Shown one piece after another: positions 1 through 64,000 of a DNA stretch of 64,000 bases (positions are counted from its first letter, which is position 1; each line of letters opens with the position of its first letter). Made by a program: the position numbers and the translations under genes. Source of the DNA: Kiloniellaceae bacterium (GTDB lineage Bacteria; Pseudomonadota; Alphaproteobacteria; Kiloniellales; J153); NCBI GenBank assembly GCA_021776115.1, contig JAJFGN010000004.1, positions 124,001-188,000 on the forward strand, written 5' to 3'. Under the pieces are notes generated by a model. That model worked only from the letters and a program-made list of their open reading frames with translations, searched no databases and was not told where the DNA came from.

Positions 1-137
1 TCGATCAGGGACGTCATACGGTTAGCCCGCAGCCGCTCCTCGCCGAGCAGCCAATCGACGATCGGCCGTGCCCGGGTCTGTACGTCGTCCAGCTTTGAGG
101 GAATATTGCCGGCCAATCCGGCCGCAATCGGATTCAT
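1..137 (-). CDS. N-terminus of an unidentified protein, cut by the window edge
   Basis: An open frame on the minus strand begins with ATG at 137 and runs off the window at base 1, giving 45 codons. The peptide begins MNPIAAGLAGNIPSKLDD and continues with charged, helix-prone residues such as VDWLLGEERL. An AAAGG-like stretch lies about nine bases before the ATG. There is no signal peptide and no motif I recognise. It would be transcribed in the same direction as uvrA, about 127 bp downstream of the uvrA stop. The call rests only on an open frame with a plausible start, so it could be spurious. Confidence 0.45.
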   Translation of the reverse strand, partial: MNPIAAGLAGNIPSKLDDVQTRARPIVDWLLGEERLRANRMTSLI

Positions 138-264
138 AGTCCGTGCCTTTGCCCGGCTACGCGGCCGATCCAGAATTCAGAGTTCGTCATCCAAGAGTAT
201 TTGGGTTTCCATCTCGTTAGCACAAGACTGGGGGTCGGATTTGGGCCTTTCCTTCCCCATAGCC

Positions 265-3120
265 TCAAGCCCGCCTACGCCGTTTTCTGCGGCTAGGCAG
301 GTAGGGCGCCAGGAACTGCCCGGTATAGCTGCCGGGCGTGGCGGCCACATCCTCCGGCGGGCCGGCGGCTACGATTTGCCCGCCCTTGTCACCGCCGTCG
401 GGGCCCAAGTCCACGATCCAGTCGGCGGTTTTGATGACTTCGAGGTTATGCTCGATGACAAGGACCGTGTTGCCTTGTTCGACCAGGGCCTGCAGGACCT
501 CCAGCAGCTTGCGCACATCCTCGAAATGCAGGCCCGTGGTCGGCTCGTCCAGGATATAGAGCGTCTGCCCGGTGGAGCGGCGCGAGAGCTCCTTGGCCAG
601 TTTGACCCGCTGAGCCTCGCCGCCGGAAAGGGTCGTGGCCGCCTGGCCAACGTGGATGTAACCCAGACCGACCCGGCGCAGGGTCTCCATCTTGTTACGG
701 ATCGCCGGCACCGCCTTGAAGAGCACAGCCCCCTCATCGACCGTCATGTCGAGAACGTCGGCGATGCTCTTGCCCTTGAAGGTCACCTCCAGGGTTTCCC
801 GGTTATACCGCTTACCCTTGCAGACATCGCATTGCACATAAACGTCGGGCAGGAAGTGCATCTCGATCTTGATGAGGCCGTCGCCCTCGCACGCCTCGCA
901 GCGCCCACCCTTGACGTTGAAGGAAAACCGCCCTGGCTTGTAGCCGCGCGTGCCGGCTTCCGGCAGGCCCGCGAACCAATCGCGGATCGGCGTGAAGGCG
1001 CCGGTGTAGGTCGCCGGGTTGGAACGCGGCGTGCGCCCGATCGGCGACTGATCGATGTCGATCACCTTGTCCAGAAACTCCAGGCCTTCGATGGCGTCGT
1101 GCTTGCCGGGCTGGCTGCGCGCATTATGAAGGCGGCGGGCGATGGCCTTATAAAGGGTCTCGATAATCAGGGTCGATTTGCCACTACCCGATACCCCGGT
1201 CACGCAGGTCATGGTGCCGAGCGGGATCTCCACCGTCAGGTTACGCAGGTTGTGTTCCTTGGCGCCCTGGATCGTGATCTTCTGGCCTTGGTGACCGGGC
1301 CGGCGTTGGGCCGGAACCTCGATCCGGCGCGCGCCGGTCAGGTATTGCGCGGTTAGACTTTCCGGCACCTTCAAGACCGCCTCCGGCACGCCGGCGGCGA
1401 TCACTTGACCGCCATGTCTGCCCGCGCGCGGCCCCATATCCACCAGGTAGTCGGCGCTGCGAATCGCCTCCTCGTCGTGCTCGACCACGATCACGGTGTT
1501 CCCCAGATCGCGCAGGCGCTTCAGAGTCTCCAAGAGGCGCGCGTTGTCGCGCTGGTGCAGGCCAATGGAGGGCTCGTCCAGCACATAAAGCACGCCGGTC
1601 AGGCCCGACCCGATCTGCGAGGCCAGGCGGATCCGCTGACTTTCCCCACCCGAGAGCGTACCCGAACCGCGCGACAGCGTGAGATATTCCAGTCCTACAT
1701 CAACCAGGAAGCGCAAGCGTTCGTTGATCTCTTTCAGAATCCGCTCCGCGATCTCGCGGTGCTGCGGGCGCAACCGTTCGGCAAGCCCGGCGAACCAGCG
1801 CGCCGACTCGGCCACCGACATCTCGGCGATCTCACTTACGTGCCGGCCGTCGATCTTGACCGCCAAGGCTTCCGGCTTCAGCCGATAACCGCCGCAGGCC
1901 GCGCAAGCCTTATTGGCCTGATAGCGCGACAGCTCGTCGCGGATCCAGTCGCTGTCGGTCTCGCGCCAGCGCCGCTCCATGTTCGGTAACACGCCCTCGA
2001 ACGGCTTGGTGGTCTCGTAAGCGCGCACGCCGTCGTCGTAGCGCATGGTAATCGGCTCCCCGTCCGAGCCTTCCAGGATCGCCTTACGCACCGGCGCCGG
2101 TAATTCTTCCCAGGGTGTGCGCGACGACATCTTGAAATGCCGGGCCAGGCTATCGAGCGTCTGCTTATAGTAAGGCGTCGTCGATTTGGCCCAGGGCGCG
2201 ATGGCCCCTTCGTAGAGGGAGCGGCGCGGGTCCGGCACCACCAGACCGGGATCGAAATACAAGGTAACACCCAGCCCGTCGCACGAGGGGCAGGCGCCGA
2301 AGGGGTTGTTGAAGGAAAACAAGCGCGGCTCGATCTCGTCGATGGTGAAGCCGGAGACCGGGCAGGCGAAACGGGCGGAGAAAGTGGTTCGCGCGCCGGA
2401 TTTGGCGTCCTCGGCGAAGGCCAGGCCATCGGCCAGTCCCAACGCGGTTTCCAAGCTGTCGGCCAACCGGGCCTCGACGCCCGCGCGCACAACCATGCGA
2501 TCGACGACAACCTCGATATCGTGCTTACGCTTTTTGTTGAGCGCGGGGGCGGTGTCGATCTCATGGACTTCGCCATCGATCTTGACCCGCTGGAAGCCGC
2601 GCTTCTGCAGGTCCGCGAGCTCCTTCCTATATTCGCCCTTCCGCCCGCGCACGATCGGCGCCAGGAGATAAAGCCGCGTGCCCTCGGCCATCTCCATCAC
2701 CCGGTCGACCATCTGGCTAACCGTCTGACTTTCGATCGGCAGGCCGGTCGCGGGCGAATAGGGAATGCCGACCCGGGCAAAGAGCAGGCGCAGGTAGTCG
2801 TATATTTCGGTCACGGTGCCGACGGTCGAGCGCGGATTCTTCGATGTCGTCTTCTGCTCGATGGAGATGGCCGGCGAGAGGCCGTCGATGGAATCCACGT
2901 CCGGCTTTTGCATCAGCTCCAGAAACTGGCGCGCGTAGGCCGAGAGCGATTCGACATAGCGCCGCTGACCCTCGGCGTAGATGGTATCGAAGGCGAGCGA
3001 AGATTTACCCGACCCGGACAGCCCCGTGATCACCACCAAGCGGTCGCGCGGCAAATCGACGTCGACATTCTTCAAGTTATGTTCGCGCGCGCCGCGCACG
3101 GAAATTGTAGGCTCTGGCAT
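265..3120 (-). CDS. uvrA: Excinuclease ABC subunit A (UvrA)
   Basis: UvrA is the damage-recognition ATPase of nucleotide excision repair in the cytoplasm; it loads UvrB onto lesions. The 951-residue protein shows the duplicated ABC architecture: a first Walker A ([12 protein letters not shown]), two signature motifs ([12 protein letters not shown] and [12 protein letters not shown]), a second Walker A ([10 protein letters not shown]), and zinc-finger CxxC pairs (CPSCDG; CEACEG with CDVC). The length fits the family. I chose the ATG at 3120 ([15 protein letters not shown]) because family alignment begins there; a frame open 40 codons further upstream would cover the SOS box side of the intergenic region without homology. 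The C-terminus is a basic run (RRKRRRR). It is divergent from ssb with a LexA box between, so SOS control is likely. Confidence 0.97.
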
Positions 3121-3258
3121 AAGAGCTAAAGGTACCTTGTGTCGGATCGGCGCATCCCTTGGCGCCGGGTTTAAGGGCAAGATAGCTTTCACGCGCGAAG
3201 AGTCCATGGCGGACCAAGACCGTCCATCCACAACTCTCATCGCCGGAGTTTGAGACTA

Positions 3259-3273
3259 GAACAAAACCTGAAC
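3259..3273. promoter_or_regulatory. LexA (SOS) operator between uvrA and ssb
   Basis: The sequence has two GAAC half-sites at 3259-3262 and 3270-3273 separated by exactly seven bases. This is the direct-repeat operator GAAC-N7-GAAC (GTTC-N7-GTTC on the other strand) known for alphaproteobacterial LexA. It lies in the divergent uvrA-ssb intergenic region, 139 bp from the uvrA start and 134 bp from the ssb start, so it could control both. A second pair of GAAC words near 3305 has the wrong spacing (five bases). Confidence 0.85.
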
Positions 3274-3406
3274 TAACTATGCCCGATTCTTTATCCGAAG
3301 GCGAGAACGAAAGGAACGCGTTTCGAGAATCCCTTTGGCCTGCAGCGGCCTTCGTTCTAAGGTGCGCGCCGTTTCGAATGCGCAAAAATGGATACGGGGT
3401 AAGGTC

Positions 3407-3907
3407 ATGGCAGGCAGCGTGAACAAGGTCATTCTGGTGGGCAACCTGGGGCGCGAGCCTGAGGTCCGCACGACCCAGGACGGCCTGAAGATCGTCAATC
3501 TCTCGCTCGCCACCTCGGAGACCTGGCGCGACCGCACGAGCGGCGAGCGCCGGGAGCGTACCGAATGGCACCGGGTCGTGATCTTCAACGAACGCCTGGC
3601 CGAAGTCGCCGAGAAGTACTTGAGAAAAGGCTCTAAGATCTACGTCGAAGGCGCTCTACAAACGCGCAAATGGACGGATAAAGACGGGCAAGACCGCTAT
3701 TCGACCGAGGTCGTGCTGCAACGCTATCGGGGCGAGCTGACCATGCTCGATACGCGCGGAGGCGAAGGCGGCGACTACGGCGGCGGGTCCACGGGCGGCG
3801 GCGGTCCGGGTAGCGGCAGTGGGTCCGGCGGGGGCTCCGGTGGGGGCGGCGGGTCCTTCGGTGGCGGCGGGCCGGGCGGCGACCTGGACGACGAAATCCC
3901 GTTCTAG
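3407..3907 (+). CDS. ssb: Single-stranded DNA-binding protein
   Basis: SSB coats single-stranded DNA in replication, recombination and repair and recruits partners through its C-terminal tail. The 166-residue protein has the OB-fold start [15 protein letters not shown], the EWHRVVIF segment, a long glycine/serine-rich linker from about residue 120, and the canonical acidic tip DDEIPF. The ATG at 3407 is preferred over an upstream in-frame start at 3335 because the family begins at MAGSVNK and a GGGGTAAGG purine run precedes it. It is divergent from uvrA across a LexA box, the usual arrangement. Next to its stop is a dispersed stem-loop repeat that may act as a terminator. Confidence 0.97.
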
Positions 3908-3952
3908 AGCCTAGTGTGGTGGAACCGAGCTTTTTCGCCTTAAGTTCTTACC

Positions 3953-4074
3953 GTCATCCCGGACGCGACTTTCCTCCAAACCCATGGTTTGGGAAGGAAA
4001 GTCAGTGATCCGGGATCTTTGGTGACACCCGGACTCGAAACCAGCAGAAGATCCCGGATCGAGTCCGGGATGAC
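3953..4074. repeat. Dispersed intergenic stem-loop repeat, copy 1
   Basis: The unit starts GTCATCCCGGAC and ends GTCCGGGATGAC, so its ends are inverted repeats. It contains an inner hairpin in which GACTTTCCT pairs with AGGAAAGTC, and a GATCCGGGATCTT...AGATCCCGGATC pair. Related copies are at 13417, 16730 and 35905. It lies between the convergent ends of ssb and the gene at 4128 and could fold as a bidirectional terminator. No coding frame is evident. Confidence 0.85.
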
Positions 4075-4127
4075 GGCTATGTCCGACAGGTTACCGGCGC
4101 CCCGAATTACCGGCGCCCCGAAAACCG

Positions 4128-4955
4128 TTACTGGTTGACCGCCCGGGACGAGGACGGTTTACCGCCCGGCAAGGCCGGCCCCCCTTGGGCCCGGCGCGCG
4201 CCCGCATCGGCTTTCTCCTTCGGCAACGGCTCGGCGGCGAAGCGGCGCTCGAAGACCTGCAGCAAGGCCCAGCCGGACTCATTGATGTGCCCTAAGTAAT
4301 CGCGGTAGCGCGCGTCCTCGATGGGGCCGAAGATCTCGCTTTTCGCGGCTTCCGAGAACCCGACGATGGCGTTGAGCAGGGTGCGGATTTCGTGACCCAG
4401 GTCCTGGCTTTCCCAAACCCGGTCATTCAAGGCCGAGGGGCGGGGCACGCTATGTCCTTGCTCCAGGTCGGTTTCGGCCGCTTGGCGGCGGGCTACTTCC
4501 TTCGCCAGCCGGGTCCGCAGCCGGACTTCTTGCCGCTTCGACTCCGCCAATACGGCGGCCAGGGCCCAGATCGCCAGGAGCACGATCAAACGGTTCGCCA
4601 GGCCCGGACCGGAGAGCAGAGTCTGCACCAGTATCGAAGCCGTCGCGGCGCTCGAGGTCAGGACGGCCCCAAGCGCGACAAGGCCGCTGGCGATCGCCGC
4701 CAAGACATAGACGTCGCGCGGCCGCGCGAGCCACACCCCGAGAAAGACAAGGGAGAGATGCAAGGCGGCGGCCCAAACCCCAGCCGGCAGATAAACCTCC
4801 GCCATGAGGTTCGTGGCCGACAGGACCAGAATGCCGAGCAGCACCCGGGCGTTACCGAGCGGCAGGGCCCCCGGCGCTCGTGCCTGGGCCTGTTTTCGCG
4901 CCTGCCGGTTGTCGCCGGTGGACGCCAGCGCGCTCGTCACTCCTGTCTCCGCCAT
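4128..4955 (-). CDS. Membrane protein with an isolated histidine-kinase dimerisation-like domain
   Basis: The 275-residue protein has hydrophobic segments over roughly residues 36-140, enough for four or five membrane passes, then a charged helix (about 138-165) and a HisKA-like H-box, DLGHEIRTLLNAIVGFSE, with the candidate phospho-accepting His188. Kinases normally have P where this has L in the RTPLN motif. The HisKA half continues as IFGPIEDARYRDYLGHI, typical of alphaproteobacterial kinases, but the protein ends about 60 residues later. No HATPase domain (N, G1 or G2 boxes) follows. It may be a degenerate or regulatory kinase relative, such as a phosphotransfer or dimerisation decoy. The ATG at 4955 is followed by a polar N-terminus without signal peptide. 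No partner regulator is adjacent. Confidence 0.75.
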   Translation of the reverse strand: MAETGVTSALASTGDNRQARKQAQARAPGALPLGNARVLLGILVLSATNLMAEVYLPAGVWAAALHLSLVFLGVWLARPRDVYVLAAIASGLVALGAVLTSSAATASILVQTLLSGPGLANRLIVLLAIWALAAVLAESKRQEVRLRTRLAKEVARRQAAETDLEQGHSVPRPSALNDRVWESQDLGHEIRTLLNAIVGFSEAAKSEIFGPIEDARYRDYLGHINESGWALLQVFERRFAAEPLPKEKADAGARRAQGGPALPGGKPSSSRAVNQ

Positions 4956-5110
4956 ACCGAATACCCCCTAATAACACCCCTTGTTTCTCGAGACTCCCCC
5001 ATAGACTCTGTCGAAACACTATAACTAGTAGTGATTCGCATCGATTTGTCCACATCCTGAGTGGGAAATTTTATTAACGCGCGGCGTTTCATTCTGCGTG
5101 GGCCGATTTC

Positions 5111-5213
5111 GAGCTCTCGCCTTCGCGCTAGGTGGGACGGTCCGGCTTCGTAAGTTCGAAAAGGGGGATATCCAGTGCAATGGCTTCGACGCGCCGCGCT
5201 CGGCGTAAGTTTT
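5111..5213 (+). repeat. Leader direct repeat, copy A (upstream of paralog 1)
   Basis: About 100 bp covering the 5' untranslated region, ribosome-binding site (AAGGGGGA) and first codons of the gene at 5175 are nearly identical to 7671-7773, which precede the gene at 7735, at a constant offset of 2560 bp. Only a few bases differ. This shows that the promoter-proximal part was duplicated together with the gene start. Confidence 0.85.
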
Positions 5214-5792
5214 TTTGTCTTCATAAGTCATGCTTCGGCCCTCGCGCAGGGCACGGCCGGGCAGGTGCCTTGGCTGCCCGACGCCGTGACGGCAGGCGGA
5301 ACCGGCTTCGTCGAGGTTGAACTGAGCGCGGATACCGTCGTGCCCCTGCCGCCGGACCCGGGCGAAGCTGGAAAGGCGACCTTGGAAGGCATCGATTCGG
5401 ATGGCGACGGCCTGCGCGACGACGTGCAGCGCTACATCGCCTTTACCTTCGCGGACTCGGCGCGCGTGCGCGCCGCCGCCGCCGACTACGCCAAAAAGGT
5501 GCAGGAGACGTTCTTCGTCGGCATTGATCGAGCCAAAGCGGTGAACCTGGCGTCTGACATAAACCGATCGATCGAATGCATGAATTTTGTGCTGGGTAGT
5601 GATACTTACGACGCTTTAGTTAGTGCGCAGAAAGCGGGGCAGAACTTGAATGCAGAAGTGTTGAATACAGCGATCCGTTCTCGTTCGTACCTGGCCTACG
5701 ATGCTCAGTTGGCAGGTGGCGTTTATCGGTCCCTGCCGATCGCAGAGTGGAAGAAGAGCTGCACGTTCAATCCTGACGTACTGCCGAACTGA
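5175..5792 (+). CDS. Exported DSDGDG-motif protein, tandem paralog 1 of 5
   Basis: Function unknown. The 205-residue protein starts at GTG and has a signal peptide ending near SHASALAQ. A short stretch TAGGTGFVEVELSADT is the beginning of the N-terminal domain seen whole in paralog 5; it then jumps directly to VVPLPPDPGEAGKAT, so about 80 residues are missing. The shared core follows: GIDSDGDGLRDD, a loop with Asp at alternate positions like an EF-hand or dockerin calcium site, then QRYIAFTF and YAKKVQETFF. A variable part holds ECMNF with a Cys, and the conserved tail is RSRSYLAYDAQLAGGVYR...EWKKSC. The two cysteines could form a disulfide. Its variable part resembles paralog 4, while its leader and signal peptide resemble paralog 5. 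First gene of a run spaced 13-15 bp apart. Confidence 0.85.
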   Translation: MQWLRRAALGVSFFVFISHASALAQGTAGQVPWLPDAVTAGGTGFVEVELSADTVVPLPPDPGEAGKATLEGIDSDGDGLRDDVQRYIAFTFADSARVRAAAADYAKKVQETFFVGIDRAKAVNLASDINRSIECMNFVLGSDTYDALVSAQKAGQNLNAEVLNTAIRSRSYLAYDAQLAGGVYRSLPIAEWKKSCTFNPDVLPN

Positions 5793-5807
5793 GAGAGGAA
5801 ACATCCA

Positions 5808-6389
5808 GTGAAGTGGGTTCTACGCGCCGCGTTCGGCGCTAGTTTTGTTGTGTTGTTGGGTTACGCTCCGGTCCTAGCGGACAGCGGCGGGGCTCCGGTG
5901 GCGGTGCCGCAGGAGCTACCGGCCGCACTGGCCGAGGCACCCCTGCCGCCGGACCCTGGCGAGGCCGGAAAGGCGACCCTGGGGGGTATCGATTCCGACG
6001 GCGACGGCCTGCGCGACGACATCCAACGCTATATCGCCTTTACCTTCCCGAATTCGGCGCGCATCCGCGCCGCCGCCGCCGACTACGCCAAAAAAGTGCA
6101 GGAGACGTTCTTCGTCGGCAGCGACCGCGTATTTGCCGTGAACTTGGCGGCAGAGATTCTGCGGGCAAAGGAATGTCTCTATTTTCTTTCAGGAGGTCAA
6201 ACATATGAAGACCTGCAGAACGCGCGACGAGCAAAGGACAGGACCTTGGCTGAGATATTGAATACAAAAATACGCTCCCGCAGTTACCTGGCCTACGACG
6301 CCCAACTCGCTGGCGGCGTTTACAAGGTGCTTCCCGAATCGGAGTGGAAGAGCGGCTGCACGTTCAATCCTGACGCGCTGCCGAACTGA
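5808..6389 (+). CDS. Exported DSDGDG-motif protein, tandem paralog 2 of 5
   Basis: Function unknown. The 193-residue protein uses a GTG start preceded by GAGAGGAA and has a signal peptide (MKWVLRAAFGASFVVLLG) ending near VLAD. The following DSGGAPVAVPQELP matches only the last part of the N-terminal domain of paralog 5, so this copy has lost nearly all of that domain. The core (PPDPGEAGKATLGG, DSDGDGLRDD, YAKKVQETFFVG) and tail (RSRSYLAYDAQLAGGVYK) are conserved. The variable segment (KECLYFLSGGQTYEDL) resembles that of paralog 5. It starts 15 bp after paralog 1, so the two are probably co-transcribed. Confidence 0.85.
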   Translation: MKWVLRAAFGASFVVLLGYAPVLADSGGAPVAVPQELPAALAEAPLPPDPGEAGKATLGGIDSDGDGLRDDIQRYIAFTFPNSARIRAAAADYAKKVQETFFVGSDRVFAVNLAAEILRAKECLYFLSGGQTYEDLQNARRAKDRTLAEILNTKIRSRSYLAYDAQLAGGVYKVLPESEWKSGCTFNPDALPN

Positions 6390-6402
6390 GGAGACCGGGA
6401 AG

Positions 6403-6990
6403 ATGGGCGTCAATCAAAATCTGACCCGAACACTTATTTTTGCGGCAGCTTTTGTTCCATACTTGGCTGCTGCCGGTGACGACAATAACGATGATCATGA
6501 AAGCATTCCGGGCCGCTTGCCCGTGACACTGGCCGAGGCGCCCCTGCCGCCGGACCCCGGCGAGGCCGGCAAGGCCACCCTAGCGGGCATCGATTCCGAT
6601 AACGATGGCGTGCGCGACGACATCCAACGCTATATCGCCTTCACCTTCCCGGACTCGGCGCGCGTGCGTGCGGCGGCCTCCGACTATGCCAAAAAGGTGC
6701 AGGAAACCTTCTTCATCGGCGAGGACCGGGTCAAAGCTGTGAACTTGGCAGCGGTCTTGGGTCGGGCGAGACAATGCATCAGTTTTCTACACGGTAGCGA
6801 GACAGGTGAGGCCCTGCGACGCGCCATCAAAGCGACTGATGAACTTCGAACTCGGGTCTTAGATACAGGAGCGCGTTCTCGCAGCTACTTAGCGTATAAC
6901 GCTCTTTTGGCCGGAGGTGTGTTCCGGGTTCTACCGGAATCCGAATGGAAGAAAGGCTGCGCATTCGACCCCGACGCGCTGCCGAACTGA
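6403..6990 (+). CDS. Exported DSDGDG-motif protein, tandem paralog 3 of 5
   Basis: Function unknown. The 195-residue protein has an ATG start behind a good GAGGAGA site and a signal peptide (MGVNQNLTRTLIFAAAFVP) nearly identical to that of paralog 4 but unlike those of paralogs 1, 2 and 5. An acidic stretch (GDDNNDDHE) follows cleavage. The calcium-loop-like motif reads DSDNDGVRDD. The variable segment (RARQCISFLHGSETGEAL) is the most divergent of the five, and the tail has YNALLAGGVFR for the usual YDAQLAGGVYR. It lies 13 bp after paralog 2 and 13 bp before paralog 4. Confidence 0.85.
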   Translation: MGVNQNLTRTLIFAAAFVPYLAAAGDDNNDDHESIPGRLPVTLAEAPLPPDPGEAGKATLAGIDSDNDGVRDDIQRYIAFTFPDSARVRAAASDYAKKVQETFFIGEDRVKAVNLAAVLGRARQCISFLHGSETGEALRRAIKATDELRTRVLDTGARSRSYLAYNALLAGGVFRVLPESEWKKGCAFDPDALPN

Positions 6991-7003
6991 GGAGACCGGG
7001 AAG

Positions 7004-7585
7004 ATGGGCGTTAATCGGAATCTGACCCGAACGCTTATTTTTGCGGCAGCTTTTGTTCCATACCTGGCTGCCGCCGATAACGACGATCTTGAAAACATTC
7101 CGGATCGCATACCCGTGACATTGGCGGACGTGCTGTCCTTGCCGCCCGATCCGGGCGAGGCCGGAAAGGCGACCCTGGAGGGTATCGATTCCGACGGCGA
7201 CGGCCTGCGCGATGACGTGCAGCGCTATATCGCCTTCACCTTCCCGGACTCGGCGCGCGTCCGCGCCGCCGCCGCCGTCTACGCCAAAAAGGTGCAGGAA
7301 ACCTTCTCCGTCGGTAACGACCGGGTCAAAGCCATGAACTTAGCGGCGGAGATAAACAGATCGATCGAGTGTATGAATTTTGCTCATGGCGGCAATACCT
7401 ACGAGACCTTGGTTATCGCGCGGCGAGCGGGCGAGAGTCTACGTGCGGAGGTATTGAACACAGCGGATCGTTCCCGGTCTTACCTAGCCTACGATGCTCA
7501 GTTAGCAGGCGGCGTTTACCGCTCCCTGCCAATGCCCGAGTGGAAGAAGAGCTGCACGTTCGATCTCGACGCGCTGCCGAATTGA
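7004..7585 (+). CDS. Exported DSDGDG-motif protein, tandem paralog 4 of 5
   Basis: Function unknown. The 193-residue protein starts at ATG 7004 behind GAGGAGACCGGGAAG, the same translation start region as paralog 3. A longer in-frame reading from 6917 overlaps the preceding gene and is not credible. Signal peptide MGVNRNLTRTLIFAAAFVP, then DNDDLENIPDR. The core carries DSDGDGLRDD and YAKKVQETFSVG. The variable part (INRSIECMNFAHGG) closely matches paralog 1 in protein and DNA, although their 5' ends differ, so the two are mosaic. A 149-bp gap with a new leader follows before paralog 5. Confidence 0.85.
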   Translation: MGVNRNLTRTLIFAAAFVPYLAAADNDDLENIPDRIPVTLADVLSLPPDPGEAGKATLEGIDSDGDGLRDDVQRYIAFTFPDSARVRAAAAVYAKKVQETFSVGNDRVKAMNLAAEINRSIECMNFAHGGNTYETLVIARRAGESLRAEVLNTADRSRSYLAYDAQLAGGVYRSLPMPEWKKSCTFDLDALPN

Positions 7586-7670
7586 GGCCGCGCCGAAGCT
7601 AACGTCCAACGCTTGACACTTTTTGGTCTTAACCCTGGAACGAATCTTGTGGCATCCTATAGTCGGTCTC

Positions 7671-7773
7671 GACCTCTCGCCTTCGCGCTAGGTGGGACGG
7701 CCCGGCTTCGCAAGTTCGAAAAGGGGGATATCCAGTGCAATGGCTTCGACGCGCCGCGCTCGGCGCAAGTTTC
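7671..7773 (+). repeat. Leader direct repeat, copy B (upstream of paralog 5)
   Basis: This is the partner of 5111-5213, covering the leader, the AAGGGGGA ribosome-binding site and the first codons of the gene at 7735. A TTGACA hexamer at 7613-7618 lies just upstream and could be a -35 element, but I cannot place a convincing -10 at normal spacing. The repeat suggests that paralog 5 plus the hydrolase gene form a second transcription unit and that the 5' end was copied as part of the amplification. Confidence 0.8.
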
Positions 7774-8595
7774 CTTGTGTTCCTGGGGCAGGCTCCGGCC
7801 CTCGCGCAAAGCACGGACGTGTCTTGGGCACCCGGCGCCGTCACGGCGGAGGTCACGGCGGGCGGGACCGGCTTCGTCGAGGTGGAATTGAGCGCGGAGA
7901 CCGCCTTGATCGGCGCGCTTCTAGAGGTCTCGCCAAGCCTGCGCAGTTTCGCCGGGGCCGCGCCGGCCAACCTGGGCGACCTGGGGGCGGGGGAGACCCG
8001 CACCGTCACGCTGGGCTTCGGGACCCTGTGGGACGACCTGCCCAGTGAGTCCTTCACGGTCACCGGCACGCTGCGGGTCTTGGCCGACAGTGGCGGGTCT
8101 CCTGTAGCCTTGCTGCAAGAGCTGCCGATCACGCTGACCGTCGTGCCCTTGCCGCCGGACCCGGGCGAGGCCGGCAAGGCGACCCTGGAGGGCATCGATT
8201 CCGACGGCGACGGCCTGCGCGACGACATTCAGCGCTATATCGCCTTCACCTTCGCCAACTCCCCGAGCGTCCGCGCCGCCGCCGCCGCCTACGCCAAGAA
8301 GGTGCAGGAGACGTTTTTCGTCGGTAACGATCGGGTCAAAGCGGTGAACTTGGCGGCTGATGTTCAGAGGACCAGGCATTGCTTTGATTTTCTTTTTGGT
8401 GGTCAGACAGTTGAAGACCTGTTGCGATCGCACCGTGCGACAGGCGCGCTCTTGGCTGAGGTTCTGAATACAGAGATCCGTTCCCGCAGCTATTTGGCAT
8501 ATGACGCCCAGCTTGCTGGCGGCGTGTATCCGGTTCTGCCCGAGTCCGAATGGAAAAAGGGCTGCAGTTTCGACCCCGACGCACTGCCAAACTGA
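7735..8595 (+). CDS. Exported two-domain DSDGDG-motif protein, paralog 5 of 5 (full-length form)
   Basis: Function unknown. The 286-residue protein has a GTG start, a signal peptide to about residue 25 (ending APALAQ), and a full N-terminal domain over roughly 26-135 that looks all-beta and Ig-like: GGTGFVEVELSAETALIGALL, then GDLGAGETRTVTLGF and ESFTVTGTLRVLAD. The shared core begins at PLPPDPGEAGKAT with DSDGDGLRDD. The variable segment is RTRHCFDFLFGGQTVEDL, and the tail ends EWKKGCSFDPDALPN. The remnants of this N-terminal domain in paralogs 1 and 2 suggest that this is the ancestral form and the others are shortened copies. It is 13 bp upstream of the hydrolase gene, so the two are likely partners. 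Confidence 0.87.
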   Translation: MQWLRRAALGASFLVFLGQAPALAQSTDVSWAPGAVTAEVTAGGTGFVEVELSAETALIGALLEVSPSLRSFAGAAPANLGDLGAGETRTVTLGFGTLWDDLPSESFTVTGTLRVLADSGGSPVALLQELPITLTVVPLPPDPGEAGKATLEGIDSDGDGLRDDIQRYIAFTFANSPSVRAAAAAYAKKVQETFFVGNDRVKAVNLAADVQRTRHCFDFLFGGQTVEDLLRSHRATGALLAEVLNTEIRSRSYLAYDAQLAGGVYPVLPESEWKKGCSFDPDALPN

Positions 8596-8608
8596 GGAGG
8601 GTAACAGG

Positions 8609-9811
8609 ATGCAACGTGCCTCAATAGCCGCATTGGCGCTAGCAGGATTGATATCGTTTGGTGGCGGGGCGAATGCACAACAACCCCTCGATCCGCAGCT
8701 TTTTTGCGGAAAGCGTTCGGTTGTTGTGTTCGGTAACGGCGTTCTCACGACACAAGACTCTGCTACGAAGTCATTGGATGTTGTGCGCAGAGCAATTCGG
8801 GTCTCGCTACCTCCTGAAGAATTCGATTTACTGAACTTCGAGAGCGACGCCGTCTATAATCCAACCAATGGCCCCCTGCTCGACCTCTTAGAGGCTTACC
8901 TTCAAGATATCGCCACGGACACACGCGAATACTGGCTGATATTGGCGCGGATAGTCCCGGCCCCGCTCGGGTTTGAAGACATAATTACCGACATCATCTC
9001 GGCCGCCGCGCTCGCGGCCAGCCCGATCCAGGAGAACCATGTCGAGTTCTATCGCTCGAGCATTAGGCAAGGCAAAAAGGTTATCCTCGTCGCCCATTCG
9101 CAGGGCAATTTTTTCGGCAATCTGTCTTACGACGCCCTGACGCCGGATGAGCGGCAAAGCTTCGGCATCGTCTCCGCCGCCAACCCGGATAGTTTCGTGG
9201 CCGGCGGCGGTCCACACACGACGCTCCATGAGGACTTCGTCATCGAGGCGATCGACGCCGCCAAGTTTTTGGCGTTGCAGCCGCGCCCACAGGCCTCCAA
9301 CTTCACCAATGGCGTCAACACCGACCCACTAGGCCATTCTTTCCTGGATGCCTACATGGAAGGGCCGGGCAGCCGCGCTAGGATTATCGGCCACGTATTA
9401 GGGACCTTGGACGGGCTGGTTCAGCCGGGCGAGGAAGAAGAGGACGGCGTGATTACGGTCTTCGCGGGCTTGGGCAGCGCTGTGCGGGCCATCTTTTTCG
9501 AGCCCCCGCTCTCGCCCGGCGGATCGCCCGTTGAAACGCCCGCGGGGTCCAGCGTTTCCGTCGCCTGCGAGGATCTGAGAGAAGGAAATTACGCCTATCA
9601 GATGATCTTGAACGGAATACCGGAGCCCCTGCCGCGCGTCGTGTACGTGATAGAGGCGGGCGATAAGGTCGCGAGTGGGATTTATCAGTTTGGCGAAGGC
9701 GATATCTTCCCACCGGACGCCCCCGACGGACCGGCGTTTGACGTCGAGGTGACCGGCAATCAGGAAGACGGGTTCCGGTTCGAGGTTCTCTCGGCCCCCA
9801 ACACACCCTAA
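8609..9811 (+). CDS. Secreted serine-hydrolase-like protein (alpha/beta-hydrolase fold, AHSQGN elbow)
   Basis: The 400-residue protein starts at ATG 8609 behind GAGGAGGG, with a signal peptide ending near GGANAQQ. The segment KKVILVAHSQGNFFGNLSY is a strand-nucleophile elbow-helix with candidate catalytic Ser164. The usual GxSxG reads AxSxG here, a variant found in some lipase-like families. A candidate acid (Asp in ANPDSF, about residue 194) and His (DPLGHSFLDAYM, about residue 243) follow in the expected order. The C-terminal 130 residues are acidic and unassigned. Substrate unknown; lipase, esterase or acylhydrolase activity is inference. It is the last gene after the five paralogs and probably shares a transcript with paralog 5. 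A frame extending back to 8501 overlaps paralog 5 and is rejected. Confidence 0.8.
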   Translation: MQRASIAALALAGLISFGGGANAQQPLDPQLFCGKRSVVVFGNGVLTTQDSATKSLDVVRRAIRVSLPPEEFDLLNFESDAVYNPTNGPLLDLLEAYLQDIATDTREYWLILARIVPAPLGFEDIITDIISAAALAASPIQENHVEFYRSSIRQGKKVILVAHSQGNFFGNLSYDALTPDERQSFGIVSAANPDSFVAGGGPHTTLHEDFVIEAIDAAKFLALQPRPQASNFTNGVNTDPLGHSFLDAYMEGPGSRARIIGHVLGTLDGLVQPGEEEEDGVITVFAGLGSAVRAIFFEPPLSPGGSPVETPAGSSVSVACEDLREGNYAYQMILNGIPEPLPRVVYVIEAGDKVASGIYQFGEGDIFPPDAPDGPAFDVEVTGNQEDGFRFEVLSAPNTP

Positions 9812-10028
9812 GAGGGTCTCCCCCAACTCCCACCGGCCTGCGATATCCCAGCCTTTGGGAGGGCGTGCGCGCGGACGCCATCCGCTTGTTCGCACCTGCA
9901 AAATTTGCTAGTTTTCGGTCAGGTATTTCGTCGAATCCGGGGGGCTTCACGCCACGCACCGGCGTTTCGGAGGCGGCTCGTGCGGCGGGCCGGATTTTCG
10001 CCGTTTTTCAGCCAGTTAGGACCATCCC

Positions 10029-12779
<2,751 letters not shown>

Positions 12780-12841
12780 CGGAAAGACGGGACCCGGCGT
12801 CGAAGCCGGGGCCCGGTCCGACAAGACAAGGAAGGACGGTC

Positions 12842-13393
12842 ATGTCCACGCCACGCATCGGGGTTTATCCCGGTACCTTCGATCCGATCACCATGGGCCA
12901 CATGGATATCATCGCGCGCGCCACGCGCATCCTCGACCGGTTGGTCGTCGCGGTCGCGGAAAACCCAAGCAAAGAACCCCTGTTCGGTGTTGCCGACCGG
13001 GTCGCGATGATCGACGCCGAATTGAGCGGCCTGCGGGCCGCCGGGCACGATGTCACGGTCTGCGCCTTCGACAATCTCTTGATCCATTTCACCCAGGATA
13101 TCGGCGCCAATATCATCGTGCGCGGCCTGCGTGCGGTCTCGGACTTCGAGTACGAGTTCCAGATGGCCTCGATGAATTCGCGCTTGGACCCGGACATCGA
13201 AACTCTGTTTCTGACCGCCTCCGAACGCCAGCAGTTCATTGCCGCCGGCCTGGTCAAGGAGATCGCGCGCCTGGGCGGCGACGTGACCGGCTTTGTCAGC
13301 GCCCCGGTCGCGGCCAGGCTGGCCGCGCGCTATGCCGGGAAGGCCGGGGCCAAGCGCGGAGCCAAAAGCCGCCCACGCCTGCGGAAGGTTTAG
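12842..13393 (+). CDS. coaD: Phosphopantetheine adenylyltransferase
   Basis: CoaD transfers AMP from ATP to 4'-phosphopantetheine to give dephospho-CoA, the penultimate step of CoA synthesis. The 183-residue protein has the nucleotidyltransferase signature GVYPGTFDPITMGHMDI, the IVRGLRAVSDFEYE segment, and the ATP-contact ERQQFI...LVKEIA region. The length is slightly above the usual 160-170 because of a basic alanine-rich tail (AGAKRGAKSRPR). The ATG at 12842 follows GGAAGGA. The gyrA-coaD order occurs in other alphaproteobacteria. Its 3' end is followed by two non-coding repeat elements. Confidence 0.96.
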   Translation: MSTPRIGVYPGTFDPITMGHMDIIARATRILDRLVVAVAENPSKEPLFGVADRVAMIDAELSGLRAAGHDVTVCAFDNLLIHFTQDIGANIIVRGLRAVSDFEYEFQMASMNSRLDPDIETLFLTASERQQFIAAGLVKEIARLGGDVTGFVSAPVAARLAARYAGKAGAKRGAKSRPRLRKV

Positions 13394-13416
13394 GTCGGTC
13401 ATATAACCATTATGGC

Positions 13417-13631
13417 GTCATCCCGGACTCGACTTTCCTCCAAGCCTTTGGCTTGGCAAGGAAAGTCAGTGATCCGGGATCTTCGGTGGAAGCCGAGCTC
13501 GGACCACCCAAAGATCCCGGATCGCAAGGCTCGCGTACCGGAAATCGATTGATTTCCGGGCTCGCCCCCGATCCAGTCGGGGGCAGGCTCTAACGTCCGG
13601 GATGACGATTTTCCGTTTGCGAGTTGGTGAC
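13417..13631. repeat. Dispersed intergenic stem-loop repeat, copy 2
   Basis: This copy begins GTCATCCCGGACTCG and reaches the matching GTCCGGGATGAC at 13606. It contains the GACTTTCCT/AGGAAAGTC hairpin and a second hairpin CCGGAAATC...GATTTCCGG. A further stretch, GATTTTCCGTTTG, and GGTGAC up to 13631 are shared with copy 3 at 16730, so copies 2 and 3 are the closest pair. It lies just after coaD. Confidence 0.85.
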
Positions 13632-13633
13632 TT

Positions 13634-13896
13634 ATACCAAGGAGCGCTGATAATGACCCATAGAGACGGCTTACCAAGGTTTTCGGCCAGGAGCGTGCGC
13701 CGTGGCGATGCGGGGCATCGCGAGGCGTGCGCGACGCCGTCCGAAAGCCTTGGTAAGCCGCCGTTCCGGTCGCCTGGGCGGTCCGTCGGAGGGCGTCGGA
13801 AAACCTTGACGATGCACCGCATCGCCTGCGGCTTCCCTCCTACCCGACGGATCGCCTAGGCGATCTCTAGGGGTCATTATCAACGCTCCTTGGTAT
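13634..13896. mobile_element. 263-bp MITE-like element with 33-bp terminal inverted repeats (element 1)
   Basis: The ends 13634-13666 and 13864-13896 are inverted repeats matching at 31 of 33 positions. A second, inner inverted pair (GGCTTACCAAGG with CCTTGGTAAGCC) lies in the left half around the motif at 13705-13720. There is no transposase frame. The size, long terminal inverted repeats and a motif shared with the element at 52763 suggest a non-autonomous mobile element, though a plain cruciform cannot be excluded. I could not identify a clear target-site duplication. Confidence 0.65.
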
Positions 13897-13996
13897 TAGT
13901 ATCCCAGAAGATCTTCCAGCCGTCTTCGGCTTGACCCCTGCGCGTCCCCCGGCCTATGGTCGCGCCGCCCGCGTTCGCAGAGCAGAATCCTGGTCA

Positions 13997-14072
13997 GGGC
14001 CCGTAGCTCAGGTGGTAGAGCAGCTGACTTTTAATCAGCGGGTCGCAGGTTCGAGTCCTGCCGGGCTCACCA
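13997..14072 (+). tRNA. tRNA-Lys (anticodon TTT)
   Basis: The 76-nt sequence folds as a cloverleaf: acceptor GGGCCCG with CGGGCTC, D-arm TAGCTCAGGTGGTAGAGC, anticodon stem GCTGA/TCAGC around loop CTTTTAA (anticodon TTT at positions 34-36), and T-arm GCAGGTTCGAGTCCTGC. The discriminator A is followed by an encoded CCA. It reads the AAA and AAG lysine codons. It sits alone between a repeat element and a convergent MFS gene. Confidence 0.97.
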
Positions 14073-14194
14073 AGGATATCAATGGGTTAGAGCAAAATCA
14101 GACGGTGCTCTAGCCCCTTTTCGATGAGATTTCGATGACTTTGGCGGCGCGCGTCGGTACCGAAACCTCGGGCTGGTTTGTTAGCGGGGATAAA

Positions 14195-15385
14195 TCACTG
14201 CTCTCGCCTTTGGCCTAGCGCGAGCAACCCCGCAAGGCCGACAGCAGCGATCGCGGCCCCGCCGATAAATGTCGCCGACGGCCCAACCCATTCCCACAGA
14301 ACGCCCGCGACCAGACTTGCCGCCAAAAGCGCAATTCCAGTAATTAGGTGAAAGACCCCAAACGCCGTGCCGCGTGACGGCACCGGCGCCGTCTCAGCGA
14401 CGAGCGTGGCAAGCAAGCCCTGTGTCATCCCCATATGGAGCCCCCACAGAGCCACGCCCGCCATCACGCTCCAAAGGTTCGTCGCAAGGGCCAGGACGAG
14501 ATCTGAAACAATGAGGACGCCAAAGCCGCTGGCGAGGATAACGCGCTTATCGGTCTTATCGGAGAGCGCTCCGAACGGATAGGCCGAAGCCGCATAGACG
14601 ACGCTCATAACAATGAAGACCATGGGAATTAGCGCGAGCGGCAGCCCCTTGTCCTCGGCTCTAAGAACGAGAAAGGCTTCGCTGAACCGTGCCAGCGTGA
14701 GGACGGTACCGACGGCGACAACGCCCCAGAACAGGCCGCCGAGCGCGCCGAATTCCTTCCCGCGAAGTGGAAAACGCGGCGCAGGCTCATCTCGATGTTG
14801 TGCCGGTTCGCGAACGCCTAGCACGAGGATCGCCATGGCAATTAGGCCGGGGATCGCCGCGAGCCAAAAGACGAGCCGGAAATCGTTAGCGAACAGCGCC
14901 ATCAACGCCATCGCCAACAGCGGGCCGGCAAAGGCGCCGACGGTGTCGAGAGATTGCCGGAGACCATAGGCGGCGCCCCGTAATTCGGCCGGCGCCAGAT
15001 CGCCGACCAGAGCATCGCGCGGCGCCCCCCGAATGCCCTTGCCGATCCGGTCGGAGAAACGCGCAAACAATACCCACGACGCTGTGGGGGCCACGGCGAA
15101 GAGCGGCTTCGAGAGCGTGCCGAGACCGTAACCGATAACGGTCAGCGTCTTACGCGCGCCGAGCCGGTCACTCAGCCAGCCCGAGAACAGTTTGGAGATC
15201 GAAGCCGTGGCCTCGCCGATGCCCTCGATGATGCCGACCGTTACCGTGCTGGCGCCAAGCACGGTGACCAGGAACACCGGCAGGAGGGCGTGGATCATCT
15301 CGGACGAGATATCCATGAACAAGCTGACAAAGCCCAGCGCCCAAATGCTGCGCGGTAGCTTTTGTCTGGCCGCCGCCGTCGTCAC
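14195..15385 (-). CDS. Major facilitator superfamily transporter
   Basis: The 396-residue protein has twelve predicted hydrophobic segments and the MFS loop 2-3 signature in the form GWLSDRLGARKT, then RFSDRIGKGIRGAPRDALVGD after segment 4, a pattern seen in MFS proteins of unassigned substrate. The sequence begins at GTG 15385 with a short polar N-terminus (MTTAAARQKLPRS) before segment 1. There is no regulator or enzyme next to it, so the substrate cannot be inferred; drug or small-metabolite efflux is possible. About 290 bp of non-coding sequence without recognisable sites separates it from the gene at 15676. Confidence 0.88.
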   Translation of the reverse strand: MTTAAARQKLPRSIWALGFVSLFMDISSEMIHALLPVFLVTVLGASTVTVGIIEGIGEATASISKLFSGWLSDRLGARKTLTVIGYGLGTLSKPLFAVAPTASWVLFARFSDRIGKGIRGAPRDALVGDLAPAELRGAAYGLRQSLDTVGAFAGPLLAMALMALFANDFRLVFWLAAIPGLIAMAILVLGVREPAQHRDEPAPRFPLRGKEFGALGGLFWGVVAVGTVLTLARFSEAFLVLRAEDKGLPLALIPMVFIVMSVVYAASAYPFGALSDKTDKRVILASGFGVLIVSDLVLALATNLWSVMAGVALWGLHMGMTQGLLATLVAETAPVPSRGTAFGVFHLITGIALLAASLVAGVLWEWVGPSATFIGGAAIAAVGLAGLLALGQRREQ

Positions 15386-15675
15386 TTCAACTTCGCCGTC
15401 GATTTATTTCCGATTACCGTACGCATCGGCCATCACGTCGGGGTGCAGGAAAACTGAGTAAAAGCTGGATGGTAAATAAGGGCAAATTGCAACGGATTAT
15501 AAGGGCAGCGGAACGTCTGAGTTTGGCACAACTCGGCTATTCCGGTCGAACGCCGGGCCGGCGTGAAGTGGACTTGGAAGTCCGAAAGCTGCTTCTTTAA
15601 TTCTGCTCCATCGCGTAGCGAGTCACGATTTGGAGGCGACTCGACGACAGGCCGGCCCCCAGGCGTGCGCACCCC

Positions 15676-16572
15676 TCACGCGGCAGCCTGCCTCCGCCGC
15701 ACACGCTCGCGGTGGACGATGTAGAGGCCGCTGGCGGCGATGATGAGGGCGCCGACGACGGTCCAACTGTCGGGCAGATCACCGAAGACCGCGAAGCCGA
15801 ACAAGGTCGCCCAGATCAGACTGGTGTAGCCGAAGGGCGTTACCGTCGCGGCCGGGGCGTTCTCGAACGACTTGATCAGGGTGAAATGCCCGATGCCGCC
15901 CAGGACGCCCAGCATGACCAGCCCGGCCCAATCGGCCAGCCCGGGTGTGACCCAGACCAGGGGCACGCCGAGGCTGGAGACCAGGGCGCCGACGGAGGCG
16001 CTATAGGCGAGCGTTGTCAGGGGGGCGTCGACCCCGGCCAGGCGCCGGGTCGTGATCTGATAGAGCGAATAGGAGCAGGCCGCGCCGAGGGCGAGCAGGG
16101 CGGCCGGGTCCATCGCCTCGCTGCCGGGGCGGATGATGACGATCGCGCCGATGAAGCCAACCACGACGCTGGCCCAGCGGTGCGGGCCGACCTTCTCGCC
16201 CAGGAGCGGCATCGACAGCGCGGTCACCAGCAAGGGCGAGACGAACATGATCGCGCTGGCGCTGGCCAGCGGCATGAAGCTGATGGCCGAGAAAAAGAAT
16301 CCGGTCGCGCCCAGCAGAAAGATCGAGCGCACGACCTGCAAGCCAAGCCGTTGTGTGCGCAGCATCCGCGGCAGGCGCGGCGCCAGCATGAAACCGAGAA
16401 TCAGGATGTGGAAGAAATACCGCGCCCAGACGATCTGCAGCACCGGGAAGCTCTGCGACATGTATTTGGCCACGGTGTCCAGGGCAACGAACAGGGCCAT
16501 GGTGGCGAGCATCCACAGGATGCCGCGCCCGGGCGAATGATTGGCGCTCGTGAGGCTGAGAGATCGGTCCAA
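15676..16572 (-). CDS. EamA/RhaT-type DMT-family permease
   Basis: The 298-residue inner-membrane protein has ten hydrophobic segments in two EamA repeats: one from ILWMLATMALFVALDTVAKY, the second from LLALGAACSYSLYQI. This is the drug/metabolite transporter layout. The start is taken as TTG at 16572 (MDRSLSLTSAN), giving normal family length; the start codon is the least certain part. A basic C-terminus (HRERVRRRQ) is typical of a cytoplasmic tail. It is transcribed toward the MFS gene but separated from it by 290 bp. Substrate unknown. Confidence 0.87.
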   Translation of the reverse strand: MDRSLSLTSANHSPGRGILWMLATMALFVALDTVAKYMSQSFPVLQIVWARYFFHILILGFMLAPRLPRMLRTQRLGLQVVRSIFLLGATGFFFSAISFMPLASASAIMFVSPLLVTALSMPLLGEKVGPHRWASVVVGFIGAIVIIRPGSEAMDPAALLALGAACSYSLYQITTRRLAGVDAPLTTLAYSASVGALVSSLGVPLVWVTPGLADWAGLVMLGVLGGIGHFTLIKSFENAPAATVTPFGYTSLIWATLFGFAVFGDLPDSWTVVGALIIAASGLYIVHRERVRRRQAAA

Positions 16573-16729
16573 CCGCTACTTTTCCGGGCCCAGAGGGGAA
16601 GATTTCAAACCGCGCCTGATCGCGTTCGATCGCGCCCAGTGCTCAATCTTCCCCATATAGGCCCAGATGACGATCCGGTCACGCGAAATGGGGCCGTCGT
16701 CGCGCCCCAGGTCTTATACCCATTACGGC

Positions 16730-16929
16730 GTCATCCCGGACTCGACTTTCCTCCAAGCCTTTGGCTTGGCCAGGAAAGTCAGTGATCCGGGATCCATCGC
16801 GCCGCGATCCAGGTGTCGGACAAGCGGAAACATGGATCCCGGATCGCAAGGCTCGCGTACCGGAAATCGGTTGATTTCCGGGCTCGCCTAACGTCCGGGA
16901 TGACGATTTTCCGTTTGTGAGTCGGTGAC
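16730..16929. repeat. Dispersed intergenic stem-loop repeat, copy 3
   Basis: This copy starts with the same GTCATCCCGGACTCG, repeats the GACTTTCCT/AGGAAAGTC hairpin and the CCGGAAATC/GATTTCCGG hairpin, and reaches GTCCGGGATGAC at 16904. It shares flanks of about 25 bp beyond the terminal motif with copy 2 (TATACC-like on the left, GATTTTCCGTTTG on the right). It lies upstream of the permease gene and downstream of the small gene at 16979. Confidence 0.85.
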
Positions 16930-16978
16930 CTAGGCACCCCCCCCGGTCCCTACCGGCGGGGCGTCGGGCGAGAATATC

Positions 16979-17278
16979 TTAGTCGCGGTAGTGCTGCTCT
17001 TCGTCTATCGGGACGTCGAACTTGAAGCGGTACGACCGGGTGTGCGGCTGCTTAGATGCCGAAGCCGCATCGCTGGCGCCGGCGCGCACGTTCTGCCGCG
17101 GCGATTGCGCGGCCGTGCGCTTGGTCTTTTCCTGCTGCGTCTCCGTCGCGAGGACCGTCCGGTAGCGGTAATCGGCGTAATCGCCCTCGGCGGCGGCGGG
17201 CTGAGCGAGCAACGCCGGCGCGGCGATGGCGGCCGCGGCGGCAATCAAGATATAGCCTTTGGTATTTTTGGCGGACAT
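16979..17278 (-). CDS. Small exported protein of unknown function
   Basis: The 99-residue protein has a signal peptide (KGYILIAAAAAIAAPALLA) with probable cleavage after QPAAA. The mature part, about 70 residues, is polar and basic with Tyr-rich DYADYRYRT and ends in an acidic EEQHYRD. There are no cysteines and no domain I recognise. The ATG at 17278 is preceded by AAGGAAGC. It stands alone between repeat copy 3 and a tiny membrane-protein frame. A periplasmic location is inferred from the signal peptide. Confidence 0.7.
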   Translation of the reverse strand: MSAKNTKGYILIAAAAAIAAPALLAQPAAAEGDYADYRYRTVLATETQQEKTKRTAAQSPRQNVRAGASDAASASKQPHTRSYRFKFDVPIDEEQHYRD

Positions 17279-17416
17279 GGTCTGCTTCCTTGCAAGCTTG
17301 AGTTACGGTGAGTTTACCGAACCTGGGGGCCTCGGACCGGCCTTGCGCCGGGCCTGCACCCCTTTAGGCTTGCCTGGATACTTAGGCGCGCTTGGTCTGC
17401 CGCAATGTGATCGCCA

Positions 17417-17581
17417 TCACAGAATGTTGAGAAGCCGAAGCGTGACCAAGGGCCAGGAGGCGCCGTAGGTCATCGCATCGGCAACGTCCAATTCCACCCC
17501 GGAGACCTGCCGGGCCAGGCCGAACCCAAAGGTCCCGGCCAGATAGATCACGATCACGCTGCCATATAGCCATCTTGGCAT
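17417..17581 (-). CDS. Tiny single-pass membrane protein (54 residues)
   Basis: A 54-codon frame opens with ATG at 17581 behind a strong GGAGGGCAATT ribosome-binding site. It begins MPRWLYGSVIVIYLAGTFGF, an amphipathic start and one membrane segment, continues GLARQVSGVELDVADAMTYG, and ends VTLRLLNIL. The codon pattern looks coding, and the overlapping longer frame on the same strand lacks protein-like character. It is co-directional with the small exported protein at 16979, 138 bp upstream of it. No homology is recognised. Confidence 0.6.
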   Translation of the reverse strand: MPRWLYGSVIVIYLAGTFGFGLARQVSGVELDVADAMTYGASWPLVTLRLLNIL

Positions 17582-17810
17582 AATTGCCCTCCATGGGCGG
17601 GTCGCCGGCGTCCTGCCACGCGGCGCTTCACCAACATCTTAGCACTCAACCCAGGCTGGCCAGGTGTGATGTCTGTGACCTTTTTGCATTTGCGTGAGGT
17701 GTCGAAAACACAGCATTTCCGCGGCTTCTAATAGTCTAAACGGTATATTAACGACGCTGGTCTTTTGATTGCCTCAAATGCTCTGGACTTTGCCCTAGGA
17801 CCCCGGATCG

Positions 17811-18395
17811 ATGACCGACGTCGCCGACCTCTGGAACCGGATCGAGGAGGCCAAGAAGCGCCTCGGCGCCGCGGACGAGGCTCAAACCAAACAGATTCAA
17901 GACATCAACGAACAGGTCAAGGAGGTCCGCGCCGGGCTAAGCCAAAGGTACCGCGAGCTCGAGCGGCACCGCGAGGAAGTCTCCAAGCTAAGGCGCGAGA
18001 ACGAGCAACTCCGGCGCATGCTCCATCGCCTGCTGCTGGCGATCGAGCAACGCTACAGCGGCCGTCTCATGGACCTGGTGAAGGACCTGGAAGGCGAGGT
18101 CTCGGCCCTGTTTCCCCTGGCCACAGCGCCAAAGCAGGGCCGCGCCCAATCACAGGAAACGCGGGTTATCGCCAAGACGCCGATGCCGCGAACCAAGCCG
18201 CTAAAGGACACTGCGGCGGTCTCGGCCGCGCCCGATAACGCCGGTACTCAGAAATATGCCGCCGCCGCCCCGAGCGAGAGCGATTCGCGCTGGTTGCAGG
18301 AAATCATGGAACGCGCCCGCGAACTCACGGGCGAAGACGGCGCCTCGCCCCCTGAGGATTCAAGTGCGGGGCGGCCGCAGGGCGCCGCCACCTGA
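17811..18395 (+). CDS. Coiled-coil protein of unknown function
   Basis: The 194-residue cytoplasmic protein has no signal peptide or membrane segment. Residues from about 5 to 85 form a long heptad-like helix rich in E, R, K, Q and L (EQVKEVRAGLSQRYRELERH, then KLRRENEQLRRMLHRLLLAI). This is followed by a disordered Ala/Pro/Thr linker and a short C-terminal helix (SRWLQEIMERARELTG). It resembles coiled-coil scaffold or adaptor proteins in form only. The ATG at 17811 starts the frame. It is convergent with the gene at 18426. Confidence 0.72.
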   Translation: MTDVADLWNRIEEAKKRLGAADEAQTKQIQDINEQVKEVRAGLSQRYRELERHREEVSKLRRENEQLRRMLHRLLLAIEQRYSGRLMDLVKDLEGEVSALFPLATAPKQGRAQSQETRVIAKTPMPRTKPLKDTAAVSAAPDNAGTQKYAAAAPSESDSRWLQEIMERARELTGEDGASPPEDSSAGRPQGAAT

Positions 18396-18425
18396 GCGGG
18401 ACCGCCTGGACAGAACCGCGTCCGT

Positions 18426-19043
18426 TTATGCGCTCCGCCTGAAGATCAGGGAGAAGTTGTTGGCCGGCATGGCGACGGTTTCTTCCAGGCTTAGCCCGGC
18501 AACGCCCGCGCAATCGGATACAGCCTCCAGATCCCGCACGCCCCAAGCCGCGTTCTGTTCCCGCAACCAGCCGTCGAACGCTTCGTTACTTGGTGCGGTA
18601 TGCCGGTTCTCGCGCCGGTAGGGCCCATAGAGGAAAAGCAGGCCGCCGGGGCGGAGCAGGGACCCGGCGCCATGCATCAGGCCCTCGCACGCGGCCCAGG
18701 GCGCGATATGGATCATGTTGGCGCACAGGATGGCGTCGAGCGGCCCAGGGATCGCGGCGTGCCAGCCCGGCAGGCGCGTGTCGAGCTCGATGGGCTTGCG
18801 CAGGTTCGTCACGTCGGACTGGGCGGCCCAAGAGGCAATGCTGTCCCTTGCCGCCGGATCCGGGTCGCTAGGCTGCCAATCGATCCCTGGAAAGGCCGCG
18901 GCGAAGGCCGCGATGTGCTGCCCGGTCCCGCTCGCGATCTCCAGGGCCTTGCCCTTGGCCGGCAGGACCTTTCGCAAGACTGCCAGGATGGGTTCCCGGT
19001 TGCGCTCGGCGGCGGGGGCGCTTCGGGCCGCGGCGTCCGTCAT
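18426..19043 (-). CDS. DUF938 family SAM-dependent methyltransferase-like protein
   Basis: The 205-residue protein starts SAPAAERNREPILAVL and has the glycine-rich SAM-binding motif ALEIASGTGQHIAAFA, then DWQPSDPD, and NMIHIAPWAACEGL, the typical DUF938 (METTL26-like) pattern. The C-terminal YGPYRRENRHTAPSNEAFD is also characteristic. The methyl acceptor is unknown for the family. Its ATG at 19043 overlaps the TGA of the cytochrome gene (ATGA), so translation is coupled to that gene. Confidence 0.88.
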   Translation of the reverse strand: MTDAAARSAPAAERNREPILAVLRKVLPAKGKALEIASGTGQHIAAFAAAFPGIDWQPSDPDPAARDSIASWAAQSDVTNLRKPIELDTRLPGWHAAIPGPLDAILCANMIHIAPWAACEGLMHGAGSLLRPGGLLFLYGPYRRENRHTAPSNEAFDGWLREQNAAWGVRDLEAVSDCAGVAGLSLEETVAMPANNFSLIFRRSA

Positions 19044-19474
19044 TTAGGGACCAGTGTTTCGACGAAAGCCATGACGTCCTCAATTTCCTGAAGGGTGATG
19101 TTGAAGGGTTCGACAACCGACGGCAGCTTGGTCCAGGGTGGGACGCCCGGTACGCGGACGAAAACCGGGTGCGGCCGGCGCTCGAAGAAGGTCTGGAACC
19201 TTTCGCGCCAATCGTCCCGGCGCGCCAAGAGCTGAAACGAGGGCGTGCTGTTAATGCCCCCATTGGGGTTGGCATCGCCGACAACATGACACCGGGTACA
19301 ATGCGTGACCGAAATCTCGCGCCCGGTCTTGACGTTGCCTTCGGCTCTTGCCGCCGTGGCAAGAAGGGCCCCGGCGCAAAAAACTGAAAAAGCGAGCTTG
19401 GGCGACAAGCTGGGCAAGTCGGTGTTCCTAAGTCTATGCGCACATGCGCAAGTTCTTGCGCGCAAGGTATGCAT
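19040..19474 (-). CDS. Exported cytochrome c-type protein
   Basis: A single heme-binding site, THCTRCHVVGD, is visible, with a probable methionine- or other-ligand region downstream less clear. A signal peptide (LAFSVFCAGALLATAARA) precedes the mature part EGNVKTGREI, so the protein should be periplasmic. The C-terminal PFNITLQEIEDVMAFVETL is typical of small class I cytochromes. Start choice is uncertain: ATG 19474 leaves a long basic N-terminus, while an in-frame TTG just before SPKLAFSVF would give a tidy signal peptide. It is coupled to the DUF938 gene by an ATGA overlap. Confidence 0.8.
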   Translation of the reverse strand: MHTLRARTCACAHRLRNTDLPSLSPKLAFSVFCAGALLATAARAEGNVKTGREISVTHCTRCHVVGDANPNGGINSTPSFQLLARRDDWRERFQTFFERRPHPVFVRVPGVPPWTKLPSVVEPFNITLQEIEDVMAFVETLVPK

Positions 19475-19551
19475 AACCGATATTTTATCATGCAGTTTCG
19501 CGCATTCGTATGCGGGTTTCAATCGGACCTCTATTTGGAAGGGATGCTTTA

Positions 19552-20256
19552 GTGCCGGACAAGAAAGTTGCCGTGGTGACGGCCGGGGGCAGCGGTATGG
19601 GCGCCGGGGCGGCGCGCAAATTGGCGCAGGAAGGCTATGACGTCGCTATCCTTTCGTCGTCCGGGAAGGGCGAGGCTCTGGCCAAGGAGCTAGGCGGCCT
19701 AGGCGTCACCGGATCGAACCGCTCGGTCGACGACCTGACGCGAACGATCGAGGGCGCTTTCGAGCGCTGGGGCCGTATCGACACGCTCGTCAACAGCGCC
19801 GGCCATGGGCCGAAAGGGCCGGTTCTCGACATTTCCGACGAGGATTGGCATATGGGAATGGAGGTTTATCTCCTGAATGTGATCCGCGCCACACGCCTGG
19901 TTACCCCGATCATGCAGAAGCAAGGCAGCGGTTCGATCGTGAACATTTCGACCTATGCGGTCTTTGAGCCCGACCCGACATTTCCAACCTCCGGCGTATT
20001 TCGTGCCGGTCTGGCCGCCTTCACCAAGCTATTTGCGGATAAATATGCACCAGATAATATACGCATGAACAATGTGTTACCTGGATTTATTGATAGTTTA
20101 CCTGAGAAAGAAACCTTTCGTGCGAGGATCCCTATGGCGCGCTACGGCCACGTCTCTGAGATTAGCGAGACGGTCGCATTTCTGGCCTCGGACAAGTCGA
20201 GCTACATCACCGGGCAAAACATCCGGGTCGACGGTGGCATCACACGGTCCGTTTAG
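19552..20256 (+). CDS. Atypical SDR-family protein without the YxxxK catalytic pair
   Basis: The 234-residue protein starts at GTG 19552 behind GGAAGGGA. It has the Rossmann motif TAGGSGMGAGAA, the NSAGHG motif and the C-terminal SSYITGQNIRVDGG of classical SDRs. Where the catalytic tyrosine and lysine normally stand (YxxxK before AGLxxFTK) it reads SGVFRAGLAAFTK, giving Ser and Arg. The substitution lies in an otherwise well-preserved fold (FTKLFADKYA, NNVLPGFIDSLPEKE). It could be a cofactor-binding or non-classical reductase. Convergent with the cfa gene, six bases apart. Confidence 0.85.
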   Translation: MPDKKVAVVTAGGSGMGAGAARKLAQEGYDVAILSSSGKGEALAKELGGLGVTGSNRSVDDLTRTIEGAFERWGRIDTLVNSAGHGPKGPVLDISDEDWHMGMEVYLLNVIRATRLVTPIMQKQGSGSIVNISTYAVFEPDPTFPTSGVFRAGLAAFTKLFADKYAPDNIRMNNVLPGFIDSLPEKETFRARIPMARYGHVSEISETVAFLASDKSSYITGQNIRVDGGITRSV

Positions 20257-20262
20257 ACGCCG

Positions 20263-21510
20263 CTAACTGACGGACTTCAGGCGCCTCCGGCGCGGTTGTA
20301 CGGCGGTCTGCGCGGCCTCCCACTCCATCATGTAGTCGCGGGTTAAGGGCAGCGCGTCGACCTGCTTTGTAAGTTGAATCTGTGCGACGAACTGGCCCTG
20401 GTGGCGGAAAGCCATCTCACTGCCGGCCAGGTAGTATTCCCACATGCGGCAAAAGCGCTCGTCATAGAGGTCAGCCGCCCTGTCCCAATTGGCCAGGAAC
20501 CTTTCCCGCCAATGGCGCAAGGTCTCGGCATAGTGCAGGCGCAGGATCTCGATATCCGTGACCCAGAGGCCGGTGCCCTCGGTAATGGGCAGGACCTCCG
20601 ACAAGGCCGGGCAATAGCCGCCCGGGAAGATGTATTTACGTATCCAGGGGTTGGTGCTGGACGGTGGATCGCGGTGCCCGATGGTATGCAGCAAGGCGAC
20701 ACCGTCATCGGCTAGAAGCTCATGAAATTTCCGGAAATATTCCCAATAGTGCGGCGTTCCAACGTGCTCGAACATGCCGACCGAGACAATCCGGTCGAAC
20801 TTGCCGGATACCTCACGGTAGTCGCGTAGTTGAAAATCGACGCGGTCGCTTAACCCTTCCGCCTTCGCACGCATTTGCGAAACCCGGTGTTGCTCCTTCG
20901 ACAAGGTGACGCCGGTCACGTGCACGCCCGCCGTGCGCGCCAGATAGAGGGCCATGCCACCCCAGCCGGAGCCGACGTCCAGAACCCGCTGTCCGGGCGA
21001 AAGGCGTAACTTTGCCGCGATATGGCGCTTTTTTGCTTCCTGCGCGTCTTCCAAGGTCATGCCGGGTTCGACGAAATAGGCGCAGGAATACTGCCGGTCA
21101 GGATCGAGAAAGAGGGCGTATAGATCGTCCGACAGATCGTAATGGTGCGCGACGTGCTTCTGCGCCCGGCCAATCGGGTTAGCTTGTGCAAGTCCCCGCC
21201 ACGCTTGCCGCAAGCGCAGGAGCAGGGAATCCCATTTGCCGAAGGTCATTTCACCCGTGTTTCGGCCAACCAGATCCAGGAAGTCGTAGATCGTGCCTTG
21301 CTCGATCGTCATGGTCCCATTCATGTAGGCCTCGCCCACATATAGCCTGGGATTGATCCAAAATTTGCTGTGAAGCCTGCGATCGTGAAGCCGCATATGG
21401 ACCGCCGGTCCGGATGCCGGATCGCCGATACGATGCACGACTCCGTCGGCATCGATTAAAGTTAACTCACCCCTGCGGATGAGCGACCTGAGGAACCTCG
21501 CCAGAAACAT
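20263..21510 (-). CDS. cfa: Cyclopropane-fatty-acyl-phospholipid synthase family methyltransferase
   Basis: Enzymes of this family add a methylene from SAM across the double bond of unsaturated acyl chains in membrane phospholipids. The 415-residue protein shows the SAM site VLDVGSGWGGMALYLA, the family motifs HYDLSDDLYALFLD and YSCAYF, and the later FEHVGTPHYWEYF and KYIFPGGYCP. The ATG at 21510 (MFLARFLRSLI) is chosen over an upstream frame at 21549 because GGAGGCGAAAA sits directly before it. The N-terminal domain is shortish, as in the cyclopropane synthase 2 type. Single gene; promoter probably in the 217 bp to the divergent gene at 21728. Confidence 0.93.
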   Translation of the reverse strand: MFLARFLRSLIRRGELTLIDADGVVHRIGDPASGPAVHMRLHDRRLHSKFWINPRLYVGEAYMNGTMTIEQGTIYDFLDLVGRNTGEMTFGKWDSLLLRLRQAWRGLAQANPIGRAQKHVAHHYDLSDDLYALFLDPDRQYSCAYFVEPGMTLEDAQEAKKRHIAAKLRLSPGQRVLDVGSGWGGMALYLARTAGVHVTGVTLSKEQHRVSQMRAKAEGLSDRVDFQLRDYREVSGKFDRIVSVGMFEHVGTPHYWEYFRKFHELLADDGVALLHTIGHRDPPSSTNPWIRKYIFPGGYCPALSEVLPITEGTGLWVTDIEILRLHYAETLRHWRERFLANWDRAADLYDERFCRMWEYYLAGSEMAFRHQGQFVAQIQLTKQVDALPLTRDYMMEWEAAQTAVQPRRRRLKSVS

Positions 21511-21727
21511 TTTTCGCCTCCGCACCAGCCTTTGCTGTGACAAGCACAAAAGTTCCCAAAATTCTATACGCGGTCGGGCATTTCTTTCAAGTAATGTATG
21601 CCCTTACGATTCTCCGCTCGATTGTTGCCAAGTCTAAACGTGGCCCCTTTGGGCCCCACTTACCAGAGTATTAAGCTGTTTCGCCTAGCGTTGGCGCGGG
21701 AGCTACCAGATCTCTAGGGGCCTTTGA

Positions 21728-22657
21728 ATGAGCGGCATCGCGACCCTGTGTAAGAGCATAGATTGGCGGGCCGGAACCCGGTATCGGGCGCTCGCGCTTA
21801 CGGCCCTCGTTTTCTTGGGTGGCGTGTTTCCGGCTTACCTCGGCATTGAATTGACACGCGGGATCATGTCTCCCGGGCCCCGCTCGGTCGACGATGTGTT
21901 GATGGATTTCAACCTGCAGGGGTTCGATCTCGAGGCGGTGTTCGAAGGGCGAGGGGCGGTTCCACGGGTGTTTCTACCGGCGCTGCCAAGAGATTGGCGT
22001 AAACTCGCGAGGGCCGCGGAACGTAAGCGCGCGTTTACAATGGTCGTTTTGCCCCTCGTACTACACGCCAACGAAATTTTGCTGGCCGAGCGCGAGCACC
22101 TGCACGCCTTGTCGGCACGCATCGACGCCAATAAGGCTCTGTCAAAGAAAGATCGATTCTGGTTTTCGGAAATGGCGGAGCTTTATAAGCTCGACGCACC
22201 GAAAGTGACCCGCAAGGCCCTGAATGCGTTGAAAAGCCGGATCGATATTGTTCCGCCATCCTTGGCCATCGCCCAGGCGGCAATCGAGTCCGGGTGGGGC
22301 ACGTCGCGCTTCACGACGGAGGGTAATGCCCTGTTCGGGCAGTGGGACGAGGAATCAGACACCAGTATGATTCCGACCGGGCGAGATAAGGGCCGTACCT
22401 ATGCGATCCGGCGTTTTAGCACCCTGCTGGGTTCGATTAAGGCCTACATGCACAATCTCAATTCGCACCGGGCGTACCGGAAGTTTCGGGCGGCCCGGGC
22501 GAATACCCGCGCGGCTGGCGAAGAAATCTCAGGCTCTCCGCTGGCAAAGCTGCTCGGGTCATATTCCCAGCAGGGTCCAAAATACGTCAAGGCCTTGGCC
22601 TCAATCATAGAGAAAAACCGCTTGGACGCCCTCGACCGCGCAGTTCTAAAACTCTAG
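21728..22657 (+). CDS. Bax-like glucosaminidase (peptidoglycan hydrolase)
   Basis: The 309-residue protein has one N-terminal membrane segment (ALALTALVFLGGVFPAYLG), so it is probably anchored in the periplasm. The C-terminal half is a glucosaminidase domain: LAIAQAAIESGWGTSRF with the candidate catalytic Glu, then GNALFGQWDE, SIKAYMHNLNSHRAYRKFR and YSQQGPKYVKAL. This matches Bax and the mannosyl-glycoprotein endo-beta-N-acetylglucosaminidase family of Gram-negative bacteria. It likely cleaves glycan strands of peptidoglycan. ATG 21728 follows AGGGGCC. It ends overlapping by four bases with the convergent small membrane-protein gene. Confidence 0.88.
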   Translation: MSGIATLCKSIDWRAGTRYRALALTALVFLGGVFPAYLGIELTRGIMSPGPRSVDDVLMDFNLQGFDLEAVFEGRGAVPRVFLPALPRDWRKLARAAERKRAFTMVVLPLVLHANEILLAEREHLHALSARIDANKALSKKDRFWFSEMAELYKLDAPKVTRKALNALKSRIDIVPPSLAIAQAAIESGWGTSRFTTEGNALFGQWDEESDTSMIPTGRDKGRTYAIRRFSTLLGSIKAYMHNLNSHRAYRKFRAARANTRAAGEEISGSPLAKLLGSYSQQGPKYVKALASIIEKNRLDALDRAVLKL

Positions 22658-22884
22658 TTCCTGGGGTTCTGCGGCCCATCGTCGTGGCCATGTCGGTGGC
22701 TATAAAAGACTAGCGCCATCAACCCACCGCCCAAGATCAGACTAAAAACGGCGCCCAAGATCAGGGCGATCAGCCCGTGGATCCCGATCTGGACATCCGC
22801 CATCCTCCACCACGTGTAGGCTCCAGAGGCAATCGCCAGGACGAGCAGTCCAACAAGAGATATGACCAACAATACAGTTCGCAT
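22654..22884 (-). CDS. Small two-pass membrane protein
   Basis: The 76-residue protein has two hydrophobic segments (LLVISLVGLLVLAIASGAYT and LIALILGAVFSLILGGGLMA), followed by a His-rich tail (FYSHRHGHDDGPQ). The intervening MADVQIGIHG would lie outside the membrane if the N-terminus is cytoplasmic. No function is recognised. It is convergent with the glucosaminidase gene with a four-base overlap of the stops, and its promoter should lie in the 147 bp before the tRNA-Leu genes. Confidence 0.75.
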   Translation of the reverse strand: MRTVLLVISLVGLLVLAIASGAYTWWRMADVQIGIHGLIALILGAVFSLILGGGLMALVFYSHRHGHDDGPQNPRN

Positions 22885-23031
22885 ACCATTTCCGGGCGCG
22901 TGACACAGGTGCGCAACCTAGTGTGGCGCGGCCGCCAAGGCCAGCGGGTAAAGGCCAGATTCCCGTTGCTCTTACCGCTACGCACGTTATAAATCCGGCT
23001 CCGTGCCTTGTGGCGCCGGGGCCCAAACCGG

Positions 23032-23118
23032 GCGGCTGTGGCGGAATCGGTAGACGCGCAGCGTTGAGGGCGCTGTGGGGGAAACCCCGTGGAGGTTCAA
23101 GTCCTCTCAGCCGCACCA
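23032..23118 (+). tRNA. tRNA-Leu (anticodon GAG)
   Basis: The 87-nt type II tRNA has acceptor GCGGCTG with CAGCCGC, anticodon stem CAGCG/CGCTG around loop TTGAGGG (anticodon GAG), a long variable arm (GTGGGGGAAACCCCGT) and T-arm GAGGTTCAAGTCCTC. Discriminator A and encoded CCA end it. It reads CUC/CUU. A second tRNA-Leu follows 91 bp downstream in the same direction. Confidence 0.97.
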
Positions 23119-23209
23119 AGGCACGAACTGCGACCTGACCGGCCCTCTTGGGCGGCGCAGGAAAGACCAAGGATGATAATGGCCGCCGGTCTACTTCGGC
23201 GGTTCGGAT

Positions 23210-23296
23210 GCGGCTGTGGCGGAACTGGTAGACGCGCTAGCTTCAGGTGCTAGTTCTCGCAAGGGAGTGGAGGTTCGAGTCCTCTCAGCCGCACCA
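23210..23296 (+). tRNA. tRNA-Leu (anticodon CAG)
   Basis: The 87-nt type II tRNA has the same acceptor (GCGGCTG/CAGCCGC) as its neighbour. The anticodon stem is CTAGC/GCTAG around loop TTCAGGT (anticodon CAG, codon CUG), the variable arm is TTCTCGCAAGGGAGT, and the T-arm is GAGGTTCGAGTCCTC. CCA is encoded. The two genes form a tandem pair, probably one transcript. Confidence 0.97.
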
Positions 23297-23347
23297 AATC
23301 TCTCAAATGCCTGAAATCTAGGCCCCTTTTAGGGATTACAGCGCGCA

Positions 23348-23860
23348 TCATTTTGGCTCATCCCGGTATGTGGCTAGGACTGCGTCCTCAACCCGGATCC
23401 GGATGGCCAGAATGATCGCATTCAAGACACTGAAGACCAGCGCAACCTCCCAAGCGCCGAAGGCCAGTGGCAGAACCGCGATCTCCAGAATAACGATCAG
23501 ATAGTTCGGGTGTCGCAGGAAGCGGTACGGACCGCGGCGAACCAGCGCCCACCCAGGCACGACCACGATACGTGCCGTCCACCGCCGGCCAAGACTGAGA
23601 ATGACCCAAATACGGGCCACTTGAAGGCAAACGAAAAAGGCGAGCAACCAAGGGTCCGGCGTAGATTCTGCTGGCACCACGACGAAGAGCGCACCCAACC
23701 ACGCGGCGTGCATCGCAATAATGAAGGGGTAGTGCGCCGCGCCGTGCTCGATTCCGCCCTCTGCCAAAAGTCGGCGGGTATTGCGCCGTACCAGCATCAG
23801 CTCACCGAGCCGTTGCGCGGCAACAAAGAGTGCCAAGGCTTGGGGCCAACCGATCAGCAT
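23348..23860 (-). CDS. ICMT-family methyltransferase partnered with a type III PKS
   Basis: The 170-residue integral membrane protein belongs to the isoprenylcysteine carboxyl methyltransferase-like family: several hydrophobic segments, then RRGPYRFLRHPNYLIVILEI with the SAM-binding RHPNY core and a C-terminal RIRVEDAVLATY that corresponds to the RIxxEExxL signature. In bacteria, ICMT-like proteins encoded beside type III polyketide synthases methylate alkylpyrone or related phenolic products (for example BpsB of Bacillus). Its ATG lies five bases after the PKS stop, so the two are translationally linked. Confidence 0.88.
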   Translation of the reverse strand: MLIGWPQALALFVAAQRLGELMLVRRNTRRLLAEGGIEHGAAHYPFIIAMHAAWLGALFVVVPAESTPDPWLLAFFVCLQVARIWVILSLGRRWTARIVVVPGWALVRRGPYRFLRHPNYLIVILEIAVLPLAFGAWEVALVFSVLNAIILAIRIRVEDAVLATYRDEPK

Positions 23861-23865
23861 AACGA

Positions 23866-24972
23866 CTATGGGGCGTCCAGAAGTGCGAACCCAGCGCTGA
23901 AACCTGGCCCCAAAGAAGAAAGCAGATGCCGGCCACGCAGACCCCGGCGCAGCGCGGATTCGAGCACGAACATGACGGTGGCCGCCGACATGTTGCCGTA
24001 GTCGCGCAAGACTTGCCGCGCGTCCACCATGGCGCCGCAGGGAAGGTCGAAGGCAGCTTCAAGCGCCTCGATCACCTTGGCCCCGCCAGGGTGGCAGATC
24101 GCACCAGCAAGATCGGCGCAGGTCAAACCTTCACCGGCAAGAAACCGGTCCACGGCGGCGCGGCACTCAGTGCGAACGATGCCGGGGATATCGCGCGAGA
24201 ACAGGACGCCAAAGCCATCCTCCTCAATGCGCCAGCCCATGACATCCAGGGAATCCGGCCAGGTATACTCACCCCACGCAGAGATCGCCGGGCTGTCTCC
24301 TGGCGCGGAGGTGGATAGCAAGGCGGCCGCGGCTCCGTCGCCGAACAAGGCCGTCGCCACCACGTTGCTTTTGGAAGTATCGGTATTGCGAAACGTCAAT
24401 CCGCACAACTCGACGACCAAAAACAAGACCCGGCAGCCGGGCGTAGCCCGGGCCAGAGCGGCGGCGCGGGCCAAGCCTAGAACACCGCCCGCACATCCTA
24501 AACCGAAAATTGGTAACCTATGCAGGTCCCGGCGCAAGGGCATTTCAGCCATTAGCCGGGCCTCCAGGCTAGGGGCCGCTATCCCGGATGTCGTCACGGT
24601 CACGATTGCATCAACAGCGCCTGGGTCGACACCCGCACGTTCCAGGCAAGCCTCTGCCGCACGGCGGAGCAAGGTGGTGCCATTCTCGACGAATAGGGCG
24701 CTGCGTTCTTTCCAGCCATGCGGCCGGCCATACCAATCCAGGGGCACGCAGGAATAACGGGTGCATATACCCGCGTTACCGTAGACCGGTGTCAATCGCG
24801 AGATGTCCGTCCCCTGGTCCAAGAAAATCGACCGGGCGCGCTCGACCACCTCATGCTGACCAAGCACAAAAGGTGGAACGGCGGTGGCGAGGGAAAGAAG
24901 GTGAACCAAGCTTAGCTTCGTTTGCCCAGTGGATTCTTGAACAGGTGGATCTTTGAACAAAAGTGGCGTCAA
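23866..24972 (-). CDS. Type III polyketide synthase (chalcone/stilbene synthase family)
   Basis: Type III PKSs extend a starter acyl-CoA with malonyl-CoA and cyclise the product, in bacteria often to alkylpyrones or alkylresorcinols. The 368-residue protein carries the full catalytic triad: Cys160 in PIFGLGCAGGVLGL, His294 in GAICHPGGAKV and Asn327 in RDYGNMSAATV. GFGVLFSRDIP and SSLGPGFSAGF are family motifs. Length is typical. It precedes the ICMT-family gene by five bases in one operon. A perfect 9-bp inverted repeat 50 bp upstream of the ATG may be an operator. The product is not predictable from sequence alone; an alkylpyrone is the best guess. Confidence 0.93.
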   Translation of the reverse strand: MTPLLFKDPPVQESTGQTKLSLVHLLSLATAVPPFVLGQHEVVERARSIFLDQGTDISRLTPVYGNAGICTRYSCVPLDWYGRPHGWKERSALFVENGTTLLRRAAEACLERAGVDPGAVDAIVTVTTSGIAAPSLEARLMAEMPLRRDLHRLPIFGLGCAGGVLGLARAAALARATPGCRVLFLVVELCGLTFRNTDTSKSNVVATALFGDGAAAALLSTSAPGDSPAISAWGEYTWPDSLDVMGWRIEEDGFGVLFSRDIPGIVRTECRAAVDRFLAGEGLTCADLAGAICHPGGAKVIEALEAAFDLPCGAMVDARQVLRDYGNMSAATVMFVLESALRRGLRGRHLLSSLGPGFSAGFALLDAP

Positions 24973-25022
24973 AAACTCAAATTGCTAGGACCGGGCGTTA
25001 AGCATTCCATTTGATGAGTTAA

Positions 25023-25043
25023 CTAGTGGATAGAATCCACTAG
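25023..25043. promoter_or_regulatory. Perfect 9-bp inverted repeat upstream of the type III PKS gene
   Basis: CTAGTGGAT and ATCCACTAG flank a three-base spacer (AGA) at 25023-25043, just upstream of the PKS start at 24972. The symmetry, short spacer and position fit a dimeric regulator site. It lacks a T-run and is not at a gene end, so it is less likely to be a terminator. No regulator gene is adjacent that would obviously bind it. Confidence 0.45.
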
Positions 25044-25457
25044 GGCGCATCCGAAACGCCGTGCGTGGTGCCCGTTCGGCGGCGGGCTGAACAATTCAGT
25101 AGCAGATCGGGGCACTATTGCCTGTTCAGGGCCGGGTTGTGAAATGGCGCGGCCGCTCATTGCAACGCTGGGTCGGTAGCCGGAGCACCTTGGGGGGCAT
25201 CATGGGCGGACCATATATAACTCTTCAGGATCAATTAACCACACAACCTTCGCTATCTATTATCCGAAAAATTACAACGTCCCGTATTCACTCTTCTTTA
25301 TCGGGTTTCGATCAATCTGGCCGTGACAAATGACATACGAACGCATGCGTATCTATCCTGAATCCGGCGATCGCTCAGATCGGTAGAGCAACTGAAATTG
25401 GTAGCAAGCGAATTCGGCGCCGCCGAAGGATGCATTGGATAACGATTGCCAAAGTTG
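25044..25457. other. Non-coding, AT-richer stretch upstream of the hybrid kinase gene
   Basis: About 400 bp between the palindrome and the kinase start have no credible coding frame. The middle part (25210-25290) is clearly AT-richer than the surroundings, with TATATAACTC and ACCACACAACC, and probably holds the promoter of the kinase operon. I see no convincing -35/-10 pair. One in-frame TTG at 25446 gives an alternative kinase start. Confidence 0.4.
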
Positions 25458-26906
25458 ATGAATACAGCACCGGTCACTCCCTCTTCCATGACGAACGCGC
25501 CCGGCGATCTTGCCAGAGGCCGGCTGCTTCGCGATTTGATTTTTTCGCTGATCATGGCCGCTATGATTGCTTTTCTGACGATCGATATCGTATTTTTCGA
25601 GATTTTCGATGTACTGAGTGACGAACAAAGGCACTTTTGGATAAAAGTATTCGATCTTGCCGTCCTGTTTCTCGCGTTTGGCTCCGCCTGGTTTGCGTAC
25701 CGGCGCTGGACCGATAGCCGGCAGGAAATCGCGCGCCGCGTCGCGGCCGAAGACGATCGCGATACCTTGCGGGAGCAGCTTACCCAAGTTCAGAAAATGA
25801 AAGCGATTGGCGAGCTGGCTGGCGGAATCGCTCATGATTTCAACAACCTCTTGATGGTGATCGATGGGTTCGGACGACGCGCCGCATCCAGCCTCGGCGA
25901 CCGGGCGACGCTGGAAGAATGCCTAAATCAAATCGTGTCGGCGGCTGAGCGCGGCGCCGCTTTGACCCGGCAGCTACTGGTATTCAGCCGGCGGCAAGCC
26001 ATGGAAAAGACGGTGGTAACGGTTCAGGAACTGATCGAAGGCGTTCAAGGCTTGCTCGTTCACACACTGCCCGAGCAATTCGAGATGCGATTCGACCTCG
26101 AGGACCCGGCCAGTAAGATCGAGACCGATCCGAACGAGTTTATTCAGGCCATCTTGAACCTTGTGATCAATGCCCGCGACGCGATGCCGAACGGTGGCAG
26201 AATCGTGATCTCGACCAAAGAAGTTCAGGCTGACGCAGGGACGCCGAATTGGATCAAGTTCGACATCCGCGATACCGGTCAAGGGATCGATGAAGTTACG
26301 ATGAAGCGAATCTTCGAACCGTTCTTTACGACCAAGGGGCGGGATCAGGGCACCGGTTTAGGCTTGGCGATGGTGTATGGATTTGTAAAAGGCAATGACG
26401 GCCGTATCGAAGTATCGAGTTCTGTTGGGGAAGGTACCGAGTTCTCTCTATTCTTCCCTTCGTCCGGCGGTGCGGTAGTCCATACCACCGAGGCCAACGG
26501 CGAGGAGCGGCGCGGATGCGGCGAAACAGTTCTTTTGGTCGAGGACAATGAGGCCTTGCTCAACCTCATCAAGGTTCAACTTGAAGAGCTTGGTTACAAT
26601 GTCATGTCAGCTACCGGCGGCTTCTGGGCACTTGAAATCGATGAAGACTATAGCGGTACGATCGACGTCCTGTTAACCGACGTCATTATGCCGGGAATGA
26701 GTGGCATCGAATTGGCGAAAGCCATGGTCGAAAGTCGGCCGGATATGAAAGTTATCTTCATGTCCGGATATACAGATGATTCCAAAAAGACGGGTAGTCT
26801 TCCGGAAGGCGCGACCTTCCTTCAAAAGCCCGTGAAATCCAGCCGCTTGGCGGCGGTATTAAGGGAGAGGCTCGAAGAAAACTTGGAACAACAGCAAGCA
26901 AGTTGA
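25458..26906 (+). CDS. Membrane-bound hybrid sensor histidine kinase with C-terminal receiver
   Basis: The 482-residue protein has two membrane segments near the N-terminus (FSLIMAAMIAFLTIDIVFF and VFDLAVLFLAFGSAWFAY), a short linker helix, a HisKA with H-box ELAGGIAHDFNNLLMVIDGF (phospho-His about 126), and a HATPase with NLVINARDAM, DTGQGID and GTGLGLAMVYGFV. It ends with a receiver (TVLLVEDNEAL, phospho-Asp in LLTDVIMPGMSG, Lys in LQKPVKSS). The domain order is that of CckA-like NtrB-type hybrids. No PAS or large periplasmic sensor domain is present. I chose ATG 25458; a TTG at 25446 is possible. A single-domain receiver follows 19 bp later. Confidence 0.9.
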   Translation: MNTAPVTPSSMTNAPGDLARGRLLRDLIFSLIMAAMIAFLTIDIVFFEIFDVLSDEQRHFWIKVFDLAVLFLAFGSAWFAYRRWTDSRQEIARRVAAEDDRDTLREQLTQVQKMKAIGELAGGIAHDFNNLLMVIDGFGRRAASSLGDRATLEECLNQIVSAAERGAALTRQLLVFSRRQAMEKTVVTVQELIEGVQGLLVHTLPEQFEMRFDLEDPASKIETDPNEFIQAILNLVINARDAMPNGGRIVISTKEVQADAGTPNWIKFDIRDTGQGIDEVTMKRIFEPFFTTKGRDQGTGLGLAMVYGFVKGNDGRIEVSSSVGEGTEFSLFFPSSGGAVVHTTEANGEERRGCGETVLLVEDNEALLNLIKVQLEELGYNVMSATGGFWALEIDEDYSGTIDVLLTDVIMPGMSGIELAKAMVESRPDMKVIFMSGYTDDSKKTGSLPEGATFLQKPVKSSRLAAVLRERLEENLEQQQAS

Positions 26907-26925
26907 TAGCACGAGGTTAAAGCAA

Positions 26926-27354
26926 ATGAGCGCCAGTCAGAAAAGTTTCGACCGAATCAAAGTGTTGGTGGTTGAAGACGACCAAAATACCATGCTCTTA
27001 ATCAAGAGAATGCTCCTCGACTTGGGTGTGGTGAACATTTTCACGTCTGACAATGGGGCCGACGCGCTGCACCTTTTGGGATCCTTCGACGGCCAGGATC
27101 TTGTCAACGTCGTCCTTTGCGACTGGAAAATGCCGCATATGACCGGGCTCGACGTTCTGAAACAAATCAGAACCTGCGATCCCGACATGCCATTTCTCAT
27201 GATTACGGGCAATGCCGACGTCGATTCCGTCATAGAAGCGAAGGCCTACTCGGTGACGGGTTACATCAAGAAACCGTTCTCAATGGAGGTCTTGCGCAAG
27301 AAATTACGCATCGTCCAGCGTATGCTCGACGCCAAGGAGAGCAACGCTGCCTAG
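26926..27354 (+). CDS. Single-domain CheY-like response regulator
   Basis: The 142-residue protein is one receiver domain: acidic pair EDDQ after beta-1, phospho-acceptor Asp66 in VVLCDWKMPHMTGLD, Thr/Ser in MITGN and Lys in YIKKPFSMEVL. No output domain follows. It probably accepts phosphate from the hybrid kinase encoded 19 bp upstream and passes the signal by protein contact. ATG 26926 follows AGGTTAAAG. Confidence 0.92.
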   Translation: MSASQKSFDRIKVLVVEDDQNTMLLIKRMLLDLGVVNIFTSDNGADALHLLGSFDGQDLVNVVLCDWKMPHMTGLDVLKQIRTCDPDMPFLMITGNADVDSVIEAKAYSVTGYIKKPFSMEVLRKKLRIVQRMLDAKESNAA

Positions 27355-27542
27355 GCCTTCCTGCGATCAAGTAGTACGCAGGGTATCGCAATGCGGTGTT
27401 TGGGAAAACTCAGCGCCGAATGGGCTGTATACGGCCCTATTGCTTTGGTAAGATTTGGCCTGCCTTAGGCGGCCGCTGAACTTCAGTTTGGCGCGCGCCC
27501 TGCAAGGACGGGCGGTGTTTGACAATATAGACCAGGTATCAA

Positions 27543-28973
27543 GTGGCACCCGACAATCGGAAAAACCCAGGAAAGGACAGGGGCGCGGATCACGCCGTCC
27601 TGCCCCGCCGGCTGCGCCCGGCGGCACGCCTGCGCAACTATTTTCTGGCTGGAATCCTCGTAACCGCGCCAATCAGCATCACATTTTGGCTGATCTGGAA
27701 AGTGATCGGTTTCATTGACTCGAGCGTCGCCCCCTTGATCCCGCCGCAGTGGAATCCGGAAACCTACCTGCCGTTCGCGGTGCCAGGCTTTGGTTTGGTC
27801 ATTGCAACCTTCGCTCTGATCCTCATCGGCATCCTGGCGACAGGTTTCGCGGGGCGGCTGGCTACAACGCTCAGCGACCAGTTGGTGGCGCGGGTCCCGG
27901 TGGTGCGTAGTATCTATAGCTGGACCAAGCAAGTCTTCGAGACGGTCTTGTCGCAGCGGGCCTCCGCCTTCAATGAAGTCGTTATGGTCGAGTACCCCTC
28001 GCGCGGTATCTGGGCCATCGGTTTTATCACCGGCCGGACGGCGGGCGAGGTCCAGGAGCTGACCGAGGAAATCGTCTACAATGTCTTTGTTCCGGCGACC
28101 CCCAACCCAACGACGGGTTTTCTTCTGTTCATTCCAGAACGCGACATCCGCCGGCTAGACTTGACGGTCGAGGAAGGAATCAAGCTGGTCATCTCCAGCG
28201 GCATCATCACGCCCGACAGTACCGGCCCGCAGCGGGCGCCAGTTAGCCGCACCGGCTCGACTCAGCTCGAACATCAAGCGGAGACAAGGCCCGGCTTGGT
28301 ACGTCGCCTGCGCAACTATTTCTTCGCCGGCGTCTTGGTAACCGCGCCGATCAGCATAACGATCTGGCTGGCGTGGGAGTTTGTCGCCTATGTCGACGAC
28401 CGGGTAACCCCCTTAATTCCACCCGCATGGAACCCGGAGACTTATCTGCCCTTTGGTCTGCCCGGCTTGGGCGTCGTGGTCGTTGTCTTTGGTCTGACCA
28501 TGATTGGCTTCGTCACCGCAGGATTAATCGGGCGGACCTTGGTCCAGATGGGCGAGCGCATACTCGACCGCACGCCCGTGGTCCGCAGCCTCTATGGCGC
28601 CGTGAAACAAATTATCGAGACTGTCTTCAAGGAACAGTCCAAGGCGTTTCGCGAGGTTGTCTTGATCCAGTACCCGCGCCCTGAATCCTGGGCCATTGGG
28701 TTCGTCACCGGGCAAACCGAAGGGCATGTCCAGGACTTGACGCCACGTCAGGTCGTCAATGTCTTTCTGCCGACGACCCCGAACCCGACGTCAGGTTTCC
28801 TGCTCTTCGTTCCGCGGGAGGAAATCCAGACCTTGGGGATGACCATCGAGGAGGGGATCAAGATGGTCGTTTCGGGAGGCATCGTAACCCCGACAAGCGG
28901 GGCCGGTCGGGAGACGCCGGATAAGCAAGACAAGTTGGACGATCCCTCGGCCAAGGTCGCGCGCAGCGCGTGA
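27543..28973 (+). CDS. Tandem-duplicated DUF502 membrane protein
   Basis: The 476-residue protein contains two complete, similar DUF502 halves. Half 1 (about 28-235) has RLRNYFLAGILVTAPISITF, NPETYLPFAVPGFG, VPVVRSIYSWTKQVFETV and PNPTTGFLLFIPE. Half 2 (about 250-455) has RLRNYFFAGVLVTAPISITI, NPETYLPFGLPGLG, TPVVRSLYGAVKQIIETV and PNPTSGFLLFVPR. Each half predicts two membrane segments, so the product has four. DUF502 proteins are normally about 200-220 residues with one copy and have no defined biochemistry. The start is GTG 27543. recG is convergent 16 bp downstream. Confidence 0.9.
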   Translation: MAPDNRKNPGKDRGADHAVLPRRLRPAARLRNYFLAGILVTAPISITFWLIWKVIGFIDSSVAPLIPPQWNPETYLPFAVPGFGLVIATFALILIGILATGFAGRLATTLSDQLVARVPVVRSIYSWTKQVFETVLSQRASAFNEVVMVEYPSRGIWAIGFITGRTAGEVQELTEEIVYNVFVPATPNPTTGFLLFIPERDIRRLDLTVEEGIKLVISSGIITPDSTGPQRAPVSRTGSTQLEHQAETRPGLVRRLRNYFFAGVLVTAPISITIWLAWEFVAYVDDRVTPLIPPAWNPETYLPFGLPGLGVVVVVFGLTMIGFVTAGLIGRTLVQMGERILDRTPVVRSLYGAVKQIIETVFKEQSKAFREVVLIQYPRPESWAIGFVTGQTEGHVQDLTPRQVVNVFLPTTPNPTSGFLLFVPREEIQTLGMTIEEGIKMVVSGGIVTPTSGAGRETPDKQDKLDDPSAKVARSA

Positions 28974-28989
28974 CGAACAAATTCGCGCC

Positions 28990-31071
28990 CTATCCCGATC
29001 TGAGATAGCGGACCGCGACGTCGCGCTCAAAGAGGTAAAGCAACACCCGGAGTGACTGACCGCGCACACTTTGCAGATCCGCATCGGTCTCCAGAATCAG
29101 TCGGGCGTCATCGCGGGCGGCGCCTAGGAGTTCCTGGTGCACCGCCAAGTCGGCCAGGCGGAATTCCGGCATGCCGCTTTGCCGGGTGCCCAGCAACTCG
29201 CCCGCGCCCCGAAGGCGGAGGTCTTCTTCCGCGATGCGGAACCCGTCGTCGGTCTCGCGCATCACGCGTAGCCGGGCTCGCGCCGTCTCGCCGAGCGGGC
29301 CTTGGTAGAGCAATAGGCAAGTCGATTTGGCCGCGCCCCGGCCGATGCGCCCGCGCATTTGATGGAGCTGCGCCAAGCCGAAACGTTCCGCGTGCTCGAT
29401 CACCATGACGCTGGCCTTGGGCACATCGACACCGACTTCGATCACGGTTGTAGCGACCAAAAGGTCGATATCGCCCTCGGCGAAGGCGGACATCACGGCG
29501 TCCTTCTCCTTGCCCTTCATCCGGCCATGCACAAGGCCGACCCTGATCCCGAAGCGCGCACCTAAGGCGGCCCAGCGCTCCTTTGCGGCGGCTAGATCGC
29601 TGACCTCCGATTCCTCGACCAAAGGGCAAACCCAATAAACCTTGGCGCCGGATTCAAGCGCGCGTCCGATTCCGTCCACGACCTCGGCCAAGCGATCCAG
29701 GGCCAAGGTACGAGTGTCGATCGGCTGGCGCCCAGCCGGCTTTTCCGTCAGGCGGGAAACTTCCATATCGCCGTAGGCGGTCAAAACCAGGGTCCGGGGG
29801 ATCGGCGTCGCGGTCATAACCAGCATGTCCACCGCATGCCCCTTCGCAGCCAAGCCGATACGCTGGTGAACCCCGAAGCGGTGCTGTTCGTCGATAACGA
29901 CCATACCCAAGTCGCGGAAATTGACGTCCTGCTGGAACAGGGCGTGAGTGCCGATGGCAATGGCGGCGCGCCCGTCGGTCAGGCGCTCGACCGCATCGCG
30001 GCGCGCCTTGCCCTTGTCCCGTCCGGTCAGGAGTTCCACCTCAACCCCGGCGGCGGCGGCCAGGGGCGCGATCGTCTTGTGGTGTTGGCGGGCAAGGATC
30101 TCCGTCGGCGCCATGATCGCGGCCTGCGCGCCCGATTCGACCGCGTTCAACATCGCAAGCAGCGCCACCACGGTCTTACCGCTGCCCACGTCGCCCTGAA
30201 GCAGGCGCAGCATGCGGGCGTCACGCGCCATGTCGGCCGAAATTTCCTCCCCGGCGCGGACTTGCGAGGCGGTCAAAGCGAAGGGCAGGGCCGCCAAGAC
30301 TTTGGCCCGCAAACGCCCGTCGCCACGCAGGACTCGCCCATGCTGCTGGCGCTGATGGTACCGGACCAGAGTCAGGGCCAACTGATTGGCCAGCAGTTCG
30401 TCGTAGGCCAGACGGGCGCGCGCAGGGGTGCCGGGATCCAAATCCCTGGGACCTTGCGGAGCATGGGCGGCGCTCAACGCATCGCGCCATGCCGGCCATC
30501 CCTGGCGCGCCTGATACGCGGGGTCCAACCACTCCGGCAACTCCGGTGCGCACGCCAAGGCCGCCTGCACCGCCTTGCTCAAGGGTTTTAGGGTCAGACC
30601 GGCGGTCAGGGGATACACGGGTTCCACCGTCTTGAGCTTCTGCAAGTCCTCCAGCCGGCCGATGTGATCGGGATGGGTGATCTGGAGCCGGCCGCCGAAC
30701 GCCTCGATTCGGCCGCTGACGACCCGTTCTTGGCCCATCGGCAAGATCTTGGTCAGATAATCGAGCCGGGCATGAAAAAAAACGAGGTCGAGTTCGCCGG
30801 TCGCGTCGCTGCACGAAATTCGATAAGGCTGGCGGCGGCTGCGCGGTGCTTCGTGCGCGCCCACGCGCAGGATAACCGTGGCGACCCGGCCGGGTTCCGC
30901 CTCCGCGATTTTAGGCGAATAGCGCCGGTCGATCAGGCCGCTGGGCAGATGCCAGCAGAGGTCGACCACATGCGGCCCGGCCAGGCGCTCGACCAGTTTG
31001 GCATAACGCGGGCCGATGCCCGGCAGCGACGCAACCGGCGCGAACAAGCGAAATAAAATTTCCGGGCGCAC
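28990..31071 (-). CDS. recG: ATP-dependent DNA helicase RecG
   Basis: RecG remodels stalled forks and branched recombination intermediates. The 693-residue protein has an N-terminal wedge/OB domain (LPGIGPRYAKLVERL), Walker A GDVGSGKTVVALLAML, DEQH box VVIDEQHRFGVHQR, ATPIPRTL motif III, and the C-terminal helicase half with TTVIEVGVDVPKAS and QMRGRIGRG. The TRG region follows (RLRGAGELLGTRQSG). The start is GTG 31071. The DUF4197 gene lies 81 bp upstream in the same direction. Length matches the family. Confidence 0.96.
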   Translation of the reverse strand: MRPEILFRLFAPVASLPGIGPRYAKLVERLAGPHVVDLCWHLPSGLIDRRYSPKIAEAEPGRVATVILRVGAHEAPRSRRQPYRISCSDATGELDLVFFHARLDYLTKILPMGQERVVSGRIEAFGGRLQITHPDHIGRLEDLQKLKTVEPVYPLTAGLTLKPLSKAVQAALACAPELPEWLDPAYQARQGWPAWRDALSAAHAPQGPRDLDPGTPARARLAYDELLANQLALTLVRYHQRQQHGRVLRGDGRLRAKVLAALPFALTASQVRAGEEISADMARDARMLRLLQGDVGSGKTVVALLAMLNAVESGAQAAIMAPTEILARQHHKTIAPLAAAAGVEVELLTGRDKGKARRDAVERLTDGRAAIAIGTHALFQQDVNFRDLGMVVIDEQHRFGVHQRIGLAAKGHAVDMLVMTATPIPRTLVLTAYGDMEVSRLTEKPAGRQPIDTRTLALDRLAEVVDGIGRALESGAKVYWVCPLVEESEVSDLAAAKERWAALGARFGIRVGLVHGRMKGKEKDAVMSAFAEGDIDLLVATTVIEVGVDVPKASVMVIEHAERFGLAQLHQMRGRIGRGAAKSTCLLLYQGPLGETARARLRVMRETDDGFRIAEEDLRLRGAGELLGTRQSGMPEFRLADLAVHQELLGAARDDARLILETDADLQSVRGQSLRVLLYLFERDVAVRYLRSG

Positions 31072-31152
31072 GTCGGCTTCGGTAACCTCGCAGTGATCCC
31101 TCGGACTGAAGCTTCGTAGCGCGGCTCCGGCGGCCGTGTCCGAACGCGGCAG

Positions 31153-31902
31153 TTAGGAACCGAAGACGCGCTGCAGCAATTCGGTGGTACGCTTGGCCGG
31201 ATCTTTACGGATCGCCGCCTCTTCCTTGGCGACGTAAAAAAAGATTCCCTCCAGCCCCTTTTCCACAACATAAGTCGTCAGGTCCGCTTTGACGTCGGGC
31301 ACAAGGGGGATCGCTTCGTACTGGCCCATCATCTTGTCGTAGGACGCGATCGCACCGACCTCGGACAGGTTCCGGTCGACGATAGGCTCCATACGCGCGC
31401 TCAGAGGCGCCGACATCTTGCCTTTGAAGTACTGGGTCGCCGCGTCGTCGGGTCCATCTAGGATACCGCGCGCATCGTCTAGGGACATCTCGCTGATGGC
31501 GTTTACAAACAGTTCCTTGGCCTCGGGCGCGGCAGCTTCGGCCCCGCGGTTGAGGCGGAGCTCCAAATCGTCGGCTAGGCCAGACATGCCAAAGCGGCCC
31601 AACGTCTTCTGCACATCTTGCAGGACGCCCGGCAAGGGAATATGAATTTGGGGATCGGCGTTGAAGCCATCGAGTGCGCCGACCTGGGATACCACGCGCT
31701 CGGAACCGACCCTCAGGGCCTCTCGCAGGCCGGCCGCGATGTCTTCGTTGGATAGAACGTCGGGCGTAGCTCCTGGCGCCAGGTCCTTAAGCCCACCCAA
31801 AGCATCTTTTGCCTTGTCGAGCAGGCCAGCCTGGACAGACGCCGCGCCGCCGGCGACGAAAATGCTTGTTGAGGTCGCCAAGAAAGCTCTTCTGGTTAGC
31901 AT
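31153..31902 (-). CDS. DUF4197 exported protein
   Basis: The 249-residue protein has a Tat-like signal peptide (LTRRAFLATSTSIFVAGGAA) with an RR pair, then GLLDKAKDALG. It shows the DUF4197 pattern: NEDIAAGLREALRVGSERVVSQ, PLPGVLQDVQKTL and KSM-like TQYFKGKM, ending in TTYVVEKGLEGIFFYVAKEE. DUF4197 proteins are periplasmic and uncharacterised. The start at 31902 is decided by GGAGGCTGCG immediately before ATGCTAACC; the upstream ATG at 31914 lies in the site itself. It is co-directional with recG and divergent from sdhE. Confidence 0.9.
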   Translation of the reverse strand: MLTRRAFLATSTSIFVAGGAASVQAGLLDKAKDALGGLKDLAPGATPDVLSNEDIAAGLREALRVGSERVVSQVGALDGFNADPQIHIPLPGVLQDVQKTLGRFGMSGLADDLELRLNRGAEAAAPEAKELFVNAISEMSLDDARGILDGPDDAATQYFKGKMSAPLSARMEPIVDRNLSEVGAIASYDKMMGQYEAIPLVPDVKADLTTYVVEKGLEGIFFYVAKEEAAIRKDPAKRTTELLQRVFGS

Positions 31903-32110
31903 CGCAGCCTCCATTTCTACCGGCGTTCAGCTAAACTAACGCTTTGCGCGGTCCATCTTTGAGTTGGCGCAACATTATGCCCGGTGAGCCAATTTGACAA
32001 ACCTCCAATAGCGGGGAGGGGGCGCATCGCCGGAGACTCTTTGGGCCTGACACACGGCCTGCGAAGTTCTATATCCTAGCGAAATCAATCCACGAGACCT
32101 ATCGCACAGC

Positions 32111-32383
32111 ATGACGGACAGCATCGAGACCCGGCGCAAGCGGCTGCGCTTTCGCAGTTGGCACCGTGGCACGAAGGAGTTGGACCTCCTCCTGGGCGGC
32201 TTCGCCGACCGGGAACTTTCGGCCATGGATGAGGCCGATCTCGAGCGCTTCGAGGCGCTGCTCGAGGTCCCGGAGCCGACCATCTACGCCTGGTTTACAG
32301 GTCAGGCCACGCCGCCGCCGGAACACGATCACGAAATGACCCGCCGCTTGATCGCCTCCAAATTTTCGCCAGGGGCCTCCTGA
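32111..32383 (+). CDS. sdhE: Succinate dehydrogenase flavin assembly factor (SdhE family)
   Basis: SdhE-type proteins promote covalent attachment of FAD to the flavoprotein of succinate dehydrogenase and related enzymes. The 90-residue protein has the defining RGxxE motif in SWHRGTKELDLLLGGF and the family YAWFTG motif near the end. Length is typical. The gene ends two bases before the GTG start of mfd, so the two are in one operon, an arrangement common in alphaproteobacteria next to recG. Confidence 0.95.
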   Translation: MTDSIETRRKRLRFRSWHRGTKELDLLLGGFADRELSAMDEADLERFEALLEVPEPTIYAWFTGQATPPPEHDHEMTRRLIASKFSPGAS

Positions 32384-32385
32384 AC

Positions 32386-35300
32386 GTGTCCTCAAGCATT
32401 TCACGGATTCGCCTGCCGGATCGAGGCAGGGTGCTGGTTGCAGGCGCGCCGGAGGGCCTCGACGCCCTTCTGATCGGCGATTTCGCTGCCAGGACCCCTG
32501 AGCGGTGCCTCTTGCACGTTGCGCGCGACGAGGTCCGGATGACGCGTCAGATCGCGGCCATCGAATTTTTCGCGCCGGACATGGAGGTCCTGGCCATGCC
32601 GGCCTGGGACTGCCTGCCATATGACCGCGTCGGCCCGCACCGCGATGTCCTCTCGCGCCGGATCGATACCCTGACCCGCTTGCTGGAACCGGTTCCGGCC
32701 GGCGTGTCAGGCCGGGTCGTGGTGACCACGGTCAGCGCCCTATTGCAGCGGGTCCCACCGCAGGCGTCCTTCGCGGGCAAGGTCCTAGAGGGGCGGGCCG
32801 GTGAGACATTTCCGCTCGACGCCTTGACCGAATACCTTGGTCACAATGGCTACTTCCGGGCCGAGACGGTCGGGGAGCCGGGCGAATACGCCCTGCGCGG
32901 CGGCATCGTGGATGTCTTTCCGCCGGGTGCCGAGCAGCCCCTGCGTCTCGATCTCTTCGGCGACGACCTAGAGACGATCCGGACCTTCGATCCGCTTAGT
33001 CAGCGCACCACCGGAACGCTCGACGCTTTCCGCTTGAAGCCGGTCAGCGAGGTGGTTCTGGACACCGCCTCGATCGAACGGTTCCGTACCGGATACGTCG
33101 CCGCCTTCGGCACGCCGCGCGGCGACGATACGCTTTACGAGGCGATTAGCGCCGGGCACATGCATCCGGGCATGGAGCACTGGCTGCCGCTCTTTTTTGA
33201 GGTCATGGATACCTTGTTCGACTACCTGCCCGGCGCGGCGGTGACATTCGATCACCAGGCGGAGGAAGCCCGCGATGCCCGCCTGGAGCTGACCCGCGAC
33301 TACTTCGATGCCCGAAAGAGCCTGGAGCGGGCGGCCGCTGCCGACGGCGCGGTTTACAAGCCCTTGCCGCCTGAGCGGCTCTACCTCGACGAAGCCGAAT
33401 GGAGTGCGCGCCTGGAGAACCGGGCGGTTGGCTTGTTCACGCCCTTTGACGCGCCGGACGGCACGCCCGGCGTATTGAATGCACAGGGCCGGCGCGGGCG
33501 CGACTTCGCGGAGGCACGGGCGCGCACGGACTCCAATGTTTTCGACACTGTCGACGCCCACATCTCAGCGGAGCAAGCCGCAGGGCGGCAAGTCCTGGTT
33601 GTGGGCACCACCACAGGCGCGCGCGATCGCCTGGGCGCCCTGCTGTCCGAGCATGGCTTACGCAACCTCGCGCCTATCGAGACCTGGGCGGAAGCGCGGG
33701 TGCTGGACACGGCGGCTGTCGGCCTCGTCGCGCTTGGCTTGGACGCGGGTTTCACGGCACCCGGCCTCAGTTTCATTACCGAGCAAGACATCCTTGGCGA
33801 ACGGATCGTCCGCCCCTCCGCGAAGCGCCGCCGTCCCGAGAATTTTCTGACCGAAGTAACCGCCCTGCAAGAAAGCGATTTGGTTGTTCATGTCGATCAC
33901 GGCATCGGCCGCTATGAGGGGCTGGTGACCCTCGACGTCGGTGCGGCCCCGCACGATTGCCTCAAGGTGATCTATCACGGCGGCGACCGCTTGTTCGTGC
34001 CGGTCGAGAACATCGAGGTCCTCTCGCGCTTCGGCTCCGAAGACGCCAGCGTCGATCTGGACCGGCTGGGCGGCGCCAACTGGCAGGCGCGCAAGGCCCG
34101 CGTCAAGCAGCGGCTTAAGGACATCGCCGACAAGCTGATCAAGATCGCCGCCGCGCGCGCAACGCACGAGGCCGACGTCATCGCGCCGCCAGCCGGGATG
34201 TACGACGAGTTCGCGGCGCGTTTTCCTTATCCTGAGACCGAAGACCAACAGAGCGCCATCGAGGATACGCTCGCCGATCTCGCTTCGGGCCAGCCGATGG
34301 ACCGGCTGGTTTGCGGCGACGTCGGCTTCGGTAAGACCGAGGTCGCACTGCGGGCCGCTTTCGTAACCGCGATGAGCGGCAAGCAAGTCGCCATCGTGGT
34401 CCCGACGACGCTTTTGTGCCGCCAACATAGCAAGACCTTTCACGACCGATTCACGGGCCTGCCGGTCAGAATCGTGCAACTGTCGCGTCTGGTCGGCGCC
34501 AAGGAAGCGAGCGAGTCCAAGGCGGCCCTGACGGATGGTCAGGCCGATATCGTCATCGGCACCCACGCGCTTCTGAGCAAGTCGATTGCTTTCCGCGACC
34601 TCGGCCTCTTGGTCGTGGACGAAGAGCAGCATTTTGGAGTCAAGCAGAAGGAACGGTTGAAGGAGCTGCGCGAAAGCGTGCACGTCCTGACCCTGACCGC
34701 CACGCCGATCCCGCGTACCTTGCAGCTTGCGATGTCGGGCGTGAAGGAGATGAGTCTGATCGCGACCCCACCGGTCGACCGCCTGGCGGTGCGCACCTTC
34801 GTCATGCCCTACGATCCGGTGATCGTGCGCGAGGCGATTCAGCGCGAGAAGTTCCGGGGCGGACAGGTGTTTTACGTCTGCCCGCGCATTGAGGACTTGG
34901 ACGGCATCGGCGAGCGCCTGCGCAAGCTGGTACCCGAATGCAAGGTCGCGATCGCGCACGGGCGCATGGCGGCCGGTCAATTGGAAGACGTCATGACCGC
35001 CTTCTACGATGGCCGGTACGACATTTTGCTCTCGACCCAGATCATCGAGTCCGGCCTCGATATCCCAACCGCGAACACCATCATCGTGCACCGCGCCGAC
35101 ATGTTCGGTCTGGCGCAGTTGTATCAGCTACGCGGGCGCATCGGGCGCTCGAAGGTGCGCGGCTTTGCCTACCTGACCCTGCCGCCCGGACGCATGCTGA
35201 AGCCGGCGGCGGAGAAGCGCCTGGAGGTGATGCAAACGCTCGATACCCTGGGCGCGGGTTTTACCTTGGCCAGCCACGATATGGATATCCGCGGCGCCGG

Positions 35301-35877
35301 GAACCTTCTGGGCGAGGAACAATCCGGCCACATCCGCGAGGTCGGGATCGAGCTCTACCAGCAGATGCTGGAGGAAGCGGTCGCGGCCGCGCGGGCAGGC
35401 GGTCTGGAGGATCGGGCAGCACCTGAACCCTTCACGCCACAGATCAATGTCGGCAGCCCGGTCTTGATTCCCGATACCTACGTCGCCGACCTCAGTCTAC
35501 GCCTCGGCCTCTATCGGCGCTTGTCGAATCTGGTTGACCGGGCCGAGATCGAAGGTTTCGCCGCCGAGCTCATTGACCGTTTCGGACCGATCCCGACCGA
35601 GGTCGAGAACCTGCTGCAGATCATGGCGATCAAGCGCTTGTGCCGCGATGCCGGGGTCGAGAAGGTCGATGCCGGGCCGAAGGGCGCGGTCGTGAGTTTT
35701 TTCGAAGACCGCTTCGCCAAACCGGAGGCCTTGGTTCACTTCATCGGCCGCCAGGCCGGCATGGTCAAGTTGCGCCCGGATCACAAACTGGTCTTCCGCC
35801 GCGACTGGGACGATCCGCGCACCCGGGTCAGTGGCGTCCGCAAACTCATGGACGAGCTGGCAAGTCTGGCAGCCTAG
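32386..35877 (+). CDS. mfd: Transcription-repair coupling factor
   Basis: Mfd removes RNA polymerase stalled at DNA damage and recruits UvrA. The 1163-residue protein shows the UvrB-like N-terminal module (LRGGIVDVFPPGAEQPLRLD), the CarD-like RNA-polymerase-interaction domain (LVVHVDHGIGRYEGL), Walker A GDVGFGKTEVALRAAF, the DEEQ box VVDEEQHFGVKQKE, motif ATPIPRTLQLAM, and the TRG motif with GAGNLLGEEQSGHI, then the C-terminal TRCF domain. The start is GTG two bases after the sdhE stop. The repair link to uvrA at 265 is functional, not positional. Confidence 0.97.
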   Translation: MSSSISRIRLPDRGRVLVAGAPEGLDALLIGDFAARTPERCLLHVARDEVRMTRQIAAIEFFAPDMEVLAMPAWDCLPYDRVGPHRDVLSRRIDTLTRLLEPVPAGVSGRVVVTTVSALLQRVPPQASFAGKVLEGRAGETFPLDALTEYLGHNGYFRAETVGEPGEYALRGGIVDVFPPGAEQPLRLDLFGDDLETIRTFDPLSQRTTGTLDAFRLKPVSEVVLDTASIERFRTGYVAAFGTPRGDDTLYEAISAGHMHPGMEHWLPLFFEVMDTLFDYLPGAAVTFDHQAEEARDARLELTRDYFDARKSLERAAAADGAVYKPLPPERLYLDEAEWSARLENRAVGLFTPFDAPDGTPGVLNAQGRRGRDFAEARARTDSNVFDTVDAHISAEQAAGRQVLVVGTTTGARDRLGALLSEHGLRNLAPIETWAEARVLDTAAVGLVALGLDAGFTAPGLSFITEQDILGERIVRPSAKRRRPENFLTEVTALQESDLVVHVDHGIGRYEGLVTLDVGAAPHDCLKVIYHGGDRLFVPVENIEVLSRFGSEDASVDLDRLGGANWQARKARVKQRLKDIADKLIKIAAARATHEADVIAPPAGMYDEFAARFPYPETEDQQSAIEDTLADLASGQPMDRLVCGDVGFGKTEVALRAAFVTAMSGKQVAIVVPTTLLCRQHSKTFHDRFTGLPVRIVQLSRLVGAKEASESKAALTDGQADIVIGTHALLSKSIAFRDLGLLVVDEEQHFGVKQKERLKELRESVHVLTLTATPIPRTLQLAMSGVKEMSLIATPPVDRLAVRTFVMPYDPVIVREAIQREKFRGGQVFYVCPRIEDLDGIGERLRKLVPECKVAIAHGRMAAGQLEDVMTAFYDGRYDILLSTQIIESGLDIPTANTIIVHRADMFGLAQLYQLRGRIGRSKVRGFAYLTLPPGRMLKPAAEKRLEVMQTLDTLGAGFTLASHDMDIRGAGNLLGEEQSGHIREVGIELYQQMLEEAVAAARAGGLEDRAAPEPFTPQINVGSPVLIPDTYVADLSLRLGLYRRLSNLVDRAEIEGFAAELIDRFGPIPTEVENLLQIMAIKRLCRDAGVEKVDAGPKGAVVSFFEDRFAKPEALVHFIGRQAGMVKLRPDHKLVFRRDWDDPRTRVSGVRKLMDELASLAA

Positions 35878-35904
35878 GAGCCGCCGTCCTTTAAAGCGTT
35901 GGTC

Positions 35905-36001
35905 GTCATCCCGGCCGAGCGTATGCGAGAGCCGGGATCTTCGGTTTGCTCCAGGCGCCGAAGATCCCGGATAAGCACCTTGCGGTGCTTTCCGGGATGA
36001 C
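35905..36001. repeat. Dispersed intergenic stem-loop repeat, copy 4 (short form)
   Basis: The unit begins GTCATCCCGGCC and ends CCGGGATGAC, with an internal GATCTTCGG...CCGAAGATC pair and a small GCACCTTGCGGTGC hairpin. It lacks the GACTTTCCT hairpin of the other copies, so it is a shorter variant. It lies between the convergent mfd and nitroreductase genes, where a stem-loop could end transcription from both sides. Confidence 0.75.
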
Positions 36002-36030
36002 AATCCCATTATAATTGGACCTGAAGCCGC

Positions 36031-36870
36031 TCAATCCAGCTTGAAGCCCTTGGCGCGCACGAAGGCGCCGAAGTCGGTGCGCTCCGGCTTGGCGTACTGC
36101 CGGGCCTTGTCTTCGGACCAGCCGTAGTTGTCGGAGGCGCCGAAATCCTCCGGAGACCGCTGAGTCTCATACGGTTGCGTGGCGGCGCGGGCGCGGTCGT
36201 AAACCTCGATCGCCGGGCGCTGGATGTCGGCGCCATAGCGGTCGATGTGGACCGTGGCCGCAAGGGGCAGGCGCATGCTCAACTCGGCCGGCTCGCTAGG
36301 CCAACCGACGGCGAGGCCGGCAATGGGAAACACTAGGTCGGGCAGGGCGAGGAGGTCGCTCACCTCGCGCGCCTTGTTACGGATGGCGCTGACCGGACAG
36401 CACCCCAGACCGATTGCCTCGGCCGCCGTCACGAAAGCACCCAAGGCAATGGCGGCGTCCACGGCCGCATTGAAAAAGGCGTCCAGATGGTCGTTCGCGA
36501 AGGGCCGGCCGCGTAGATCGTGGAGCAGACGCTGGCGCGCGTGGTTGCCGCAAAAGATCAGCATGGCCGGCGCACCGCGTACCCAAGTTTGCCCGCCAAC
36601 TAGGTCGTCGAGGGTCCGGCGCAAGGACGGGTCGGATACGATCACGATATCGCGCTGCTGCAAATCGCTTTTGCTTGGGGAGGACAGGGCGACCGCGCAT
36701 AAGGTTCGGATCAGGTCGAACTCGACGATCTTGTTCGAGAAGCTCCGGCAACTCGCGCGCCCGGCCATGCCTGCCAGAGTTTCGAGACCCGGCAAATCAT
36801 AGGTGCCGGGTTCGCCATCCGCGAACCGGGCCGCCAGGGCCCGGCGCAGCTTGTCTTGGTTTGCTTTCAC
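36031..36870 (-). CDS. Nitroreductase-family flavoprotein
   Basis: The 279-residue protein begins at GTG 36870 behind GGAGTCGAAA. It carries the nitroreductase fold hallmarks: SCRSFSNKIVEF (RxxRxF-type FMN contact), ALSSPSKSDLQQRDI, and GLGCCPVSAIRNKAREVSDLL. The later PIAGLAVGWP is the usual GxPxE-like area. The extra C-terminal 60 residues (YGWSEDKARQYAKPER) are typical of the longer NADPH-dependent oxidoreductase group. The substrate is not evident. It follows the DsbA-family gene by 15 bp, so the two likely form an operon. Confidence 0.88.
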   Translation of the reverse strand: MKANQDKLRRALAARFADGEPGTYDLPGLETLAGMAGRASCRSFSNKIVEFDLIRTLCAVALSSPSKSDLQQRDIVIVSDPSLRRTLDDLVGGQTWVRGAPAMLIFCGNHARQRLLHDLRGRPFANDHLDAFFNAAVDAAIALGAFVTAAEAIGLGCCPVSAIRNKAREVSDLLALPDLVFPIAGLAVGWPSEPAELSMRLPLAATVHIDRYGADIQRPAIEVYDRARAATQPYETQRSPEDFGASDNYGWSEDKARQYAKPERTDFGAFVRAKGFKLD

Positions 36871-36885
36871 TTTCGACTCCGCGCG

Positions 36886-37545
36886 TCAGGCCTCGCGCGC
36901 TGCTTCGGCCTCTTTCTCTTCGTCCTGCAGCGCCAGGTCGAAGAGTTGGTGCAGAACCTCCGGCGGATGCGCGCCCGCCAGCGCGTGCTTACCGTTGAAG
37001 ATAAAGCAGGGCACCCCGTTGATGCCGGCCTGGCGGGCTTGCGCGTCCTCGTCACGGATCGCCTCGGCCTCGGCGCCGCTGATGAGGAAGGCGCGGGCCG
37101 CTTCGCCATCGAGGCCGGCCTCAACCGCCGCTGCAACCAGGATGTCATGGTCCCCGATATTCTCACCGCGCAGGAAATAGGCGTCGAACAGGGCCTGGAC
37201 CGTCTCGTCCTGACGGCCATGTTCTCCGGCATAACGGATCAGGCGATGCGAATCCACAGTATTGGGCGTGCGGCCGATCTTGTCGAAGGCAAAGGGGATG
37301 TCTTCTGAGTCTCCCGCCGCGCTGACCTGGGCGTAGACGGTCGCCGCGTTCGACGCCCCACCGAATTTGGTCTCCAGATATTGGCGGCGCTCCATACCCT
37401 CAGCGGGCATATCCGGGTTAAGCTGAAAGGCGCGCCAGCGGATGGTCAGGTTCGCTTGAGGCCGGTCATACAGGGCGCGTTCCAGGCGCCGCTTGCCGAT
37501 AAAGCACCAGGGACAGATGGTGTCGGAGAAGATATCGATTTCCAT
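36886..37545 (-). CDS. DsbA-family oxidoreductase (FrnE/2-hydroxychromene isomerase-like)
   Basis: The 219-residue cytoplasmic protein starts MEIDIFSDTICPWCFIGKRR with the CPWC active-site-like motif near residue 11. It continues with the helical insert and GVPCFIFNGKHALAGAHPPE, the cis-proline loop region. This is the FrnE-like DsbA family used for polyketide or detoxification chemistry and general thiol reactions. An upstream frame reaching 37764 adds Pro/Arg-rich residues without homology, so ATG 37545 is used. It is followed by the nitroreductase gene. Confidence 0.9.
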   Translation of the reverse strand: MEIDIFSDTICPWCFIGKRRLERALYDRPQANLTIRWRAFQLNPDMPAEGMERRQYLETKFGGASNAATVYAQVSAAGDSEDIPFAFDKIGRTPNTVDSHRLIRYAGEHGRQDETVQALFDAYFLRGENIGDHDILVAAAVEAGLDGEAARAFLISGAEAEAIRDEDAQARQAGINGVPCFIFNGKHALAGAHPPEVLHQLFDLALQDEEKEAEAAREA

Positions 37546-37691
37546 GTCTAAGGCCTTTCGCGACATTCGGCTCGACCGGAACCGTTCAGTAGGGCTTGAC
37601 CTATGCCGGTCTCGCCGGGACCATAGCGCAGAATCGCCGCGGGGCGTAAGGCCCGGGCCGGTAAAATGATTTTGACAGGGCGTGAGAGGCC

Positions 37692-39338
37692 ATGACGGTG
37701 GGCGAGCAGCGGGCCTCCATATTCGATCTGGACATGGCGCGGACGGCGGCGAATTTCGCGCCACTGACCCCGATTACCTTCCTGCGCCGCGCGGCGGCGG
37801 TGTATCCGGACAAGACCGCGATTATCCATGGCCCCGCCCGTACGTCTTACCGCGAAATGTGGGAACGTTCCTGCCGGTTGGCAACCGCTCTGCGCGGCCG
37901 GGGCATCGGGCGAGGGGATACGGTGGCGATCCTGGCGCCGAACACCCCGGCCATGCTGGAAGCGCACTACGGGGTCCCCATGGCTGGGGCGGTCCTGAAC
38001 TCACTGAACATCCGGCTCGACGCGGCCAGCATTGCCTTCATCCTGGAACACGGGGAGGCCAAGGCCCTGCTGGTGGACCGGGAGCTCGCGCCCGTGGCGC
38101 GGGCCGCTTTGGACCGGCTCGAAACACGGCCGCTGGTGATCGACATCGACGACGCCTTGGCTGAGGGCGGCGACCTCATCGGCGACATCGACTACGAGGC
38201 ATTCCTGGCCGAAGGAAGCCCGGACACGGACTTCGTGGAACCCGCGGATGAATGGCAGTCCATCTCGTTGCTCTACACCTCGGGCACGACAGGAAACCCC
38301 AAGGGCTGCGTCTATAGCCACAGGGGCGCCTACCTGAATGCCTTCGGCAATATGATTACCTTCGGGCTGGGCCGGGATTCGGTCTATCTCTGGACCCTGC
38401 CCATGTTTCACTGCGACGGCTGGACCTTCACCTGGGCGGTAACCGCCGCCTGCGCGACGCATGTCTGCCTGCGCAAGGTCGATCCAGCCCCGATCTACGG
38501 ACTCATCGCCGAGCACGGCGTCACCCACATGTGCGGCGCGCCGATCGTGCTGACCGTCCTTTCGCACGCGCCCGACTCCGCCAAGGTCAAGTTCCCCCAA
38601 ATCGTGGATATCTGCACCGGCGGCGCGGCGCCGCCCAGCGCGGTCATCGAAGCCATGGAATCGAACGGCTTTCGCGTACTCCACATGTACGGTTTGACCG
38701 AAAGCTATGGGCCCTCGGCCGTCTGCGCGTGGCAGGACGACTGGTCTGGCCTTGACGTGAGGGCCCGGTCCGCCAAGACCGCGCGCCAGGGCGTGCGTCT
38801 CGTGACGCTGGAACAGGCCACGGTCGCCGATCCGGAAACCTCCAAGGAAGTACCCTGGGACGGGCAATCCCTCGGTGAGATCGTCCTCGCCGGCAATACA
38901 GTCATGAAGGGGTACCTGAAGAACCCCAGCGCCACCGAAACAGCGTTCCACGACGGCTGGTTCTGGAGCGGCGACCTGGCGGTGCGCCACCCGGACGGCT
39001 ATATCGAGGTCAAGGACCGATCCAAGGACGTCATCATCTCCGGCGGCGAAAACATCTCCAGCCTGGAGGTCGAGGAGGTTCTCTACCGTCACCCGAAAGT
39101 GCTGGAAGCCGCCGTGGTCGCCCGGCCGGACGAGAAATGGGGCGAACGTCCCTGCGCCTTCATCGCGCTGAAGGACGGGCAAGTGGCGGGCGCGGACGAT
39201 ATCCTTGCCTTTTGCCGGGAACACATGGCTGGGTTCAAGGTCCCGGCGCATGTGGTCTTCGGCCCTCTGCCCAAGACCTCAACGGGCAAGATTCAGAAAT
39301 TCGTGCTGCGTGAGAAAGCCAGGGCGCTCAGCGTATGA
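37692..39338 (+). CDS. Acyl-CoA synthetase, LvaE-like position (AMP-forming ligase)
   Basis: The 548-residue protein activates a fatty or short oxo-acid to its CoA thioester via an acyl-adenylate. The A8-type motif is ENISSLEVEEVLYRH, the P-loop-like motif LLYTSGTTGNPKGC, and the C-terminal lysine is in TSTGKIQKFVLREKA. The N-terminal LTPITFLRRAAAVYP is typical of the DmdB/medium-chain group. It starts the six-gene operon to 44422, and its last four bases overlap the next gene. By analogy with LvaE of the levulinate pathway, the substrate may be a C5-C8 4-oxo or 4-hydroxy acid; this is inference. Confidence 0.93.
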   Translation: MTVGEQRASIFDLDMARTAANFAPLTPITFLRRAAAVYPDKTAIIHGPARTSYREMWERSCRLATALRGRGIGRGDTVAILAPNTPAMLEAHYGVPMAGAVLNSLNIRLDAASIAFILEHGEAKALLVDRELAPVARAALDRLETRPLVIDIDDALAEGGDLIGDIDYEAFLAEGSPDTDFVEPADEWQSISLLYTSGTTGNPKGCVYSHRGAYLNAFGNMITFGLGRDSVYLWTLPMFHCDGWTFTWAVTAACATHVCLRKVDPAPIYGLIAEHGVTHMCGAPIVLTVLSHAPDSAKVKFPQIVDICTGGAAPPSAVIEAMESNGFRVLHMYGLTESYGPSAVCAWQDDWSGLDVRARSAKTARQGVRLVTLEQATVADPETSKEVPWDGQSLGEIVLAGNTVMKGYLKNPSATETAFHDGWFWSGDLAVRHPDGYIEVKDRSKDVIISGGENISSLEVEEVLYRHPKVLEAAVVARPDEKWGERPCAFIALKDGQVAGADDILAFCREHMAGFKVPAHVVFGPLPKTSTGKIQKFVLREKARALSV

Positions 39339-40108
39339 CCGGAAAACCCATCGGCTTCGATCTCAACGGCCAGGTCGCCATCGTCACCGGCGCCTCAAGC
39401 GGCTTGGGCCGGCACTTCGCCATTACCTTGGCTCGGGCTGGCGCCAAGGTCGCCCTGGCGGCCCGGCGGCCCGAGGAACTGGCTGAGACGGCGCGGCGGA
39501 TCGAGGCCTTCGACGGCCGCGCCCTGCCGTTGGTCCTGGACGTCACCGATGCGGAGTCCGTGCGCACCTGCGTTGCCGAGGCGGAAACCGAACTGGGCCC
39601 GATTTCCATCCTGATCAACAATGCCGGGGTCGCGATCGACAAGCCCATACTGGACCAGGACGAGGCCGATTGGGACAAGGTCGTCGATACCAACCTGAAG
39701 GGCGCCTGGCTCATGGCCCAGGAAGTCGCGCGGCACATGGCGCGTCTGGGCCATGGCGGCACGATCGTCAATATCGCGTCCGTATTGAGCTTCTCCGCGA
39801 GAAGCGGGGTTGCGAGCTATTGCGCCTCCAAGGCCGGATTGATCAATCTGACCCGAGCTCTGGCGGTCGAACTGGCACGCCACGACATTCGGGTCAACGC
39901 CTTGGCGCCCGGCTATTTCGAAACCGATATCAATCGCGATTTCCGGGCCAGCGCCGCCGGTGAAGCCTTGGTCAAGAGCGTACCGCAGCGCCGCTACGGG
40001 CACCCGGAGGACCTGGACGGCGCCTTGCTTCTGCTTGCCTCCGACGCCTCGCGCTACATGACCGGCAGCACGATCGTCGTGGATGGCGGCATCTCTTCGC
40101 GGCTTTAG
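39335..40108 (+). CDS. SDR-family oxidoreductase, LvaD-like position
   Basis: The 257-residue protein has the cofactor motif TGASSGLGRHFA, the NNAGVA strand, catalytic Ser in NIASVLSFS, and the Tyr-Lys pair in YCASKAGLINL. All are intact, unlike the SDR at 19552. It overlaps the acyl-CoA ligase stop by four bases (ATGA), so they are translationally coupled. In the levulinate pathway, LvaD reduces the 4-oxoacyl-CoA to the 4-hydroxyacyl-CoA; that role here is inferred from the neighbours. Confidence 0.92.
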   Translation: MTGKPIGFDLNGQVAIVTGASSGLGRHFAITLARAGAKVALAARRPEELAETARRIEAFDGRALPLVLDVTDAESVRTCVAEAETELGPISILINNAGVAIDKPILDQDEADWDKVVDTNLKGAWLMAQEVARHMARLGHGGTIVNIASVLSFSARSGVASYCASKAGLINLTRALAVELARHDIRVNALAPGYFETDINRDFRASAAGEALVKSVPQRRYGHPEDLDGALLLLASDASRYMTGSTIVVDGGISSRL

Positions 40109-40140
40109 AACGCAGTGGACCCAAAGGGCGAAAACTAAAT

Positions 40141-41337
40141 ATGGACTTCAATCTCGCACCAGAGACCGATGATATTCGCCGGCGTATCCGCGCCTTCGTC
40201 GACGCGCGTGTCATACCCCTGGAGGCCAAGCCGGAATCCTTCGACGAGCACGAGAATATTCGGCTGGATCTGCTCGACGATCTGCGCGGTCAAGTAAAGG
40301 CGCTGGGATTATGGGCGCCGCAGATGCCCGCCGAGCGCGGCGGCTTAGGCTTGTCCGTCGCCAGCATGGCCGTCTGCTACGAGGAAATGGGACGCTCGAT
40401 CTTTGGGCCGGCCGCGTTCAACTCCGCGGCCCCGGACGACGGCAACATGATCCTGCTCAACAAGGCCGCGACCGGGGCGCAGAAGGAAAAGTGGTTGCAG
40501 CCGATCATAGACGGCAAGGTGCGCTCAGCCTTCGCCATGACCGAACCCGCGCCCGGCGCTGGCTCCGACCCGTCCTTGATGCGCACCCACGCAGTACGCC
40601 AGGGCGATACTTGGGCGATCAATGGGCGAAAGTGGTTCATCACCGGCGCCGGCGTCGCGCAGCACATCGTTCTGATCGCCCGCACCTCGGACGATCCGCG
40701 CAAGGGCCTGACGGCCTTCCTGGTGGACCGGGATCAGCCCGGTTGGAACATCACGCGGCGAGTCCCGATCATGGGGCCGGAAGAACACGGCGGCCACTGC
40801 GAAATCGAGATCGAAGACCTTCAGGTTCCGGATCAGCATCGTTTGATGGAGATCGGCGACGGTCTGAAGGTAACTCAAATCCGTTTGGGAACCGCGCGCC
40901 TGACCCACTGCATGCGCTGGCTCGGCATGGCCAAGCGGGCCCTGGAAATCGCCGCCCCCTATGTCGCGGGACGAGACAGCTTCGGCGCCAAGCTCGCGGA
41001 TCACGAGGGCGTTCAATGGTTGCTCGGCGAAGCGGCCATGAGTATCGAGCTTGGCCGTTTGCTCACCATGAAAGCGGCGGTGAAGCTGGACAGCGGCGAC
41101 TTCGCCCGCAAGGAAGTTTCCATGGCCAAGATCCAGGTGGCGGACACCCTGCACAAGGCCGTCGATACCGCGATCCAACTTTGCGGCGCTAAGGGCTATT
41201 CGAAGGATACGCCCTTGGAGTGGATGTACCGCTACGCGCGTCAGGCACGCCTGGTCGACGGCGCATCGGAGATTCACAAAATGGTCCTCGCGCGCACCTT
41301 CTTGGCCGAGGGGATCGACTTCTGGGGATGGCCGTGA
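40141..41337 (+). CDS. Acyl-CoA dehydrogenase family protein, LvaC-like
   Basis: The 398-residue flavoprotein has the family motifs AMTEPAPGAGSDPSLMRT, GRKWFITGAG, GTARLTHCMRWLGMAKRALE and QLCGAKGYSKDTPLEWMYRYARQARLVDGASE. This close set is seen in ACAD10/11 relatives. In ACAD11-type enzymes, the dehydrogenase domain acts on a 4-phospho-acyl-CoA made by the linked APH kinase; LvaC does the same in levulinate catabolism. The next gene, an APH kinase, overlaps it by 10 bp. That closeness parallels the fused APH-ACAD protein in mammals. Confidence 0.93.
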   Translation: MDFNLAPETDDIRRRIRAFVDARVIPLEAKPESFDEHENIRLDLLDDLRGQVKALGLWAPQMPAERGGLGLSVASMAVCYEEMGRSIFGPAAFNSAAPDDGNMILLNKAATGAQKEKWLQPIIDGKVRSAFAMTEPAPGAGSDPSLMRTHAVRQGDTWAINGRKWFITGAGVAQHIVLIARTSDDPRKGLTAFLVDRDQPGWNITRRVPIMGPEEHGGHCEIEIEDLQVPDQHRLMEIGDGLKVTQIRLGTARLTHCMRWLGMAKRALEIAAPYVAGRDSFGAKLADHEGVQWLLGEAAMSIELGRLLTMKAAVKLDSGDFARKEVSMAKIQVADTLHKAVDTAIQLCGAKGYSKDTPLEWMYRYARQARLVDGASEIHKMVLARTFLAEGIDFWGWP

Positions 41338-42413
41338 CTCCTCCAGCCACAACCGAGCATCGTTTCACCGAATCCAAACGGCCACTCGAAGCCTTTCTCG
41401 CGGAAAAAGCCAAGGCCGCTAGGGTTCGTCTGGTTGAGACCCGGCCGCTCAGCGGCGGCGCGATTCAGGAAAACTGGCTCCTCGACGCCGATATTCCGGA
41501 TGGCCCCTTCGCCGGCTTGCAAGAGCTGGTTCTACGCACCGACTCTCCCACGGGTGTCGCGGTCAGCCTGACCCGGCCACAGGAATTCGCCTTGCTAAAC
41601 GCCGCTTGGCGCGCCGGCGTGACGGTACCTGAACCGCTATGGCTGTGCGAGGATACAAGTATCCTTGGGAAGCCCTTCTATATCATGCGCCGGGTTCCGG
41701 GCACGGCCCTGGCCCGGCGGATCGTAAAGGATACGTCCCTCGGCGGCGATCGCGATGCCTTGGCCCAGCGCCTGGGGCGGGAGCTCGCAAAGATCCACAC
41801 GATCGTCCCGCCCGAGCCTGGGCTGAGATTCCTCGACCCGCCGCCCGGCGATCCTGCGCCCGAAGCCGTGACCCAGTATCGCAAGCACCTGGACGTCCTT
41901 GGGCTGGCGCGCCCGGCCTTGGAATGGGGTTTGCGATGGTGCGAGACCCACGCCCCCCAACGCGGCGACGTCGTGCTCACTCACCAAGATTTCCGGACCG
42001 GAAACTATATGGTCGACGAAGCCGGATTGACTGGAATCTTGGATTGGGAGTTTTGCGCCTGGAACGATCCGATGAGCGATATCGCCTGGTTCTGCGCCAA
42101 GTGCTGGCGGTTTGGGCGCGACGATCTCGAGGCCGGCGGCATCGCGCCACGCGCACCCTTTTACCGAGCTTACGAACAAGCCTCCGGCCGCCGCATCGAC
42201 CCGGCCCGCGTGACGTTTTGGGAAGTCATGGCGCATATCCGCTGGGCCATAATCGCCTTGCAGCAAGGCCGGCGTGCCCTGGGCGAGAACGGGCGCTCGC
42301 TTGACTTGGCTTTGACCGGCCGCGTCTACCCACCGGAGCTCGAGCGCGAGATCCTGCACATGACGGCGCCCGAACAATGGCATCGAACGCCTGGGAGCCA
42401 GGCCCTTGCGTGA
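41328..42413 (+). CDS. APH-family phosphotransferase, LvaA-like
   Basis: The 361-residue kinase has the aminoglycoside-phosphotransferase fold: FYIMRRVPGTALA, catalytic loop HQDFRTGNYMVDE, metal-binding GILDWEFCAWNDP and DIAWFC. It begins at ATG 41328 within the end of the acyl-CoA dehydrogenase gene; a frame from 41220 lies inside that gene and is rejected. In mammals such a domain is fused to ACAD10/11, and LvaA phosphorylates 4-hydroxyvaleryl-CoA with a small partner. The gene order here strongly suggests the same reaction, not drug resistance. Confidence 0.9.
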   Translation: MAVTPPATTEHRFTESKRPLEAFLAEKAKAARVRLVETRPLSGGAIQENWLLDADIPDGPFAGLQELVLRTDSPTGVAVSLTRPQEFALLNAAWRAGVTVPEPLWLCEDTSILGKPFYIMRRVPGTALARRIVKDTSLGGDRDALAQRLGRELAKIHTIVPPEPGLRFLDPPPGDPAPEAVTQYRKHLDVLGLARPALEWGLRWCETHAPQRGDVVLTHQDFRTGNYMVDEAGLTGILDWEFCAWNDPMSDIAWFCAKCWRFGRDDLEAGGIAPRAPFYRAYEQASGRRIDPARVTFWEVMAHIRWAIIALQQGRRALGENGRSLDLALTGRVYPPELEREILHMTAPEQWHRTPGSQALA

Positions 42414-42813
42414 ACGCCCCGACGGCGTGCGGTTGCTGGAATTGGCACGCGAGGTCCTGCTCGACGAGTTGTTGCCCGCCTTGCCCTCGGAACTCGGTTA
42501 TTCCGCGCGTTTGGCCGCCAATGCCATGGCGATCGCGGCGCGCGAGTTGGAAGCCGGGAACGCTCCGCGCGAAATCGAGTGCGAAGCCTTGGGACACTTG
42601 CTCGGCGACGACCATGAAGCGTCGCCCGGCCTCGCAAACACCGAGACTTTGGACGAGGCCATACAACGCCTAAGCTGGCGGTTGGCGGCGGAGATCCGCG
42701 CCGGCGGGCGCGATGCCGATCCGGGCGTATTCGCGGCGCTGACCGAGGGCGCTCGCGCTCGTCTCAAAATCGCCAATCCGCGTGCCCTCTTGGAGCACAA
42801 GAACGATGCCTGA
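42406..42813 (+). CDS. DUF6285 protein, LvaB-like kinase partner
   Basis: The 135-residue protein starts at TTG 42406 inside the end of the kinase gene (8-bp overlap). It is helical and acidic: LLELAREVLLDELLPALPSE, then ARLAANAMAIAARELE and the conserved C-terminus GARARLKIANPRALLE. These are features of DUF6285, found next to APH kinases and ACAD genes. In P. putida, LvaB, a small protein of this kind, is needed for LvaA kinase activity. It also overlaps the next gene, so five genes are chained by overlaps or short gaps. Confidence 0.82.
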   Translation: MRERPDGVRLLELAREVLLDELLPALPSELGYSARLAANAMAIAARELEAGNAPREIECEALGHLLGDDHEASPGLANTETLDEAIQRLSWRLAAEIRAGGRDADPGVFAALTEGARARLKIANPRALLEHKNDA

Positions 42814-44422
42814 GAGCGGCGCCTCTCTCGGAACCTACGACTACATTATCGTCGGTGCCGGATCGGCCGGCTGCGTGCTGGCCAATCGTTTAACGGCATC
42901 GGGCAAGCACAAAGTTCTTTTGCTCGAGGCCGGCGGCCGGGACACCAACTTATGGATTCACGTCCCGATCGGATACGCCAAGCTTTTTCGCAACAAGCGT
43001 GTCAATTGGATGTACGAAACGGAGCCCGAGCCGGAGCTCAATGACCGCCGTGTGTTTCAGCCGCGCGGCAAGGTTCTAGGTGGATCGAGTTCCATCAACG
43101 GGCTCGTGTATATCCGCGGGCAAAATGAAGATTTCGATCTCTGGCGTCAGTTGGGGAACGCCGGCTGGTCGTCCCAAGATGTCCTGCCGTATTTCCGCCG
43201 CGCCGAGGATCGGCAAGGCGATGAGGATGAGTACCACGGGGTAGGGGGGCCGCTCGCCGTATCGGACCAGACCGAAACGCATCCGCTGTGCGACGCCTTC
43301 ATCGATGCCGGCGTCGAGATGGGTATTTCCCGCAATGACGATTTCAACGGCGCGCGCCAGGAGGGAATGGGCTATGTCCAGACGACCTCGCGAAATGGGC
43401 GCCGCTGTAGCACCGCGGTCGGTTACCTAAATCCAGCGAAGAAACGGGCCAACCTGCGCATCGAGACCCATGCCCAGGCGACGCGCGTTCTTTTCGACGG
43501 GAGGATCGCCACGGGCGTGGCGTTTCGCCAAGGAGACCGGTTAAGGCGGGCAGAGGCCTCCGGTGAGGTCATTCTATGCGGTGGCGCGATCAACTCGCCA
43601 CAGCTACTGGAGCTGTCGGGGGTCGGACGCGGCGATCTGCTGCAACGCTTCGGTATATCCGTCGTATGCGACGCGCCGATGGTGGGGGAGAATCTTCAAG
43701 ATCACCTGCAAGTCCGAAGTTTCATGCGCTCGAAGCTACCGATCACGCTCAACGACCAATATCACAGCATCTTCGGAAGATTGGGCATGGGCTTGAACTA
43801 TCTGCTGAGGCGCAAGGGGCCGATGACGGTCAGCGCCGGGTACGCCGGATCCTTCTTCAAGACCCGCCGGGAGTTGGCCACGCCGGATGCCGGAGTCCTG
43901 TTCATTCTCTTCAGCACCGATAAGATGGGTGAGACCTTGCACCCATTTTCCGGCTTTACCACCTCCGTCTATCAGTTACGCCCGGAGAGCCGGGGGTCGA
44001 TCCATATCAAGGCCGCGGACCCCTTTACCGCGCCGGAAATCAGGGCTAACTACCTCTCGACAGCCACCGACCGGCAAACCCTTGTCGACGCCTTGAAGAA
44101 AACGCGCGAGATTATCCACGCGGAAGCGATGAAACCGTATTTAGCCGAAGAGGTCGAACCCGGCGCCGACGTCACAAGCGACGACGATCTTCTCGCTTAT
44201 TGCCGGCGGATTTCCTCGACGATCTACCATCCCTCCAGCACTTGCGCGATGGGCACGGATGATTCCGCGGTCGTCACGCCCGAACTAAAGGTTATCGGAG
44301 TCGAGGGATTGCGGGTCGTCGACGGCTCGGTCATGCCGCGCCTGGACTCGGGAAATTGCAACGCCGCCATTATCATGATCGCCGAGAAGGCGGCCGATAT
44401 GATTTTGGCGGATGCTTCTTGA
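42806..44422 (+). CDS. GMC-family FAD oxidoreductase (choline/alcohol dehydrogenase-like)
   Basis: The 538-residue flavoprotein shows the FAD-binding YDYIIVGAGSAGCVLANRL, the GMC signature PRGKVLGGSSSINGLVYIRG, and SCAMGTDDSAVV with GLRVVDGSVMPRL near the C-terminus, where the catalytic His pair region lies (YHPSSTC). It likely oxidises an alcohol side chain of the pathway substrate. ATG 42806 is chosen over 42782 because the family begins at the dinucleotide motif. It overlaps the DUF6285 stop by eight bases. It has no counterpart in the core lva set, so it points to a longer or alcohol-bearing substrate. Confidence 0.92.
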   Translation: MPESGASLGTYDYIIVGAGSAGCVLANRLTASGKHKVLLLEAGGRDTNLWIHVPIGYAKLFRNKRVNWMYETEPEPELNDRRVFQPRGKVLGGSSSINGLVYIRGQNEDFDLWRQLGNAGWSSQDVLPYFRRAEDRQGDEDEYHGVGGPLAVSDQTETHPLCDAFIDAGVEMGISRNDDFNGARQEGMGYVQTTSRNGRRCSTAVGYLNPAKKRANLRIETHAQATRVLFDGRIATGVAFRQGDRLRRAEASGEVILCGGAINSPQLLELSGVGRGDLLQRFGISVVCDAPMVGENLQDHLQVRSFMRSKLPITLNDQYHSIFGRLGMGLNYLLRRKGPMTVSAGYAGSFFKTRRELATPDAGVLFILFSTDKMGETLHPFSGFTTSVYQLRPESRGSIHIKAADPFTAPEIRANYLSTATDRQTLVDALKKTREIIHAEAMKPYLAEEVEPGADVTSDDDLLAYCRRISSTIYHPSSTCAMGTDDSAVVTPELKVIGVEGLRVVDGSVMPRLDSGNCNAAIIMIAEKAADMILADAS

Positions 44423-44429
44423 TCAAGCG

Positions 44430-45182
44430 CTAGTAGACTGCCCGGCCGCCCGAGAGGTCGAAGACCGCGCCGGTCGAGAAGGAGCAATCTTCGGAGCTTA
44501 GCCAGGCGATCAGGGCCGCCGCTTCCTCCGGTTGACCAAGCCGGCCGATGGGCATACGCGCCACCACCCCCTCCATATACTCCGGGGTCACGTCGCCCAG
44601 CATCTCGGTATCGATGGCCGAAGGTGTGACAGCGTTCACGATGATTCCGCTTTGAGCCAATTCCTTGCCCAGCGCCTTGGTGAAACCGATCGCGCCGGCC
44701 TTGGCCGCGCTGTAGGCCGCGTTCTTGGGCGCCCCTTCCATGCCCGCGATCGAGGACACAATGACGATCCGGCCATAACCGCGCTCAAGCATGTGCGGAA
44801 TAACCGCGCGGCAGGTCAAGAATACGCTGGTCAGGTCCATCCGCTGCAGCCGGGTCCATTCCTCCAGGCTGTAGTCCCAGGCATTCTTGATGATGCCCGC
44901 AACCCCGGCATTACAGACCAGGATGTCGATGACCGGGCTGGTGGCCAAGGTTTCGACCGTCGCGGCGGCGACCGCGTTTTCATCCGATACATCCAGCGCG
45001 ACACCCCGGACCTCTCCCAGACCTGACAGGGTGCGCTCCGCCTGCTCTAAGCGGGCCTTGTCCATATCCCATAGGCACACGCGGGCGCCTGATTTCAGTA
45101 ACCGCTCCGCTGTCGCGTATCCGATGCCTTTGGCGCCACCGGTGACGATCGCCGCGCGGCCACTTAGGTCCAATTCATTCAT
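44430..45182 (-). CDS. SDR-family oxidoreductase
   Basis: The 250-residue protein has VTGGAKGIGYATAE, NAGVAG, Ser in VSSIAGMEG, and YSAAKAGAIGFTK with the full catalytic set. It is of classical SDR type; the substrate is not evident and could be an alcohol or 3-hydroxyacyl compound from the neighbouring operon. The gene is convergent with that operon, seven bases from its last stop. The ATG at 45182 follows GAGCCTC. Confidence 0.92.
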   Translation of the reverse strand: MNELDLSGRAAIVTGGAKGIGYATAERLLKSGARVCLWDMDKARLEQAERTLSGLGEVRGVALDVSDENAVAAATVETLATSPVIDILVCNAGVAGIIKNAWDYSLEEWTRLQRMDLTSVFLTCRAVIPHMLERGYGRIVIVSSIAGMEGAPKNAAYSAAKAGAIGFTKALGKELAQSGIIVNAVTPSAIDTEMLGDVTPEYMEGVVARMPIGRLGQPEEAAALIAWLSSEDCSFSTGAVFDLSGGRAVY

Positions 45183-45340
45183 GAGGCTCGAATCCTAACG
45201 CCGTCCTACGGCGCAGCTATGGTTAAACCTCATTTACCACGATTTCTCGCGAATGCGTCATTTAGCGATGCCTTAGGCAATATCGACGATTCTATAGCTG
45301 CCGACAACCAGGCCAGGTGCGGCGATGGAGGGCCGTTTTA

Positions 45341-45976
45341 ATGTACGACGATCCAGGCGGCAACGACTACAACGCCGCAAGATACGACGATGGAGAGAGT
45401 AGCGGGCTGCTCGGCGCGACGCTGCGCAACGCCGCAATAGTCATCGGCCTGGGGTTAGGTTTGGTCTGGATGATGGGTGGTTTTGGGCCCGGCAAAACGG
45501 GGCCGTCGGTCGCTGCGGGACCGTCCGGCGTAACCAGTGACGGACTACCAATCCAATCCGAGGACGACGAAAACCTGGGCGAGCGGGCGCAGAGGGCGAC
45601 CTACGCCCCAGATGAAATTGTCATACCTTCGGGCCCGCGCGGGCACTTCCTGGTTGAAGTCGACGTCAATGGAACCCCCGTGCGCTTCTTAGTCGATACC
45701 GGCGCCACAATGGTTACCCTGACGGCGGAAGACGCACAGCGGATCGGCCTGCCAGTTAGGGCCCTGGATTACAGTGCAAGAACCCAAACCGCGAACGGCG
45801 AAGTCAGGGTCGCGCCCGTGACCTTGCGCGACATGCGGCTCGGCGATCTGGAAATGCAGGACGTCGAAGCGACCGTGACCCAGGCACAACTGAATATCTC
45901 TCTTCTCGGCACCAGCTTTCTTCGGCGGTTGTCCGGTTACGAGGTGCGCCCCGAAGGACTGGTTCTGCGTTTTTAG
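45341..45976 (+). CDS. Periplasmic-facing retropepsin-like aspartic protease (TIGR02281/PerP type)
   Basis: The 211-residue protein has a single membrane anchor (NAAIVIGLGLGLVWMMGGF) after a short acidic N-terminus, then a flexible linker and the clan AA protease domain with VRFLVDTGATMVTLTAEDA and the second-half NISLLGTSFLRRLSGYEV. In Caulobacter, PerP, a protein of this family, clips a periplasmic region of PodJ. ATG 45341 is preferred over 45317 because it follows GGAGGGCC. No substrate gene is near. Confidence 0.9.
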   Translation: MYDDPGGNDYNAARYDDGESSGLLGATLRNAAIVIGLGLGLVWMMGGFGPGKTGPSVAAGPSGVTSDGLPIQSEDDENLGERAQRATYAPDEIVIPSGPRGHFLVEVDVNGTPVRFLVDTGATMVTLTAEDAQRIGLPVRALDYSARTQTANGEVRVAPVTLRDMRLGDLEMQDVEATVTQAQLNISLLGTSFLRRLSGYEVRPEGLVLRF

Positions 45977-46135
45977 ACCGCCGATTGAACCGCGATTGTA
46001 TCTGGGTAGGATAGGTCACAAATTTCACACAGAATAACTTTGTTCAAATTCACCCATCATTTGTCATTATTGTCAAATGTAACGTATTGTTGATCTTTAG
46101 TTGGTAAATCATGAAAAGGTGCGGAGAAAACCTAC

Positions 46136-46543
46136 ATGATTACGTTCGGCATTTGCCTTATTTATTACGGCGTCGCGCTGTTCCTGTATCAAATATACGG
46201 GTGGCTGAATGCGGGCGTGTGGACGCCGTTCCCAGTGAGCCGGGCTTGGGAGGGTTTCTTCGGATCGCCAGGATTATCGGACCCCTTCTTTAACAGCTTG
46301 ATAAATTGGTTCCTGGCATGGCCCTTGAGTATCGCCCTGCTAGCCGGGGGAGTTAGCGTGCTCGGTACAGTTTTCGGCTTCAGGCGAATCTTGGAGCGGC
46401 GGCAAAATCGTCTGCGCTTGAAGTGGCTTCTGGAACAGTGCGATGCGGCGGGCTACAAGCCCTGGGCCGTACCGAAGGTCTTACGTGAGCTCGATGACCG
46501 TTTGAAGAACGAGAAGATCGCGCGCCAAGAAAAGGTCAGCTAA
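46136..46543 (+). CDS. Two-to-three-pass membrane protein of unknown function
   Basis: The 135-residue protein has hydrophobic segments MITFGICLIYYGVALFLYQI and NWFLAWPLSIALLAGGVSVL and a charged C-terminal helix (RRILERRQNRLRLKWLLEQ) likely in the cytoplasm. No domain is recognised. An AT-rich 100-bp stretch upstream (46029-46130) likely holds the promoter. The ATG at 46136 follows GGAGAAAAC. Confidence 0.72.
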   Translation: MITFGICLIYYGVALFLYQIYGWLNAGVWTPFPVSRAWEGFFGSPGLSDPFFNSLINWFLAWPLSIALLAGGVSVLGTVFGFRRILERRQNRLRLKWLLEQCDAAGYKPWAVPKVLRELDDRLKNEKIARQEKVS

Positions 46544-46702
46544 GTCGGCTTCCCCGCGCCTTCACATTCCGGTTATGATGGCAAGTACCGCTGCGGCTGA
46601 GCGCTCATGAATATGGCCTGGCCCGGCAACACCGCGATTGGGCGGTCCGTCGAAATGTATGCTCGCGGGGCCCGCCCAGTCCGATGAGGAGAGGGCAATA
46701 CG

Positions 46703-47137
46703 ATGAAGGTCCGAGCCATGCTCGCCCTTAAGGGCGATAACGTCCTAACCGTTCGCACCGACGCCACAATCAAGACCGCGGTCGGGACCCTAAAATCGGA
46801 GAAGATTGGCGCCCTGATTGTTAGCGACGACGGTTCCAAGGTCCAAGGCATCTTGTCCGAACGGGACGTCGTACGCGGCCTGGTAACGCACGGCGCATCC
46901 TTGCTCGATATGCGGGTCGCCGATTTTATGACCTCCAACGTGAAGACCTGCGGCATGGACGACAATATTCAGGATATCATGTCGCAAATGACACGGAGCC
47001 GAATCCGCCACCTTCCTGCCGTCGATAACGGCGCACTGCGTGGCATGATCAGTATCGGCGATGTGGTGAAGATCCGGCTGGAGGAGCTAGAGACTGAAGC
47101 AAACGCTTTGCGCGACTACGTCGCGGGGCGAACCTAG
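46703..47137 (+). CDS. CBS-domain pair protein
   Basis: The 144-residue protein is two CBS motifs: the first includes KIGALIVSDDGSKVQGILSE and the second IRHLPAVDNGALRGMISIGD. Such stand-alone pairs bind adenosyl ligands (AMP, ATP or SAM) and act as energy or stress sensors. ATG 46703 follows AGGAGAGGGC. No enzyme domain is attached. It is single, between two unrelated genes. Confidence 0.93.
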   Translation: MKVRAMLALKGDNVLTVRTDATIKTAVGTLKSEKIGALIVSDDGSKVQGILSERDVVRGLVTHGASLLDMRVADFMTSNVKTCGMDDNIQDIMSQMTRSRIRHLPAVDNGALRGMISIGDVVKIRLEELETEANALRDYVAGRT

Positions 47138-47188
47138 CGAGACAGGGGCCGGAACCGGCCGCGCGGCAAGGCTTTAAGGAGATCCGAT

Positions 47189-47905
47189 TTGCGTCGTTTT
47201 GCTGAACTGATGGCCTTGATACTGGCCGTCGCCGTTGTCCTGGGCGCAAGCCATGCCTCGGCCGATTCTTGGAAGTCGAAAAAGGGTAAGTCCAAAGGAA
47301 AGCATGCGGAACGCTACGAAGTTGGCGACTGTACTTACAAAATCAAGTCCAACGCCAAGGGTCACAGCAAGAAGATGAAATGCCGCGGGAACGCTCGCTT
47401 CAGCAGCGGCCCCCCGCCTTGGGCACCGGCTCACGGTTACCGCGCCAAGAATAAAGGCCGCCGTTCGGAACAAGGACCCTATGTCCCGCCGTTCGATCTC
47501 AGTTTAGGTCAGTGTAACCGTTCGGCACTGGGCGCGGTTCTCGGCGGCGGCGCCGGCGCCGCGATCGGATCGCAGATCGGTAGCGGCGACGGCCGTACCG
47601 CCGCAATCCTGGGCGGAACAATTATAGGCATTCTGGTTGGCGGCAACATCGGGCAAATGATGGACGATCTCGACCAGAACTGCGTTGGTCAGGCTCTCGA
47701 ACATGCGCCGGACGGCCAGGCGATTATCTGGAACGACGGGCAATCTGACGCCCAGTATCAGGTCGCGCCGGTTCAGACCCTCCAAACCGACGATGGCCAG
47801 TATTGCCGGGAATACACGGCGACCGCGACCGTCGGCGGTCAGAAGCAAAACAGCTATGGCATGGCCTGCCGCCAAGCAGACGGATCTTGGAAAATTCGCA
47901 GCTAA
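47189..47905 (+). CDS. Exported 17-kDa surface-antigen-like protein with glycine zipper
   Basis: The 238-residue protein begins at TTG 47189 behind AAGGAG, has a signal peptide ending ASHASA, a basic region (SKKGKSKGKHAERYEVGDC), a glycine-zipper segment ALGAVLGGGAGAAIGSQIG with TIIGILVGGNIGQ, and the surface-antigen domain with YCREYTATATVGGQ. The family (RickA 17-kDa antigen, outer membrane-associated) is common in alphaproteobacteria. A related protein without the zipper follows at 48042. Confidence 0.85.
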   Translation: MRRFAELMALILAVAVVLGASHASADSWKSKKGKSKGKHAERYEVGDCTYKIKSNAKGHSKKMKCRGNARFSSGPPPWAPAHGYRAKNKGRRSEQGPYVPPFDLSLGQCNRSALGAVLGGGAGAAIGSQIGSGDGRTAAILGGTIIGILVGGNIGQMMDDLDQNCVGQALEHAPDGQAIIWNDGQSDAQYQVAPVQTLQTDDGQYCREYTATATVGGQKQNSYGMACRQADGSWKIRS

Positions 47906-47928
47906 AAGCCGCTTTTACAGGATGTTCG

Positions 47929-47960
47929 CGCGGTAACCTTGAGCTTGCTTGGTTACCGCG
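47929..47960. terminator. Perfect 10-bp stem-loop between the two surface-antigen-like genes
   Basis: Arms CGCGGTAACC at 47929-47938 and GGTTACCGCG at 47951-47960 are perfect complements around a 12-base loop. It lies just after the first gene's stop and before the second gene's start. It lacks a T-run, so it could be a weak terminator, an RNA-stability element or a regulator site rather than a classical terminator. Confidence 0.5.
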
Positions 47961-48041
47961 GGGATGTTTGTGCGCGTCCTTCGTAATACTGATCACGGCT
48001 GGAAACGATCCGCCGCCATGATCCTAACGGAGGAGGCGAAG

Positions 48042-48707
48042 ATGACACGCAGATTAGGTTGGTTAATAGGGGCTCTGGCGCTTGGCCTCTGGGCCTGGTC
48101 GCCAAACGCCGCCCAGGCGGATAGCGGGCACCGGGAAAAAGCTGAAAAGCATTACAAGCAGGACCGCGATTACCGAGACTATCGCGGGGAACGAGGGCAC
48201 GCGAAACACCGGCACGGGCACAAGCGCGATCGCGGGTACCGCGCGCGCGACTATCGCCGTTATGGCCATCCCTTTCGCGGACCTCGCTATGGCGGCCGTG
48301 GTGCCGGAAAATACATTTACGACGACGGTTATTGCCGCACCACTTACAAATACGGGAAACACGGAAGCAAGTATCGCGTTCGCTGCCGGGACGATGATTT
48401 CCGTGGACGCCGCTCGGACCGGTACGAGCGCCGTGGAAGTGGCTACGGGCGTGGCGGCAACGTCATCGTGATTCAACCGAACTATGTCGCGCAAACGCTG
48501 GACAACGCTTCCGACGGCCAGTCGATCGTGTGGAACGATTCGCGGGAACGGACCCAGTATGAGATCGTGCCAACCAAATCGTATCAAACCGGTAATGGCC
48601 GCTATTGCCGCGAGTACTTGAACACGGCGACCGTCGGCGGCCAGAGTCGCCAGGTCTATGGACAGGCTTGCCGTCAGGAAGATGGTTCCTGGGAGATCGT
48701 CCGCTAA
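48042..48707 (+). CDS. Exported surface-antigen-like protein, basic N-terminal half
   Basis: The 221-residue protein has a signal peptide ending near NAAQA and a strongly basic, Arg/Tyr/His/Gly-rich stretch (HRHGHKRDRGYRARDYRR) to about residue 140. It ends in the same domain as the gene at 47189: IVWNDSRERTQYEIVPTKS with YCREYLNTATVGGQ and GQACRQEDGSWEI. It lacks the glycine zipper. The start at 48042 is fixed by GGAGGAGGCGAAG. It probably interacts with envelope components; the exact role is unknown. Confidence 0.82.
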   Translation: MTRRLGWLIGALALGLWAWSPNAAQADSGHREKAEKHYKQDRDYRDYRGERGHAKHRHGHKRDRGYRARDYRRYGHPFRGPRYGGRGAGKYIYDDGYCRTTYKYGKHGSKYRVRCRDDDFRGRRSDRYERRGSGYGRGGNVIVIQPNYVAQTLDNASDGQSIVWNDSRERTQYEIVPTKSYQTGNGRYCREYLNTATVGGQSRQVYGQACRQEDGSWEIVR

Positions 48708-48747
48708 GGAGGCGCATCACATCCGCACCGTTAGCGCGAATAGCGTC

Positions 48748-50805
48748 TCAGGCCGCCTTCCAGGATGGAAGGCGCGCCTCTTCCACGGCATGGCACGCGA
48801 TCGAGGTGCCCTCCACCATAATACTTTTCGGCGTCTCGGTGCGGCAGCGGTCATTGGCGAAGGGGCAACGCGGATGGAAAGCACAGCCGGACGGCGGATC
48901 GATGGGGCTTGGGACCTCACCCTCCACCTGCGTTCTCTGGGTCCCGGTTTTTGAAATATCCGGCACGGCATCGAGCAGCATGCGCGTATAGGGATGCAGC
49001 GGATGAGTAAATAACCGGTGCGTCGCCGACCACTCCACGATCCGGCCGAGGTACATGACACCGACCTTGGTCGAGATGTGATGGACGACCGCCAAGTCGT
49101 GACTGATGAACAGATACGTCAGACCTAGCGAGCGCTGCAAATCCACCATCAAGTTCAGAATCTGCGCTTGGACCGAGACATCGAGCGCCGACGTCGGCTC
49201 ATCGCACACCAGGAACTCCGGCTCACCGCCCAGGGCTCGCGCGATAGATATCCGCTGCCTCTGGCCGCCGGAGAATTCATGCGGGTACTTGTCTCCGTCC
49301 AAAGGCGACATCCCGACTTGCCGCAAAAGCTCGCCGACTCGGGCCGACACCCCGCCATTTGCGGCTCGGCGCGATCTGGGAATCGACTCGGCGACGATTT
49401 CGGATACCCGCCAACGCGGATTCAGTGAGGCCTGCGGGTCCTGAAAAATCATTTGCATCTTGTGCTGGACGGATTGGTTGCGCGCCCTTTCTTCTCGCGT
49501 GCTCAAGGACGCGCCGTCGTAGCTAATGGTTCCCGCCGTCGCGTCGAAGAGACCTACGATTGTCCGGGCCACGGTCGATTTACCGCAGCCAGATTCGCCC
49601 ACCAGCCCGAAGGTTTCGCCCCGAACGATGGAAATATCCAGCCCGTCGACGGCTTGCACGATCCGGCGTCCCGTGCGCTCGAGAATTCGCGTGAGCAGGG
49701 GCGGCGACACGTCGAAATATTGCTTGAGCCCCTCGGCCTCGATCAGCGGCTTCGCCGATGCGGTGCCGTTGATACGTGGGCTGTCTCGATTCGTTTTTGC
49801 CGCCGCCCGCACGGGTAGAGGAGTCTGCGCTTGGTTGGAATCGTCATAAAGCCAGCAAGCCACGCGCGACGATCCCACCGCAATTAGTTCCGGGCGCTCG
49901 ACGCTGCAGCGATCGAACGCCTGCGGACAGCGTGGGTGGTAGCGGCAGCCCGGCGGGGTTTCGTTCAAGCGCGGCATGGATCCGTCGATCTGAACCAGCC
50001 GCTCGACCTCTTCTCCGATCGAGGGAATCGATCCCATCAAACCGATCGTATAGGGCAGGCGGGCGCTATGAATAACGTCGGAAACCGGCCCGATCTCGCC
50101 GATCCGGCCCGCGTACATGACGGCCACGCGATCGGCGGTCTCCGAGATCACGCCCATGTCATGAGTAATCAGCATGATCGCGCTGCCATGCTGGGAACAC
50201 AGCCGCTTCAAGAGGACGATGATCTGCGCTTGGATCGATACATCGAGCGCGGTGGTCGGCTCGTCCGCGATGATCAGTTTGGGGTCGGCGCAGAGGGCCA
50301 AGGCGATGACGACCCGTTGGCGCATACCGCCCGAGAATTGGTGCGGGTAATGATCGATGCGCTCCGCCGCGGCCGGAATGCCGACCTCTCTGAGAAGTTC
50401 CAATGCCCGCGTCCGGGCCTGCCGCGCCGTAAGCGGCAGATGGGCGACGATTGTATCCGTAATCTGCCGGCCAACCGTATGCAGCGGATTGAGGCTGGTG
50501 AGGGGATCCTGAAAAATCGCGCCGATATGACGGCCGCGTATCCGGCGAATATCGGCGTCCGGCAGGTTATCGATCCGCTGACCGTCGAACACGATCTCGC
50601 CGCCGGCGATCTTTCCGGGCGGCTCCAAGAGTCCAATAATCGCGGCGCCGGTCATCGATTTTCCGGCGCCGGACTCGCCAACGACACCCAGGACTTCGCC
50701 CGGGTCGATATGCAACGACAGATCGTCGATCGCGACCAAGGTGCCATGCCGCGTGGGGAACTCAACCCGAAGGTTCCTGACCTCTAATAGCGGTGCCTTG
50801 GCCAT
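48748..50805 (-). CDS. Fused double ATPase of a peptide-type ABC importer (DppD-DppF type)
   Basis: The 685-residue protein combines two full ABC ATPase domains. The first has Walker A GVVGESGAGKSMTGAAI, signature HQFSGGMRQRVVIA and LIIADEPTTALDV. The second has Walker A GLVGESGCGKSTVART, HEFSGGQRQRISIA and FLVCDEPTSALDV. Each half ends with an oligopeptide-type motif (GCRYHPRCPQAF; GCAFHPRCPFAND). The ATG at 50805 is used because the family begins LLEVRNLRVEF; the frame from 50919 lies within the permease gene. It works with the two permeases upstream. Fused DppDF forms occur in other transporters such as YejF. Confidence 0.93.
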   Translation of the reverse strand: MAKAPLLEVRNLRVEFPTRHGTLVAIDDLSLHIDPGEVLGVVGESGAGKSMTGAAIIGLLEPPGKIAGGEIVFDGQRIDNLPDADIRRIRGRHIGAIFQDPLTSLNPLHTVGRQITDTIVAHLPLTARQARTRALELLREVGIPAAAERIDHYPHQFSGGMRQRVVIALALCADPKLIIADEPTTALDVSIQAQIIVLLKRLCSQHGSAIMLITHDMGVISETADRVAVMYAGRIGEIGPVSDVIHSARLPYTIGLMGSIPSIGEEVERLVQIDGSMPRLNETPPGCRYHPRCPQAFDRCSVERPELIAVGSSRVACWLYDDSNQAQTPLPVRAAAKTNRDSPRINGTASAKPLIEAEGLKQYFDVSPPLLTRILERTGRRIVQAVDGLDISIVRGETFGLVGESGCGKSTVARTIVGLFDATAGTISYDGASLSTREERARNQSVQHKMQMIFQDPQASLNPRWRVSEIVAESIPRSRRAANGGVSARVGELLRQVGMSPLDGDKYPHEFSGGQRQRISIARALGGEPEFLVCDEPTSALDVSVQAQILNLMVDLQRSLGLTYLFISHDLAVVHHISTKVGVMYLGRIVEWSATHRLFTHPLHPYTRMLLDAVPDISKTGTQRTQVEGEVPSPIDPPSGCAFHPRCPFANDRCRTETPKSIMVEGTSIACHAVEEARLPSWKAA

Positions 50806-50813
50806 AGTGCGCT

Positions 50814-51764
50814 TTACCGCAACTTCGGGTTCAAGGCATCGCGCAACCAGTCGCCGAGCAAATTGACCGATAGGCCCATAATCGCCAGGGCGATACCTGG
50901 GAAGATGGTAATCCACCACTCGCCCGAGAACAGGAAATCGTTGCCGACCCGTATGAGGGTCCCCAGCGAAGGTTGAGTTGGGGGCACACCGACACCGAGA
51001 AAGGAAAGCGTGGCTTCGGTGACGATCGCGAGCGCCAGGCTTATGGTCGCGATCACGAGCACCGGACCCATGACGTTCGGCAGGAGGTGCCGGAACATGA
51101 TGTACGCCGTGCCCTTGCCGGAAACCCTAGCCGCTTGAACATAGTCCTTGCTCTTCTCGACCATGGTGGTTGCCCGCACGGTGCGGGCGAACTGGACCCA
51201 GTAAGCCAGGGATATTGCCGAAATGACGACCACAAAGGCGATGTTTCCATGAGCCCCGGGCCCCAGGATGCTGCGGATCACACCATCGATGAGCAGGGCA
51301 ATCAGGATATCCGGGAAGCTGAGTTGCACCTCGGCGATGCGCATGATCACGGCATCCAAGCGCCCGCCAACGTAACCGCTGATAAGACCGAGCGTGACCC
51401 CCAAGGTCGCCGCGATCAAGACACTGGCAAACCCGACGCCCAAGGAAATTCGCGATCCGTGAATTATCGTCGATAGCACATCGCGCCCGGCATTATCCGT
51501 GCCCAACAGGAATCGGCTATCCCCTCCGTCGATCCAGGCCGGCGGCAAGAACGAGTCTAGGATACTGACGCTCGCCATGTCATAGGGATCGTGGGGCGCG
51601 ACCCAAGGTGCGAACAAGGCGCTCAGCAAATAGATCAGCGTGACGATCCCGGCGGCTACCGTTACCTTGGAACGCCGAAAGCTATAGGCAAGATCGCTGT
51701 TCCAAGCGCGCTTTACTAAACCTGTGGCGGCGGCAGAACCCGCCAATTGTGATGACTGGCTCAT
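50814..51764 (-). CDS. ABC transporter permease, DppC type
   Basis: The 316-residue protein has six hydrophobic segments and the EAA loop AARVSGKGTAYIMFRHLLPN, with the N-terminal OppC-type region (RRSKVTVAAGIVTL). It forms the membrane channel with the DppB-type permease. Its start at 51764 overlaps the preceding permease stop by four bases (ATGA), and the ATPase gene follows after eight bases. The four-component importer takes up peptides, nickel or other small compounds; the substrate is unknown. Confidence 0.94.
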   Translation of the reverse strand: MSQSSQLAGSAAATGLVKRAWNSDLAYSFRRSKVTVAAGIVTLIYLLSALFAPWVAPHDPYDMASVSILDSFLPPAWIDGGDSRFLLGTDNAGRDVLSTIIHGSRISLGVGFASVLIAATLGVTLGLISGYVGGRLDAVIMRIAEVQLSFPDILIALLIDGVIRSILGPGAHGNIAFVVVISAISLAYWVQFARTVRATTMVEKSKDYVQAARVSGKGTAYIMFRHLLPNVMGPVLVIATISLALAIVTEATLSFLGVGVPPTQPSLGTLIRVGNDFLFSGEWWITIFPGIALAIMGLSVNLLGDWLRDALNPKLR

Positions 51765-52741
51765 GCCCGAACACCGCGCCCGACCCGCAGCCGCGGATCG
51801 ACAAAGTAATACAGCAGATCGACGACCAAATTTATGATCACGAAGAAGCTGGCGATCAAAAGCAAGTAGGTCGACATAACCGGAATATCGACTTCGTTAA
51901 TTGCTTGAATGAACATCAGGCCGACACCCGGCCACTGGAAGACTGTTTCGGTAATGATCGCGAACGCGATGATCGACCCGAGCTGTAAGCCGGTAATGGT
52001 GATCACCGGGACCAGCGTGTTCATGAGCGCATAGCCGAAATGAACGGTGCGATTGGAAAGGCCGCGCGCGCGCGCGAATTTGATGTAGTCGGCGCGCAGC
52101 ACTTCCAGCATTTCCGAGCGCACCAGGCGCATGATCAAGGTCATCTGAAACAACGCCAGGGTGATCGCCGGCATGATGAGGGCCTTCAACCCGCTCGCCG
52201 TCAAGAGCCCGGTACTCCAAAAGCCGAGTTGCACGACCTCGCCTCTGCCGAAAGAGGGGAGAAGTTGAAACTGAACGGAGAAAATGAAAATCAGTAAGAT
52301 ACCGATTAGGAACGTCGGCAAGGAAACGCCGACCAAAGATCCCGATAGGATCAGGTGTGAAAACCAAGACTCACGGTTAAGCGCGGTGAAAATTCCGGCC
52401 GGAATTCCGATTCCGAGAGCGATTAGGGCGGATAAGATACTTAGCTCGAGCGTCGCCGGAAGGCGCTCCGCGATGATGGAAGCGACCTTACGTTTCTGCT
52501 GGTACGAGATTCCGAATTCCAACTGCACTGCTCGGCCGACGAAGCGAACGAACTGAACCGGCGCCGGGTCGTTCAAACCCAGCGATTCTCTCAGCTCTTC
52601 GCGTTTTTCATCGGAAGATTGGATTCCGACCAGATTAGCGATCGGATCGCCGACATAAGTGAATAGCGAAAACGAGATTGCCGCCACGCACAGCATCACG
52701 ACTAAGGACTGCAACACGCGCGCCAAGATGTAGGAAATCAA
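51761..52741 (-). CDS. ABC transporter permease, DppB type
   Basis: The 326-residue protein has the typical DppB N-terminus (YILARVLQSLVVMLCVAAIS), the GDPIANLVG segment, and an EAA loop (YIKFARARGLSNRTVHFGYA). It ends with a membrane segment and FVDPRLRVGRG. Together with the DppC-type permease it forms the channel. A 354-bp gap with an inverted-repeat element and a terminator separates it from the substrate-binding-protein gene upstream. Confidence 0.94.
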   Translation of the reverse strand: MISYILARVLQSLVVMLCVAAISFSLFTYVGDPIANLVGIQSSDEKREELRESLGLNDPAPVQFVRFVGRAVQLEFGISYQQKRKVASIIAERLPATLELSILSALIALGIGIPAGIFTALNRESWFSHLILSGSLVGVSLPTFLIGILLIFIFSVQFQLLPSFGRGEVVQLGFWSTGLLTASGLKALIMPAITLALFQMTLIMRLVRSEMLEVLRADYIKFARARGLSNRTVHFGYALMNTLVPVITITGLQLGSIIAFAIITETVFQWPGVGLMFIQAINEVDIPVMSTYLLLIASFFVIINLVVDLLYYFVDPRLRVGRGVRA

Positions 52742-52762
52742 GGCGACCCCCGAATGATCATG

Positions 52763-53030
52763 CTAGAGCCTGATCCGTTCATATTGAACCATTTGATGGC
52801 GCCAAATCAGGCCACTCGGCTAGGCGCGGAACGCCGCGCGATGTGGGGCATCGGGCAAGTTCCGTAACGACGACGATGGGCTGATTTGGCCCACCGGAGG
52901 CCGGTTTTTCGCGCCCGCCGGACGTCGTTACGGCCCACTTGTGGTCATAAAGACCACGGGGTAGCCCGGGCCAAGCCAGCAGACGCTAAAAACCGGTCAA
53001 ATGATTCAATATGAACGGATCAGGCTCTAG
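52763..53030. mobile_element. 268-bp MITE-like element with 34-bp terminal inverted repeats (element 2)
   Basis: The ends 52763-52796 and 52997-53030 are inverted repeats matching at 33 of 34 positions. Inner pairs (AAATCAG with CTGATTT; CGTAACGACG with CGTCGTTACG) give a cruciform-like fold. The motif at 52838-52853 is shared with element 1 (13705-13720) at 15 of 16 positions. There is no transposase. It lies inside the ABC transporter operon, between the binding-protein terminator and the first permease, so it may also affect operon expression. Confidence 0.7.
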
Positions 53031-53033
53031 GGT

Positions 53034-53078
53034 TGAGAAAAAGAAAGAGGCTCGGGAGCAAAACTTCCGAGCCTCTTT
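53034..53078 (-). terminator. Rho-independent terminator after the ABC substrate-binding-protein gene
   Basis: A 12-bp stem (AAAGAGGCTCGG with CCGAGCCTCTTT) has an 11-base loop, and on the minus strand is followed by a T-rich run (CTTTTTCTC). It lies 18 bp after the stop of the binding-protein gene at 53096. It would reduce read-through to the permeases, a common way to make more binding protein than channel. Confidence 0.85.
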
Positions 53079-53095
53079 CGGTTATCGAATCGTGC

Positions 53096-54679
53096 CTATT
53101 TCATATTGATGTACCAGAATTGCAAGGCGTTGTCCGCACGCTGCGCGACGGTGACACCGTTCCGTACACCCCAGGATAGTGCCTGCTGGTGCAGCGGAAT
53201 GTATCCGACTTCGTCTTTCACGATGCCGAAGGCCTCGTCGATCATTTCCTGGCGTTTCTTGGCATCGGTTTCCGAGGAGATCTTCTTCGAAAGCTCGGTC
53301 ACCCGCGCATTGCCGTACCCGCCACCGTTCCAGGCAAGGCCGCCGTCGGCCGGGGGCACCATCAGATGCGCGATCACCGAACCGGCGTCCTGATCGTCGG
53401 GAATCCAGCCCAGCAGATACATGCTGATATCGTGCTCCTTGAGCTTGGCGAAAAACTTGCTCTTGGGTTGGGCGAGTAGATCTACGTTAACGCCAACGCG
53501 CGCGAACATGCCCGCGACCGCCTGGCAGATCTGCTCGTCGTTGACATAGCGGTTGTTCGGGCAATCGAGCTGGATATCGAAGCCGTCCGCGTAACCGGCA
53601 TCGCTAAGCAACTTTTTCGATGTCGCCGGATCGTAAGGCAAGCGGCCATTGAGGGCCTCGTTGTATCCGCCCAGCTTCGGCGCCAGAAGCAAACCGGCGG
53701 GAGTGGAGGCGCCGCGCATGACCTTGGACTTAATGGCATCGATGTCGATTGCCTGATAGAGCGCTTGCCTTACCCGCTTGTCCTTAAGCGGGTTCTTGCC
53801 TTTCACGGACGAGTAGAGAAGCTCATCGCGTTCCTGATCCATGCCCAGGAAAATCGTCCGCAGCTCCGGCCCCTGCAAAGCCGTGGCGACGCCCGAGGCG
53901 TTGATGCGATCGACGTCCTGAACCGGCGCCGGGAACATCAGGTCGAGTTCCCCGGACAACAGAGCCGCCGTGCGCGTCGCATCGGACCCAATCGGGGTCA
54001 GGACGACATCGGTCACGTTGAAGCTCTGGTTGCCGATGTCCCACCAGTCCTTGTTAAGCGTGAGCACGGTTTTCACGCCGGGCTCGCGGCTTACAAGCTT
54101 AAAGGCACCGGTCCCGTTAGCATTCAAGGTGGCATAGTTCTCGACATTCTTGTTGAGATCGACTGGGTCGACCGCGCCATTGGCTTCCGCCCACTGCTTA
54201 TCCATTATGACCAGCGGCGCGATGGTATTGAGCAGGATCGGATTGACGTTCTCGGTTACGATGTCGACCGTTCGGGCGTCGACCTCTTTGACGTCCGCGA
54301 TGCCGCCAACGTAGCTGTCCATGTCGGCGCCGTCGCGTTGGGCGCGCTTGAAGGAAAACACCACGTCGTCGGCGTCGAAGCTATTTCCGTTGTGGAACTT
54401 CACCCCCTCGCGCAGCTTGAAGCGCCAGGTTGTGGGGCTAACCAATTCCCAGCTAACCGCAAGCGCCGGCTCTAGCTGCAGATTTTCGTCGTAGCGAACC
54501 AGAGGCTCGTGAATGTTACTATGAAACGCGGTCGAGAAATTCTCCGCCAAGGCGTAAGGATCCATTGAGGCGACGTCGCCCTGGAACGCAAATCTGAACG
54601 TCTCGGCCTGCGCGGGAACCGCGGCTGAAATACCGGCCGCAATGGCCAATACTCCAGTTAACTTGATGATTCTTTGCAT
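53096..54679 (-). CDS. ABC transporter substrate-binding protein, family 5
   Basis: The 527-residue periplasmic protein has a signal peptide ending VPAQA and the family 5 motifs FAFQGDVASMDPYALAEN, LREGVKFHNGNSFDADDVVFSF, and VRQALYQAIDIDAI. It delivers a peptide-like ligand to the permeases encoded downstream. ATG 54679 follows GTGGAGC; an upstream in-frame ATG at 54715 adds residues before the signal peptide. It is first in the transporter operon. Confidence 0.94.
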   Translation of the reverse strand: MQRIIKLTGVLAIAAGISAAVPAQAETFRFAFQGDVASMDPYALAENFSTAFHSNIHEPLVRYDENLQLEPALAVSWELVSPTTWRFKLREGVKFHNGNSFDADDVVFSFKRAQRDGADMDSYVGGIADVKEVDARTVDIVTENVNPILLNTIAPLVIMDKQWAEANGAVDPVDLNKNVENYATLNANGTGAFKLVSREPGVKTVLTLNKDWWDIGNQSFNVTDVVLTPIGSDATRTAALLSGELDLMFPAPVQDVDRINASGVATALQGPELRTIFLGMDQERDELLYSSVKGKNPLKDKRVRQALYQAIDIDAIKSKVMRGASTPAGLLLAPKLGGYNEALNGRLPYDPATSKKLLSDAGYADGFDIQLDCPNNRYVNDEQICQAVAGMFARVGVNVDLLAQPKSKFFAKLKEHDISMYLLGWIPDDQDAGSVIAHLMVPPADGGLAWNGGGYGNARVTELSKKISSETDAKKRQEMIDEAFGIVKDEVGYIPLHQQALSWGVRNGVTVAQRADNALQFWYINMK

Positions 54680-54854
54680 TATGTTGCTCCACCCTGCACT
54701 TGTTATTAATACCATAATTGCCCAGGAGCGTATCCAAGGCCCTGACGGGTGTCAACTAACCGGCCCGGCCGTTGGCAAGGCGGTAAAATCCGCGCTACCA
54801 TGGCCAGCTTAGGGCGGCTGCGCCCCATATTGCGATTGCCGAAAGGGCCCGGTT

Positions 54855-55556
54855 TTGAAGATCTCAGACTCAAGCTGGATGCAAATCGAAGAGTATTTGA
54901 AATCGGACGACCGCTGCGTCGTGCCGCTGGGATCGACCGAGCAACACGCTTATTTGAGCCTGTCGACCGACAGCATACTGTCCGAAAAGGTAGCCGTGGA
55001 GGCCGCGGCGCCCCTCGGCATCCCGGTCTTTCCCGCCGTACCTTATGGCCTGGCCCATCACTGGATGGCGTTTCCAGGTACCGTCACCTTACGCATGGAA
55101 ACCTATCTAGGCTTGATCGGCGACATTCTCGACAGCCTCGCCCACGCCGGGTTCCGGCGCATCCTTATGGTTAACGGCCATGGCGGGAACATGCCCGCGG
55201 CCAATTACGCGCGGCAGTGGATCGCGGCCAACCCGGACGTTCGTATCTTATTTCACAACTGGTATGCCGCGCCCAAATTCGCGGCCGCGGTCCGCGAGAT
55301 CGACAAGATCGCGTCCCACGCTTCCTGGCTCGAGAACTTCGCCTGGAACCGGCTGGACGGAGTCGAAATGCCGGATGGCGCCAAGGACCTAGTCGATATG
55401 GGCAGCCTGCAGAGCCTCAATCCGGACCAAATCCGCGCGGTCGCGGGCGATGGCAACATGGGCGGAGGTTACCAGCGCGCCGACAGCGAAATGGAGGCGG
55501 TTTGGGCCGTAGGGGTTGCGGAGACCCGTGCGCTTCTGACCGACGCTTGGCCGTAA
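54855..55556 (+). CDS. Creatininase-family amidohydrolase
   Basis: Family members are metal-dependent hydrolases of cyclic amides, lactams or related compounds. The 233-residue protein has GSTEQHAYLSLSTDS (ligands Glu29, His31, Asp39), GLAHHWMAFPGTVTL, and MVNGHGGNMPA with a further metal-binding His. It starts at TTG 54855 behind GAAAGGG. It is divergent from the ABC transporter and overlaps the next gene by 10 bp, so transport and hydrolysis of one compound are plausibly linked. Which amide is unknown. Confidence 0.9.
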   Translation: MKISDSSWMQIEEYLKSDDRCVVPLGSTEQHAYLSLSTDSILSEKVAVEAAAPLGIPVFPAVPYGLAHHWMAFPGTVTLRMETYLGLIGDILDSLAHAGFRRILMVNGHGGNMPAANYARQWIAANPDVRILFHNWYAAPKFAAAVREIDKIASHASWLENFAWNRLDGVEMPDGAKDLVDMGSLQSLNPDQIRAVAGDGNMGGGYQRADSEMEAVWAVGVAETRALLTDAWP

Positions 55557-56575
55557 GCGGAGCGCCTCTTTTAGTCTGGGGCGCGGGCGCCATCGGCGGC
55601 ACCCTCGGCGCTTACCTGGCTCGCGCCGGTCATGAGGTCCTGTTCGTCGATACCGCCCCGGACCATGTCGCGCGGATCAACGAGCGGGGTCTGACCATCA
55701 CAGGTCCCATCGATACCTTCACGGTTCCGGCCAAGGCCGTGACGCCGGAAAACTTGGAAGGCGTCTTCGACCGTATCGTCCTGGCGGTCAAAACGCCGGC
55801 GACCCAGGAGGCGTCTCTTGCTCTTGCCCCCCATCTTGCGCCGAACGGCTACGTCGTCTCGGCCCAAAACGGCTTGAACGAACCCCAGATCGCCGACGTC
55901 GTCGGGCCTGCTCGCACCCTGGGTTGCTTCGTGAATTTCGGCGCCGACTATCACGCGCCGGGAGAGATCATGTACGGCGGACGGGGCGCCGTGGTCGTGG
56001 GCGAGATCGATGGCCGGATCACGGAGCGGGTGAGGGCACTGGCGGCCCTGCTCCAGGACTTCGAGCCGAATGCGATAGCGAGCGCAAATATCTTCGGCTA
56101 TCTCTGGAGCAAGATGGCCTATGGCGCCATGCTCTTCGCCGAGGCCCTGACCGAAGCCTCGATCGCCGATTGTCTCGATCACCCGGACTACCGCGACCTG
56201 TTCATAGCCCTGGCACGCGAAGTCCTGGCGGTCGCCCAAGCGCATGGCGTGACGCTGGAGCCGTTCAACGGTTTCGATCCGGTAGCGTTTCTGCCCGGCG
56301 GCAGCGACCTGGCGGCCCACGCCTCGCTTGAGACCATGGTCGCCTTCAACCGCCGCTCGGCAAAGACTCACAGCGGGATCTGGCGCGACATCGCGGTGCG
56401 CAAGCGCAAGACCGAAGTCGACGCTCTGCCCGGCGCGGTGCCCGCACTCGCGAGGGAAAAAGGCTTGTCCGCGCCGCTGTGTGCCCGCTTGACCGAGTTG
56501 ATACACGAGGTCGAAGAAGGCACGCGCCCTCAATCGTGGCAAAGCCTGGACGCGCTTAAGGCCGTATTGGCCTGA
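55547..56575 (+). CDS. Ketopantoate-reductase family dehydrogenase (ApbA/PanE-like)
   Basis: The 342-residue protein has the Rossmann motif LLVWGAGAIGGTLGAYLAR at its start, QNGLNEPQI with conserved Asn, and WSKMAYGAMLFAEAL, typical of the PanE C-terminal domain. The start is TTG 55547, within the end of the creatininase gene (10-bp overlap), because no closer start fits. A frame from 55217 lies inside the upstream gene. The catabolic neighbourhood suggests a 2-oxoacid or hydroxyacid substrate rather than pantothenate synthesis. Confidence 0.88.
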   Translation: MAVSGAPLLVWGAGAIGGTLGAYLARAGHEVLFVDTAPDHVARINERGLTITGPIDTFTVPAKAVTPENLEGVFDRIVLAVKTPATQEASLALAPHLAPNGYVVSAQNGLNEPQIADVVGPARTLGCFVNFGADYHAPGEIMYGGRGAVVVGEIDGRITERVRALAALLQDFEPNAIASANIFGYLWSKMAYGAMLFAEALTEASIADCLDHPDYRDLFIALAREVLAVAQAHGVTLEPFNGFDPVAFLPGGSDLAAHASLETMVAFNRRSAKTHSGIWRDIAVRKRKTEVDALPGAVPALAREKGLSAPLCARLTELIHEVEEGTRPQSWQSLDALKAVLA

Positions 56576-56600
56576 ACGCGGACAGGGCAGGGGAGAGACA

Positions 56601-57362
56601 ATGCGTATGGATCGCCGCTTCGACCAACGCGTTGTCCTGGTCACCGGCGCCGCCCAGGGTATCGGCGCCGGGATCGCCAAGGCGTTTCGCGACGCCGGCG
56701 CCTTGGTCCACATCGCGGATATCGATGCCGAGGGGATCGCGGCGTGTGGCCAGGCTCTCGATCTAGAACCCCACGCCTTGGACCTTTCCGATCGAGACCA
56801 AGCCCGGAAAACCGTAAACGCCATTACCAAGCGCCACGGTCGTATCGACATCCTGATCAACGCCGCCGGGGGCGTCCGGGGTCAAGTCGGCCGGCCCATA
56901 GAAGACATCGCGGAAGCCGACTGGCGCTCAATCTTCCAAGCCAATGTGGATGGCGCCTTCTGGCTGACGCAAGCGGTCGCCCCGGGGATGAAAAAGGCGG
57001 GCTTCGGCCGCATCGTGAACATTGCCTCCAGCGCCGGGCTGCGCCCAAGCCTGACCGGCATCCAGGCCTACACCGCCGCCAAGCACGCGCTGGTCGGACT
57101 GACCAAGCAGATGTCCTGGGAGCTTGGCCCCCACGGCATCACCGTCAATGCAATCGCCCCGGGCTTCATTCTCTCCAATCCGACGACCCAACGTCAGTGG
57201 GAGAATTTAGGGCCGGAGGGCCAAAAGCAGCTTCTGGAGTCAATTCACGCCAAACGCCTCGGCGCCCCCGAAGACATCGCAAACGCCGCCCTGTTCTTCG
57301 CCGACGAAGCCAGCGGATGGATCTCGGGCCAAGTCCTGTCGGTCGACGGCGGACGGTCCTGA
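56601..57362 (+). CDS. SDR-family oxidoreductase
   Basis: The 253-residue protein has VTGAAQGIGAGIAKAF, NAAGGV, Ser in NIASSAGLRP and YTAAKHALVGLTK. It is a classical SDR and is complete. It begins 25 bp after the reductase gene behind GGGGAGA and is the last gene of the creatininase-reductase-SDR trio. The 3' end overlaps the start of the direct repeat at 57354. Confidence 0.92.
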   Translation: MRMDRRFDQRVVLVTGAAQGIGAGIAKAFRDAGALVHIADIDAEGIAACGQALDLEPHALDLSDRDQARKTVNAITKRHGRIDILINAAGGVRGQVGRPIEDIAEADWRSIFQANVDGAFWLTQAVAPGMKKAGFGRIVNIASSAGLRPSLTGIQAYTAAKHALVGLTKQMSWELGPHGITVNAIAPGFILSNPTTQRQWENLGPEGQKQLLESIHAKRLGAPEDIANAALFFADEASGWISGQVLSVDGGRS

Positions 57363-57453
57363 CGAACCCTAAACTTCCGCAGGCGGACTGACGCTAGAGA
57401 GTGTCACTGACGGCCATGACGATATCGTCGAGCACCGCGTGAATGCCGGTCGC
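57354..57453. repeat. 100-bp direct repeat, copy A (left flank of the PEP-CTERM gene)
   Basis: This stretch matches 58586-58685 at 85 of 100 positions with no gaps, at a constant offset of 1232 bp. It runs from the last bases of the SDR gene through the tail of a serine-hydrolase-like gene. The pair brackets the PEP-CTERM gene and suggests duplication or recombination there. Confidence 0.85.
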
Positions 57454-57486
57454 GAAATAACATGCGACATGCGAAATGCCGGCGTC
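57394..57486 (-). pseudogene. C-terminal remnant of a serine hydrolase (beta-lactamase-family) gene
   Basis: Reading the minus strand, this fragment encodes ISHVACYFATGIHAVLDDIV then MAVSDTL and a TAG stop. The intact gene at 58626 ends LSHYATGIHAVLDNIVVAVSDTL. An in-frame TAA at 57487-57489 closes the fragment upstream. No other part of the hydrolase is present, so it is a gene tail left after deletion or duplication. Confidence 0.75.
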
Positions 57487-57746
57487 TTACCTTTCGGAAG
57501 GTTTTGGGTCATGCTCAGGCGGCTGGGAGGGTTCCACATGGGGAAACCCGGTTGACATACGGTCCCCTGCGATGCGTCTACCGCGCAATTTTTTTTAGTA
57601 GCTTTTGACCCAGGTCATTGCGTCCGGCCTCAGTTTTAAGCCACAAAATCCATGATACCCAAAATGTCTACGAGGCTGCATCCCGCCAGCGAACAGGGCG
57701 GGCTTCGATGGCGGGAGTCCGCGTTAAAAGCGCTAGGATAAATGCC

Positions 57747-58598
57747 ATGATACATTGTGCAGGAATCAAGCCGTTGCCGGAAAGGTGCTTCGAAACGGTG
57801 ATCTGGCCACGAGTTCTGTTCGTTTTTTTCGTGCTGACTATTGGCCAATTTTTGGCACCGCTCGCCAACAGCGCGATAATCGTCGGAGAGTTTGGCGGCA
57901 TAGTAACGCGCACGGATTTTTTCGTCTCGCCTTCGAGAGACCCTGCGCTTTTCCCGGGTGGCGGAATATCGGTGGGCGACCGTCTATCGGCGCAGCTGTT
58001 CTACGACACAGAGACCGCATTGATCGCAAGTTTCAATGATAGCCATGGGCTTTTCACTTTTTCAGCAATTCCGCCTAGCAGCGCTATGAGTCTAACTATC
58101 GGAGACTTCACTTGGAACGCTGACCCTCTCGCCAACTCGGCTCCCTTCGCCCCACCTATACGAGTGTCTATTCAGAATGATTTTTCCTTTTTTCCCAGTC
58201 CTGTTCCTGTGACCTCAGACACGGTAGATTTCTTCGGTAGGGGAGGTGACAGCGCATCTTTTCCAGTACATCAAGATCTGCAGAACTTACACCTTTCACT
58301 CCGGTTCCTGGATACGTCTGCAATGCTCGTCGAGAATGGTGCTCTTCCGACATTAATATCCATAGACGGACTGGCCGTAGCGCCATCCAGTTACCTTTTT
58401 AATATCTGCTCTGAGTCGAATTTCTTCACGGATGGATACTGTATCCGCGGCAATTTGGATTTTGCGTCGCTCTCTGAGGCATCTGAACCCAGCCCTATCC
58501 CCGAACCCTCCGCCCTCGCTCTCTTCGCGACCGGCCTAGCTGCGCTCGGCGTAATGAGCTGGCGGCGGAGGAGAGCGCTGTCGGGCGGTCCTGACTAG
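57747..58598 (+). CDS. PEP-CTERM sorted exported protein
   Basis: The 283-residue protein has an N-terminal hydrophobic signal (VLFVFFVLTIGQFLAPLANS) and a C-terminal PEP-CTERM signal: PIPEPSALALFATGLAALGV followed by MSWRRRR. The middle is beta-rich (SLTIGDFTWNADP) with a single-domain look and no catalytic motif. Such proteins are exported and processed by an exosortase, which is not encoded in this window. I chose ATG 57747 with weak support; an upstream frame from 57618 adds unlikely residues. Base composition is visibly lower in GC than the neighbours. Flanked by 100-bp direct repeats. Confidence 0.8.
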   Translation: MIHCAGIKPLPERCFETVIWPRVLFVFFVLTIGQFLAPLANSAIIVGEFGGIVTRTDFFVSPSRDPALFPGGGISVGDRLSAQLFYDTETALIASFNDSHGLFTFSAIPPSSAMSLTIGDFTWNADPLANSAPFAPPIRVSIQNDFSFFPSPVPVTSDTVDFFGRGGDSASFPVHQDLQNLHLSLRFLDTSAMLVENGALPTLISIDGLAVAPSSYLFNICSESNFFTDGYCIRGNLDFASLSEASEPSPIPEPSALALFATGLAALGVMSWRRRRALSGGPD

Positions 58599-58685
58599 CG
58601 CCAGACCTCCGCGAGCGGACAGGCGCTAGAGAGTGTCACTGACGGCAACGACGATATTGTCGAGCACCGCGTGAATACCGGTTGC
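58586..58685. repeat. 100-bp direct repeat, copy B (right flank of the PEP-CTERM gene)
   Basis: This is the partner of 57354-57453 (85 of 100 positions). It covers the last codons of the PEP-CTERM gene and the 3' end of the convergent serine-hydrolase gene. The matching frame in copy A encodes the same C-terminal residues. Confidence 0.85.
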
Positions 58686-59768
58686 ATAGTGGCTGAGACG
58701 GTTTCCCGAGCCGGTATTGGCCGAAATCGCATAGGAGATGCCCGCGCCCGGATCGTGGCCCATCACGGTGACATAACCCGGCAAACCGCCCTGGTGGCCG
58801 AGAAGGAGCCGGTCCCCGTAGGTCATCCCAAAAATCCCCAACCCGGCCTCGCTCAGGCGGGTGCCGACAAAGCCGCAGGGGGTGCGGTTCCGGATCATCT
58901 CCTGGAGCATACCTTTATCCAGTATCTTTCCACCGAACAGCCCTTGCAGAAACAAAACCAGGTCGGAGGGGACGGAGACGATATCGCCCGCGGCGTAGAC
59001 GCTCGAGAAAGGGCACAGATCCGTGGTGTCCTGAAGCTCGTCGGAATACTCGAGAACCGTTTCGGTTCGCCACATCTCGCCCCCCTGGTCAACCGGGAGG
59101 TTCTCGTTTCCCGGCGCCACCGCCGGCCGCCAATAAAACCCGCGCGCGAGCCGGTGGTGGGGGAAATCCTCGGTGGCGCTCGACCAGGTGCTTTCCAGGC
59201 CCAAAGGGTCGAGAATGCGGCTGCGGATCGCGCCGCCCAGGGTTAGCCCAGTTAACTCCTCGATCAGCATGCCGGCCAGAACGAAGCCGGTGTTGCTGTA
59301 GACCGTGGCCTCATCCGGCGCGCACGGGCGGTTCACCCGAAAGGCAAGATCGACGATATCCTTGGGCCGCCAATGGCGCCCGGGCGCCACCGGCAAGTGA
59401 GATTCGAATTCGGGCAACCCGCTTCTGTGGTTAACCAGATGCCGGAGGGAAATTCGATCCGCCATCGGAAGCCAGGGGAACCAGGCCGATACCGGCCGGT
59501 CGAGCGCGATTCGATCTTCTCCGGCGAGTTGTAGAAGCACCGTGGCGACGAAGGTCTTGGTACAGCTCGCCACCTTTAGGAGATCGGCGGTCGCGAGGGG
59601 TTTGGCCGGCACGCGCGACGAAAGCCCACGGGACACGGCGGTCACACCATGCGCCGTCCCGACGGCGGCGGAACAGCCGACTACGCCGGTATCGATAAAG
59701 CGCTCGAGGAGGGTGCCGATCTTCTCTTGAAGCCCTGATGACATCGAACCAACCCGTTCGCTACGCAT
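58626..59768 (-). CDS. Beta-lactamase-family serine hydrolase
   Basis: The 380-residue protein has the class C/penicillin-binding motifs: SCTK (Ser about 68, Lys about 71) in KVASCTKTFVATVLL, YSNTGFVLAGML, and HQGGLPGYV near the C-terminus. No signal peptide is evident in this form, so it may be cytoplasmic or use a non-classical N-terminus. The start is uncertain among ATG 59825, 59768 and 59744; I chose 59768 because AAAGGC precedes it. Family members are esterases, amidases or D-aminopeptidases. Its tail is duplicated at 57394. Confidence 0.88.
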   Translation of the reverse strand: MRSERVGSMSSGLQEKIGTLLERFIDTGVVGCSAAVGTAHGVTAVSRGLSSRVPAKPLATADLLKVASCTKTFVATVLLQLAGEDRIALDRPVSAWFPWLPMADRISLRHLVNHRSGLPEFESHLPVAPGRHWRPKDIVDLAFRVNRPCAPDEATVYSNTGFVLAGMLIEELTGLTLGGAIRSRILDPLGLESTWSSATEDFPHHRLARGFYWRPAVAPGNENLPVDQGGEMWRTETVLEYSDELQDTTDLCPFSSVYAAGDIVSVPSDLVLFLQGLFGGKILDKGMLQEMIRNRTPCGFVGTRLSEAGLGIFGMTYGDRLLLGHQGGLPGYVTVMGHDPGAGISYAISANTGSGNRLSHYATGIHAVLDNIVVAVSDTL

Positions 59769-59900
59769 CGACTGCCTTTTTGCGAGGCAAAACTCAGAAT
59801 ACGCCGCGACGGGTCGGCTAGCCAATGATAACGACCGACGAAGACAGACTTGGCCGACCCGGAAGCGGCCGCGCGCGCGTGTGTCCTTAGAACGTCGGAC

Positions 59901-62555
59901 TCAAGAGTGTTTGCGGCACCAGAATTGGTACATCCCTATGAAGGTGTCGGGGTTCTTGGCTTCGTAGTCGGCCCAGGCGTTGAGGTCGGCGAGGGCCTCG
60001 GGGGCCGGGTGATGGGTTTGGAAATGGGCGATTACGGATGGATCCTCGAAATCGAAACCGATAAATGTGAGGCCCGCATTGGCGAGGGTATCGGCGATTT
60101 CGGGTAGGGAATAGCAGCGTTCCTGCACGTGAAACAGAAGATCGCGGCACCCGTTTAGGTCATAGAAATCGAGGATGCGCAGGGGGTGCGTGAAGGACGG
60201 TGCTGCTTCTTGGTCAAGCAGCCGCTGGCGGAAGGCGCGGATGTTGTCCGGGATTGGCTCGATGTCCTGCTGTTTTACCCTGTCTTGAATTGCCGTGACA
60301 TGGCGGCGAGCAGCTTGGCTGTACAGTCCGAGCCGGAGGAAGCCCTTGGGGGCTAGGCACTCGGTCAGTGCCGCCAGTCCGGCTGCCGGATCGGCCATGT
60401 GATGGAGCACGCCGACACATTCGATCACTGGAAATTCGCGCGCGAGACTAGGTAGATCAAGGATGTCGGTCTGCATGAAGCGGATATTTTGGACGTTGCA
60501 TTTCCGTGCCATACGCATCGCATAGGCAAGGCTGGCGCGGCTAAGATCCACTGCAAGTACATTGACGTCACGATTGACGCAGGCGAACTGGATTGGTTGT
60601 TGTCCGGTGCCACAGCCGGCGATGAGCACATCCGTCAGGTCGGTATGAGGATCGAACTGCAAGGCAGGATTGATCAATGCCAGGCGCCGTGTCAGTGAGA
60701 CGGGTGGTTCGTACCGGAGGGAAAGCCAGCGTGGATAAGGGTTCGACTCATACTGCGCCTGGACGGCGCGGGACGTGGCGTCGGCCACGGCGCCCAGTGC
60801 CGGGATATCGGCACGCATGACGTCTTCGGCGGCGGGTTCGAATACAGTCAATTCAAGCAGTGAACCCCACCAGGGGTCACCGGCTGCTGGCGTCGTATGG
60901 GTAAGCCACGGCACGGTGGCGAGGGGGTGATACATGGCGAATGCGAGCAGGTCGGGCGTCGGAGCGCTGGAGTCCTCTGTCGTCTGCAAGAGCTGTTTGT
61001 GGAGCGCCGCAACAGTGGACCGCTCATCATCGCCAATAGCGAAGACATAGCCGTTGTTGTGACTTTGACAAGCCAATGCGGCCATGAGGCGTAAGGCCCC
61101 CGGTCCCGGTTCGGCTGAACTCGTCGTGGCGAATAACAAGTGCCGGCGGCACCGAGTGAGAAAGTGCTCTAATGCTGGGTCGACATTAACCGTGCGTTCG
61201 AGCAGGGCCAAGACCAAGGGGTCATGGGCAAACGCGGTGAAGTCCGGGGTTTCGTCGTCAGAATCAGCGGGCACCAAATTCGGCCCATATTTGTGTAGGA
61301 TGAGCGTTGCGGCGATGCGGGCAAGGTCCTGGTCACGGGCACCGTGGCCCAGAAAGCAGGCCATGACCAGTTCGTAGAGGGTGGCGTCGAATGCCGTTGG
61401 CTCCAAGGGCCCGAGTGCCAGTGCAAGGCCCGCGATGACGCCTTCATGAGCACTATCGTTGGCGAGGGCGGCATGATAGTGGGTAATCGCCTCCCCAAGG
61501 CGGCCCTGTGCGCGCAAGGTATGGGCAAGGTTGCAGCGGACGTCGGGGAAACTGGGATCGGCTTGCAAGGCTTGTTCGTAGACGGCGGCCGCTTCTGCCG
61601 GCTGCCGCAGATCTCGATAGAGACTGCCCAAGTTATTCAGGAGCGCGGGGGATTGTGGATCGCAGGCGAGCGCATCACGATAAACTTCCAAGGCTTCACT
61701 GAGGCGCCCTTGGTTGTGCAGAAATGCGGCCAGACCAAGATAGGGCCGCAGGTCGCCGGCCGCATGTTCGCGGGCCTGGCGAAAATGGCGCTCCACCCGG
61801 TCCGGCGCGCTACGACTCTGCCAGAGCATCGCTATATTGTAATGTGCGTCCGCATATGTGGGATTGAGCGCCAGCGCTTGCTCAAGATGGCGCAGCGCTT
61901 CGTCGTCATTGCCGGTTGCGCGTAAAGCCACGGCCAAGTTGTTGTGGCCGTCAGCAAGACTGGGGTCGAGGGCCAGGGCTTTCTCATAACTGACGATGGC
62001 CGAGGCATTCTCCGCGCGGCCAAGTCTGATATCCGCCAATAGGCAGTGACCCATGGCGCAGCGGTCGTTCAAGGATAGGGCGCGCTCGAGCTGCTGGATT
62101 GCGCCGGTGTCTTGACCCAGTTGTTGTAGGACAACCGCAAGATTGTAAATCGCTTCGAAATAGCTGGGGTTGAGGGCTATGGCTTTACGGAAACAAGCCG
62201 CCGCTTCCCGAATGCGTTGCTGATCGCGGCGGATATTGCCCAGGTTGTAATGCAACTCCGGGGTCGGGGGGTGCAGTTTTATGGCTTGGGCCACATGGTC
62301 CGCGGCAGTGTCAAGTTCGCCTAGCTGGTGTAGCAACACGCCCAGCAGGTTCAACGCGTCGATATTGCGGGGGTCGTGGGCGAGAACCCACTCATAATGC
62401 TGGCGTGCCGCTTGGGCGTTGCCGCTTTGATGGTATTGCACGGCCAGATTTAGATGCTCAGCCGCTTCGGCGGCCAGGTTTGCCGGCGGCGGTGCGGCGG
62501 CCTGGTTGCCGCGTGCCTGACTCGCGGCGGCACGCCGTTGCCCTCGATTGCTCAT
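59901..62555 (-). CDS. TPR-repeat protein with C-terminal SAM-dependent methyltransferase domain
   Basis: The 884-residue protein has about eleven tetratricopeptide repeats over roughly residues 30-390 (for example AIVSYEKALALDPSLADGHN and ALEVYRDALACDPQSPALLN), a long linker, and a class I methyltransferase domain from about 620 (VLIAGCGTGQQPIQFA, AVDLSRASLAYAMRMA, ECVGVLHHMADP). It ends GMYQFWCRKHS. Large TPR-methyltransferases of this kind are common in alphaproteobacteria, but their substrates are unknown. The ATG at 62555 is preferred over 62627, which adds residues without homology; GAGGGGAG lies upstream. The 348 bp upstream hold a short frame and tRNA-Ser. Confidence 0.88.
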   Translation of the reverse strand: MSNRGQRRAAASQARGNQAAAPPPANLAAEAAEHLNLAVQYHQSGNAQAARQHYEWVLAHDPRNIDALNLLGVLLHQLGELDTAADHVAQAIKLHPPTPELHYNLGNIRRDQQRIREAAACFRKAIALNPSYFEAIYNLAVVLQQLGQDTGAIQQLERALSLNDRCAMGHCLLADIRLGRAENASAIVSYEKALALDPSLADGHNNLAVALRATGNDDEALRHLEQALALNPTYADAHYNIAMLWQSRSAPDRVERHFRQAREHAAGDLRPYLGLAAFLHNQGRLSEALEVYRDALACDPQSPALLNNLGSLYRDLRQPAEAAAVYEQALQADPSFPDVRCNLAHTLRAQGRLGEAITHYHAALANDSAHEGVIAGLALALGPLEPTAFDATLYELVMACFLGHGARDQDLARIAATLILHKYGPNLVPADSDDETPDFTAFAHDPLVLALLERTVNVDPALEHFLTRCRRHLLFATTSSAEPGPGALRLMAALACQSHNNGYVFAIGDDERSTVAALHKQLLQTTEDSSAPTPDLLAFAMYHPLATVPWLTHTTPAAGDPWWGSLLELTVFEPAAEDVMRADIPALGAVADATSRAVQAQYESNPYPRWLSLRYEPPVSLTRRLALINPALQFDPHTDLTDVLIAGCGTGQQPIQFACVNRDVNVLAVDLSRASLAYAMRMARKCNVQNIRFMQTDILDLPSLAREFPVIECVGVLHHMADPAAGLAALTECLAPKGFLRLGLYSQAARRHVTAIQDRVKQQDIEPIPDNIRAFRQRLLDQEAAPSFTHPLRILDFYDLNGCRDLLFHVQERCYSLPEIADTLANAGLTFIGFDFEDPSVIAHFQTHHPAPEALADLNAWADYEAKNPDTFIGMYQFWCRKHS

Positions 62556-62717
62556 TCTCTCGGCGCACTCCCCTCGCTCGGCTCGCATTGTCACGCGAGA
62601 GCGAAAGGAATTCGTTAAAGTTACCAAGAAATGACGTTCTTGGGCGGGGCTGCCCGAGGCGCGTTTGGGCGTGAATGGGCCGATGGCAACCGCCTCGGCC
62701 GGGGGCGTCAGGCCGCG

Positions 62718-62825
62718 CTAATCCGGTATTCGGGCGCGCGGCACTTTGAACACCTGTTCGGGGAACACCTGTTCGAGCTCTTCGTCGTCTAGCTCTTGCT
62801 GCGGAGCGGAGCTGAGTTCGGACAC
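62718..62825 (-). CDS. Possible short peptide gene with a 15-bp tandem repeat
   Basis: A GTG-initiated 35-codon frame starts MSELSSAPQQELDDEELEQV and contains two copies of the 15-bp unit that encode LEQVF and PEQVF. It lies 163 bp upstream of the TPR-methyltransferase gene on the same strand. No ribosome-binding site is clear, so it could be a leader peptide, a precursor-like peptide or no gene. The repeat itself (GAACACCTGTTC twice) is nearly palindromic. Confidence 0.3.
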   Translation of the reverse strand: MSELSSAPQQELDDEELEQVFPEQVFKVPRARIPD

Positions 62826-62903
62826 AGATGTAGGCTAGACTGTTAATACAAAACAAGTTTCATATGTTTTACCGAGTTATTTCATTCTCTTAGTTACAAA
62901 CGA

Positions 62904-62993
62904 TGGCGGATGGGGTGGGATTCGAACCCACGAGACGCGTTAACGCCTGCCGGTTTTCAAGACCGGTGCCTTCAACCGCTCGGCCACCCATCC
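62904..62993 (-). tRNA. tRNA-Ser (anticodon TGA)
   Basis: The 90-nt type II tRNA on the minus strand has acceptor GGATGGG with CCCATCC, D-arm TGGCCGAGCGGTTGAAGGC, anticodon stem CCGGT/ACCGG around loop CTTGAAA (anticodon TGA), and a long variable arm (CAGGCGTTAACGCGTCTC), with T-arm GTGGGTTCGAATCCCAC. Discriminator G is followed by encoded CCA. It reads UCA. It is divergent from the DUF218 gene. Confidence 0.96.
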
Positions 62994-63096
62994 AGGGGCG
63001 CCTATCTAGCGTGGCGCGCCGCATAGCGTCAACGCGGGCCAAATAGTCCGTCGATCGCGATTGCCCCGACTCGCCGCATCGCCCTAGAACGCGCGC

Positions 63097-63918
63097 GTGA
63101 CATTCGGTTTTGCCAAGATTTTCTGGTTATTGTTCAAGCCCGGCAATCTGCTGGTGTTCGGCTTCCTGGCTGGATACTTGGCGGAGTTCACGCCCTGGCG
63201 GCGGATTCGCCGTCTTGGCCGGATCGTCCTGGGAGCAACCCTCGGCGCCATTTTGGCCGTGGCCATCCTGCCCATCGGGTCTTGGCTGACCGGCCCCCTG
63301 GAAGACCGATTTGCCGCACCGGCAGGCTTGCCTGAGCGGGTTGACGGCGTGATCGTCTTGGGCGGGGCCATTGACTTGCGTCGTTCGGTCGACCGTGGCA
63401 CGGCGGAGCTCAACCAACACGCGGAGCGGATGATCGCGTTCGCCGATTTGGCGCGTCAGTATCCCAAGGCGCGCTTGATTTTCGCCGGCGGCTCCGGCTC
63501 CCTGTACGACCAGAAACACAAGGAGAGCGATTTCGCGCCCAGGCTCATGGCGGACCTGGGAATTGACCCAAGGCGCGTAGTATTCGAGCGCGAATCGCGC
63601 AACACTTATGAGAACGCGCTCTACACAAAACGCCTGATCGGACCGCGGCCTGACGAGACCTGGCTTCTGGTCACCTCGGCGTTTCACATGCCGCGCGCGG
63701 TCGGTGTCTTCCGCGCCGCCGGCTGGGACGTTATGCCGGTCCCGGTCGACTACCAGACCTCGGGTCCGGGGCAGGCTAGCCTCGGGTTCGATCTCACCGG
63801 GAGCTTACGGCTAATCGGCTTGGGACTGCATGAATGGGTCGGTTTGGCGGCGTACCGCGCCTTGGGGTGGACCGCCACATTTTATCCGGGGGCCAAGCCA
63901 GCGCCCGGAAGCAAGTGA
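63097..63918 (+). CDS. YdcF/ElyC-like DUF218 membrane protein
   Basis: The 273-residue protein has two N-terminal membrane segments (IFWLLFKPGNLLVFGFLAGY and IVLGATLGAILAVAILPIGS) and a DUF218 domain: DGVIVLGGAIDLRRS, ARLIFAGGSGSLYDQK, RVVFERESRNTYENALYTK, and LLVTSAFHMPRAVGVFRAAG. ElyC and YdcF act in envelope maintenance, ElyC in peptidoglycan precursor metabolism. The start is GTG 63097, the earliest codon that gives normal family length. It is the last complete gene; the following 80 bases are non-coding as far as I see. Confidence 0.92.
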   Translation: MTFGFAKIFWLLFKPGNLLVFGFLAGYLAEFTPWRRIRRLGRIVLGATLGAILAVAILPIGSWLTGPLEDRFAAPAGLPERVDGVIVLGGAIDLRRSVDRGTAELNQHAERMIAFADLARQYPKARLIFAGGSGSLYDQKHKESDFAPRLMADLGIDPRRVVFERESRNTYENALYTKRLIGPRPDETWLLVTSAFHMPRAVGVFRAAGWDVMPVPVDYQTSGPGQASLGFDLTGSLRLIGLGLHEWVGLAAYRALGWTATFYPGAKPAPGSK

Positions 63919-64000
63919 CGGTGACATGCGGTTAATAAAACCTTGAGGGGCGATAGGCAAAATCGGACGCAAGTAGGGTGGCACTGGCGTTGCGTGTCAA

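What the first reader, a model, noticed from the sequence alone, without database searches (positions are those of the whole stretch)
5111..9811. Five-gene tandem array of exported DSDGDG-motif proteins capped by a secreted hydrolase
Five genes (5175, 5808, 6403, 7004, 7735) encode exported proteins with the same core (PPDPGEAGKAT, DSDGDGLRDD, YAKKVQETF, RSRSYLAYDAQLAGGVYR) and two conserved cysteines, followed 13 bp later by a secreted serine-hydrolase-like protein. Amplifying one small exported protein next to one enzyme is the layout seen when the small protein binds, inhibits or assists the enzyme, as with lipase chaperones or duplicated immunity proteins of lipase-type effectors. I do not recognise the family as characterised. 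The partner relation is inference from gene order.
Basis: partly seen in the sequence, partly recalled or inferred. Interest (0 to 1): 0.75.

Follow-up and report, generated by a model that had tools for sequence, protein, structure and literature searches.

The report
Secreted hydrolase with inhibitor-like partner array
This bacterium carries five near-copies of a small exported protein beside one secreted lipase-like enzyme; the same two-gene pairing recurs across about ten bacterial phyla, and in the genomes sampled the enzyme comes with the small protein but not always the reverse, which looks like an unnamed enzyme-and-antidote system.

Summary
In detail: five exported paralogues (5175-8595) and, 13 bp later, a secreted serine hydrolase (8609-9811). 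The window's proteins reach no Pfam or NCBIfam cut-off. The pairing is widespread. In 398 genomes of the phylum the hydrolase is in 14 and the small 'core' protein in 17; all 14 hydrolase genomes have the core (Fisher 3e-23). Of 43 core-found loci in ten phyla, 34 also hold the hydrolase; five of five hydrolase-found loci have a core just upstream. Cores without hydrolase occur in 9 of 43 loci. One orphan Ghiorsea core matches another Ghiorsea genome's hydrolase-linked core at dS 0.30, against 1.4-1.5 for two flanking genes. Of two near-identical Bacteriovoracaceae loci, one has a core plus hydrolase, the other three cores and only a hydrolase remnant. In the window's genus the site is empty, holds one core, or holds five cores plus hydrolase. 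Best reading: exported inhibitors (immunity-like) of a Sec-exported hydrolase. It works like TslA/TilA or Tle/Tli but matches no such family by sequence; no activity or binding is shown. A foldase is the main rival.

The parts
5175..5792 (+). core paralogue 1 (205 aa, GTG start), exported
5808..6389 (+). core paralogue 2 (193 aa, GTG start), exported
6403..6990 (+). core paralogue 3 (195 aa), exported; in the tree it is sister to the lone core of a same-genus genome (L013)
7004..7585 (+). core paralogue 4 (193 aa), exported
7735..8595 (+). core paralogue 5 (286 aa, GTG start), longest N-terminal region; next to the hydrolase and so the likely cognate partner (inference from position)
8197..8214 (+). 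DSDGDG loop of paralogue 5 (calcium-type acidic loop; calcium binding inferred, not tested)
   Evidence: sequence; conserved in A3
8332..8463 (+). helices 3-4 of the paralogue 5 core (core residues 62-105): the most variable segment between paralogues, possible recognition surface (inference)
8609..9811 (+). secreted alpha/beta serine hydrolase (400 aa), full catalytic triad
   Evidence: fold of the homologous L020 enzyme
9098..9100 (+). codon of nucleophile Ser164 (AHSQGN)
9233..9235 (+). codon of catalytic Asp209 (role by conservation)
9335..9337 (+). codon of catalytic His243 (role by conservation)
5104..5259 (+). leader repeat in front of and into paralogue 1, 88% identical to 7664-7819
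   Evidence: D4
7664..7819 (+). second copy of that leader repeat, in front of and into paralogue 5
   Evidence: D4
5073..9882 (.). whole accessory cassette: absent from the same-genus genome G020, whose DNA aligns up to 5072 and again from 9883 with 51 bp between
   Evidence: L135

Best explanation
The five small proteins are exported binding inhibitors (immunity-like proteins) of the neighbouring secreted serine hydrolase, probably a lipase- or cutinase-like esterase. Paralogue 5, next to the enzyme, is the likely cognate inhibitor. The other four are likely retained or diversified variants that could neutralise hydrolase versions made by relatives. The enzyme is exported by Sec; onward secretion by the type II system is suggested but not shown. 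Steps shown: gene structure, intact triad, signal-like N-termini, the hydrolase found only in genomes that also have the core, cores kept without hydrolase. Steps inferred: direct binding, inhibition, substrate, antibacterial role, calcium binding.
For: Asymmetric dependence: in 398 genomes of the phylum the hydrolase is in 14, the core in 17, both in 14. All five loci found through the hydrolase (one plasmid, four IMG/VR contigs) have a core directly upstream on the same strand, at 34.5 to 123.8 bits. In contrast 9 of 43 core-found loci have no hydrolase in the held DNA. Orphan cores are conserved and at least one was exchanged: Ghiorsea L027/L029 (three cores, no hydrolase) hold a core 94% identical in protein to the hydrolase-linked core of Ghiorsea L034, dS 0.30, dN/dS 0.08, while two flanking genes of L029 and L034 have dS 1.41 and 1.52. 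Bacteriovoracaceae L050 (three cores) and L046 (one core plus hydrolase) share the locus, with seven flanking proteins 97-100% identical; L050 keeps only the last 227 nt of the 1665-nt hydrolase frame, so the enzyme was lost and the cores stayed, with core dN/dS 0.09-0.14 against L046. Same genus as the window: empty site (G020), single core (G021, the same contig as L013), five cores plus hydrolase. Paralogues vary most in helices 3-4. The layout matches the published lipase/immunity pair TslA/TilA, where a variable number of tandem lipoprotein genes precede the lipase gene (PMC10730906, passages), and orphan immunity arrays of V. cholerae (PMC5361080, passages).
Against: No binding, inhibition or toxicity is shown. 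No dN/dS above 1 was found where it could be computed (in several comparisons dS was saturated). The first L027 core is 88% identical to the hydrolase-linked core of L037 but at dS 1.52, so it shows no recent exchange, and the third has no hydrolase-linked relative above 63%. The window's five paralogues group with one another plus L013 (100/100), so they look locally duplicated rather than collected from relatives, unlike the V. cholerae arrays as described in the passages seen. The enzyme has a Sec-type signal, unlike the usual T6SS effector (recalled), and a T6SS sheath gene is in only 8 of 36 genomes tested, though the window's own genome is one of them. L047 has the reverse order, hydrolase first. 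Most genomes are MAGs, so some missing hydrolases may be assembly gaps, though L018, L036 and L050 have at least 5.5 kb downstream of the last core.
Confidence: 0.6

Rival explanations
1. The core is a dedicated periplasmic foldase or secretion chaperone for the hydrolase, working like Lif/LipH for LipA; extra copies raise dosage or serve several clients.
For: All 14 hydrolase genomes of the phylum sample have a core, as do five of five hydrolase-found loci. Genes are coupled with the core first. The enzyme looks Sec-exported, and a GspD above cut-off is present in 30 of 36 genomes tested, as expected for T2SS lipases. The core is all-helical.
Against: Cores persist without a hydrolase: none at E 1e-5 in 8 of 39 core-bearing genomes, and the L050/L046 and L027/L034 comparisons show core retention, amplification or transfer without enzyme. 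A foldase without a client should decay. One enzyme with five foldases would be unusual.
Confidence: 0.18
2. Core and hydrolase are subunits of one extracellular enzyme complex: the acidic-loop domain tethers or activates the enzyme on a surface or polymer, and paralogues change targeting.
For: Cores carry varied N-terminal regions and hydrolases varied C-terminal regions. Core and adjacent hydrolase distances correlate (r 0.80 over 29 pairs, 0 of 2000 permutations, no control for the species tree). The acidic loop is nearly invariant.
Against: Does not explain cores kept without hydrolase, or lost hydrolase with several cores.
Confidence: 0.15
3. No functional link: two secreted-protein genes that merely travel together.
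For: The cassette is accessory: 2 of 61 genomes of the order have the core, and the site is empty in G020.
Against: Strict co-occurrence and tight adjacency in genomes of ten phyla.
Confidence: 0.03

Closest known systems
TslA lipase toxin / TilA immunity lipoprotein (DUF576), type VII secretion, Staphylococcus (PMC10730906, passages read)
   Same: Secreted lipase-type enzyme; small exported partner; variable tandem array of the partner genes with the lipase gene at the 3' end; action on the outer side of the membrane (inferred here).
   Different: DUF576 is not among the 14 Pfam families reported for the 59 core rows; Sec-type signal on the enzyme here; inhibition proven there, not here.
T6SS phospholipase effectors Tle and immunity proteins Tli (search listing and abstract starts; otherwise recalled)
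   Same: Alpha/beta-hydrolase with a periplasmic or lipoprotein partner gene; PDB 4o5p (Tle1 by my recall; titled uncharacterized) is a weak Foldseek match of the L020 fused model (E 0.015).
   Different: Enzyme has a signal-peptide-like N-terminus; T6SS sheath gene in only 8 of 36 genomes tested.
Lif/LipH lipase-specific foldase with LipA (search listing and abstract starts)
   Same: Exported helical partner encoded beside a Sec-exported lipase-type enzyme; T2SS secretin common.
   Different: Cores persist without the enzyme; no foldase family among reported Pfam or NCBIfam hits.
Orphan immunity gene arrays of Vibrio cholerae T6SS clusters (PMC5361080, passages)
   Same: Arrays of partner genes without the enzyme, one of them close to a partner gene that is enzyme-linked in another genome.
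   Different: Different delivery; the window's own array looks duplicated in place; no sequence comparison with those proteins was made.

Membership tests
Alpha/beta serine hydrolase superfamily (P0006 and relatives) | Ser-Asp-His triad with nucleophile elbow, alpha/beta-hydrolase fold | tested here: met
   S 31, D 31, H 29 (2 gapped) of 31 rows; best re-aligned structural match of the L020 fused model is cutinase, Z 13.3, rmsd 3.5 over 176 residues
A named Pfam or NCBIfam lipase or esterase family (window enzyme) | Score above the curated cut-off | tested here: not met
   P0006: Pfam Abhydrolase_6 14.7 bits against cut-off 26.3, NCBIfam no hit. For the 30 relatives only best E-values were shown (Pfam 0.0012; NCBIfam 0.0028)
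TilA / DUF576 tandem lipoproteins | DUF576 domain match | tested here: not met
   not among the families reported for the 59 core rows or the five full window paralogues
TilA / DUF576 tandem lipoproteins | Lipoprotein signal (lipobox) | tested here: inconclusive
   home-made rule: lipobox in 8 of 61 cores, ordinary signal in 41, none in 12 (several cut by contig ends); it misses some visible ones; the window copies show none by eye
T6SS effector/immunity (Tle/Tli) | T6SS in the genome | tested here: inconclusive
   VipB/TssC in 8 of 36 genomes, the window's own included
T6SS effector/immunity (Tle/Tli) | Effector without a Sec signal (recalled criterion) | tested here: not met
   signal-like N-termini in 29 of 34 hydrolase frames or pieces (26 ordinary, 3 lipobox-like)
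Lif/LipH lipase foldase | Foldase family match | tested here: inconclusive
   no such family among reported Pfam and NCBIfam hits; no structural comparison with a foldase was made
Lif/LipH lipase foldase | Enzyme needs the partner to become active | not testable with these tools
   needs bench work
Toxin-immunity pair (kind, not family) | Enzyme not found without partner; partner may be orphan, arrayed and exchanged | tested here: met
   exceptions to adjacency are told in the full report
Toxin-immunity pair (kind, not family) | Toxicity neutralised by the partner | not testable with these tools
   needs bench work
EF-hand-like calcium-binding protein | DxDxDG loop that binds calcium | tested here: inconclusive
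   loop nearly invariant and placed between helices 1 and 2 in the model; metal not tested; Pfam TSP3_bac matches 1 of 59 rows at E 0.025

The most novel reading that the evidence does not exclude
An undescribed, widely spread antibacterial system in which a Sec (and probably type II) secreted lipase-like toxin, needing no injection machine, is paired with an exported helical immunity protein that has no clear match in the PDB, and in which bacteria duplicate, keep or acquire arrays of immunity variants against neighbours' enzymes.
Probability: 0.35. Interest if true: 0.85.

Novelty: new variant of a known kind. Interest (0 to 1): 0.68.

Why it matters
If right, genes annotated only as hypothetical in the two annotated records seen, and spread over ten phyla including anammox planctomycetes, Zetaproteobacteria, Nitrospina and Bacteriovoracaceae, form an enzyme-antidote system. 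It would be a lipase-type toxin/immunity pair not tied to T6SS or T7SS. It also gives a ready two-gene test: one enzyme, one partner, and natural orphan partners with predicted specificities. If the foldase reading is right instead, it is a new class of dedicated chaperone.

Tried and rejected
Sequence libraries gave no convincing family for either protein. Weak rows judged chance: TY-Chap1 (0.11), ORF_2_N (0.12), single-row hits in Pfam, NCBIfam and PADLOC down to E 0.0003. The core model has 0 Foldseek matches at E 0.001 among 98 at E 10 and at best Z 6.5, to designed helical proteins; I do not claim a new fold from this. In the Foldseek list of the fused model many rows are diphtheria toxin and pilin chains over 80-130 columns (E 0.001 to 0.06); these are probably beta-sandwich matches of the N- or C-terminal regions and I drew nothing from them.

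T6SS as the common delivery route was rejected (8 of 36). T2SS: GspD above cut-off in 30 of 36 (35 pair-bearing genomes plus the core-only G021), and in 13 of the 14 pair-bearing genomes of the phylum sample against 210 of 398 overall (Fisher 0.0019). Nine of the 14 are one family (f45), so this is confounded by ancestry and only suggestive. Positive selection was looked for and not found. Sigma-70-type promoters: 0 found, 1.6 expected. Plasmids: core in 1 record (Vibrio penaeicida, no hydrolase found within 6 kb) and hydrolase in 1 record (Cupriavidus, core overlapping upstream).

Interface: the fused model of the L020 pair (pLDDT 73.3, pTM 0.68) has a short strand at 251-253 inside the otherwise helical core, and alignments to cutinase start at residue 251, which hints that this core strand lies on the enzyme's sheet. 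A row set that aligned correctly in my own script was aligned differently by the tool.

Broken hydrolases beside intact cores (L019 first copy, L021, L033, L039) are consistent with enzyme decay and core retention, but MAG errors are possible and I did not count them as evidence.

Papers: five term sets, top 8-12 rows each of up to 3,659 papers. The listed titles do not name this pair; that is no proof that it is not in print.
Full report
WHAT IS THERE. Between ssb and gyrA (my naming from the translations) the window holds five tandem genes for small exported proteins (5175-5792, 5808-6389, 6403-6990, 7004-7585, 7735-8595) and a secreted serine hydrolase (8609-9811) 13 bp after the last one. 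Copies 1-4 are 73-78% identical to copy 5 over a 148-residue core, and each has two cysteines. Copy 5 has the longest N-terminal region; copy 1 looks like the same protein with most of that region deleted in frame. The leaders of copies 1 and 5 are 88% identical, so the array grew at least partly by duplication. In the window's genome the core profile finds these five places only, and the hydrolase query one.

THE PROTEINS. The core alone (window copy 5, 59-row alignment A3) folds with pLDDT 94.6 and pTM 0.90 into seven helices, with the DSDGDG loop between the first and second. Foldseek finds no PDB match at E 0.001; the best re-aligned matches are designed helical proteins at Z 6.5, which is not informative for helical folds. 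The hydrolase has a conserved triad, Ser164-Asp209-His243 (S 31, D 31, H 29 with 2 gaps, of 31 rows). The hydrolase part of the L020 fused model matches cutinases at Z 13.3 (rmsd 3.5, 176 residues). Weaker Foldseek rows include pancreatic lipase (E 3e-4, but TM 0.20 or less) and Legionella PlaB and RavL (E 0.02-0.03). A lipase- or cutinase-like esterase is therefore likely; the substrate is unknown. By a home-made rule, 41 of 61 cores have an ordinary signal peptide and 8 a lipobox; of 34 hydrolase frames or pieces, 26 have an ordinary signal and 3 a lipobox-like one.

THE PAIR IS CONSERVED. The records and the tree tool label them with ten phyla: Pseudomonadota, Nitrospinota, Planctomycetota, Thermodesulfobacteriota, Myxococcota, Bacteroidota, Patescibacteria, Fibrobacterota, Campylobacterota and Bdellovibrionota; a few are unassigned, and most are MAGs, so binning errors are possible. 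Profile searches find the hydrolase in 34 of 43, on the core's strand and downstream of a core except in L047. Of 36 core-to-hydrolase distances, 28 lie between 71 and 167 nt and 8 between 261 and 708; two of the larger ones are second pieces of split hydrolases (L021, L033). To remove the bias of searching by core, I searched one sample of 398 genomes of the phylum with each profile at E 1e-5: hydrolase in 14, core in 17, both in 14 (Fisher 3e-23). The three core-only genomes (G270, G334, G349; 88, 70 and 90% complete) have hits at the same coordinates as L029, L022 and L027, and the sample overlaps the locus genomes. In 39 genomes reached through 39 of the 43 loci (one per genome), 31 have the hydrolase (44 rows) and 39 the core. 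Three of those 44 rows have no core row near them: two lie at contig ends (G063:C190, G064:C331; one search gives the end for the first) and one is weak (G086:C20:79972, 72 bits). In the phylum sample one hydrolase row (G100:C25) and one core row (G100:C13) both lie near contig starts and are not shown adjacent. Searching by hydrolase in plasmids and IMG/VR gave five loci, and all five have a core just upstream. Searching by core there gave two loci without hydrolase in the DNA held (L137 plasmid, L139 IMG/VR). Core and hydrolase distances of 29 adjacent pairs correlate (r 0.80, 0 of 2000 permutations), without control for species relationships.

CORES WITHOUT HYDROLASE. Nine of 43 loci have no hydrolase in the held DNA, and 8 of 39 core-bearing genomes have none at E 1e-5 (some assemblies are incomplete). 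Two comparisons are telling. (a) Ghiorsea L027/L029 (nearly identical to each other) and L034 share flanking genes. L034 has a core plus hydrolase; L027/L029 have three cores and no hydrolase. The second of those cores is 94% identical in protein to the L034 core at dS 0.30 and dN/dS 0.08, while two flanking genes give dS 1.41 and 1.52: transfer of this core after the lineages split is the simplest reading. The first core is 88% identical to the hydrolase-linked core of L037, but at dS 1.52, so no recent transfer; the third has no hydrolase-linked relative above 63%. (b) Bacteriovoracaceae L050 and L046 share the locus, with seven flanking proteins 97-100% identical. L046 has one core plus hydrolase; L050 has three cores and only the last 227 nt of the hydrolase frame (90% identical), so L050 lost the enzyme and kept three cores. 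These are 78-96% identical to the L046 core, dN/dS 0.09-0.14.

INTERPRETATION. An enzyme not found without the partner, and a partner kept, multiplied and at least once transferred without the enzyme, is what an inhibitor or immunity protein predicts; a foldase predicts the first but not the second. The variable helices 3-4 could be the recognition surface. The published TslA/TilA pair shows the same layout and a proven inhibition (PMC10730906, passages), and orphan immunity arrays are known from V. cholerae (PMC5361080, passages). The window's array differs from the latter in looking duplicated in place. Delivery: a T6SS sheath gene is in the window's genome but in only 8 of 36 tested. GspD is common (30 of 36; 13 of 14 against 210 of 398) but confounded by ancestry.

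LIMITS. No interface was computed that I could inspect. Function, substrate and calcium binding are inference. dN/dS never exceeded 1 where computed. The paper searches showed only the top rows. The names Ig-like, hyalin repeat and NHL, the T6SS no-Sec-signal criterion, and the statement that 4o5p is Tle1 are recalled.

The L050 hydrolase was first called cleanly missing; one search shows a 227-nt remnant. The dS 1.52 of the first Ghiorsea core was added against the reading.

Noticed in passing
window 4128-4955 (-): 275-aa ORF with a histidine-kinase dimerisation-like motif (HEIRTLLNAIVGFSE, my reading) but no visible ATPase domain; the DNA aligns at the same place in G020 and G021.
   Followed up: no
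G000:C82:22647-23546: T6SS sheath gene (VipB, E 9e-133) in the window's genome, not found in the same-genus G021.
   Followed up: partly
L036 5845-6840 and L139 4536-5441: Two core domains in one open frame, no hydrolase found in the held DNA: a natural double-core protein.
   Followed up: no
L019, L021, L033, L039: Hydrolase truncated or split while the core next to it is intact; could be decay or MAG error.
   Followed up: partly
L021, L024, L025, L034, L037 (Zetaproteobacteria): Cores carry long N-terminal repeat regions that look like hyalin repeats (recalled), and some Zetaproteobacteria hydrolases (L025, L026, L031, L035) have NHL-like C-terminal repeats (recalled): shuffled surface domains around the same pair.
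   Followed up: no
L137 (Vibrio penaeicida plasmid pIFO15640): Orphan core next to polysaccharide lyase family 7 and chemotaxis genes.
   Followed up: no
L135 3055-4332 (-): G020 has an extra 426-aa ORF between uvrA and ssb that the window lacks.
   Followed up: no
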